A stretch of 33,067 nt of DNA from a virus, in IMG/VR virus record IMGVR_UViG_3300022934_003416, positions 1 to 33,067 of that record, one strand, 5' to 3'. The notes under the pieces are model-generated. The model did not search any database. It saw only the letters and a list, made by a program, of their open reading frames with translations, and was not told where the DNA came from. Shown here piece after piece: positions 1-33,067 of this stretch (positions within the stretch are counted from its first letter, which is position 1; every line of letters starts with the position of its first letter). Position numbers and translations under genes: made by a program.

Positions 1-1071
1 ATAACCAGATCTTGTAGTTTGAGTTGCAGATACAATAGGTACATCAAATTCAACGGCAAGACCACGAAGTTCTTCAGCAATTGCTTTAATATAATTATAA
101 GAATTTATAGATCCACCCATACCTTTCATGCGGCTAGATGCACAAATATTTAAATAATCAATGTAAATAATATGTGGTTCAAATGATCGTTTTAACTTTA
201 GCTCATTGAGCAGTGACCTGAAGTGTGCTGCATTGGCCTGACCTGTCGGATATTCTTTAATAATAAGTTTACCATTAGTACGTTTTGATAAGCCTTGGAC
301 ACGGTCAGCGAACATATCTTTACTTAAGTTTGAAATCTGATCAATAGGTAAGTCAAGCAAGTTGGCATCAATGCGTTCAGCAATTCTTTCTTCTGCCATT
401 TCCATTGTGAGATAAAGAACGTTCTTACCATCTGCTAAATTTGAAGCAGCACAATGACACATAAACAAAGATTTACCAACCCCAGTACCAGCAAGGCAAA
501 TATTAAGAGTTTTATTTGGAAGACCTCCTTTCGTAATTTTGTTAAAATAGTCAAGGTCAAAAGGAAGTCTTTCTTCGTCTCGGTGGTAGAATTCATATCG
601 CTCTTCAAAGTTTTCAATATAGTCGTGACCAATGTTTGTGTCGAACGAGACGCCCAACGCTTTCGTGAGAATATCCGGTAAGGCATTTTTAGTTAAGCTC
701 TGGTGTTTGCCATCGATAATAGTAATTGATTCCATAACAGCATTATATAATGCTCTATCTTGGCACCATTTTTCAGTAGTATCATATAGCCATTGTTGGT
801 CTGTAGGTTCTTTTTCAAAAAGCTGAGGTAAAACTTCAATCGCATGACGATATTGTTCTTCATTAAATGAATCTGTATTATCTAATTCAATTTTAAAAGA
901 TTCAGCATTTGGAAGTTTATTATATTTAGCAACAAATTTTCCAATTTCTTTAAATAGTTTTTGATAAGTACCTTCAAAATAATCAGGTTTGATAAACGGT
1001 AAAACTTTACGCATAAAGTCTTCGTTAGTAAGTATGTTTTTTATGATTGTTTGTTCAATCGAGTAGTTCAT
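1..1071 (-). CDS. 41: Replicative DNA helicase, T4 gp41 / DnaB type (C-terminus beyond the window)
   Basis: This is a ring-shaped 5'-3' helicase that unwinds DNA ahead of the leading-strand polymerase at the phage replication fork. The visible 357 codons run from an ATG at 1071 to the window edge, where the frame is still open. An all-helical N-terminal domain of about 160 residues is followed by a RecA-like core. The core has a Walker A loop GTGVGKS at residues 195-201, an LTMEMA segment shortly after it, and a Walker B-like stretch ending YIDYL. T4 gp41 is about 475 aa, so roughly a quarter is missing. The start overlaps the end of the upstream glycosyltransferase-like gene by 17 nt, in a different frame. 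The identification rests on the overall sequence pattern and the T4-like gene neighbourhood, and I am confident of it. Confidence 0.93.
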   Translation of the reverse strand, partial: MNYSIEQTIIKNILTNEDFMRKVLPFIKPDYFEGTYQKLFKEIGKFVAKYNKLPNAESFKIELDNTDSFNEEQYRHAIEVLPQLFEKEPTDQQWLYDTTEKWCQDRALYNAVMESITIIDGKHQSLTKNALPDILTKALGVSFDTNIGHDYIENFEERYEFYHRDEERLPFDLDYFNKITKGGLPNKTLNICLAGTGVGKSLFMCHCAASNLADGKNVLYLTMEMAEERIAERIDANLLDLPIDQISNLSKDMFADRVQGLSKRTNGKLIIKEYPTGQANAAHFRSLLNELKLKRSFEPHIIYIDYLNICASSRMKGMGGSINSYNYIKAIAEELRGLAVEFDVPIVSATQTTRSGY

Positions 1072-2206
1072 TTATATCTTTCCAGCTATTTAATAGTTTA
1101 TTGTTATATACACTTGCATTGTGTAATAAAGTATCATAGTCTTGAAGTTTACAGCCGTGTAAATCTTTTTTAATTAATCTAGAAACTTCTTTTAAAAAAG
1201 CTTTAAACCTTTCATCTGGATTATCAATGACATCAAAAGAATAATCAATGTAGTTATGCAATTTAAAGCCACGAGATTCATAATCTTTATAAAAATTCTT
1301 AGGACCAAACGATATAAAAGGTACTTTGTTTTCTATACATTTATAAGTTTTTTCTGTTGCTGCACTAAATCCTAAATCATTTGCTGCATAACTTTCTATG
1401 ACTATACAAAGATTAGAATATAAAATTTGAGGAACTACTAAATATTGATCAACTTCATGCACATCATATTCATTTTTTTCTAGTTCACCAAGATAGTTAT
1501 ATTTTTTAAAAGTAAATATGTTTAAAATTTCTTTTGTGCTATGATTATTAATCTCAAACAAATTTTGAGATTTAATATAATTATAATAATTCACTATATC
1601 TTTTTTAGTAGGTTTACTATTATTTTGTCTGTAAAGCAAACTATACCATACGTCATCTCTTTTAAACAAATCTTTTTGATAAAGGTATATAAGAAGTGCT
1701 GATCTATAATAATTTGTATTATACACTCCAATAGGAACAGAAATGTTTTTATTCTTTGGGTGTTGTCTTAACATTTCTTTTTTTCCAAAAGCTATAAGAC
1801 CATCTGGCATACATGACATACTTAAAAATTTATATTCATTAAGATACCAATCATTTAGTTCCCAAAAAGGTAATAATTCTTTACTATGAGATAAAATAAT
1901 TTTTAAGTTATGTTTTTTCGCAAACACTTTTGTTTCTTCATTAACAACTTTATCTATAGCTAATTCAAAACGAGATTCAATAGGAACATTTGTAAGATAT
2001 GGTTCAACATTATAAATGATTAAATTATTTTTTTCTGGATAAAATGTATTTTCATTTATAATGTTTATGTTATATTTAATTTTTTCTTGTGCAGGATTAA
2101 AAACATAATCGTCTATATCAATTAAACTTCTTTCAATATGATTAAGATCTGGTATCTGAGGATAATATTTTTTTTTATTTTTATCAAACCAAAGCTCAAG
2201 GTTCAT
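1055..2206 (-). CDS. Glycosyltransferase-like protein, paralogue of the protein at 23078-24430
   Basis: This is a protein of about 383 aa with no family I can name firmly. The C-terminal third (about residues 275-345) reads TEKTYKCIENKVPF, then a NxxxYxxxRGF-like stretch, then NPDERFKAFLKEVSRL. The same arrangement occurs near the C-terminus of the 450-aa protein at 23078-24430, which has TEKFYKPIISKQPF and NPIERWKAVYKEFKRL. An E-K-(T/F)-(Y/W)-K motif followed by a conserved Pro-Phe recalls the nucleotide-sugar-binding half of GT-B enzymes such as fucosyltransferase-like families. A glycosyltransferase role is therefore inferred, not proven. A TTG at 2209 lies one codon upstream of the ATG used here. 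The gene is unusually AT-rich and sits with a sulfotransferase-like gene between uvsX and gp41, so it looks like accessory DNA inserted in a core operon. Confidence 0.6.
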   Translation of the reverse strand: MNLELWFDKNKKKYYPQIPDLNHIERSLIDIDDYVFNPAQEKIKYNINIINENTFYPEKNNLIIYNVEPYLTNVPIESRFELAIDKVVNEETKVFAKKHNLKIILSHSKELLPFWELNDWYLNEYKFLSMSCMPDGLIAFGKKEMLRQHPKNKNISVPIGVYNTNYYRSALLIYLYQKDLFKRDDVWYSLLYRQNNSKPTKKDIVNYYNYIKSQNLFEINNHSTKEILNIFTFKKYNYLGELEKNEYDVHEVDQYLVVPQILYSNLCIVIESYAANDLGFSAATEKTYKCIENKVPFISFGPKNFYKDYESRGFKLHNYIDYSFDVIDNPDERFKAFLKEVSRLIKKDLHGCKLQDYDTLLHNASVYNNKLLNSWKDINELLD

Positions 2207-2807
2207 CAAGACATTCCAACATTTGTGTTATAATATTTGAATTTTTTTGTAATTTTTTAACTTTATCATGAGGATCTAATACTTTATTATTTACAAGATC
2301 TTCATAATAACAATGTCTATCACATGGAATATTCAAGGTTTTTTTATTTATTTTTGCTAGCCAATCTAATGTACCTTTTAATCTTTGAGCATCATATGAA
2401 TATTCATCATTTTTTAATTTAAAGTCTTCATAGCTATGCCATTGTTTATCTTGTTGAGCCATTACGTAACTAACACATTGCAATCTAGAATTTCTTCTTA
2501 ATGTTCTTATTTTAAAAGAATTACTAAGCATATCATCATTCCATGAAAAACCAGAATTAATTTTATAGACACAAGGGCGTTCTAATAAATTTATTTTTTT
2601 ATATTGTTCTTTCTCTGATTCATCTGACATATAGCCTGGATGCTTATCATGATTTATTTCATCATAGTATGGTATATCAAAAAACTTAGAAATATTTAAT
2701 CCAAGAGAAGTAGATCCAGTTCTAAAAGAATGTACAATGCAAATATTTTTACCATCTTCTAAAGCTTCATTTATTTGATTAAATAATTTTAGTTTATATC
2801 TTCTCAT
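2196..2807 (-). CDS. Stf0-like sulfotransferase
   Basis: Predicted to transfer sulfate from PAPS to an unknown acceptor. Residues 28-35 (FRTGSTSL) match the 5'-phosphosulfate loop (RSGST-type) at the start of sulfotransferases, placed after a beta strand ICIVHS. Residues 104-125 contain LRR, then Q-x-x-S-Y-x-x-A-Q-Q, then W-H-S. This closely resembles the region of Stf0 (trehalose 2-sulfotransferase) family proteins that binds the PAPS 3'-phosphate and contacts the acceptor. At 203 aa it is shorter than typical Stf0 proteins (about 250-270 aa). It overlaps the downstream glycosyltransferase-like gene by 11 nt, suggesting a glycan acceptor. APS-kinase-like and ATP-sulfurylase-like genes at 12034-12856 could supply PAPS. 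The family call is good; the substrate is unknown. Confidence 0.7.
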   Translation of the reverse strand: MRRYKLKLFNQINEALEDGKNICIVHSFRTGSTSLGLNISKFFDIPYYDEINHDKHPGYMSDESEKEQYKKINLLERPCVYKINSGFSWNDDMLSNSFKIRTLRRNSRLQCVSYVMAQQDKQWHSYEDFKLKNDEYSYDAQRLKGTLDWLAKINKKTLNIPCDRHCYYEDLVNNKVLDPHDKVKKLQKNSNIITQMLECLDEP

Positions 2808-3114
2808 TGGATTCTTTAGTTTCTATACTTCCATTTAGAATTGCTTGTTCTATAATATCTAATAATACATCACCTGCATGATTTTGTAAACTAATATCAC
2901 TAGCAGATAAATCTGGATCAGGAGATGATACAACGTCAAAGTTAAAAGACATTTCTGTAGCATCATCTTTTTCTTGATTTTCTCCTATCAATTTAATTGC
3001 GCCATATTGAATAACAGTTTCAGTATAATCGCCAGAAAGAAAACGAACATTCCAAGCTTGATCGTCATGATTTTCTGATGGGACTAATTCATAATCCACA
3101 TTTTCTTTAGGCAT
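2794..3114 (-). CDS. Hypothetical acidic protein following uvsX
   Basis: This 106-aa protein is acidic, and I recognise no family. It has a likely beta-rich first half (WNVRFLSGDYTETVIQYG, then a strand AIKLIG) and a helical C-terminus (VLLDIIEQAI). Its ATG overlaps the uvsX stop as TAATG, and its end overlaps the sulfotransferase-like start by 14 nt, so it is translated as part of the uvsX operon. Its place immediately after the recombinase suggests it could be a small recombination accessory factor, but nothing in the sequence shows that. Confidence 0.7.
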   Translation of the reverse strand: MPKENVDYELVPSENHDDQAWNVRFLSGDYTETVIQYGAIKLIGENQEKDDATEMSFNFDVVSSPDPDLSASDISLQNHAGDVLLDIIEQAILNGSIETKESNEKI

Positions 3115-4163
3115 TAAACTTCCTCCACAACTATGTCATCCATAGAAACTTGTTCTTTATACCCAATTGAATATTGTTTTTTAATAAACTCTTTAAAGTC
3201 TGTTTGATTAAAAACAGGATCCCAGAAATCTTTTTCTAAAGTTTGATCATGCCTAACTTTGCCACCAATCTCACCTGTTTCCATATCAACCGTTGCATAC
3301 CAGCCATTCGAAGGTTTAACAACGTACCCACCAGCAAGAGCCACGTCAAGGAGGCCAGAATAATGGCGAACACCACCGTCCCAGGAAACAGTAATAGGAA
3401 TTTTAGACTTTTCTTTAACATATCTACTTTTCTCAATATTAATAACAAAGTGATATCCCTGAATCTCGGTACCTTTTTTATCCTGTTGACGACCAAGAAT
3501 CCAAATATTGTCAGCAGAATAGTAAATGCCTGTACCACCACCAACAATGTCTTTAGGGAACAATCCAATTTCTTTATAAGTATGATTTACTGCTAGCATT
3601 GGAATATCTTTCATTGCAAGATATGGTGTAGCCATACGGAATAAACCTTTTAAAGCTTTTGCTCTAGACATATCTGCAACAGACTTTTCATTTAAAGTAT
3701 CTTCCATTTCTTTCTTAGACGCAAGATTACCAATACTATCAATGACAACAATTACTCTATCACCTCTATCAAGATTTTCTAATTGACTAATCATATCAAA
3801 CTTTAGTTCTTCTACATTTGTAATTGGTGTATGAAGAACACGATTTGTATCAATCTCAAATTGTTGGAAGTAAGCTTGTGGTGAGCCAAACTCTGAATCA
3901 TAAAATAACATTACAGAGTCTGGATATTTTTTCATATATGCTGCTGCCATGAGCAAAGCAAATGAAGTTTTAAAATGTTTGGATGGACCCGCTAAGACTG
4001 TAAGTCCGGGTGTAAGTCCGCCATCCACGGAGCCAGACAGTGCAACATTAATCATAGGCACGTCTGTTGGAATCATATCTTTTTCCATGAAAAATTTAGA
4101 TTCCGAAAGAACTTGTGTGTTTTGTAACTTAGAATTTTTCTTAAGTTTATCCATTATCGACAT
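3114..4163 (-). CDS. uvsX: UvsX, RecA-like recombinase
   Basis: This is the phage RecA/Rad51-family strand-exchange protein. It forms filaments on single-stranded DNA and drives recombination-dependent replication and repair. The 349-aa product has the UvsX form of Walker A, GPSKHFKTS at residues 59-67, a Walker B strand RVIVVIDSIGNL, and the long N-terminal segment typical of UvsX rather than bacterial RecA. T4 UvsX is about 390 aa, so this is slightly short but complete in motifs. A good ribosome-binding site (AAAGGAG) lies 7 nt before the ATG. An early-type promoter at 4188-4216 stands directly upstream, so uvsX heads the transcript that continues into the sulfotransferase-like gene and gp41. 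Confidence 0.95.
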   Translation of the reverse strand: MSIMDKLKKNSKLQNTQVLSESKFFMEKDMIPTDVPMINVALSGSVDGGLTPGLTVLAGPSKHFKTSFALLMAAAYMKKYPDSVMLFYDSEFGSPQAYFQQFEIDTNRVLHTPITNVEELKFDMISQLENLDRGDRVIVVIDSIGNLASKKEMEDTLNEKSVADMSRAKALKGLFRMATPYLAMKDIPMLAVNHTYKEIGLFPKDIVGGGTGIYYSADNIWILGRQQDKKGTEIQGYHFVINIEKSRYVKEKSKIPITVSWDGGVRHYSGLLDVALAGGYVVKPSNGWYATVDMETGEIGGKVRHDQTLEKDFWDPVFNQTDFKEFIKKQYSIGYKEQVSMDDIVVEEV

Positions 4164-4187
4164 AATAGTCTCCTTTACTATGGATAT

Positions 4188-4216
4188 ATTCTACCATATA
4201 AATTGTTGATTGTAAA
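4188..4216 (-). promoter_or_regulatory. Early-type promoter upstream of uvsX
   Basis: Reading leftward, -35 TTTACA (4216-4211, preceded by G), a 17-nt spacer ending TGG, and -10 TAGAAT (4193-4188). The element occupies most of the gap between the methyltransferase stop and the uvsX ATG at 4163. It matches at least five other sites in the window in sequence and spacing. It is of the T4 early type (GTTTAC -35) with an extended -10 TGn. Confidence 0.85.
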
Positions 4217-5404
4217 CTAAAAAAACGCTTCAAGTGTTGATGGTGCTGGTTCTGACCAGAACTTCTTTGTTTTATTATCTTGTACAGCAAATTCAGATTC
4301 AACTGTTTTACAATCTCCACCTAAAAAGCGTTTAACGTTTTCTGCCATGTCCATTGCAGTAGTAACTGGAACATTTTGGCAAATCATATTGATATTTTTC
4401 TTTCCACCAATAAGTTGGAAATCTTTTGGCATTTTCATAATTGACAATGCTTCACGTACATTGATATAACGATCTTGATCAGGGTGTGTAAGTTCAATAG
4501 GGAAATGTCCAACAAAAGCACCGATAAAGTTTTTACCGATTTCAGTTGTCTTCCGCATAATGTTACCACCTGCTTTCAATTTATCTCCCATTCTGCGACA
4601 CTTTCGTGCATGGTTTTCATAACCTTTATCATCCATCCATTTCGCAACATCATGATAATTAATTTGCTTGTCTTCAATATAATGTAATGGATTGGTTGTT
4701 TTATCAATCATATTAAAGAATTCCATATGAGATATTCCACCATGTATTTCTTCTAAAACATACTCATAAAAAGGTTCTTTAGATGGAATATTTTCATTAG
4801 CACGAAGCTCAAACATTTCATCAAGTTCGTTAGTAGCTGCATTACGAATAGTATCTTCAATTTTTTCATGAGGCCTATTATAATATTCAAATACTGGAAC
4901 GTGATTACCTTTCCAAAAAAAATAAAAAGTACGATCACGAACTTGACTTAAACCATGAAGAATAGATTTAGTTTTGTAAATACTAAATGTATATCCATTT
5001 CTACGGGCCAGCTCTCTTAATTGACTGACTACTTTTTCTCCCATTTTACTTGCTAATCTTGGAGCATTTTCTCCCCAGAAAACTGTAGGTCTGATTGATT
5101 CAATAACATAGTTTGCGGATTTAACCATCCAGTCATTAGTACTGCTATCAGCGCTGCTGCTAGGAGAAAGGGAAGACAGGCCAGCACAAGGGCAAACAGT
5201 GTTGATAATGTCCACACTATGAGGTGCAAGATGCCCCATATCAAGCTTAAAGTAAGGAACGCTATTGTCATAGTAATTAAGAAGTTGCCTATCATTTGCT
5301 TCAAAGTCCGTATAAGATAAAATATATTCAGGACGTTTCCCAAACACATTTTCCATTGCTATTGTTTCACCACCTATAAGTGGAACTATTGATGCATAAT
5401 TCAT
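4217..5404 (-). CDS. Cytosine-C5 DNA methyltransferase homologue
   Basis: This 395-aa protein has the ordered motifs of cytosine-C5 methyltransferases. The catalytic PC is at residues 72-73 within CPCAGLS (motif IV), GENAP at 111-115 (motif VI), and QVRDR at 154-158 (motif VIII). A variable, presumably target-recognising stretch spans about 170-310. RYINVREAL...MPKDF at about 312-329 is motif IX, and QNVPV at about 343 is motif X. Motif I is unusual: residues 8-12 read PLIGG where FxGxGG is normal, so the SAM site may be altered. It is the last gene of the operon carrying the T4 alpha-glucosyltransferase-like enzyme, and its ATG overlaps the preceding stop (ATGA). In a hydroxymethylcytosine phage, ordinary C5 methylation would be blocked, so its substrate is an open question. 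Confidence 0.88.
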   Translation of the reverse strand: MNYASIVPLIGGETIAMENVFGKRPEYILSYTDFEANDRQLLNYYDNSVPYFKLDMGHLAPHSVDIINTVCPCAGLSSLSPSSSADSSTNDWMVKSANYVIESIRPTVFWGENAPRLASKMGEKVVSQLRELARRNGYTFSIYKTKSILHGLSQVRDRTFYFFWKGNHVPVFEYYNRPHEKIEDTIRNAATNELDEMFELRANENIPSKEPFYEYVLEEIHGGISHMEFFNMIDKTTNPLHYIEDKQINYHDVAKWMDDKGYENHARKCRRMGDKLKAGGNIMRKTTEIGKNFIGAFVGHFPIELTHPDQDRYINVREALSIMKMPKDFQLIGGKKNINMICQNVPVTTAMDMAENVKRFLGGDCKTVESEFAVQDNKTKKFWSEPAPSTLEAFF

Positions 5405-5976
5405 TTTCTAATATACCATGAAGTTCTTATTTGCATTACATTCGCTGCGCCATAAAAATCATTTACAGCTTCCCATACTTTAATTTTTTTTATGTTATGA
5501 TCTTTAACATAATCATGTCCTGCAATAGTTCCACCATCTTTTATTTTTTTATCCCATGCTTTTAAATCGTTTATTACACCATCATAAGTATGATCGCCAT
5601 CAATAAAAACAAAATCTAAAGATTTGTCTTTAAAATTTTCACTAGCTTTAACAGAATCTGACTCTAATATTGTGACATAGTCTTTTACTGGCTCAAGATT
5701 TTCATTTAAATATGTTGATATACTATTATCAATAGCATAAAAATCGATATTTTTATTGCTATCCTTTATTGCTTCAGCCATCCATGCAGTACTTTTACCG
5801 TGTAATATTCCAATTTCAACAAAAGTTCCACTATCTTTTATTCTATTTACTTCACTGCTATAAATGTCATCAAAATTAAATACTCCTTCTATATCTAGAA
5901 AATAATTATTTTTTAATCTTGTAGATGATCTATTTCCATAATATTTAAAATGATCTGGATCAGGAGTATACGACAT
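5401..5976 (-). CDS. Class I SAM-dependent methyltransferase (Methyltransf_24-like)
   Basis: This 191-aa protein has the SAM-binding pattern of small O-methyltransferase-like proteins. It has FVEIGILHGKSTAWMAEAI (motif I, about residues 52-70), an acidic strand end FYAIDNS, and SLDFVFIDGDHTYDGV followed by a GGTIAGHDY loop. It is a clear paralogue of the protein at 26398-26943, which shows VELGTWYGRSS, SLDFVFVDASHEYEDV and GGIIAGDDY. The family includes sugar and antibiotic O-methyltransferases, but no acceptor can be read from the sequence. It lies between a UDP-sugar dehydrogenase and a cytosine-C5 methyltransferase in one overlapping operon, so a sugar or modified base is a reasonable guess. 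It overlaps the dehydrogenase gene by 17 nt. Confidence 0.8.
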   Translation of the reverse strand: MSYTPDPDHFKYYGNRSSTRLKNNYFLDIEGVFNFDDIYSSEVNRIKDSGTFVEIGILHGKSTAWMAEAIKDSNKNIDFYAIDNSISTYLNENLEPVKDYVTILESDSVKASENFKDKSLDFVFIDGDHTYDGVINDLKAWDKKIKDGGTIAGHDYVKDHNIKKIKVWEAVNDFYGAANVMQIRTSWYIRK

Positions 5977-6778
5977 TTTGAGCTAATTCTCTTTCATCTT
6001 TTTCATAGTCTTTACGATAGTTATTATTTTCTTCAATAACTTTTTCTAAAACGGAAAAAGATTTCGCAAAGTTTGCAAACGCAGCCGTGTCTTTTGGAAA
6101 ACAAGCGCCGCCAAAACCACGCTTACCATCAAAGCCTGGAACACTAATATGTGACCTGCCAATTCTTGGATCTGTTCCAATTGCATTACTGATAAGACCA
6201 TAATTACCTCCAAAGTCTTTAATAACATCATAAAATTGATTCATCCACAATACCTTTGAAGCAAGAAAACAATTGATCCCATACTTTACAAAGCTTGCAT
6301 CTGTTGCGGACATGTGATAAATTGGACAAGGTTTACATATACTATAATTTATATAAATTTCTTCAAGTCTTTTAGTAGTTTCTTTTTTTCCTCCAAAAAT
6401 ATGCATAGAAGGATTTACAAAATCTTCACAGGCATTTTTTTCTGTTAAAAATTCAGGATTATAAACTACTCGACTTCCGCTTCCTCGCTTAGTAAGTTTT
6501 TCTACAATATCAGGAGTTACTGTAGACTTAATTACAATAATTCCAGATCTACGTTGTAGTAATTGTTTAACAGTATTAACTACAATAGAACAATCAATTT
6601 CACCATCTTTACCCATTGGAGTAGGAACACATACAAATGTAACGTCTTCTTCTAATTCTACATCTGTTAAAGATACATTGTACAATGGATCAATAATTGT
6701 TTTTTCAACTTCAGAACTAGAAAATCCATAGTCCACTGCTTTACCAACAAAACCGTGGCCGACAATTGTCATTTTCAT
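5960..6778 (-). CDS. UDP-glucose 6-dehydrogenase-like enzyme (short form)
   Basis: Predicted to oxidise a nucleotide sugar at C6 with two NAD+, normally UDP-glucose to UDP-glucuronate. The NAD-binding GHGFVG is at residues 7-12, FVCVPTP at 48-54, and the IKSTVTP strand at about 83-89. Two further family markers are YNPEFLTE at about 106-113 and the lysine in VKYGIN near 165. The catalytic cysteine C226 lies in GFGGACFPKD (221-230). At 272 aa it ends soon after the catalytic Cys block and lacks the usual C-terminal UDP-binding domain (family members are about 390-450 aa). GDP-mannose dehydrogenase is an alternative. The start has a GGAG site and forms TAATG with the epimerase stop, so the two enzymes are translationally linked. 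Confidence 0.88.
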   Translation of the reverse strand: MKMTIVGHGFVGKAVDYGFSSSEVEKTIIDPLYNVSLTDVELEEDVTFVCVPTPMGKDGEIDCSIVVNTVKQLLQRRSGIIVIKSTVTPDIVEKLTKRGSGSRVVYNPEFLTEKNACEDFVNPSMHIFGGKKETTKRLEEIYINYSICKPCPIYHMSATDASFVKYGINCFLASKVLWMNQFYDVIKDFGGNYGLISNAIGTDPRIGRSHISVPGFDGKRGFGGACFPKDTAAFANFAKSFSVLEKVIEENNNYRKDYEKDERELAQNVVYS

Positions 6779-7734
6779 TAGTTAACTCCATAATATGATT
6801 TATACCAAGTAATAAACTCTTTTACACCTTCTTTAATAGAAGTAGTTGGTTTGTAACCTAACGCCTGAAGTTTAGTAGTGTCAGACCAAGTCTCAGGGAC
6901 ATCTGCGGGATGTTTAGGTGCCAAAATGCGCTCTCCTTTACGGTCTAAGTTTTTCTCAATTTCATCAACAAAATCGATAAGATTTACTTGTTCACCATAA
7001 CCAATGTTATAAATCTCATGCCAGGTGTCAGTGTCATTAACTGTTTTATCTACTACTAATTCTATACCATTTACAATGTCTTGTACATAGGTAAAATCAC
7101 GTTTCATATCACCAAAGTTATAAAGAGTCATTGGTTCACCTTTTACAATAGCATCAGTAAATTTAAATAATGCCATGTCTGGTCGACCATATGGTCCATA
7201 CACTGTAAAAAAACGTAAGCCTGCTGAACGCTTAATTTTTGAATGAGCAAATTGACATTCATTTGCTCGTTTAGACCAGCCATATGGATTGTTTTGTAAA
7301 TCTGGTCGATCATGCTCATTCCAAGGCAATGGCTGGCCATGCATAACACATGAGCTCGATGCATATACAACTGGAATATCGCGCTTTTCACAGACCTCAA
7401 TAATACGTTGAGTACCAGTAATGTTAGTGTCGATATATGGCTGCGGTTCTTCTAAAGCGTGCCGTGGATTTGCATATGCAGCTAAGTGTAATACAACATC
7501 TACACCATGCAAAAAGTTTGTATTAGTATCTGTCTTATCAAAGTCTTGAATATCGGCTCTCATAATTGGGATGCTATGTTCTTTTCTTAAGATTTCAGCG
7601 CGGTCTTCTTTTAAGTCTGGATTATAATATGGGTTAAAGTTGTCAACACCAAGTACTTCCCATCCTAATTTAGCAAAGTGTCGTGCTGAGTGGAAGCCGA
7701 TCATACCGGCGATTCCTGTAATTAAAATTCTCAT
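6778..7734 (-). CDS. NAD-dependent epimerase, probably UDP-glucuronate 4-epimerase
   Basis: This extended short-chain dehydrogenase of 318 aa has the full family length. GIAGMIG at residues 7-13 is the NAD-binding glycine motif, LHLAAYANP lies at about 82-90, ASSS at 125-128, and the catalytic Y151-x3-K155 sits in YGWSK. VDNFNPYYNPDLKEDRAEIL (30-49) is characteristic of UDP-glucuronate 4-epimerases, as opposed to GalE or UDP-xylose synthase. Paired with the dehydrogenase encoded next, the route would be UDP-glucose to UDP-glucuronate to UDP-galacturonate. It follows the alpha-glucosyltransferase-like gene with an ATGA overlap. The exact sugar specificity is inferred from the family resemblance. 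Confidence 0.87.
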   Translation of the reverse strand: MRILITGIAGMIGFHSARHFAKLGWEVLGVDNFNPYYNPDLKEDRAEILRKEHSIPIMRADIQDFDKTDTNTNFLHGVDVVLHLAAYANPRHALEEPQPYIDTNITGTQRIIEVCEKRDIPVVYASSSCVMHGQPLPWNEHDRPDLQNNPYGWSKRANECQFAHSKIKRSAGLRFFTVYGPYGRPDMALFKFTDAIVKGEPMTLYNFGDMKRDFTYVQDIVNGIELVVDKTVNDTDTWHEIYNIGYGEQVNLIDFVDEIEKNLDRKGERILAPKHPADVPETWSDTTKLQALGYKPTTSIKEGVKEFITWYKSYYGVN

Positions 7735-8978
7735 GTGAAAAATTCCTCGAGTCCTTGTGGTTGGTTGCTAGTAGTGTTCAAAGCGAGATCAACAATTTCT
7801 TTTACAACATCTTCTCCATTAGAATGTTGCTTCCAAAATTCAAATGCCATCTCTCTCCAATCATCTCTCATCGCAGGATCATTTTTAAGTTTAGTCATAA
7901 TATCTTGGCACTCATAAAAGTTAGAATAGTCAACACCAATTGTGCCAGTATTTTGGCATTGACTAATAGGTTTACCCTGTATTTTATGTATGACATTATC
8001 GCAAAAGTGTTTATGGAATAAAGGAACTGTGCCAGACGCAATGCATTCTGCATGGCAGTTCTCAATGTTATCGCCGTATGTTTCTGCTTTTAAGTGGTAC
8101 AGGTCTGAGCCAAATGCAGATCTTGCCAATCGCATCATTGCCTCATCGTTTATATATTGTGGATAAAGATAAGCACCTTTTCCTTGTTCTTCTTTTCCGT
8201 ATAGATCTGGTGTGAATTTTACTTCATTATATTTTTTTTCTGGTCTAAAGTAATTTTCAACAATGCGACGATCTATAGGATTTTCTTCTTTGTTATCACG
8301 GTATAAAACTAATGGATATTGAATAGAAGCTTCTAAGCCTTCTAACACCGTGATAAATCCATTCTCCATTAAAGCATCTTGATGAAGATCAATCATTAAG
8401 CTTGGACCTTTCCACATTGCTGTGCGTCCAATCCAACGTACCATATTATCTTGTTGTTCTTTAATAGGCCGCCAATACTTTTGACGATGACCATCATAGT
8501 CAAAACCAAGTCCCATTTTTGTAAGCGGCGTTTGGATTTTATTTTTCTTCATAAACTTAGAAAAATCATTTTCTAAACTATGAGTCATAATCACATCGAC
8601 GTTTTCACATACTTCTTTTAAATTAGCATTACGTGCAATTGATGCTGCTTTATGATCAACATTAATAAAACATTTACGCTTTGTAATACGTTGTAAGAAT
8701 GGAATAAAATTATCTTGACAATCTTGAGGATGACCTTTTGATGGAACAGAATAAATGATAACTAAATCGTAATTGCTGTTAATAACATCAGCCGTAAGTT
8801 CCCACTCGGTACCCATCATAAATTGTTTTTCTTGGATTTCTAATCCTTTAGCGCGACCCCACTTTTTATCATAAGCAGAAAAAATATCTGCATCGGTAAC
8901 CTTTTGCATTTGAATAGCACATTGTGTTACTCCACAACCTTCAGTGCCGCGGCCTAATACGATGGCGATTTTAGTCAT
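7731..8978 (-). CDS. DNA hydroxymethylcytosine glycosyltransferase, T4 alpha-glucosyltransferase-like
   Basis: This 415-aa GT-B protein lines up along its length with T4 alpha-glucosyltransferase (400 aa), which transfers glucose from UDP-glucose to 5-hydroxymethylcytosine in DNA. Shared landmarks are RGTEGCGVT at residues 10-18 (T4 RGLEGCGVT), VIIYSVP at 73-79, and NVDHKAAS-IARNANL at about 106-120. Others are DVIMTHSLENDFSK at about 128-141, RWIGRTAMWKG at 171-181 (T4 RWIGRTTTWKG), LEGLE at 202-206 and YINDEAMMRLARSAFG at 275-290. It has its own early promoter and an AAGGAC ribosome-binding site. It is first in an operon with UDP-sugar enzymes, so the sugar moved may not be glucose. The T4 comparison is from memory of that protein; donor specificity cannot be read here. 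Confidence 0.87.
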   Translation of the reverse strand: MTKIAIVLGRGTEGCGVTQCAIQMQKVTDADIFSAYDKKWGRAKGLEIQEKQFMMGTEWELTADVINSNYDLVIIYSVPSKGHPQDCQDNFIPFLQRITKRKCFINVDHKAASIARNANLKEVCENVDVIMTHSLENDFSKFMKKNKIQTPLTKMGLGFDYDGHRQKYWRPIKEQQDNMVRWIGRTAMWKGPSLMIDLHQDALMENGFITVLEGLEASIQYPLVLYRDNKEENPIDRRIVENYFRPEKKYNEVKFTPDLYGKEEQGKGAYLYPQYINDEAMMRLARSAFGSDLYHLKAETYGDNIENCHAECIASGTVPLFHKHFCDNVIHKIQGKPISQCQNTGTIGVDYSNFYECQDIMTKLKNDPAMRDDWREMAFEFWKQHSNGEDVVKEIVDLALNTTSNQPQGLEEFFT

Positions 8979-9024
8979 ATAATTGTCCTTGATTATGCAT
9001 ATGTATTTATGATTTTATAATAAC

Positions 9025-9053
9025 ATTCTACCACAAAATCTTTATTTTGTAAA
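9025..9053 (-). promoter_or_regulatory. Early-type promoter of the DNA glycosylation operon
   Basis: -35 TTTACA (9053-9048, preceded by TTG), a 17-nt spacer ending TGTGG, -10 TAGAAT (9030-9025). The 89-nt gap between the dCMP deaminase stop and the glycosyltransferase ATG contains it. A CATAAATA at 9011-9004, 26 nt before the ATG, resembles a T4 late promoter with one mismatch and may add late expression; that part is weak. Confidence 0.85.
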
Positions 9054-9067
9054 CAACTTTTTGTATT

Positions 9068-9520
9068 TTAAATTGTTTTCATTTCTATAATATCTACATC
9101 TATTCCAACTTCAGCAAACATATCCATTGTACTTTCAAAAGATTGAATCCATTTTTCTGGATAATTAGCCACAGGAATTACTACTCTTTTAATTCCAACT
9201 TGAATAATACCTTTAGCACAATCTGAACAAACTGGTAATCCATACACATATAACGTAGCACCATCTAATGATACACCATTATATGTAGCATTATATATGA
9301 CATTTTGTTCAGCATGTACTACGTACTTATACTTTGTTTGCTTATCGATGTAACGAATTTCTCCATCATATATTCCACGAGGAAATCCATTATAACCTTG
9401 TGCAAGAACTTGTCCTTTAGATCCTACTGCTACAGCACCTATTTTAGATGATGGATCTTTAGACCATTTACTTACTTCTTTTGCTAAGTTTAAATAACGT
9501 ATGTCCCACTTATTTGACAA
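9068..9520 (-). CDS. cd: dCMP deaminase
   Basis: Zinc enzyme converting dCMP to dUMP, feeding thymidylate synthesis and balancing the dCMP pool. The 150-aa protein has the zinc site H69-A-E71 and PVCSDC with C98 and C101. It has SSKIGAVAV near 24-32, and GYNGFPRG at about 42-49, as in ComEB/dCMP deaminases. It is shorter than T4 Cd (193 aa) because it lacks insertions. Its start overlaps the dCMP hydroxymethylase end by 11 nt, and both enzymes act on dCMP. It closes the long operon that begins at the promoter near 13400. Confidence 0.92.
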   Translation of the reverse strand: MSNKWDIRYLNLAKEVSKWSKDPSSKIGAVAVGSKGQVLAQGYNGFPRGIYDGEIRYIDKQTKYKYVVHAEQNVIYNATYNGVSLDGATLYVYGLPVCSDCAKGIIQVGIKRVVIPVANYPEKWIQSFESTMDMFAEVGIDVDIIEMKTI

Positions 9521-10205
9521 GATGGAAATGCCTTTCGTATACGTGTAAGTTTTGGACCTGCCACATAATCATACCTGGCTCAATAACTCGTCCATTATCA
9601 TATCGATCAAGGTTAGTAAAATCAAAGCAAAGTTTATTTAAAACATGTAGCTGCCAAGCATAATCGTTTTTATAACCGTACACTACATCATTTGATCTCA
9701 TTTGAACTACACAATGAAGTAAACCATCACGAATGTAGTAAGTGACAGCGTTAGTACAAATAAAATCTGATTTTCCATTTTCACTATACTCCATCCAAAT
9801 TGATGGACGATTATAAATCATAGTAGCTCTACGTCCATCAGGGTTTAATAATAGTTCATCAAGAACTTGACCATATTGATTAAAATATTTATCAGACCAG
9901 ATTAAATGACCATAGTTTGAATTGATTTCACCATGCTTATTAGCAGCGTACTGCCATGCCGCAGGTGGAGAATCTCCATCAGTACCATTTATATCATAAA
10001 TATTTGTTGATTGTTTTTCATACCAAGCAATTTCTTTTTTAATGTAATCATCATTAGGTGTACCAAAGATAGAAGGTTCATCGGCAATAAAACTAGCACC
10101 AATTAATTCAATTGTTTGTTGACCTGTTTTATCAGTAGTAAATGCTTCATCATTTAATTCATTAATAAAAAATTCACGTATGTCTTTTACACTATGTAGA
10201 ATCAT
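9510..10205 (-). CDS. 42: dCMP hydroxymethylase, T4 gp42 type
   Basis: Converts dCMP to 5-hydroxymethyl-dCMP with methylene-tetrahydrofolate, so that the phage genome carries hydroxymethylcytosine. The 231-aa protein matches T4 gp42 (246 aa) at DKTG..TIELIGASF-ADEP-IFG (25-48), GEINSNYG (92-99), SDFICTN (146-152) and QMRSNDVV-GY-NDYAWQ (168-185). The catalytic cysteine is C150. D181 in NDYAWQ occupies the place of the Asn that makes thymidylate synthase prefer dUMP, and Asp there is the mark of dCMP specificity. Both positions are offset by two from T4 C148 and D179. The last 15 or so residues of T4 gp42 are absent. It overlaps the cytidylyltransferase gene by 14 nt. Confidence 0.93.
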   Translation of the reverse strand: MILHSVKDIREFFINELNDEAFTTDKTGQQTIELIGASFIADEPSIFGTPNDDYIKKEIAWYEKQSTNIYDINGTDGDSPPAAWQYAANKHGEINSNYGHLIWSDKYFNQYGQVLDELLLNPDGRRATMIYNRPSIWMEYSENGKSDFICTNAVTYYIRDGLLHCVVQMRSNDVVYGYKNDYAWQLHVLNKLCFDFTNLDRYDNGRVIEPGMIMWQVQNLHVYERHFHLVK

Positions 10206-10623
10206 TTTTGTTTAACTCACTTTCAAAAACTCGTTGGCGTAATCCTGATGAAGAAAATCTATGATCACGTTTATTAAAATAAAGCTGAATATTTCTACGT
10301 CTACATTCATCTTTACCTGTAAAATCTTTGTCTTTATACTCTTCACCAAGAATACGAACATCAATAGGATACATGTTTATTATATCAAGTAAATCAGCTT
10401 CTGTACAATAAACAATGATTTCATCAACATATTTTACTGCAGCTAATTGAGCATATCTTTCTACAATAGTTTGAACTGGACTATTTTTATTTGGGCGATC
10501 AGTAGATGGATCTACTTGTAAACCACAAATAAGATAATCACAATTTTCTTTTGCTTCTCTTAACATTGCAATATGACCTGCATGTAAAAGATCAAATGTT
10601 GATGCTGTTAAACCTACTTTCAT
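10192..10623 (-). CDS. Cytidylyltransferase-like enzyme (TagD / HldE C-terminal type)
   Basis: This 143-aa nucleotidyltransferase of the HxGH class activates a small phosphorylated polyol or sugar with CTP or ATP. The motif HAGH is at residues 14-17 after GLTASTFDLL, and the second signature SSSGLRQR is at about 124-131 (ISTTxLR-type). VERYAQLAAVKYVDEII is the usual middle segment. The length fits glycerol-3-phosphate cytidylyltransferase or the ADP-heptose adenylyltransferase half of HldE. Those two cannot be separated by eye. The neighbours are a cupin (ATGA overlap) and the dCMP hydroxymethylase, within the KdsA-containing sugar operon. Confidence 0.82.
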   Translation of the reverse strand: MKVGLTASTFDLLHAGHIAMLREAKENCDYLICGLQVDPSTDRPNKNSPVQTIVERYAQLAAVKYVDEIIVYCTEADLLDIINMYPIDVRILGEEYKDKDFTGKDECRRRNIQLYFNKRDHRFSSSGLRQRVFESELNKNDST

Positions 10624-10961
10624 GCGTGTCCTACCGTTTCTCTTTTAATATCATTATGATTAAATTCAGCCCAATATAATTCAAAAGCAACACCATCTTC
10701 TAAACATTCAAATTGATGATATACACCAGGTTTGACTTTCGTATATTGCCCTGGTTCCAAAATAGTTTCATCAATTAAATCGTAATCATTTTGCCATACA
10801 CGAATAAGCATACGACCTTCTTCAACATAAAAGCCATTCCACTTAAATTCATGACAATGCTTAGAGCAAACACCACCTTTATTCATTTCAATCCTATGGA
10901 ACTCTAAAACACCATTCATCTCTAGTTGTTCTGTCAATCCCCATACTTTACCGGCTTTCAT
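10620..10961 (-). CDS. Cupin-domain protein
   Basis: A single-domain cupin of 113 aa. Residues around 33-52 read KHCHEFKWNGFYVEEGRM (the HxH...E...G cupin motif 1), and PGVYHQFECLEDG at about 78-90 is motif 2 with its His. The fold binds a metal and occurs in sugar isomerases and epimerases of the mannose-6-phosphate isomerase type, which would suit the surrounding sugar genes. Catalytic activity is not assured. The ATG overlaps the stop of the 28-aa membrane peptide as ATGA. Confidence 0.75.
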   Translation of the reverse strand: MKAGKVWGLTEQLEMNGVLEFHRIEMNKGGVCSKHCHEFKWNGFYVEEGRMLIRVWQNDYDLIDETILEPGQYTKVKPGVYHQFECLEDGVAFELYWAEFNHNDIKRETVGHA

Positions 10962-11044
10962 TTTCTAATCTCCGACACTGCAATAATATAAAATCCAATA
11001 ATAATCAAAGCTAATATGCTTATGGCTGTTCCTAGTTCACCCAT
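10958..11044 (-). CDS. 28-aa single-span membrane peptide
   Basis: A short frame of 28 codons plus TGA in the gap between kdsA and the cupin gene. The peptide begins MGELGTAI and continues through about 18 uninterrupted hydrophobic residues (SILALIIIGFYIIAV) to a charged end SEIRK, a classic single transmembrane segment. AAAGGA lies 8 nt before the ATG at 11044, inside the 3' end of kdsA. The stop overlaps the cupin ATG as ATGA. Ribosome-binding site, spacing and coupling all match real genes in this operon. Function unknown; a small membrane effector or regulator is possible. Confidence 0.65.
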   Translation of the reverse strand: MGELGTAISILALIIIGFYIIAVSEIRK

Positions 11045-11045
11045 G

Positions 11046-11852
11046 TTAAAATCCTTTTATTGTTTTATTAATAAAATATATTTGTCTAATAGTTTCTGCA
11101 AAGTCTTCAAGCTTTAACATATTAGGTCCATCTGAAGGAGCATTATCTGGATCAGGGTGTACTTCTAAAAAAAAGTTGTCAACGCCCATAGCAGCGGCGG
11201 CACGGGAAAGACTAGGCACATAAGACCTATTGCCACCGCTAGAGTTACCTTGTCCTCCAGGCTTCTGGACTGAGTGTGTGACGTCAAATACCACAGGTAC
11301 ACCAGCATTATCAAGCATGTACTTGATACCAGTAAAATCATTAACAAGTGTATTGTAACCAAAACTTGTACCTCTTTCTGTAATCCATACTTCTTTTGCT
11401 TTGCGATCTTGTGTTTTACTTAAAATACCGTCTATATCCCATGGAGCCATGAACTGACCTTTTTTAATATTGATAGCGTCAATATCCATTTGTGCTACAG
11501 CAGTAATTAGGTCTGTTTGTCTACATAAAAATGCTGGTATCTGAACAACATCAACACTGCCATTTCTTACTATATCTCCAATTTGCCAACGTTCATGTAT
11601 ATCGGTAAGTATTTTAACATCTAAAGTTTTTTTTATCTTTTTAAAATCTTTTAGTGTTTTAAAAAACGATTCCCATGGATTAGGACCTATGCCACGAGTA
11701 CTATTAATATGCGTACGGTTAGCTTTGTCAAAACTTGCTTTAAAATAATAATTAAATTCATACAAGTCACATACACGTTTACATTCTTTAGCAATCTCTA
11801 ATGATTGTTCAAGAGATTCGTGCTGGCATGGACCTGCTATAATTCTTACCAT
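11046..11852 (-). CDS. kdsA: 3-deoxy-8-phosphooctulonate (KDO-8-P) synthase
   Basis: Condenses phosphoenolpyruvate with arabinose-5-phosphate to make KDO-8-phosphate, the first committed step to the KDO of Gram-negative LPS. The 268-aa protein has full family length. IIAGPCQHES is at residues 4-13, KASFDKANRTH-STRGIG follows at about 38-56, and TDIHERWQ, QIPAFLCRQTDL, TERGTSFGYNTLV and FDVTHSVQKPGG come later. C9 in the AGPC motif corresponds to the metal-ligand cysteine of the metal-dependent class (Aquifex type) rather than the Asn of the E. coli class. It overlaps the coiled-coil gene by 7 nt. In a phage it may alter the host surface or supply an octulosonate for another use. Confidence 0.93.
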   Translation of the reverse strand: MVRIIAGPCQHESLEQSLEIAKECKRVCDLYEFNYYFKASFDKANRTHINSTRGIGPNPWESFFKTLKDFKKIKKTLDVKILTDIHERWQIGDIVRNGSVDVVQIPAFLCRQTDLITAVAQMDIDAINIKKGQFMAPWDIDGILSKTQDRKAKEVWITERGTSFGYNTLVNDFTGIKYMLDNAGVPVVFDVTHSVQKPGGQGNSSGGNRSYVPSLSRAAAAMGVDNFFLEVHPDPDNAPSDGPNMLKLEDFAETIRQIYFINKTIKGF

Positions 11853-12034
11853 TTAGTAAAATTCCTATCAATAGGAGTAGTTTCTTTTGCGTTAGTCAAG
11901 TTTTTTATTTTTATATATGAAGCTTGTAGTTGCTCTTGCAACTGCCTAACATTTTCTTTAAGAACTTCTATTTGCTCAGCTTGAGATAAAATAATTTTTC
12001 TATTTTTTTCTGCTTCCATTTCATCAGGTAGCAT
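11846..12034 (-). CDS. Small coiled-coil hypothetical protein
   Basis: This 62-aa protein is charged, with a heptad-like helix over about residues 5-45 (AEQIEVLKENVRQLQEQL in the middle), so a coiled coil is likely. No family recognised. Its ATG forms TAATG with the nucleotidyltransferase stop, and its end overlaps kdsA, so it is part of the same transcript. It might be a scaffold for neighbouring enzymes, but nothing shows that. Confidence 0.65.
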   Translation of the reverse strand: MLPDEMEAEKNRKIILSQAEQIEVLKENVRQLQEQLQASYIKIKNLTNAKETTPIDRNFTKW

Positions 12035-12444
12035 TATAACTTTCCTTCTTCTCTCATTTTTGCCCTAATCTTAGTAGCAGAAATATCATGAATTTTCTCA
12101 CCAAGATCATGCTGAGTGAAAGTATATCCAACACCACGTCCATAACTAATATCTACAATATTAGGAACAAGCATAACAATATAATCTTGTCCACCATAAA
12201 AACCTTCCTTTGCTAAGGCAATACTAATATTTGCAGAAACGGTATTAAAGTCAAAAGGATTGTCGTCTTGTGTAGCAGTTCTTCCACCGCCTGCATCTTC
12301 GCCAACAATTCCACCAACATCTCGAATCATAATTGCTACTTGTCCTGTCATAGCGTGAGCTTTTCTAAACAATTCAGTGTGACCATCATGCCAAGGTTGC
12401 CATCTTCCTAACATTTGTACCGTAGGTTTTTTCCAATCAAACAT
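12034..12444 (-). CDS. HxGH nucleotidyltransferase, possibly ATP-sulfurylase-like
   Basis: This 136-aa adenylyl/cytidylyltransferase-fold protein has GRWQPWHDGHTELF, with the HxGH motif at H19-H22, and ISATKIRAKM at 121-130, the second nucleotide-binding signature. VPNIVDISYGRGVGY lies between. The GR-Q-P-H-GH form occurs in NMN adenylyltransferase-like proteins and in sulfate adenylyltransferase-related sequences. The adjoining upstream gene is APS-kinase-like and overlaps it by 8 nt. Fused or adjacent ATP sulfurylase and APS kinase make PAPS, so sulfate activation is my leading idea. It is far smaller than classical ATP sulfurylases, so activation of a phosphorylated sugar remains a fair alternative. 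Confidence 0.7.
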   Translation of the reverse strand: MFDWKKPTVQMLGRWQPWHDGHTELFRKAHAMTGQVAIMIRDVGGIVGEDAGGGRTATQDDNPFDFNTVSANISIALAKEGFYGGQDYIVMLVPNIVDISYGRGVGYTFTQHDLGEKIHDISATKIRAKMREEGKL

Positions 12445-12856
12445 GATATGTTTCCTTTATTCTTTTTGCTAAATCTAAAATCCATTCATCACTTTGGAAT
12501 GATTCAATAACATAATCAAAGTCTGTTGGTTCTTCAAAGATTTTATTTGTATCATCAAAACGACCTGCTTCTATTGTGTTCATCCAAATAGTAATATCAG
12601 CATTAAACTCTTCACGAGTTTTTCCTGTTGGACAGACAAAATCACAAATAACAGTACGACCTCTTACTGCTTCAAAAGTAGCAATAGTATTCATACGTTC
12701 AGCTTGACGTCTACGACCTACAGGTGTAAAAGACCAATCGTTAGCCATTTCTCTTATTTTGTCAGCATTATACCAAGCGCAGTTTAAATGTATTTGCAAT
12801 CTTTTAGCTAGGTGTGTCTTCCCTGATCCCGGAAGTCCCATTATTAGTATCTTCAT
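12437..12856 (-). CDS. APS-kinase-like P-loop kinase
   Basis: This 139-aa P-loop protein begins MKILIMGLPGSGKT (Walker A at residues 7-14). It continues with a YNADKIRE segment (D-x-x-R of the LDGD-NVR type), FTPVGRRRQAERM, VICDFVCPT, and a C-terminal IWMNTI-GRFDDTNKIFEEP. The order matches adenylylsulfate kinases (APS plus ATP to PAPS), in which a short D-x-x-R stretch and an F-x-x-R-x-R block follow the P-loop. The enzyme is shorter than E. coli CysC (201 aa). It shares an operon with the nucleotidyltransferase that could make APS. A general sugar or nucleotide kinase cannot be excluded. Its first 53 nt overlap the end of the AbrB-like gene in another frame. Confidence 0.75.
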   Translation of the reverse strand: MKILIMGLPGSGKTHLAKRLQIHLNCAWYNADKIREMANDWSFTPVGRRRQAERMNTIATFEAVRGRTVICDFVCPTGKTREEFNADITIWMNTIEAGRFDDTNKIFEEPTDFDYVIESFQSDEWILDLAKRIKETYHV

Positions 12857-13010
12857 TTTCTTCTTTCTTTATTAAAAATGAACCGTTTGGTAATTCTTCC
12901 CATAGTAAAGTGTCCCCATCATCCCAACCTACTTGATTAAGCAATTCATCTGGAAACTCAATGTACAGTTCACCATGTTTATTTTGTTTTACTTCAAGAG
13001 TCTTCATCAT
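12804..13010 (-). CDS. AbrB-like small DNA-binding protein
   Basis: This is a 68-aa protein. Residues 2-50 follow the swapped-hairpin AbrB/MazE pattern, with KTLEVKQNKHGELYIEFPDELLNQVGWDDGDTL in two pieces (strand, P-x-x-L helix, G-x-x-x-GD-x-L strand), ending SFLIKKEEN. Such domains usually bind DNA as transition-state or antitoxin regulators. No toxin partner is evident. The C-terminal 17 or so residues are low-complexity and polar, and are encoded in the 53 nt that also encode the start and Walker A loop of the kinase gene. The start overlaps the upstream gene by 17 nt. Confidence 0.65.
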   Translation of the reverse strand: MMKTLEVKQNKHGELYIEFPDELLNQVGWDDGDTLLWEELPNGSFLIKKEENEDTNNGTSGIREDTPS

Positions 13011-13347
13011 TTACTACTTTTTTAGGGCGATTTAGAAAATCGCGATTAGGATCTTGGCCATCAATACCACCATTCATGTAAGCGGCAAAGAAAGATGCGT
13101 AATTAATAATATCAATACACGAATCTTCAAGTGATTCGAAGTTAGGTGAATAGTTTGGATCTAGCTCCATAGCTTCAAGCACTGATTGCATACGTAATAC
13201 TTTCGCAGCCATTGTGTCAAGAAGAGTTGCACAACCACGAGGATAATAATCAGCTTGACGAACTCGTGAGTTTGGATTCTGGTAATCATTACCTTTTTTA
13301 GTTTGTACTTCTGCAGCTTTTTGCAGGATTTTAAGTGATTCTTTCAT
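12994..13347 (-). CDS. Nmad1-like (DUF1599) protein
   Basis: This 117-aa helical protein is of the type called nucleotide modification associated domain 1 (DUF1599). The family pattern is visible as KKGNDYQ at about residues 17-23, GCATLLDTMAAKVLRMQS at about 38-55, and FESLEDSCIDIINYASF at about 69-85. The domain is often encoded with nucleotide or DNA modification enzymes, and its reaction is not settled. A MazG-like hydrolase role has been suggested for related helical folds. It is the first gene behind the promoter at 13373-13401, at the head of the operon that ends with dCMP hydroxymethylase and dCMP deaminase. Confidence 0.7.
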   Translation of the reverse strand: MKESLKILQKAAEVQTKKGNDYQNPNSRVRQADYYPRGCATLLDTMAAKVLRMQSVLEAMELDPNYSPNFESLEDSCIDIINYASFFAAYMNGGIDGQDPNRDFLNRPKKVVNDEDS

Positions 13348-13370
13348 ATATTACTCCAAGTATTATTTTA

Positions 13371-14567
13371 CTATTCTACCACATTTAATGAATCTTGTAA
13401 ACCAGCGTTATAGTCAATAGTTTCAAGATAAATAAAATTAATTCTCATGTTAATACGAGCTTTAATTGTTTTTTCATGTTTTGGCAAATATTCTCTAAAC
13501 CATTTTTTCTCTGCTGCGGGTGTTGGGTGATACATTACAACTACAGCTTTCATTTTCTTTGGAAAGTCTGCAGAAATTTCAAGCAAACGATCTAAACGAA
13601 AACCGCCGGAAGAAGCATGTATAGCAACAGTATCTTTATCTCTATATTGCTCAACAATACTTTCTAATTGTTTCTTACGTTTATCTTTCCAATTAATCCA
13701 TACTGCTCCAGGAGGAATAGCAATAGAATTTTCTATTTGTGTTTGTGCAGTTGTGATAACACCATTAGCTGCTTTTTTAGTAAATCCCCAGCTTAAAAGC
13801 TCTTGAATATTTTGTTCAGAACTAATTTCTAATCCTTCTTCATTACGTTTTAAAATAAACTTAATGGCATCATCTTTGTTTACAGACAAAGCAGGTTTGT
13901 CTGGTAAAGGATTCAAACGATTAGCAAGAGCTTCCAATTCAAGAGTAGTAAATGCTTTGTACGCAGATTTTGGAATGTATTGTACAGGAAGATACTTAGC
14001 TCGTTTTGACATTAACGTAGCAGTGATGCGGTGGTTTCCATCTAAAATTAGATGTAATCCTTTACCATTATAATCTTCTAAAACATTTACGGGTTCAAAA
14101 TCGCTAGTATCACCATTTAAGTCATCGATTTTTTCTTTAATATTTTTTAAATGCTTAGAGTCAATCTCATTAAATCGTACTTGAAATTTATCATAGGCTG
14201 CGACAGAATCTTTTTCAACTGATTGAATATTAAAAGACTTATTTAAAATTTGTTCTTGTAGTGTATCGAGTGAAGGTTTAATAAATCCTTTTAAATCTTT
14301 ACCCCCACCATTAGATTTATTATAATATTCAGAGTTATTTCTGGCATCAACTTCAAGTAGCATTTTTCTCTCCAAAGCTATCATATCTTGCGTTGTCCCG
14401 TAGGCAACTATTTCACGTTTTAACTCTCCTCTAGCAAAAGCTTCATTCATTTCTTTAGAAGTTGCAGAGGTGTCATATCCATCATATTCACTACCAGTAT
14501 GATAGCCAATATATTTTTTATTATTTACTGTGTTTGTCCACAGATATACAAATGCTTCATAATCCAT
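13371..14567 (-). CDS. GIY-YIG endonuclease fused to a ParB-like domain
   Basis: This is a 398-aa protein with two domains. Residues 1-90 are GIY-YIG-like: FVYLWTN at 6-12, KKYIGYHTG at 17-25, a catalytic Glu candidate E66 in ALERKMLLEVDA, and YYNKSNGG at about 81-88. Residues about 120-200 are ParB/sulfiredoxin-like, with LILDGNHRITATL at about 173-185 and VQYIP after it. The C-terminal 200 residues contain AIHASSGGFRLDRLLE and are unassigned. GIY-YIG nucleases in T4-like phages are often homing endonucleases (Seg family), but the ParB-like domain is not part of that family. It has a promoter of its own and is not overlapped by its neighbours. It could be a homing enzyme, a nuclease against competing DNA, or a DNA-processing enzyme. 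Confidence 0.8.
   Translation of the reverse strand: MDYEAFVYLWTNTVNNKKYIGYHTGSEYDGYDTSATSKEMNEAFARGELKREIVAYGTTQDMIALERKMLLEVDARNNSEYYNKSNGGGKDLKGFIKPSLDTLQEQILNKSFNIQSVEKDSVAAYDKFQVRFNEIDSKHLKNIKEKIDDLNGDTSDFEPVNVLEDYNGKGLHLILDGNHRITATLMSKRAKYLPVQYIPKSAYKAFTTLELEALANRLNPLPDKPALSVNKDDAIKFILKRNEEGLEISSEQNIQELLSWGFTKKAANGVITTAQTQIENSIAIPPGAVWINWKDKRKKQLESIVEQYRDKDTVAIHASSGGFRLDRLLEISADFPKKMKAVVVMYHPTPAAEKKWFREYLPKHEKTIKARINMRINFIYLETIDYNAGLQDSLNVVE
13373..13401 (-). promoter_or_regulatory. Early-type promoter of the sugar and dCMP operon
   Basis: -35 TTTACA (13401-13396, preceded by GG), a 17-nt spacer ending TGTGG, -10 TAGAAT (13378-13373). It lies inside the last ten codons of the GIY-YIG/ParB-like gene and starts the transcript for the Nmad1-like gene at 13347 and the genes after it. 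Confidence 0.83.
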
Positions 14568-14573
14568 AATATA

Positions 14574-14602
14574 ATACTACCATATTTCTTTTTAAATGTA
14601 AA
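14574..14602 (-). promoter_or_regulatory. Early-type promoter of the GIY-YIG/ParB-like gene
   Basis: -35 TTTACA (14602-14597, preceded by GG), a 17-nt spacer ending TATGG, -10 TAGTAT (14579-14574). It sits in the 40-nt gap after the primase-like gene and ends 7 nt before the ATG at 14567, so the transcript would be nearly leaderless. Confidence 0.75.
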
Positions 14603-14607
14603 CCATT

Positions 14608-15549
14608 TTATGCATTTTTATATGCATATTCTAAAGCTCTATCAGCCTCTACTTCAAGTGGACGATTAGCATACCAATTACCAGTTTCAGAATCAAGCTC
14701 ACGACACAAATCTGCTATTTCTTTAGATGTAATTGGATACTTATTTTGCAAAGCTTTACTTGCAACGGCTACCATAATTTGATACATCTTATGGTACCAT
14801 CCCGTATTACTTATAGTTTTATATTCAGCCTCAAGTCTACGAGGAAAAAACGGGCAATCACGATATCCAGTCCAAGTAATATTAGTATTGTCAAGTTGAG
14901 CTTTACGATATTCTATAATTTGATTTTGCAAATCTTCAGGCAATCGATCAAGAAAAGAAGAGCTTGCTTTTTTCTCAACATAATCATGTTTACTCATTAA
15001 TTCTTCTGGATTTATATAATCGCCAAAATTAGAAAAGATAAAGTTGAAAGCGCCAGAGTATTCACCAGGTATATAATACATGCGTGATAGGTCTTTAGTT
15101 TGTTTATCACCAATGGATCCAAGTTCTGTGTTAAGTGCGTACCAGAAATGTTTGATGTTATCTGATCTAATTCTTGTTTTAGTTGGGAAGACCATACGAA
15201 ACTTTGGTAAGTCAGATTTGCTGCTTGCAGTAGAATAACAAACAAAAGTGTATTTACCATAACGACTAATAAGCTCATTTTTTAAGTCACCCTTAAATTC
15301 ATGATCGTCAACATCAACAGCACACCAACCTCCCCAATCAACCACATTTTTGTTTGACCTAGTCGTGTTAGGCTCATAAGTAGCTGGTGATATAAGTTGT
15401 GCATCTTTTTTACCTTTCTTATGTACTTTAGATAAATCATATAGAAATTTCTCAAACTCGTTAAAGCTCGAGAAATCCATACGCCGATGTGTTTTATTGT
15501 CATATACTGACTTAAAAACTGTTGTTGAGATCACCGTGGTTACCTTCAT
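14608..15549 (-). CDS. Archaeo-eukaryotic-type primase-like protein
   Basis: This 313-aa protein looks like the catalytic part of an AEP (PrimPol-type) primase. The metal-binding DxD is D79-x-D81 in AVDVDDHEF. A second block, CYSTASSKSDLPKFRMVFP (104-122), has the Y-x-T-A-S...R-h-h-h-P form seen in phage and plasmid AEP primases. DLSRMYYIPG (about 153-162) provides a third acidic/Arg block. The helicase domain common in such proteins is absent. The remaining 130 residues are helical and unassigned. T4-like phages normally use the DnaG-type gp61, which could lie outside the window, so this may be an extra or replacement primase. It follows gp43 in the same operon. Some uncertainty remains over the family. 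Confidence 0.65.
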   Translation of the reverse strand: MKVTTVISTTVFKSVYDNKTHRRMDFSSFNEFEKFLYDLSKVHKKGKKDAQLISPATYEPNTTRSNKNVVDWGGWCAVDVDDHEFKGDLKNELISRYGKYTFVCYSTASSKSDLPKFRMVFPTKTRIRSDNIKHFWYALNTELGSIGDKQTKDLSRMYYIPGEYSGAFNFIFSNFGDYINPEELMSKHDYVEKKASSSFLDRLPEDLQNQIIEYRKAQLDNTNITWTGYRDCPFFPRRLEAEYKTISNTGWYHKMYQIMVAVASKALQNKYPITSKEIADLCRELDSETGNWYANRPLEVEADRALEYAYKNA

Positions 15550-15922
15550 GGTTAGGACCTTTCCATCCTCCAGGCTTCAATAAATCTGGCAAGCCAAATG
15601 GATTAGGGCGGCCAGGTTTTACACCAGCTTTTTTATCCATGTTAGCACGATAAATTTCATCCCATGCTTTATTTGCATCGACATTAAATACATCAAGCGT
15701 ACCAATCGCAAAAACACATAAGTCAATTAGACCATCTACAATTTCTTCGGCATTTCCAGTATTTAGTGCTTGTAGTGTTTCATGTAATTCTTCATTAATC
15801 ATTAACATACGAAACATAAGATACTTACGCATCAATTCTTTATCATGTTTATTTTTTTCAAACCATTCTTTGACGCCATATTTATTATGCATCATGTAAA
15901 TATCGTTTGCCCAATCGCTCAT
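15512..15922 (-). CDS. MazG-like nucleotide pyrophosphohydrolase
   Basis: Predicted to hydrolyse nucleoside triphosphates to monophosphates. The 136-aa protein has the metal-binding helices E45-L-H-E48 and E60-I-V-D63, continuing GLIDLCVFAIGTL, spaced as in MazG and dUTPase-like all-alpha pyrophosphohydrolases. The C-terminal tail (from about 105) is rich in Pro and Gly and looks disordered. MazG is common in marine phages, where it is thought to adjust nucleotide or alarmone pools. A phage of this type should need a dCTPase to exclude dCTP, so that is one possible role. It overlaps the primase-like gene by 38 nt. Confidence 0.78.
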   Translation of the reverse strand: MSDWANDIYMMHNKYGVKEWFEKNKHDKELMRKYLMFRMLMINEELHETLQALNTGNAEEIVDGLIDLCVFAIGTLDVFNVDANKAWDEIYRANMDKKAGVKPGRPNPFGLPDLLKPGGWKGPNHEGNHGDLNNSF

Positions 15923-16614
15923 ACTTTTTCTCCAGTTAAAATTTCAAATGTATCTTTCCAATCTTTTACTTGGATAGATTTACAGTCTTTATATTTTTCT
16001 AAGGCTCGTGCTAAAGGATAATCATTACCACCAAGTTGCATACTATCACCAAAGAATGTAATTGGCTTTTCAACCCACTCAGCAACCTGGCTTTTATCTG
16101 CACCAACAGGATAAATGTCAATTCCAGTTTCACCTGCAACCTGTGCTTCTAAACCAAATTTATTTCTAAATTTTTCTGCTATAATTTTCCTTTCACTTTT
16201 ATGCTCATCCCACTGTCTATACATGGCTCTATCTTCAATATTACAGTTACGACCAACAATACTAAAATTTACCATACCCGGTCTTTCTTCAATATGTAGT
16301 CCAGTTTTTCTATAAAACCTACTACTATCTAATTCATTTAGTAACCATTTTCTAGCACTATCTGGTAGTCGCCAATCATTTTCTTTTACACTTCTATTTT
16401 GTTGCCAAACAGAATTACCAGAACAATTATAAACCATGTATGCGAGATTGTACAATGGTTCTCCAATTTGTTCAATAGTTTTTTCTCTATCTGAACCAGT
16501 TACAAGATAAACACAGTTATGAGTAGCAAAGTGTTCAAACCAAGCTGCAAACTGTGAATCCATTTTTCTCCTACTTGGAGTAAGTGTTCCATCAACATCA
16601 AAAATATAATTCAT
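15919..16614 (-). CDS. Phosphomannomutase-like HAD enzyme
   Basis: This 231-aa HAD-superfamily protein is of the eukaryotic-type phosphomannomutase kind (Cof/IIB cap). DVDGTLTPSRR starts at residue 6, with catalytic Asp pair D6 and D8. LVTGSDREKTIEQIG lies at about 37-51, YNCSGNSVW at about 82-90, and FSIVGRNC and TGIDIYPVGADKSQ later. ITFFGDS-GGNDYPLA near 185-200 is the acidic motif IV. The enzyme would interconvert mannose-6-phosphate and mannose-1-phosphate, the precursor of GDP-mannose. A sugar phosphatase is the alternative. The ATG overlaps the gp43 stop (ATGA), so polymerase and sugar enzyme share translation, an odd pairing. Confidence 0.85.
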   Translation of the reverse strand: MNYIFDVDGTLTPSRRKMDSQFAAWFEHFATHNCVYLVTGSDREKTIEQIGEPLYNLAYMVYNCSGNSVWQQNRSVKENDWRLPDSARKWLLNELDSSRFYRKTGLHIEERPGMVNFSIVGRNCNIEDRAMYRQWDEHKSERKIIAEKFRNKFGLEAQVAGETGIDIYPVGADKSQVAEWVEKPITFFGDSMQLGGNDYPLARALEKYKDCKSIQVKDWKDTFEILTGEKV

Positions 16615-19148
16615 GCAAAAAACTCCTCAAGCGTTGCTTCTTCTTTTAGTGACCAACCAACAGCTTCTAATATAGGAGTAATTGGTTCAATAAAAGTTTT
16701 TTCAAATTGTGTGTCATAGTCTATGTATTTATGAAGGTTAAACTCAGGTGGCAAATATTCAGGAAAAGATATAACATTTTCACGAATAGGATTAGGCATG
16801 TTTAAATAAGTAAATTTAATCTTTTCACCTGATTGAATAGCGCCGTAACGTTTATCTAATGCTTTATCTTTTAGTTCATGGTTATAAAGTAAAGCACCAC
16901 GAACATGAATAGGTGTTCCCTTAGCATATATGTTTTTACGATCTTTCCATTTATCAATTTGGCTTACACCACGAGGAAAAGAAACTTTTTCAGGGGGCAG
17001 GCTTTTAAACCAATCACGAAACTCATCAATAAATTGACGTGTAGATTGCTGATCTCCAGTTACCATTATTTTAAAAATTGCTTTGAACTTATCACGTACA
17101 ACTTCGGGTGTAGAAGATTTAATTGCTTCAATACCCATAATCTTTAACTTAGGTTCAGCATATTGTACACCTTCATTGTTATGCACATTTAGAATGTATC
17201 TTTTTTTCGCAGTCCAAATACCGCGGTCAGCTATGACTTCACGACCCATTTCCATACGAGGGGTAAAGGCATTCATTTTATGGAAAAGTTTGTCATAAGC
17301 TGCCGCGATAACTTTTTCAAAGTGATCTTGACAAATTTTATCAAGAGCTTGAACTGGATTATTAGGTTTTAATTTATCAACAAGAGGACCCATGTTAATA
17401 TAAACAGAGTCAGTATCAATAGCCAATACATAATCTTTATCTGTTTTAAGTATCTTATTCATTTCTTCGTTAATGGCTTTTTCTGCCCACTTAATCGAAA
17501 GTTGACCTGTTAAAGTAACAGACTCAGCAAGTGCATTATCAAAATACTTAAAATATTTGTTAGCTAATGCACCATAAAGAGAATTAAGCAAGATTTTAAT
17601 TGCCATCTGATTATTTTCTAACTGATTAATTTCAGCTTCAAGATGTTTAGCATGTGTTTTCTCATATTCAGATTTAGCATCCAACATCTTACGTTTAATT
17701 TGTGAACGTTCAGCATAATAATCTACAATTAATTCTGGAATAATACCTTGCTTATCTTTTACAAACGGTACACCTGAAGCTGTAACAGAATATGTATCAT
17801 CAACTTTATCATTATTATTTAAATACTTTTCTGGTCCAGAAGGAAATCTAATATGACGATTACGTAACAAAGTTTCTGGAGAAATATTATATTGAACAAT
17901 AATATTAGGATATAGTGAGTTTAAATCAAAAGACACTACCCAATCATGACCACCTACTTGAGGATCTTTTACATAACCGCCTGCAATTGATTGGCGATTA
18001 TCAGAATCAGGATTACCAACAATAGCATAAGGAACTTTTTGAATTTGATTAATAGGTGATACAATCTTTTGACTTAACAGTCTACGATAAATAATCGATT
18101 CCCAAATACTTGTAGTTCCAAACGTGTCATTAAGATTAACACCACCTTTATAAGCCATAGTTAATGCTAAAGAAATCAAACCCATTTTCTCGTCGATACG
18201 ATCAACAAGCTGAACGTCTTTAATATTATAGTCAATAAACTTTTGATGGTTTTCTTTGTATAGCGTATATAGATTACCAAACTCTTCATAAGATAATTTT
18301 TTTTCACCTAACACTACATAAGCAATATGGTCAAGTTTATATGATTCTTGTGGACCATATGAGTATCCAAACTTTTGAAATAATTCTAAGTAGTCTGCTT
18401 GTTGAATACCAACAATTTCATATCCAGGTAATTCACGACCACCTTTGAATACATTACGTTGATTAACTAGTTTCCAAGGAGACAAACGTTTAACTGCTTC
18501 TTCAGATCCAAGCAAACGAATACGATTTACAAGATATGGAATATCAAAGAAGCGAGTATTCCAACCAGTAATTACATCAGGAAAATTCTTAGACCAGTAA
18601 CTAATAAATTTTACTAGAAGATCTTCCTCAGACTCACAATGGTGATATTGAATCAGTGCTCCGTCAAGGTCCAGTTCAGTCTCAGCAGGATCGTAGGCAT
18701 CTAAACCCCATACCTGATAGATTGTAGATTTACTAGACTTAAGAGCGATTGAGATAATAGGATACGCAGCTTCTTCAGGTGTAGGGAATCCATCATCACT
18801 TGCAACCTCAATATCGAAGTTGACAACGTTTACATGATTACGTTCAAACTGAATATCATTTGGAAACTTTTCCGTAATGAATTGATGAATATAGTTTGTA
18901 GTACCGTAAGCTTTAAAGTTATCCATTTCTTCGTATGTTTGAAGAAAGTCTTTTGCCTCACGCATGTCAGCAAAAGATACAGGTTTAATATCATCACCAT
19001 CAAAAGACGTCCATTCACTTGGATCTTTTGATTTTACAAATAGTGTTGGTTGAAATTTAATTCGATCTGAAATCGATGTACCATTGTCCGTATAACCACG
19101 ATACAAAATAGAATTGCCATAACGATTCACAGAAGTATAGAATGCCAA
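16611..19148 (-). CDS. 43: DNA polymerase gp43 (family B)
   Basis: Replicative DNA polymerase with proofreading. The 845-aa protein has the Exo I site FDIE with D112 and E114, the same numbers as in T4. Exo II is in TGWNTRFFDIPYL near 218, and Exo III is in YNIKDVQL near 310. Polymerase motif A is SFDLNSLYPN (about 405-415), motif B is KILLNSLYGALANKYF, and motif C is AIDTDSVY. The C-terminus LEEFFA resembles the clamp-binding tail of T4 gp43. It is slightly shorter than T4 (898 aa), with no intein or break. A GGAGG site is close to the ATG. The promoter at 19174-19202 is interleaved with a terminator hairpin. In T4, RegA lies directly upstream; here about 5.9 kb of other genes separate them. 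Confidence 0.96.
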   Translation of the reverse strand: MAFYTSVNRYGNSILYRGYTDNGTSISDRIKFQPTLFVKSKDPSEWTSFDGDDIKPVSFADMREAKDFLQTYEEMDNFKAYGTTNYIHQFITEKFPNDIQFERNHVNVVNFDIEVASDDGFPTPEEAAYPIISIALKSSKSTIYQVWGLDAYDPAETELDLDGALIQYHHCESEEDLLVKFISYWSKNFPDVITGWNTRFFDIPYLVNRIRLLGSEEAVKRLSPWKLVNQRNVFKGGRELPGYEIVGIQQADYLELFQKFGYSYGPQESYKLDHIAYVVLGEKKLSYEEFGNLYTLYKENHQKFIDYNIKDVQLVDRIDEKMGLISLALTMAYKGGVNLNDTFGTTSIWESIIYRRLLSQKIVSPINQIQKVPYAIVGNPDSDNRQSIAGGYVKDPQVGGHDWVVSFDLNSLYPNIIVQYNISPETLLRNRHIRFPSGPEKYLNNNDKVDDTYSVTASGVPFVKDKQGIIPELIVDYYAERSQIKRKMLDAKSEYEKTHAKHLEAEINQLENNQMAIKILLNSLYGALANKYFKYFDNALAESVTLTGQLSIKWAEKAINEEMNKILKTDKDYVLAIDTDSVYINMGPLVDKLKPNNPVQALDKICQDHFEKVIAAAYDKLFHKMNAFTPRMEMGREVIADRGIWTAKKRYILNVHNNEGVQYAEPKLKIMGIEAIKSSTPEVVRDKFKAIFKIMVTGDQQSTRQFIDEFRDWFKSLPPEKVSFPRGVSQIDKWKDRKNIYAKGTPIHVRGALLYNHELKDKALDKRYGAIQSGEKIKFTYLNMPNPIRENVISFPEYLPPEFNLHKYIDYDTQFEKTFIEPITPILEAVGWSLKEEATLEEFFA

Positions 19149-19173
19149 AGTGTTACCTCCATCTTAGGATTCT

Positions 19174-19202
19174 ATTCTATCATAAAAAAGGGGTGTTGTA
19201 CA
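19174..19202 (-). promoter_or_regulatory. Early-type promoter of gp43, overlapping a terminator
   Basis: -35 TGTACA (19202-19197), a 17-nt spacer, -10 TAGAAT (19179-19174), 26 nt before the gp43 ATG. Unlike the sister sites it lacks GTTTAC and TGG, because the -35 is built from the loop and stem of the terminator hairpin at 19184-19207. Confidence 0.65.
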
Positions 19203-19207
19203 CCCCT
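19184..19207 (-). terminator. Intrinsic terminator after the 62-aa gene
   Basis: On the minus strand, an 8-bp stem AGGGGTGT / ACACCCCT with a 3-nt loop, directly followed by a run of T. It ends the transcript of the 62-aa gene (stop at 19214). There is no T run in the other direction, so it works leftward. Confidence 0.8.
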
Positions 19208-19213
19208 AATTTG

Positions 19214-19402
19214 TTATTGATTGATAATTCGAGAAAAAAGATTTATGTTGTTGAGATCACCAGTTACAGTGATTTCTGGATTCCCACCACCAGGACCATT
19301 TGCAATAAATGATTTTAGAGTGAGTTGATATTTTTCGATTAATTCAAGAAAATCACCAAGTGGACAATCCCAAGCACAATCAAAAGTATATTCAGCAATC
19401 AT
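19214..19402 (-). CDS. Small hypothetical protein
   Basis: This 62-aa protein is of unknown function, with no recognised motif. The N-terminal half looks helical (GDFLELIEKYQLTL) and the C-terminal half has a Gly-Pro-Gly-Gly turn followed by strands. It has a perfect AGGAGG ribosome-binding site before ATG 19402, its own early-type promoter at 19428-19456, and a strong terminator just after its stop. It is thus a one-gene transcription unit, which argues that it is real and expressed early. Confidence 0.75.
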   Translation of the reverse strand: MIAEYTFDCAWDCPLGDFLELIEKYQLTLKSFIANGPGGGNPEITVTGDLNNINLFSRIINQ

Positions 19403-19427
19403 ATTAGTTCCTCCTTATGATAGAATC

Positions 19428-19456
19428 AGTCTACCACAGTTTAAACTAAATGTAAA
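19428..19456 (-). promoter_or_regulatory. Early-type promoter of the 62-aa gene
   Basis: -35 TTTACA (19456-19451, preceded by GG), a 17-nt spacer ending TGTGG, -10 TAGACT (19433-19428). It is followed by the AGGAGG ribosome-binding site of the 62-aa gene. The -10 is the weakest of the set. Confidence 0.72.
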
Positions 19457-19465
19457 CCACTTTTT

Positions 19466-19696
19466 TTACTTTTTTTCTGAAACAAACTCATAAAGTTTTT
19501 CAGCTTGTTCTTTAATTTCCTCTGGAGTAATTGCTTTTGGAACGTATTTCTTATAAGCTTCTAGTGCTTGTTCTGCGTTCTCTTTGTACATATCCATTGC
19601 TTGATGAGCAAGTGACATTTGCATATCATATTGCTTGTCTAGCATTTCTTTTGCCATTGCTAGAACATCTGTACGGATTTGATAAGGGTTAGACAT
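19466..19696 (-). CDS. Small helical hypothetical protein
   Basis: This 76-aa protein is predicted to be almost entirely helical (IRTDVLAMAKEMLDKQYDMQ, then AHQAMDMYKENAEQALEAYKKY), rich in Ala, Met and Glu, in a phasin-like or coiled-coil style. A similar small protein beginning MSNPYxIRTD is, to my recollection, common in marine T4-like phages, but I cannot name a function. A good AGGAG site precedes ATG 19696. It lies between a terminator-like hairpin and the promoter of the 62-aa gene. Confidence 0.72.
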   Translation of the reverse strand: MSNPYQIRTDVLAMAKEMLDKQYDMQMSLAHQAMDMYKENAEQALEAYKKYVPKAITPEEIKEQAEKLYEFVSEKK

Positions 19697-19726
19697 ATTA
19701 TTTCTCCTGTGTCTGTGTTGTAATCA

Positions 19727-19747
19727 AAGGGGCCATAACAGCCCCTT
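19727..19747 (-). terminator. Terminator-like hairpin after the 60-aa gene
   Basis: Stem AAGGGGC / GCCCCTT (7 bp) with a 7-nt loop, 17 nt after the stop of the 60-aa gene, then TTTGATT on the minus strand. The T run is interrupted, so it may be a partial terminator or an mRNA end-stabilising hairpin. Confidence 0.55.
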
Positions 19748-19763
19748 AGCTAAGTTTCTTCTA

Positions 19764-19946
19764 TTAGCTTTTCAGCTTTGCAACCTGCATCATGCAATTC
19801 TTAGCTAGATCATATTGACCTTGGCTTGCAAAATGAGCAGCTGCTCTGCTATATCCAACAACTTCAGTCCATCTTAAAAAGCCAGCCCAAAGTTTTTGGA
19901 ATGTTGAACGATGATCGATAGTAACTGTTTCAGTATAAAAAGCCAT
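19764..19946 (-). CDS. Small hypothetical protein coupled to the DUF1127 gene
   Basis: This 60-aa protein of no recognised family contains a polar N-terminus and a helical core (FQKLWAGFLRWTEVVGYSRAAAHFASQ). The start overlaps the DUF1127 stop as TAATG, and a hairpin follows the stop. It is therefore the last gene of the Hsp20 transcript. The aromatic and Ala-rich helix could bind a partner protein or membrane surface; this is only an impression. Confidence 0.68.
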   Translation of the reverse strand: MAFYTETVTIDHRSTFQKLWAGFLRWTEVVGYSRAAAHFASQGQYDLAKNCMMQVAKLKS

Positions 19947-20170
19947 TAGACAAATCCTCTTAGGTTAGGGTTAAAAGGTGCATCAACGTTTGTTCTTTTC
20001 ATTTCTGCATCTTGTCTAGCGATGGCATAGATATCGCCTCTGTTAATACCAATGTCGTTCAATTCTTTATCAGATAGCTTACGCAATTCTTTTTCTGTTG
20101 ATTTAATTGCTTTAGCCATATAATAATCGTTAATTAACTTCTTGAAGAAGTTGTTTAGTGTCTGTGTCAT
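19946..20170 (-). CDS. DUF1127-family protein
   Basis: This 74-aa protein has residues 24-50 matching the DUF1127 (YjiS-like) pattern: STEKELRKLSDKELNDIG, then INRGDI, then IARQD. The domain is widespread in proteobacteria, particularly alphaproteobacteria. Small DUF1127 proteins there have been linked to RNA binding and phosphate or sRNA regulation. Presence in a phage suggests capture from the host, or mimicry of a host regulator. It overlaps hsp20 by 41 nt in another frame, so the two are co-expressed. The family call is firm; the role is unknown. Confidence 0.82.
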   Translation of the reverse strand: MTQTLNNFFKKLINDYYMAKAIKSTEKELRKLSDKELNDIGINRGDIYAIARQDAEMKRTNVDAPFNPNLRGFV

Positions 20171-20594
20171 TTGCTAATTCCTCGTAATGACCGATTTCGA
20201 TTTTACGAGGACGCAAGGCTTCTGGGATTTCGTATTTCAATACTACTGACAATACCCCATCCACTAAGTCTGCTCCGTTTACGTGTACGTGTTCCGACAG
20301 CCTAAAGGTGCGTTTGAATTTCTTCGTAGAAATACCACGGTGAATATACTCGCGACCTTTTGATTTATGTTCTCCACTTACTGTTAGTGTACGATCTTTT
20401 ACTTCAATTGTAAGCTCATCTCGAGAGAACCCCGCAACAGCAAGTTCAATCAAATAATCTTGATCGCCTGTTCTAAGAATGTTGTGAGGTGGATAATTAT
20501 CTTGAGCATGTTTTGCTACGTAATCAAGTTCGTTTAGTAAATGATCAAATCCAACAAAAGCTGAAGATGGAAAAAGTGATTGTACGCCTGTCAT
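20130..20594 (-). CDS. Hsp20 small heat-shock protein
   Basis: An alpha-crystallin-type ATP-independent holdase of 154 aa. The crystallin domain runs from about residue 42 to 130, with YLIELAVAGFSRDEL, LTVSGEHKSKG, RGISTKKFKRTFRLS and the closing GVLSVVLKYEIPEA containing the typical G-V-L. I chose the ATG at 20594 over an upstream frame extension (to 20645) because AAGGAG lies 6 nt before it. Hsp20 genes are common in marine T4-like phages, where they probably help fold virion proteins. A perfect T4-type late promoter lies 60 nt upstream, in agreement with late expression. Confidence 0.92.
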   Translation of the reverse strand: MTGVQSLFPSSAFVGFDHLLNELDYVAKHAQDNYPPHNILRTGDQDYLIELAVAGFSRDELTIEVKDRTLTVSGEHKSKGREYIHRGISTKKFKRTFRLSEHVHVNGADLVDGVLSVVLKYEIPEALRPRKIEIGHYEELANDTDTKQLLQEVN

Positions 20595-20653
20595 AGTTAT
20601 CTCCTTTATACAAGCAAGATTAAAATAGAGCCGGACCATCCGCACTCCAATAG

Positions 20654-20661
20654 TATTTATA
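20654..20661 (-). promoter_or_regulatory. T4-type late promoter upstream of hsp20
   Basis: The minus strand reads TATAAATACTATT from 20661, an exact match to the extended T4 late promoter recognised by gp55 with the gp45 clamp. It is 60 nt before the hsp20 ATG, in a 110-nt gap. gp55 and gp45 are both encoded in this window. Confidence 0.8.
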
Positions 20662-20704
20662 TAGTTATAGCTATACCAAATTTAAATAGCCGGTATTCAT
20701 TTTT

Positions 20705-22510
20705 TTAAATAAATTCATCTACAAAAAACCATTCAACTCTTCTTCCCCACCAAATGCACTCTTTTGCCCATTTTTCAATATCACCATTATATTCTACATA
20801 GGGATCTTTCATTTTATCATAATTTTTTTGAATAATTTGTTTGGTATTTTTAATTTTATATGTTTTTGAAATAAAGTCTTCAAGTTCTTTGTAAAATAAT
20901 TTTTTGTTTTGTGCTATAATAATTGCAGTTGATTCTTCATAGTCCCAATACATTTGAGATATATCTAAATTTTTTCTGCCCCATGCTATTTCTCTTCTCC
21001 AAGTTTTTTCCATAAGATCTTTTGTGATATAATATTCTTTTCTTAAAAGTATATCATTATTTAACATATAATCATAAAGCTTAGTATAAAAATCTCTTGC
21101 AGTTATACCTTGTTTTTCTAATTCTAAAAAAGCTATACGTGTCCATCCTAAAAAATGAGTAGATTGCATGAACCATCTCCATAGAGTCATCTCTATGTTA
21201 TCTTCATATGTCATTGTACTTGTAGATGTTACAATTTCATTTGAATCTTCCCATAGTTTTGCATCGGCATTAATATGATGAACAAAAGCTGGTAAAGTTT
21301 TAGATGTTTTTATGTCGTATTTCTTACAATATTCTGGATCTCCAAATGGCGTGTTAGGTAAAGAAACTAAATTATACATTCCAACATAGTGATGGTAATC
21401 TAATTCATCTATTAAATAAAAGATTCCATCCTTAAAAGTTTGTAAAGTTTCTAAAGGAAGCCCAATAATTAGTTCAACATAAGCAGGAACTTTTAATTCT
21501 TTTAACTTTTCAATAGTATCCTTTAGCGTTTTAAACTCTGGATTAGGTCTTTTAATAGCTTGTAAAGTTGGTTCGTTTAAAGATTGTAAAGCTATAGTAA
21601 CTCCTTTATTTAACCTAGCGTCTTGTAAAACTTTTGCAATTTCAAACAACCAAGGTTTTTTAGCTTTAGCCCAGTTAAAATTTAAAGAATTTGGGAAGCC
21701 AGTTTCATCTCTTTTACGAATTATATATTGACTTAAATCCATATGTGTTTTAAACATACCAAAGTTATTATCTACAATATGAACATAAGGAACTTTATTA
21801 TCTGATATCCAATCTATTTCTTTATATAGTTTTTCTAGTGGTTGCTTTTCAACTTTATTAAAAAAAGTATCTCCAACTTCACAAAAAGTACAAGAATAAG
21901 GACAACCTCTATCTGGTTCTAAAAGACCTTCATAAAAATAATCATGCGTAGCAACTTTTAAAAGATCATCAAATAATCCATCTAAATATGGACTTGGCAT
22001 TTCACCAACATTCTTTACTCTTCTTTCTAAAGGATTAACAAAATCCTGCGTTGTAATTCCTTTTACTGTCTCTAAGGATTTGCCTTCTGCTAAAGAAACT
22101 AAAAGATTTTCAAAAGTATATTCGCCTTCGTTATGTACAATAACATCTACATATGGTCTTTCATTTAAAAATTCTTCACACCTGCCGTGATGCGGTGTGC
22201 CTAAACCACCATATACAATTAAAACATTAGGATTAATTTCTTTTAATTTTTTGCAAACTTTATCAGATGAAACAACGTTCCAAACAAAATAAGAAACGCC
22301 AACAATGTCAATATTTTTTAATTGCTCAACAGTATCATCTACAGAAAAATTATCATCTAAAACATAAAACCAATCTTTTACATTGAATGAATAATTTTTT
22401 TGAATAATTTCATTTTGTCTGCAATAACTCCAAACACATCCAGTAGAATATGGAAGCTTTGCTTGATCAGCAAATACATGGGAAAGTTCTAAAAAAGCTA
22501 TGGATTTCAT
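20705..22510 (-). CDS. B12-binding radical SAM protein
   Basis: This 601-aa protein is an N-terminal cobalamin-binding-like domain (about residues 1-150, with DIVGVSYFVWN, LIVYGGLGTP and HNEGEYTFENLL) followed by a radical SAM core. The 4Fe-4S site is C203-x3-C207-x2-C210 in RGCPYSCTFC. Strands HIVDNNFGM and ELIIGLPLETLQTF belong to the radical SAM barrel. About 220 C-terminal residues are unassigned, rich in Trp and Tyr. Class B enzymes of this type methylate unreactive carbons or rearrange substrates. The substrate is unknown. The ATG overlaps the aminotransferase-like stop (ATGA), linking it to the sugar block. It is markedly AT-rich, like its neighbours. Confidence 0.85.
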   Translation of the reverse strand: MKSIAFLELSHVFADQAKLPYSTGCVWSYCRQNEIIQKNYSFNVKDWFYVLDDNFSVDDTVEQLKNIDIVGVSYFVWNVVSSDKVCKKLKEINPNVLIVYGGLGTPHHGRCEEFLNERPYVDVIVHNEGEYTFENLLVSLAEGKSLETVKGITTQDFVNPLERRVKNVGEMPSPYLDGLFDDLLKVATHDYFYEGLLEPDRGCPYSCTFCEVGDTFFNKVEKQPLEKLYKEIDWISDNKVPYVHIVDNNFGMFKTHMDLSQYIIRKRDETGFPNSLNFNWAKAKKPWLFEIAKVLQDARLNKGVTIALQSLNEPTLQAIKRPNPEFKTLKDTIEKLKELKVPAYVELIIGLPLETLQTFKDGIFYLIDELDYHHYVGMYNLVSLPNTPFGDPEYCKKYDIKTSKTLPAFVHHINADAKLWEDSNEIVTSTSTMTYEDNIEMTLWRWFMQSTHFLGWTRIAFLELEKQGITARDFYTKLYDYMLNNDILLRKEYYITKDLMEKTWRREIAWGRKNLDISQMYWDYEESTAIIIAQNKKLFYKELEDFISKTYKIKNTKQIIQKNYDKMKDPYVEYNGDIEKWAKECIWWGRRVEWFFVDEFI

Positions 22511-23103
22511 TTAAAATAACTATACTCTCTTAAATCACGATAATCTGCACTGCCTTTTGATATGGGTTTAATATCTTTTTTATTTTCAAAAATGCTTAAA
22601 CCTGTAGCTGCAGTTTCAGGTGTCATGTAATAATGATATCCTATTTCAGTTATATCTTCATCAGCATATAATACATCATCGTATATTGGACGGCCGTCAT
22701 GCCTCATTTTAATTAATCTATTTTTTTCTTCTTCATTATCTAAAAGAATCATTCCACCTCTACCAATATTTATGTGTTTTTTAAAATGAAATGACAAGCA
22801 CATTTTTGTTCCTGTTATATAACCATTTTTTTTCCAAAACACCGCGGCGTCTATAACATCAGGAGCAACATAATAAAAATCTCTCCAATTTTTATCTACA
22901 AAATTATAAGAATGATTAATTTTTTCTAACATAAATGGTATTGATGCGTATGTTTTTGCTGGTATATTTAAAGTGTCATATTTTTTTAGTCTTAAACACA
23001 TTTCTATTGCATGAGTACAGCAATCAGTAGCAACAGCATACCGAGAATTAAAAAATTCTGCTATAGTTTTTTCAAATTTAAATAAATTGTTGAAGCTGCT
23101 CAT
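22507..23103 (-). CDS. DegT/DnrJ-type aminotransferase, truncated
   Basis: PLP-dependent sugar aminotransferase fold. AVATDCCTHAIEMCLRL (23-39) matches the phosphate-binding start. D85 in VIDAA matches the Asp that holds the pyridine nitrogen, and SFHFKKHINIGRGG (104-117) contains the PLP lysine position (K109). IGYHYYMTPETAATGL near 155 is the conserved YxMT block. The protein ends at 198 aa, whereas family members are about 370 aa, so the whole C-terminal domain is missing. Neighbouring stops and starts are tightly overlapped, so the truncation looks settled rather than recent. It may be a diverged, non-catalytic or single-domain enzyme. Confidence 0.75.
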   Translation of the reverse strand: MSSFNNLFKFEKTIAEFFNSRYAVATDCCTHAIEMCLRLKKYDTLNIPAKTYASIPFMLEKINHSYNFVDKNWRDFYYVAPDVIDAAVFWKKNGYITGTKMCLSFHFKKHINIGRGGMILLDNEEEKNRLIKMRHDGRPIYDDVLYADEDITEIGYHYYMTPETAATGLSIFENKKDIKPISKGSADYRDLREYSYFK

Positions 23104-24430
23104 ATAATTTCTTTCCTTGTAAACCTGATTTACTTAAAAAAACTTCATAATTATGTTCACTAATATCTTTTTCTTTTTCTATCATTTGTTTAAGATCTTC
23201 AAAAGGAATACTATATAATCTTTTAAATTCTTTATAAACTGCTTTCCATCTTTCAATAGGATTAGAAATACTGTCATATTCATAATTTATAAAACTATAT
23301 GTTTTATAATTTTCTTCTCTTAAAAAATCTAATACGTTATTAATTGAATACCAAATAAAAGGTTGTTTTGATATAATAGGTTTGTAAAATTTTTCTGTTA
23401 AAAATGGAGCATGAGGTCTAGTTTCATACACAATTTGCATTAAAGATTGTGTCATTTCTATAGGCGCCATCCACTCTAATTGATTTTTATAAAGAGGATT
23501 TATAGCATGGCCGATATCATTTTGCTGAACAGTATTCCACTGTATTTCTAAATCTGACTCTAGTATATTACTTTTTTCTACTAAATTTATAAATTCTTTA
23601 TGTAATTTTTTTGAAAGCTTTGGATTTATTTGAGGTCTTGGAACTCTATACTTTTCATCAAAGGTAGTACTTAAATCGCTTTCACTTCTAGTAAATACCC
23701 ATGAAAAACAAAGATCATTTTTGTTTAACAACCCTTCTTTAAAAACATTTAAAAGAAAAGCTATCCTAGCAGGTCTTTCAATATTTCCCAATAAAGATAT
23801 AAATTTATATTTTTTTTGTCCTGCAGTTTCATCAAAGTATTTTTCTTGATAAGGTATAACAAAGTCTTTGTGACCGAATGTTGTTATATGCTTAGTTTTA
23901 GTTAATCCTGGGAAAGCGCTAATAGCAGGAATCCAATCCCAATGAATAATAGAATTATCTTTTATCATATACTGAGATTCAAATGCACACTGAAGCATTA
24001 ATATGCCTTGTCTTTTCATATGTTTATAAAAATTGTAAGCAGTAGCATCTTCTGCGTGGCGCTTTTCTTTTTCATATCTTTGTGTTATACCAGACCACAA
24101 AACATTTTCTCGTGGAACTCCTATTATGAGCTTCATATTATATTTTTTTAATAAGTTAATCATATCATTTGATAAACAATAATCATAACTTTGATCATGA
24201 TTTAATATAACATTTAAGTTAAGCCAAGAAACTAATAAAAAATTATTTTCATTTGGATCTATAATTTTTTCATTAAAAAGTAAAACTTCTAAATCTTTAT
24301 ATTGATTTAATGCTTGTCTATTTAATTGTAAATCACTTATAGAATTATTATCATTTTGCATATCCTCATTATCAAAGACATTAATGTCAAGTAGTTTTGG
24401 CCATGCACAGTATAATTTAATCTTTGACAT
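23078..24430 (-). CDS. Glycosyltransferase-like protein, paralogue of the one at 1055-2206
   Basis: This 450-aa protein begins KIKLYCAWP. The C-terminal part (about residues 340-420) has FLTEKFYKPIISKQPFIWYS, then NPIERWKAVYKEFKRL. These are the same arranged motifs as in the 383-aa protein near the window's left end. RPHAPFLTEKFYKP resembles the donor-binding region of GT-B proteins, so glycosyl transfer is likely but not shown. The middle contains FISLLGNIERPARIAFL, a typical GT-B hinge-like stretch. It overlaps the 2OG oxygenase gene by 14 nt and the aminotransferase gene by 26 nt, so the block is expressed together. Confidence 0.6.
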   Translation of the reverse strand: MSKIKLYCAWPKLLDINVFDNEDMQNDNNSISDLQLNRQALNQYKDLEVLLFNEKIIDPNENNFLLVSWLNLNVILNHDQSYDYCLSNDMINLLKKYNMKLIIGVPRENVLWSGITQRYEKEKRHAEDATAYNFYKHMKRQGILMLQCAFESQYMIKDNSIIHWDWIPAISAFPGLTKTKHITTFGHKDFVIPYQEKYFDETAGQKKYKFISLLGNIERPARIAFLLNVFKEGLLNKNDLCFSWVFTRSESDLSTTFDEKYRVPRPQINPKLSKKLHKEFINLVEKSNILESDLEIQWNTVQQNDIGHAINPLYKNQLEWMAPIEMTQSLMQIVYETRPHAPFLTEKFYKPIISKQPFIWYSINNVLDFLREENYKTYSFINYEYDSISNPIERWKAVYKEFKRLYSIPFEDLKQMIEKEKDISEHNYEVFLSKSGLQGKKLYEQLQQFI

Positions 24431-25019
24431 CTACAGGTTTTCCATTTTTTAAGCCATAAAGACTTCTATGATAACCTTGAGGAGGATTTAATTTTGAAGC
24501 ATAATAAAAAAATCTTAAATTTCTTCTAATACCTTTTACCGGCATAACTTGATGTCTAATAGTTTCGCTGTGCTCAAAAATGATTGCTCTGTTTCTTTTT
24601 GTAATAACAGGGTCTCTATCTTCAAACCAAATTTCACCTCCTTCATAATCATTAGAAAGATATATGATAAGAGAACAAACTCTATACATTTTAATATTAT
24701 CGTTCCAATTAAAATCAATATGAGGTTTTAAATCGCCGTGATCTTTTATTTCACTATATCCTGCACCAGTTAAATATGGATCTGGAACTATTCCTTGTAT
24801 CCCTAACTTTTTTTCTAAACTTTGCAAAAAATCTGGAGTTGAAAACTTATTATACATTTTTTGCATAATAGGAAGATTAGCTATGTCAGTGTTTTCATAC
24901 ATATAAGAACCTGCGCGCTGAAATAATTTTGGCCAAGATATATTTTCTAATTCTTTATCAATACTTATAAGATCTTCTTCAGATAAGAAGTCATCTAATA
25001 CTTCAAGATAATAACTCAT
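24417..25019 (-). CDS. 2OG-Fe(II) oxygenase, prolyl-4-hydroxylase-like
   Basis: A non-haem iron oxygenase of 200 aa. The iron ligands are H100-I-D102 in LKPHIDFNW and H156 in IRHQVMPV, with R165/R166 in GIRRN positioned to hold 2-oxoglutarate. LSNDYEGGEIWFED at about 121-134 is the strand typical of the P4H subfamily. The substrate could be protein, sugar or nucleotide. The sequence is not TET/JBP-like. Such oxygenases are frequent in marine T4-like phages. The ATG overlaps the RegA stop as TAATG, so it is co-translated with the replication genes. Confidence 0.86.
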   Translation of the reverse strand: MSYYLEVLDDFLSEEDLISIDKELENISWPKLFQRAGSYMYENTDIANLPIMQKMYNKFSTPDFLQSLEKKLGIQGIVPDPYLTGAGYSEIKDHGDLKPHIDFNWNDNIKMYRVCSLIIYLSNDYEGGEIWFEDRDPVITKRNRAIIFEHSETIRHQVMPVKGIRRNLRFFYYASKLNPPQGYHRSLYGLKNGKPVDVKD

Positions 25020-25432
25020 TATTTTCTTCCAATGTTATATTTTGGACACAGATCCCACTGATCCTTATCTTTATATGATATAATTTTTATCTGACGTAAA
25101 GGAGCAATAGGATCACAATTTTCTTTATTAACTATTTCAATTAATCCCCAATCGCTCATAAGAGTAGCAATAGTATTTCTACGAGCCACATCGTTTTCTT
25201 CTAGATTAGATTTTTTCCCATCTAGTAAAAACAATTCTTTAAAATGTACAATGAAATACCTACCCTGTTTATGTAAGATATGGCACGATTGATATAACTT
25301 TCTGTCTTTACGTGACGCTACACCAATTCGTGTTAATGTTTCTCTTACTTTCAGGAAATCGTCTGGCTCGTTTAGTGTGACTTCAAGCATCATAGCTGGA
25401 ACCCACTCAATCAATTTATTTTCTTCTTCCAC
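25019..25432 (-). CDS. regA: RegA translational repressor
   Basis: RNA-binding protein that represses translation of early phage mRNAs, including clamp and clamp-loader genes in T4, by covering ribosome-binding sites. Residues 15-137 match T4 RegA (122 aa): LNEPDDFLKVRETLTRIGVA, LYQSCHILHKQGRYFIVHFKE and DQWDLCPKYNIGRK at the end. The frame opens with GTG at 25432, preceded at about 9 nt by AAAAGG. Two ATG codons at residues 14-15 are alternative starts giving a T4-sized protein. The extra N-terminus overlaps gp62 by 17 nt. Confidence 0.93.
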   Translation of the reverse strand: MEEENKLIEWVPAMMLEVTLNEPDDFLKVRETLTRIGVASRKDRKLYQSCHILHKQGRYFIVHFKELFLLDGKKSNLEENDVARRNTIATLMSDWGLIEIVNKENCDPIAPLRQIKIISYKDKDQWDLCPKYNIGRK

Positions 25433-25796
25433 CTTTATTCACCTTTTGTTTTATTATGTTTATATTTTCAGGCGATAGAAGGGTTAGAGCTTGTCTGGCC
25501 TTTTCATTATTATAACCATAATACTCTTTTACCGCTTCAATATCACTTTCGGTTTCAGGCTTTGCCCATTTGCTAAAACGTTTCCGTTTCCGAACTATAT
25601 TTATAAGAAAATGATATTGAAGCTTTTTATCAAGGTGAGAGTTTAAGTTCATTTCGTTTGCCATCAAAATAGTATCATTAAAATATGACAAACCACGATT
25701 TACCATGAAAGAATTATATGCTTTTTCAGCAAGATCATCTTCCATTATATCTTTTTTAGTTGCGTTAATTGAATTTAAATAATCAAAATGGTTCAT
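25416..25796 (-). CDS. 62: Clamp loader small subunit gp62
   Basis: Partner of gp44 in loading the gp45 sliding clamp. The 126-aa protein is shorter than T4 gp62 (187 aa) but shares YNSFMVNRGLSYF near 27-39 and RKRKRFSKWAK near 69-79 (T4 has PRGKRYGKWAK). Its place just before regA is also T4-like. The start overlaps dexA as ATGA. In T4, gp44 and gp62 are adjacent; here a methyltransferase and dexA come between. Confidence 0.82.
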   Translation of the reverse strand: MNHFDYLNSINATKKDIMEDDLAEKAYNSFMVNRGLSYFNDTILMANEMNLNSHLDKKLQYHFLINIVRKRKRFSKWAKPETESDIEAVKEYYGYNNEKARQALTLLSPENINIIKQKVNKGGRRK

Positions 25797-26398
25797 GATA
25801 TAGCTTGTACTAATGCTTGTAATCTCATAACATCCATATCAATATCATGCTTTGGATCATGTGCAATAAAGTTTTCGCATCCTTCAGGAATAAAACTATG
25901 TTTCAAATCTGATCCCCAAGACAAACCTTCAATAAGTGAACGAGTATCTCTAACCTCCCACCAATCATACGGCATAGGATTATTGGTTTGTCTCATAATA
26001 TATTCAAGAAAAATAGGATCAAAAGTATTCCCACGAGTATATACTTTTTTTACATTTGCAGATTTATTTACTATAAAAAAATTATATAATTTATCAATTG
26101 ATACGTCATTAGGACTTGGTTTTAATTGCTGCTTTGCAAGTTCACCTTGTTCAGCCCACCAATTTAATGTGTCTTTATTTATTTTACGCTTATACTTTTT
26201 AACTTGTTCTTCTACGTTAAATTTAATTGTATGAGTATTTTCAACAAGCTCATCAAACTTATATGCAATATCACTTGTAAATCTAGATTCTGAAAAGTTT
26301 AACATAGCCATAGAAAGAACAACACCATCAGTCTGTTCTTGTGACAACGTTTCAAAGTCAAAAATGCATGCGTTGTTTAATCCATCATATGCTACCAT
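25793..26398 (-). CDS. dexA: DexA-like 3'-5' exonuclease
   Basis: A DEDD-type exonuclease of 201 aa resembling T4 exonuclease A (227 aa). The N-terminal acidic motif is FDFETL (about residues 13-18). NWWAEQGELAKQQLKPSPNDV matches the T4 WW-x-x-Q...A...PS-x-x-x-V segment in two parts. GNTFDPIFL near 125-133 is the second acidic motif, WWEVRDTRSLIEGL follows, and FIAHDPKHDIDMDVMRLQ carries the final H-D...D. I use the ATG at 26398, which overlaps the methyltransferase stop as TAATG, rather than an extension to 26416. T4 DexA is non-essential; the role is probably host DNA or overhang degradation. Confidence 0.87.
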   Translation of the reverse strand: MVAYDGLNNACIFDFETLSQEQTDGVVLSMAMLNFSESRFTSDIAYKFDELVENTHTIKFNVEEQVKKYKRKINKDTLNWWAEQGELAKQQLKPSPNDVSIDKLYNFFIVNKSANVKKVYTRGNTFDPIFLEYIMRQTNNPMPYDWWEVRDTRSLIEGLSWGSDLKHSFIPEGCENFIAHDPKHDIDMDVMRLQALVQAIS

Positions 26399-26943
26399 TA
26401 TTTTTTCACCAACCAATTAAGATAATCAATATTAATTATTTCAACTTTATCTTTAAAATATTCATCTACTGCGTTTTTCACGCCTTCCCACTTGTAATCA
26501 TCTCCAGCTATTATGCCACCTTTTTTAATTTTAGGATACCAAGCTTTAATATCTTTAAGCACATCTTCATATTCATGACTAGCATCTACAAATACAAAAT
26601 CTAATGACTCATCTTCATAATAAGATGAGGCTGTAATTGTGTCTGTAATATGTAATGTGTAATTGTCTTTAAAGGAAGATAAATTTTTTCTAAAATCTCC
26701 TGGATTAGGTATATCATAATTCTCATGTTCTGCACTACCTTTAAACCAATCAACATGGTCTATTTTAATATTTTTGCCTGAGCCTTTAACAATTAAATTT
26801 AGATAATATGAACTTCTTCCATACCATGTTCCAAGCTCAACAAAATGCGCTGACTGCGGCGCTTCATTAACTACCGTGTCATATATATGTTTACTTGATG
26901 TAGTAAACCACCCCGGTATTTTTTCCCATGGTCTATTAGACAT
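26398..26943 (-). CDS. Class I SAM-dependent methyltransferase, second copy
   Basis: This 181-aa protein is a paralogue of the methyltransferase at 5401-5976. Key blocks are HFVELGTWYGRSSYYL (motif I), KIDHVDWF, SLDFVFVDASHEYEDVLKDI and GGIIAGDDYKW. The ATG at 26943 is chosen because it forms TAATG with the gp44 stop and has GGAG 10 nt upstream; a longer frame to 26982 would run into gp44. It interrupts the otherwise conserved gp44-gp62 order and probably reached this position by duplication or exchange. Acceptor unknown. Confidence 0.8.
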   Translation of the reverse strand: MSNRPWEKIPGWFTTSSKHIYDTVVNEAPQSAHFVELGTWYGRSSYYLNLIVKGSGKNIKIDHVDWFKGSAEHENYDIPNPGDFRKNLSSFKDNYTLHITDTITASSYYEDESLDFVFVDASHEYEDVLKDIKAWYPKIKKGGIIAGDDYKWEGVKNAVDEYFKDKVEIINIDYLNWLVKK

Positions 26944-27881
26944 TACTGAAACTCCACATTTGCCATAATTTCTGTCATACAAGCTACAACATTTAATTCA
27001 TGATCTGCTACAAAAGCATTCTTATATTGATAATCTGCTAGAATAAGAACAACTTGTGGAATAGATTGAGGTTTAATATTTTCATACATTCTATCATAAA
27101 TACTTCTAAAAATAGCTGAAGCATCTGTATCAATATTATTAACTACCCACTGTCTCATCTTTTTAAAATCTTTTGTTTTAAGATAAGACATTAAGTTTTG
27201 ATATGATGTGTCGCTTAAATTTACAAGAATACCTGCATCAATCTTTCCACTAATCGCATAGCGTTGACATTCATTTAAAACTCTACGCCAGTCAGGACCA
27301 TATTTCATAATCACTTCAGCAAGAGTTTTTTCTTCATATTCTACATTTTCTTTTTGTAAAATATCTTTTAGTCTGCTCATCATCTGCATGGATAATTGTG
27401 CAAGTATTTTACGATCAGTGTTAAATTCATAAACTGAGCACCGAGAATGTAAAGGCTCAATAATACGATTCTTAAAATTGCATGTAAGAATAAATCTACA
27501 GTTATTAGAAAATTCTTCAATAAAACCACGAAGAGCTGGCTGAAAGGATTGAGCGTTTAGATAATCAGCCTCATCTAATATTACTACTTTATATCCACCG
27601 CCAAGAGAAACGGAAGATGCAAACTGTTTAATTTTAGTGCGAAGAGTGTCAATGTTACCTTCTTCAGAACCATTAATTAAAATGTAATCGAGGCCAAGCT
27701 CATTACATAAAGCTTTGGCCACTGTTGTTTTGCCGAGTCCAGCGGTTCCAGTAAATAACATATTTGGAACTTCACCAGACTCAACAATTTTTTGAAATAC
27801 ATTTTTAAGAGATTCAGGTAGGATAGTTTGTTCAATAGTTCTTGGGCGATAACGTTCAACCCATAGAAAATCATCATTCAT
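26943..27881 (-). CDS. 44: Clamp loader ATPase gp44
   Basis: AAA+ subunit that with gp62 opens and loads the gp45 clamp. The 312-aa protein is close to T4 gp44 (319 aa). It begins WVERYRPRTIEQTILP and has Walker A in FTGTAGLGKTTVAKAL (about residues 43-58) and Walker B VVILDEADYL (about 98-107). FIEEFSNNCRFILTCNFKNRI-PL-SRCSVYEF contains the sensor 1 and SRC box of clamp loaders. A weak AAAGGA lies well upstream of the ATG. It follows the 65-aa gene with a 16-nt gap. Confidence 0.95.
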   Translation of the reverse strand: MNDDFLWVERYRPRTIEQTILPESLKNVFQKIVESGEVPNMLFTGTAGLGKTTVAKALCNELGLDYILINGSEEGNIDTLRTKIKQFASSVSLGGGYKVVILDEADYLNAQSFQPALRGFIEEFSNNCRFILTCNFKNRIIEPLHSRCSVYEFNTDRKILAQLSMQMMSRLKDILQKENVEYEEKTLAEVIMKYGPDWRRVLNECQRYAISGKIDAGILVNLSDTSYQNLMSYLKTKDFKKMRQWVVNNIDTDASAIFRSIYDRMYENIKPQSIPQVVLILADYQYKNAFVADHELNVVACMTEIMANVEFQ

Positions 27882-27897
27882 AATATAAGTTTATCCT

Positions 27898-28095
27898 TTA
27901 GTCTTCTGATCCAGACGCTTCATCCTGTTTAAATGATTCTACAATCTGAATAGCATGTTGGCATTGATCTCGTAATTGACCAATTGTAGAAAGTTCTTCA
28001 CCTTTAAATCCTCCACGTTGAGTAACTGTATCAATTACTGCAATGCAAGATCGAGCGATGTTGTTCATAGTTTCATAGGCTTTAGAATGATCCAT
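27898..28095 (-). CDS. Small hypothetical protein between gp45 and gp44
   Basis: This 65-aa helical protein starts MDHSKAYETMNNIAR and has an acidic Ser-rich tail. I place the start at 28095 because GGAG lies 6 nt before it; the frame could extend back to 28131 inside gp45, but without a better ribosome-binding site. T4 has the RNA polymerase-binding protein RpbA (gp45.2) in the same place, but I see no clear similarity to it. No family recognised. Expressed with the clamp and clamp loader. Confidence 0.7.
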   Translation of the reverse strand: MDHSKAYETMNNIARSCIAVIDTVTQRGGFKGEELSTIGQLRDQCQHAIQIVESFKQDEASGSED

Positions 28096-28096
28096 T

Positions 28097-28771
28097 TTAT
28101 TCTCCATATTTAGAATTTTTTTCCAACGCAATCCAATATTTCAAAGAGCTATCAATATTTTTAAATTGCGAAATTAGTTTAGATGAAATCTCAACATCAT
28201 AATTTCCAGCTAACATTTTTAGATTTGAGATGTTAAAGATAAAGTTGTATTTATCTGCTTGTGAATCACCTACTACATCAATAGAAAAACTATTTGCTGT
28301 AGAATTATCAGAACTTGTAACTGTTAGAGTTACAACACCATCACCCGGTGTAATAGACAATTCACTATGGCCAAGAGCTGATGCAGCTCGTTTAATTCGA
28401 TTAAGTGTATCATTATCTAAATGAAACTTAACATCAGCAACTGGCATATTCACTGGCTTACTTGGACTAGTAAGCATTTCTTTATCGGCAAAATAATACC
28501 TAATTTTTGACCGACCTGTTGAGTCGCCAATTACTGCATGGTCTTCATTAATTTTAAGTCGTGGTTTATCAACCAAACCAAGAACACCAAGAAACTCATT
28601 TAAATCATAAATGCCAATTTCTTGGTTAAATTCTTCTTCTACATCAACAGACGCAAGAATATTTTTTGCTTCTGAAATTGTAGTCATACTTTGTCCTGGC
28701 TTAATAACAATGTTCGAATTAATCGACGCAAAGTTTTTAAGAAGTTGAATTGTGTTTTCGCTTAGATCCAT
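28097..28771 (-). CDS. 45: Sliding clamp gp45
   Basis: DNA polymerase processivity clamp, a trimeric ring that also activates late transcription through gp55. The 224-aa protein is nearly the size of T4 gp45 (228 aa) and shares the clamp pattern: QLLKNFASINSNIVIKPG at the start, the central EFLGVLGL, and TLTVTSSDN later. There are no catalytic residues to check. GGAG is 9 nt before ATG 28771, and a TATAAT-type promoter is close upstream. The position between gp46 and gp44 is exactly that of T4. Confidence 0.92.
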   Translation of the reverse strand: MDLSENTIQLLKNFASINSNIVIKPGQSMTTISEAKNILASVDVEEEFNQEIGIYDLNEFLGVLGLVDKPRLKINEDHAVIGDSTGRSKIRYYFADKEMLTSPSKPVNMPVADVKFHLDNDTLNRIKRAASALGHSELSITPGDGVVTLTVTSSDNSTANSFSIDVVGDSQADKYNFIFNISNLKMLAGNYDVEISSKLISQFKNIDSSLKYWIALEKNSKYGE

Positions 28772-28798
28772 TCTATACTCCGTTCATATCTCAATTCT

Positions 28799-28804
28799 AT
28801 TATA
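28799..28804 (-). promoter_or_regulatory. Candidate promoter of gp45 (extended -10)
   Basis: TGTGG-TATAAT on the minus strand, -10 at 28804-28799, 28 nt before the gp45 ATG and overlapping the gp46 stop. The extended -10 (TGG) is the same as in the other early-type sites. The -35 at 17 nt (TTCCAA) is poor, so an activator or extended -10 recognition may be used. Confidence 0.5.
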
Positions 28805-30548
28805 CCACAAATTCTTCGATTTTGGAACCACTAAATTTCATTTTACTAAAATTCTTTTCCTTATAAAATTCTATTTTGTCTTTAAATTTGCCATCAAGTA
28901 TTTCGCCTTTATGAGAGATTACAAATGTGTTTGTATCATCATCAAGTGTATACAAGATTTTCATAAGATTATCTACTCCATCATGATCTAATGAAGAGTC
29001 AAATGTTTCATCCAATATGAGAAGATTAGTTGAAACTGAGTTTTTCATTTTTGCAATTTGACGCCATGTAAAGAGTAGAGCCAAATCAATTCTTTGCTTT
29101 TCACCTTCAGAAAAAGAATCATAAGAAAAAGAATCACGATGCCGTGATCGAATTGTTTCTTGAAATGATTCATCTAAGTTAAAGTGAACAAAAAAGTCAA
29201 GTATCTGAAGATATTGATTTGTTAGTTTATTAATGATAGGCAAATATTGTTTAATAATTTTTGTTTTAATACCAGTATCTTTTAACATTTCTCCAATAAC
29301 AACGTTGTAAGAATACTCTTCATTTACTGTAAGTTTTTCTTCAAGTAAAGAATCTTTAGTAGAATTTAATTCTTTTAAATCAGATTGAGATTTAGCTACA
29401 TCACCATCATTGCCGCGTATTTTTGATATGGCAGTGGTGAGAGTGTTAATCTGTCCTTGCAGCCGTACGATTTCTCGATTGTTGCCAGATATAAGTGCGG
29501 TTTTGGTTCTGATATCATTTGAGGTGTCATTGAGCTGTTTAAGATTTGATTCCACAATAGACGACTGCTCAGAGACATCGTCCAAAGCTTTTTGTATCTC
29601 GGATGCTTTAGCTTTGGCGGTGGAGAGTTTCTTCGATCGTAGATCGTCGTTAATATCTTGGGAACATGTGGGGCATGTATCATTTTCCTCGTAAAACTTC
29701 GAGTCCTTGACAAGTTGTTTGATTTTTTGATTAAACTCTGCTCCGTAGTGGAGGAGTGTTTGCTTCTTATCGTTGTTCTTTTTAAGACCTTCTTCAAGAC
29801 CCTCGGAGATCTTTTCGATTTCATCCGATGTAGTGGCATTCTCTTGCTGGAGGTTATTAATGGAGTCCTCTGCGAGGAAGATTTCATTTTCTTTTTCTTC
29901 GATCTGATCATTACTAAGTGCCTCCACTTCATGAATATATTTTTTCTGCAGATCAATTTTTTCTCTTGTTAATTCAAGCTCATAAGTAATATCTTTTAAC
30001 TTATCTCTTAAAGAAATATTTTTTTCTTTAATTAAGATATTCATCTTAGAAAAAATACCAATGTCCAGAAGATCCTCGATAACATCCCGCCGGTGTTGTG
30101 CTGGAAGCTGCATAAAAGGAATGAAGGAAGAGGATCCTAACACAACAATCTGATGAAAAGATTTATGATTTAGCTTAATGATGTTTTGCTCGAGGATCTT
30201 CTGGTACTCTTTGGCATGAGATGATTGATTTAACATCTCGCCATTCTTCCATATTTCAAATACTGTTGGCTTTATGCCACGAATAACTTTGAAATATGAT
30301 TTACCAATTGTAAAATCTACTTCAACTTTACAATCTTTATTGTTAATTGTATTAACTAATTGTGGTTTATTAATATTACGATGAGGTTTGCCAAACAATG
30401 CAAAAGATAATGCATCTAACATTGTTGATTTGCCTGCTCCATTCTGTCCTACAATAAGAGTAGACTTAGATCTATTTAATTTAACCTCAGTCCAATTATT
30501 ACCTGTTGACAGAAAGTTTTTCCAACGTAATGTTTTAAATAAAATCAT
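28800..30548 (-). CDS. 46: Recombination nuclease subunit gp46 (Rad50-like)
   Basis: SMC-like ATPase that works with gp47 to process DNA ends for recombination-dependent replication and host DNA breakdown. The 582-aa protein has Walker A GQNGAGKST near residue 35, long coiled-coil arms, and a zinc-hook CPTC in NDTCPTCSQDIND near 295. The ABC signature is SFSEGEKQRIDLALLF and Walker B is LLILDETFDSSLD. T4 gp46 is 560 aa. The ATG overlaps the gp47 stop as ATGA. Confidence 0.95.
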   Translation of the reverse strand: MILFKTLRWKNFLSTGNNWTEVKLNRSKSTLIVGQNGAGKSTMLDALSFALFGKPHRNINKPQLVNTINNKDCKVEVDFTIGKSYFKVIRGIKPTVFEIWKNGEMLNQSSHAKEYQKILEQNIIKLNHKSFHQIVVLGSSSFIPFMQLPAQHRRDVIEDLLDIGIFSKMNILIKEKNISLRDKLKDITYELELTREKIDLQKKYIHEVEALSNDQIEEKENEIFLAEDSINNLQQENATTSDEIEKISEGLEEGLKKNNDKKQTLLHYGAEFNQKIKQLVKDSKFYEENDTCPTCSQDINDDLRSKKLSTAKAKASEIQKALDDVSEQSSIVESNLKQLNDTSNDIRTKTALISGNNREIVRLQGQINTLTTAISKIRGNDGDVAKSQSDLKELNSTKDSLLEEKLTVNEEYSYNVVIGEMLKDTGIKTKIIKQYLPIINKLTNQYLQILDFFVHFNLDESFQETIRSRHRDSFSYDSFSEGEKQRIDLALLFTWRQIAKMKNSVSTNLLILDETFDSSLDHDGVDNLMKILYTLDDDTNTFVISHKGEILDGKFKDKIEFYKEKNFSKMKFSGSKIEEFVV

Positions 30549-31606
30549 ACTATTTCAAGTGCCTGTGCTTCAGTTAATAGACGTTTCATATTTAATTTAA
30601 TACGATCTTTATCTAATTCAGTATCAACAGCATCAACGTAGCTGTCTAATAATGTGGCAGTATCTTCTACTGATACCGCTTCGTCTTCAACATTTTCACC
30701 AATAAATTCATTAAAGTTTTCAGCAATTTTTAATTCATGTATTGGTCTATTCTGTATTCTATCAACAAATCGATCAAATGTAAATAGGTCAGACTTATTA
30801 ATTACAACAATTTTTACAAATTTGCCATCAACTTGGCCCACGTCGTAATCATTAAAATCATACCTGCTATCGTCATAATTAATACGATGAAATAAGGTAT
30901 AAGGGTTTTGAATTCTTTCCAATTCTCTTGTGCTTGTGTCGATAACGTGAAAATATTTCGGATCATGCGCATCACTCCAGAAAAACTCCATTTGAGAACC
31001 AAGATAATGAATGTTATCTTGTTGTGAACCACAATGATAATGACCACTCATTACATATTCAAATCTTTCAAATATCTTATGATCCATACCATGTGTATTT
31101 TTTACACCTCTCATCATTTCAAAACCTGTTAATTCAAGATGGCCACCTAACCAATCTGCCTTACAGTTTTTTACAAAGTTCATAGACTCTTCATAATTTT
31201 CTGAAGTAATCCAAGGGAGTAAAGCTAATTTAAATCCATCATAATCCATAACAGTAGGTTTCATAATAATATGAATCTCATTCATGAAGTGACCAAGAAG
31301 TTCCTTTAAGGAATTTAGATCATTTGTATTCTTATAATAAGTATCATGGTTGCCCGGAATAATATCCATTGACATACCATACTCTCTTAGCTTATCTAAG
31401 AAGTGCTTACGATTATGGGTGAGAGCTTTAAAATTAATAAACTTACGATGATCATAGTAATCGCCCAAGTGAACGATTTGCTTGATATTATTTTCTTTAC
31501 AATACGGAAAAAATACTTCATCATAAAATTTAGCTGCATTATTTAAAAACACTTCAGAACTATTACGTATTCCGCAGTGTGTGTCGTTCAAAACGGCAAT
31601 TTTCAT
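30545..31606 (-). CDS. 47: Recombination nuclease subunit gp47 (Mre11-like)
   Basis: Metallophosphoesterase nuclease partner of gp46. The 353-aa protein (T4 gp47 is 339 aa) has the motif series NDTHCG (residues 7-12), HLGDYYDH near 46-53, PGNHDTYY near 84-91, and SGHYHCGSQ near 187-195, giving the two-metal site. The ATG forms ATGA with the gp55 stop. It is part of the gp55-gp47-gp46 transcript started at the promoter 32221-32249. Confidence 0.95.
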   Translation of the reverse strand: MKIAVLNDTHCGIRNSSEVFLNNAAKFYDEVFFPYCKENNIKQIVHLGDYYDHRKFINFKALTHNRKHFLDKLREYGMSMDIIPGNHDTYYKNTNDLNSLKELLGHFMNEIHIIMKPTVMDYDGFKLALLPWITSENYEESMNFVKNCKADWLGGHLELTGFEMMRGVKNTHGMDHKIFERFEYVMSGHYHCGSQQDNIHYLGSQMEFFWSDAHDPKYFHVIDTSTRELERIQNPYTLFHRINYDDSRYDFNDYDVGQVDGKFVKIVVINKSDLFTFDRFVDRIQNRPIHELKIAENFNEFIGENVEDEAVSVEDTATLLDSYVDAVDTELDKDRIKLNMKRLLTEAQALEIV

Positions 31607-32196
31607 TCGTCAATAAAATCCTCAAGATTAGAATCAGCTAAACGAGTTTTACGTCTAGCTTTTTCTTTCTTAGTAAACTCTTTAATTTCAGTATCATAAA
31701 TCTTAACTTTTTCAATTCTATCTTTTAGAACATCAACAAAGTGAGATGCTACAGTTGAGCTACCTTCATCATCACCTAACATTATAAAAGCTTCAACACC
31801 AGACTGCGACATATATTTTTGTTTAATGTCTTGCTGCTTCTTTTCTTTATTAATACGACGTAAAAATGCATACCAAATAATTTGCGTGAAGTAAGCAAAA
31901 GCATTTGGTTTTCCTGTACGAGTTGTAGCGTTGATGTTATAATTTTCAACTGCTCTTAAACAATTCTCAACAGCGTCCATAACCATTTCTTCACGGTATG
32001 TGTATCGAATAAAATTAGATTTATGTGATAAATTTTCTGCTATCTTTAAAAAACACATAGCAATATAATCAGGAACAACTGGCAAAGTTTCATTCTTTTC
32101 TTTTGCAAGTTGTACTGTCTTTACATAATCAACAACTGCTTGAGAAAATTCAGAGTTATTTACATAATGTACATTTTTAGTTTTTTTTCTTGCCAT
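31603..32196 (-). CDS. 55: Late-transcription sigma factor gp55
   Basis: A minimal sigma factor directing host RNA polymerase to TATAAATA late promoters with the gp45 clamp. The 197-aa protein (T4 gp55 is 185 aa) has the region-2-like stretch RYTYREEMVMDAVENCLRA and FAYFTQIIWYAFLRRINKEKK, as in T4-type gp55. I choose ATG 32196, preceded by GGAG at 8 nt; an upstream TTG at 32208 is less likely. A late promoter before hsp20 in this window matches its expected specificity. Confidence 0.9.
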   Translation of the reverse strand: MARKKTKNVHYVNNSEFSQAVVDYVKTVQLAKEKNETLPVVPDYIAMCFLKIAENLSHKSNFIRYTYREEMVMDAVENCLRAVENYNINATTRTGKPNAFAYFTQIIWYAFLRRINKEKKQQDIKQKYMSQSGVEAFIMLGDDEGSSTVASHFVDVLKDRIEKVKIYDTEIKEFTKKEKARRKTRLADSNLEDFIDE

Positions 32197-32220
32197 AATA
32201 TACTCCAATCAATAGTTACT

Positions 32221-32249
32221 ATTCTACCATATAATGAATTGAAAGTAAA
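32221..32249 (-). promoter_or_regulatory. Early-type promoter of the gp55-gp47-gp46 unit
   Basis: -35 TTTACT (32249-32244, preceded by TTG), a 17-nt spacer ending TATGG, -10 TAGAAT (32226-32221), 25 nt before the gp55 ATG. Same design as the sites at 4188-4216 and 9025-9053. Confidence 0.8.
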
Positions 32250-32282
32250 CAACTTTTTTTTTAAAATATTTCATTTTAGGGG

Positions 32283-32310
32283 TTTACATTCTTGCCCGTT
32301 GTGGTATAAT
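32283..32310 (+). promoter_or_regulatory. Candidate rightward promoter, antisense to the 140-aa gene
   Basis: On the plus strand, GTTTACA with the -35 at 32283-32288, a 16-nt spacer ending TGTGG, and a perfect TATAAT at 32305-32310. It has the same design as the leftward early promoters but faces the other way, in the 145-nt gap between gp55 and the 140-aa gene. A transcript would start near 32317 and run antisense to that gene and uvsW. No plus-strand gene is seen behind it. Confidence 0.55.
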
Positions 32311-32341
32311 AATAGAGTACCTTTTGTGGTGGGCGGATATA

Positions 32342-32764
32342 CTAGTGAAGCTTATTTTTATCAAAAGGGATTACGTTATCTTCTTCTTCTTCATCTTCGT
32401 ACATATTCATTTCTAGTGAAGCTTCGTTGGATTCATCTAACCAATCTGAAACTTCTTCAAAATTTACTTCTTCGTCTTTTTGCTGTTTAAGTCTTTTTAA
32501 AGCAAATTTATATTGCTTTATCATATCTTTTTCTGGAAAAGTAATTCCAATAATATGAAATGCATTCAATGAAACTGGATCACTCGTATCATCTTTTAAA
32601 AGCATCCAAGGTTTAAATGTATAATACGTTGTATGTTGACCCATATCTATAGAATAGATTCTTAAACAATGACGAGCAATCACTTCATCCTGCTCTTGAG
32701 CAAGAACTTCGGCAATTAATTCATCGCCATTACTCATCTTAAATTGTTTAAAATTTTTCTTCAT
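32342..32764 (-). CDS. Hypothetical protein between uvsW and gp55, possibly Sm-like
   Basis: This is a 140-aa protein. The first 80 residues look beta-rich (FKMSNGDELIAEVLAQEQDEVIARHCLRIYSI in pieces), resembling an Sm or SH3-like barrel in which a G-x-E-L-I-A-E strand is followed by V-I-A-R. The C-terminal 40 residues are strongly acidic (YEDEEEEDNVIPFD). A protein of this kind next to uvsW is, to my recollection, usual in marine T4-like phages. Function unknown; the fold suggestion is weak. The start overlaps the uvsW stop as ATGA. Confidence 0.7.
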   Translation of the reverse strand: MKKNFKQFKMSNGDELIAEVLAQEQDEVIARHCLRIYSIDMGQHTTYYTFKPWMLLKDDTSDPVSLNAFHIIGITFPEKDMIKQYKFALKRLKQQKDEEVNFEEVSDWLDESNEASLEMNMYEDEEEEDNVIPFDKNKLH

Positions 32765-33067
32765 ATTTTAACCTTATAGACTTTAAATTTAAATTTTTCA
32801 TTTTTATATATTTTTAGTCTTTCTTCTGCATGAACTAAAGCATAATTTTTTCTACTACGATGCTTAAGATCATCTGCTATGTCGAAGAGTTGTGTTTCTC
32901 TTCCATCATCGGATTTGCGTAGCCCTCTTCCGATAGATTGTAAAACTTTAATCTGAGACTTTGACGGGCTAGCAAAGATGATATTGTGCAGATTCCGAAT
33001 ATTAATGCCAGTACTAAAGGTACCAAGACTTGCAACAATGATAGCATCTTTTTGTCCTTCTGTTATT
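32761..33067 (-). CDS. uvsW: Helicase UvsW, C-terminal part (start beyond the window)
   Basis: The last 101 codons of a superfamily 2 helicase. It has the motif V-like IIVASLGTFSTGINIRNL, then FASPSKSQIKVLQSIGRGLRK with the motif VI Q-x-x-G-R-x-x-R, and the tail FDIADDL. T4 UvsW is a RecG-like helicase that unwinds R-loops and branched DNA and shifts replication from origin- to recombination-dependent. The frame is open to the right window edge, so the N-terminal helicase domain lies outside. Confidence 0.9.
   Translation of the reverse strand, partial: ITEGQKDAIIVASLGTFSTGINIRNLHNIIFASPSKSQIKVLQSIGRGLRKSDDGRETQLFDIADDLKHRSRKNYALVHAEERLKIYKNEKFKFKVYKVKI

Follow-up and report, generated by a model that had tools for sequence, protein, structure and literature searches.

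The sugars known on hydroxymethylcytosine are glucose, gentiobiose and arabinose. The T4 enzyme AGT is reported to contact glucose through His114, His116 and His140 (second-hand in PMC6024577) and binds the sliding clamp gp45 in vitro (PMC13216743); clamp binding is also a property of the interchangeable C-termini of T4 gp43, gp55 and gp33 (PMC2988020). In RB69, the transferase ORF003c shares about 10% identity with an AGT relative, and the genes proposed to make UDP-arabinose are nucleotidyltransferase-like rather than a UDP-glucose 6-dehydrogenase (UGDH) and an epimerase (PMC6024577). DNA of the Bacillus phage SP-15 contains phosphoglucuronated dihydroxypentyluracil, and the phage carries a UGDH (PMC5977210).

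SP-15 is a precedent for a uronate on phage DNA; the open-licence literature searched gave no galacturonate glycoside of hydroxymethylcytosine. Interchangeable cassettes of virus-encoded glycosyltransferases that act on 5hmC, adding hexose, HexNAc or heptose, were reportedly described by Pyle et al. in 2024, in systems said to reach hydroxymethylcytosine via a methyltransferase and TET; to our knowledge, no uronate was among the sugars reported. The window analyzed here (the whole stretch of DNA, 33,067 nt) is a 33-kb piece of an uncultured marine phage genome with T4-type replication genes aboard, in which an AGT gene is joined to genes for an epimerase and UGDH. Partner swaps, an altered contact histidine and polymerase-like clamp tails point to a non-glucose DNA sugar in this phage, probably galacturonic.

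Operon layout and gene assignments

Five minus-strand genes, overlapping by 1 to 17 bases, encode AGT, the epimerase, UGDH, a small methyltransferase and a C5-methyltransferase (C5-MTase; Table 1). This arrangement had been proposed in a sequence-only reading and is borne out by ORF coordinates and family matches, and the family assignments of all five genes hold. The same reading had placed the operon under a single promoter. The site upstream of AGT is a real repeated motif of this phage: TTTACA-N14-TGGTAGAAT has 12 matches with up to three mismatches, against 3.05 expected and with 0/100 shuffles reaching 12, and an exact copy (4216-4188) also precedes uvsX. A generic sigma-70 scan gave 44 matches against 44.5 by chance, with no excess over shuffles. 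Transcription from one promoter is unproven because the genes upstream run in the same direction. The window also includes a KDO-8-P synthase gene, upstream.

Table 1. Coordinates of the operon, its promoter-like element and related features in the window.
Feature	Position	Strand	Basis
AGT-family (GT-B) DNA glycosyltransferase, 415 aa	8978-7731	-	PF11440, PDB match, AF2 model
UDP-glucuronate 4-epimerase-type SDR, 318 aa	7734-6778	-	PF01370, structure matches, residues
Short UDP-glucose 6-dehydrogenase (UGDH), 272 aa	6778-5960	-	PF03721+PF00984
Small Methyltransf_24 / CmcI-like methyltransferase	5976-5401	-	PF13578
C5-cytosine DNA methyltransferase, PC, EN, QxRxR motifs	5404-4217	-	PF00145
dCMP hydroxymethylase, T4 gp42 type	10205-9510	-	sequence match, motif
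dCMP deaminase	9068..9520	-	
Promoter-like element TTTACA-N14-TGGTAGAAT	9053-9025	-	repeated motif in this phage
AGT C-terminal tail LEEFFT, sliding-clamp-binding-like	7734..7751	-	
C5-MTase tail LEAFF	4220-4234	-	
DNA polymerase gp43 tail LEEFFA, reference clamp-binding peptide for the genome	16614..16631	-	
gp45-like sliding clamp, predicted partner of the AGT tail	28097..28771	-	

AGT scores 97 bits against its Pfam family (cut-off 25; E 1e-27) and in the PDB matches exclusively T4 AGT (E 1.7e-36). Its AF2 model (pLDDT 91.6, with residues 407-415 of the tail disordered) superposes on DNA-bound T4 AGT (1y8z) with a Z of 49.6 and an rmsd of 2.2 over 380 residues, the next-best family reaching a Z of 24.8, and the UDP-site residues Gly15, Arg204, Glu306 and Glu311 of T4 AGT are kept. 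The dCMP hydroxymethylase, upstream of AGT and co-directional with it, falls outside the stretch considered in the sequence-only reading and is the predicted supplier of the acceptor, hydroxymethyl-dCMP: it matches T4 gp42 with an E of 2.9e-70, thymidylate synthases reaching 2e-6 at best, and retains the T4 motif NDYAWQ, with Asp179 where thymidylate synthase has Asn (NDY in 45/46 relatives).

The epimerase scores 231 bits against structure 5u4q (labelled a dehydratase), 140 against BcUGAepi and 112 against MoeE5, compared with at most 82 against GalE and 68 against UXS; judged by similarity, it is closest to UDP-glucuronate 4-epimerase structures rather than to GalE or UXS. It retains T177, R184, Y151 and K155 (Thr178, Arg185, Tyr149 and Lys153 of the reference), and the equivalents of the carboxylate-binding Thr178 and Arg185 are present in 79/79 epimerases; these two and the catalytic Tyr/Lys are common to BcUGAepi (6zl6) and MoeE5 (6kv9). 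Among the carboxylate ligands Ser127 is kept and Ser128 is replaced by Cys (C129) in 79/79, so that the UXS-specific Glu of this position is absent; the Cys and an unusual CVMHG loop distinguish the phage enzyme from BcUGAepi. UGDH has intact catalytic GFGGACFPKD and NPEFL motifs (the catalytic Cys motif and NAD domain are found in 67/67) and is without the usual C-terminal UDP-binding domain PF03720, its relatives being likewise short (266-292 aa).

The C5-MTase looks intact, with its PC, EN and QxRxR motifs present. At the HhaI Asn304 position, it and all its relatives have Asn (QNVPV). CmoX, the C5-MTase homologue of marine phages associated with 5-carboxymethylcytosine, has the Cx-SAM Arg (PMC12783734); CmoX-like carboxymethylation was rejected because Asn replaces that Arg here. 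The enzyme coexists with the hydroxymethylase, yet hydroxymethylcytosine is already substituted at C5. Of the AGT loci compared, that of this genome alone has the small methyltransferase at this position; the enzyme, as a private insertion, leaves the methylated sugar suggested earlier unsupported, and that candidate was rejected.

Conservation, partner exchange and the donor pocket

Marine viral contigs yielded 80 AGT relatives; contained loci were then dropped before neighbours were counted. The epimerase lies directly 3' of AGT (within 1 kb) in 79/79 marine T4-like loci that extend far enough downstream to be informative, and AGT is accompanied by UGDH in 63/67 loci, by C5-MTase in 48/49 and by hydroxymethylase in 32/33. 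One seemingly absent UGDH was found elsewhere on the same contig, and the 97.8-kb contig L155 has AGT, epimerase and UGDH, with no hydroxymethylase found. The operon genes are under purifying selection (dN/dS 0.04-0.19 among the pairs listed).

The epimerase-UGDH pair also occurs by itself. In about 80 sister loci, including the complete phage C48C1, the order primase-epimerase-UGDH-uvsX occupies the corresponding site, and both AGT and C5-MTase are missing there. AGT and hydroxymethylase are both absent from C48C1 and six long sister records, a GT4 profile search of the AGT-less sister genomes gave no match, and the C48C1 polymerase is adjoined by an N6-adenine methyltransferase instead. AGT is at 0/38 loci in a uvsX-anchored census, which shows the AGT-less epimerase-UGDH background only, because the nearest neighbours of C48C1 dominate the sample. 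These sister loci, counter-evidence missed earlier, imply that the pair predates AGT or is separable from it; the pair can serve some purpose besides DNA, and AGT-epimerase adjacency alone could be inherited at what is a plastic spot. They speak for an explanation in which AGT, like its T4 counterpart, draws on host UDP-glucose to glucosylate hydroxymethylcytosine, epimerase and UGDH feed another glycan (host LPS or virion), and the adjacency stems from the ancestral primase-epimerase-UGDH-uvsX order. This explanation also draws on the separate small protein annotated as a glycosyltransferase in C48C1, a phage with no AGT, and on the position of KDO-8-P synthase. We consider it unlikely, given the invariant presence of the epimerase with AGT across the clade, the altered pocket described below and the exchange of partner genes around AGT.

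A GalE-type epimerase stands beside AGT in L281, L282, L284, L287 and L290 (135 bits to 2c20, with UGAepi far lower). Among these, L282 and L284 retain AGT and have GalE in place of epimerase-UGDH, which argues against this T4-like explanation, and in L281 and L282 the C5-MTase still comes next despite the GalE partner. An independent AGT lineage (L108-L113, 35% identity) lies within the same hydroxymethylase-epimerase-UGDH-C5-MTase set; it groups with T4 in the AGT tree, but on a long branch, and likewise counts against inherited adjacency. The tree requires at least three changes for UGAepi pairing. Cyanophage-type AGTs are adjoined by UDP-galactopyranose mutase in L274-L278 and have a hexose 4-epimerase partner in L271/L272; most, including that of S-TIM61, have no sugar partner gene. 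The transferase is itself replaced in L378, where a clamp-tailed GT4-type enzyme lies directly 5' of epimerase-UGDH, and in L388, where TAGT occupies the AGT place without the epimerase; a 370-aa protein of L358 gave an unusable single-sequence model (pLDDT 39).

The set of glucose-contacting histidines is incomplete in AGT, where T4 H114 corresponds to V107 and positions 116 and 140 remain His; the T4 S117 position is Lys (K110). Across relatives, in counts of positions 114, 140 and 117 that take in overlapping loci from the same contigs, Val114 is found throughout this genome's AGT clade and in GalE-paired AGTs, Tyr140 in L108-L113, and Leu114 with Tyr140 in L271/L272. H114 or H140 is altered in the 4-epimerase-paired AGT lineages, and partnerless AGTs mostly retain both, which are unchanged in those of T4 type and cyanophage type that have no sugar partner gene; the correlation is imperfect because one partnerless group (L285, L302 and others) carries Leu114, also with Lys117. 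The occurrence of Val114 in both GalE- and UGAepi-paired AGTs suggests that it goes with a galacto-configured donor, and the loss of the contact His114 throughout the clade, as a donor-pocket feature, counts against the label glucosyltransferase and not against family membership. Lys117 is the sole pocket-adjacent column common to both uronate-paired lineages and missing from AGTs of the GalE-paired, T4-type and cyanophage groups; in the AGTs of Erwinia and Klebsiella the position is occupied by Arg.

Lys117 bears also on the proposal that the pathway feeds AGT a different donor, either UDP-glucuronate itself or, after decarboxylation, a pentose of the arabinose or xylose type like that of RB69. 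Pentoses are borne on cytosine derivatives by RB69 and Thanatos, and disturbance of the carboxylate site, where this clade has Cys for Ser128, turns UGAepi to decarboxylation; but a lysine is a better fit for an acid than for a pentose, the residues holding the carboxylate (the R185 and T178 equivalents) are invariant, the UXS-specific Glu is missing, and no UDP-xylose synthase or decarboxylase gene lies within the operon. UDP-glucuronate as donor is disfavoured by the stricter retention of the epimerase than of UGDH. We regard either donor as improbable. The earlier proposal of a donor other than UDP-glucose is strengthened by the invariant 4-epimerase adjacency, the partner swaps and the pocket changes; such a donor appears likely on the sequence evidence, and UDP-galacturonate is the candidate to which we give a slight preference.

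Clamp-binding-like tails and the proposed pathway

AGT ends in GLEEFFT, the C5-MTase in TLEAFF and the DNA polymerase in TLEEFFA. A tail motif, one pattern drawn up after these C-termini were seen, matches 58/71 AGTs, 46/50 C5-MTases, 49/50 polymerases, 10/11 Dam-type enzymes and 12/1552 other ORFs, and is absent from the epimerase and UGDH families. The same tail is found on a Mom-type protein (L166), on the TAGT of L388 and on the GT4-type enzyme of L378. This short hydrophobic-acidic C-terminus, common with gp43, appears to be of the T4-family clamp-binding type, with gp45 as the predicted partner, and on AGT and C5-MTase it would tie both enzymes to replicating DNA, not to surface glycans.

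That the AGT-like enzyme and all the genes for uronic sugars act on a surface glycan is accordingly very improbable, even though UDP-galacturonate is a usual capsule and LPS precursor and the epimerase is akin to bacterial polysaccharide enzymes: the AGT model is matched by DNA-bound T4 AGT well above the next family, the hydroxymethylase lies upstream of AGT, and the polymerase clamp tail is on AGT and on neither epimerase nor UGDH. DNA had been named as the target in the sequence-only reading; the nearby hydroxymethylase, the fold and the tail support this, and AGT very probably acts on DNA.

A pathway to an acidic sugar can be proposed from what is observed, namely which genes are present and in what order, how far they are conserved, and their catalytic motifs, fold and tails. 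The hydroxymethylase would produce hydroxymethyl-dCMP, which would be polymerised into phage DNA; UGDH would oxidise UDP-glucose from the host, and the 4-epimerase would turn the resulting UDP-glucuronate into UDP-galacturonate. Held at the sliding clamp behind the replication fork by its C-terminal LEEFF tail, AGT would move galacturonate onto hydroxymethylcytosine with retention (alpha). The C5-MTase, with its similar tail, may mark cytosines that escaped hydroxymethylation, and the small methyltransferase would be a private accessory. In this pathway the sugar donor and the final product are inferred, as are binding to the clamp and what the C5-MTase does. On balance, we somewhat favour the reading that the operon as a whole makes acidic glycosyl-hydroxymethylcytosine. 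Weighing against it are the AGT-less sister loci, the partnerless AGTs with Leu114 and Lys117, Arg at position 117 in the Erwinia and Klebsiella enzymes, Cys for Ser128 in the epimerase, the short UGDH and the gene content of contig L155. A wider generalization, for which the chances are not quite even, is that one genomic site in marine T4-like phages houses an exchangeable cassette for DNA sugars, in which AGT, TAGT or GT4-type transferases with matched sugar enzymes give DNA with galacturonate, galactose or galactofuranose, and that many DNA-modifying enzymes (C5-, Dam- and Mom-type) are clamp-tethered by a copy of the polymerase tail.

If these proposals are correct, an acidic hexuronate glycoside joins the known hydroxymethylcytosine sugars and would alter DNA charge and the evasion of restriction and glycosylase defences. 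The partner gene and residues 114, 117 and 140 would then provide sequence rules for predicting AGT donors, and the clamp tail would be a portable marker for unknown DNA-modifying enzymes in marine phages.

Comparison with described systems

With the systems of Pyle et al. this locus shares swappable phage glycosyltransferase cassettes reported on hydroxymethylcytosine. With T4 AGT (PF11440; 1y8z/1xv5) it shares family, GT-B fold, UDP-site residues and a hydroxymethylcytosine setting; unlike T4 AGT, the enzyme is paired with an epimerase and UGDH, has Val for His114 and bears an explicit LEEFF tail, none being present in T4 AGT.

The analogy with RB69 drawn in the sequence-only reading is loose, and that reading overlooked the SP-15 precedent. 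For RB69 as here, a UDP-sugar made by the phage is the proposed source of a non-glucose sugar on hydroxymethylcytosine, and the genes lie between polymerase and uvsX. The transferase and sugar genes differ: RB69 uses ORF003c with nucleotidyltransferase-like genes and adds a pentose rather than a uronate (PMC6024577). SP-15 differs in its thymine-derived base, its phosphodiester-linked glucuronate and the absence of AGT and 4-epimerase among its listed modification genes; the two phages are alike in a phage UGDH and an acidic uronic sugar on phage DNA, which is here predicted from genes (PMC5977210).

Glycosyltransferases and candidate cassettes in relatives

Among the marine viral contigs used as comparison relatives (L-numbers; Table), L358 carries a single run that includes genes for GalE and UDP-galactopyranose mutase and is a candidate galactofuranosyl-DNA cassette. 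Other glycosyltransferases are found in or near the AGT place: the TAGT-family protein of L388 ends in a clamp-like tail, SLEDFF, resembling the clamp-binding end of DNA polymerase, and the GT4-type enzyme of L378, whose 20 kb contig yielded no hydroxymethylase, ends in LENFMI. The 294-aa protein of L374 bears a weak likeness to PLP enzymes. Clamp-like ends (SLEEFFG/SLEQFFS) also close the Mom family protein (adenine hypermodification) of L166 and the ORFs resembling it in L187 and L203.

AGT loci departing from the usual set

L155 has AGT-epimerase-UGDH, and neither hydroxymethylase nor thymidylate synthase was found across its 97.8 kb contig. The AGTs of L285, L292, L294, and L301-L306 (474-486 aa) have Leu114 at the T4 AGT His114 position, a C-terminal extension of another kind and no adjoining sugar-nucleotide gene; L304 and L306 have a distant epimerase, far from AGT along the contig.

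Repeated motif and further genes of the window

The promoter-like motif TTTACA-N14-TGGTAGAAT has 12 matches (≤3 mismatches) on the minus strand, against 3 expected. A second Methyltransf_24-type methyltransferase lies amid clamp-loader genes, apart from the operon copy. Genes for KDO-8-P synthase, a cupin and a nucleotidyltransferase lie upstream of the hydroxymethylase; in the epimerase-less sister phages L363, L374, L379, and L381, this cupin and nucleotidyltransferase adjoin UGDH, a placement hinting at a second sugar route.

Table. Positions of features in the window and its relatives
Feature	Sequence	Position	Setting
Hydroxymethylase, GalE, 370-aa protein (phrog_14998), UDP-galactopyranose mutase, C5-methyltransferase	L358	2304-8608	single run
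311-aa protein (tail TLESFM), 294-aa protein	L374	16607-18426	immediately following hydroxymethylase and dCMP deaminase
TAGT-family DNA glycosyltransferase	L388	6820-7632	AGT place, flanked by dCMP deaminase and C5-methyltransferase
GT4-type glycosyltransferase, then directly UDP-glucuronate 4-epimerase-type epimerase and UGDH	L378	5695-8813	
Mom family protein	L166	641-1450	upstream of primase, AGT-less sister phage
ORF resembling that of L166	L187	6218-7027	upstream of primase, AGT-less sister phage
ORF resembling that of L166	L203	6218-7018	upstream of primase, AGT-less sister phage
Motif sites	window	4188-4216, 9025-9053, 13373-13401, 14574-14602, 19428-19456, 30756-30784, 32221-32249	minus strand
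Second methyltransferase	window	26398-26982	
RfaE-domain-II-like nucleotidyltransferase	window	10192-10623	upstream of hydroxymethylase
WbuC-type cupin	window	10620-10961	upstream of hydroxymethylase
KDO-8-P synthase	window	11046-11852	upstream of hydroxymethylase
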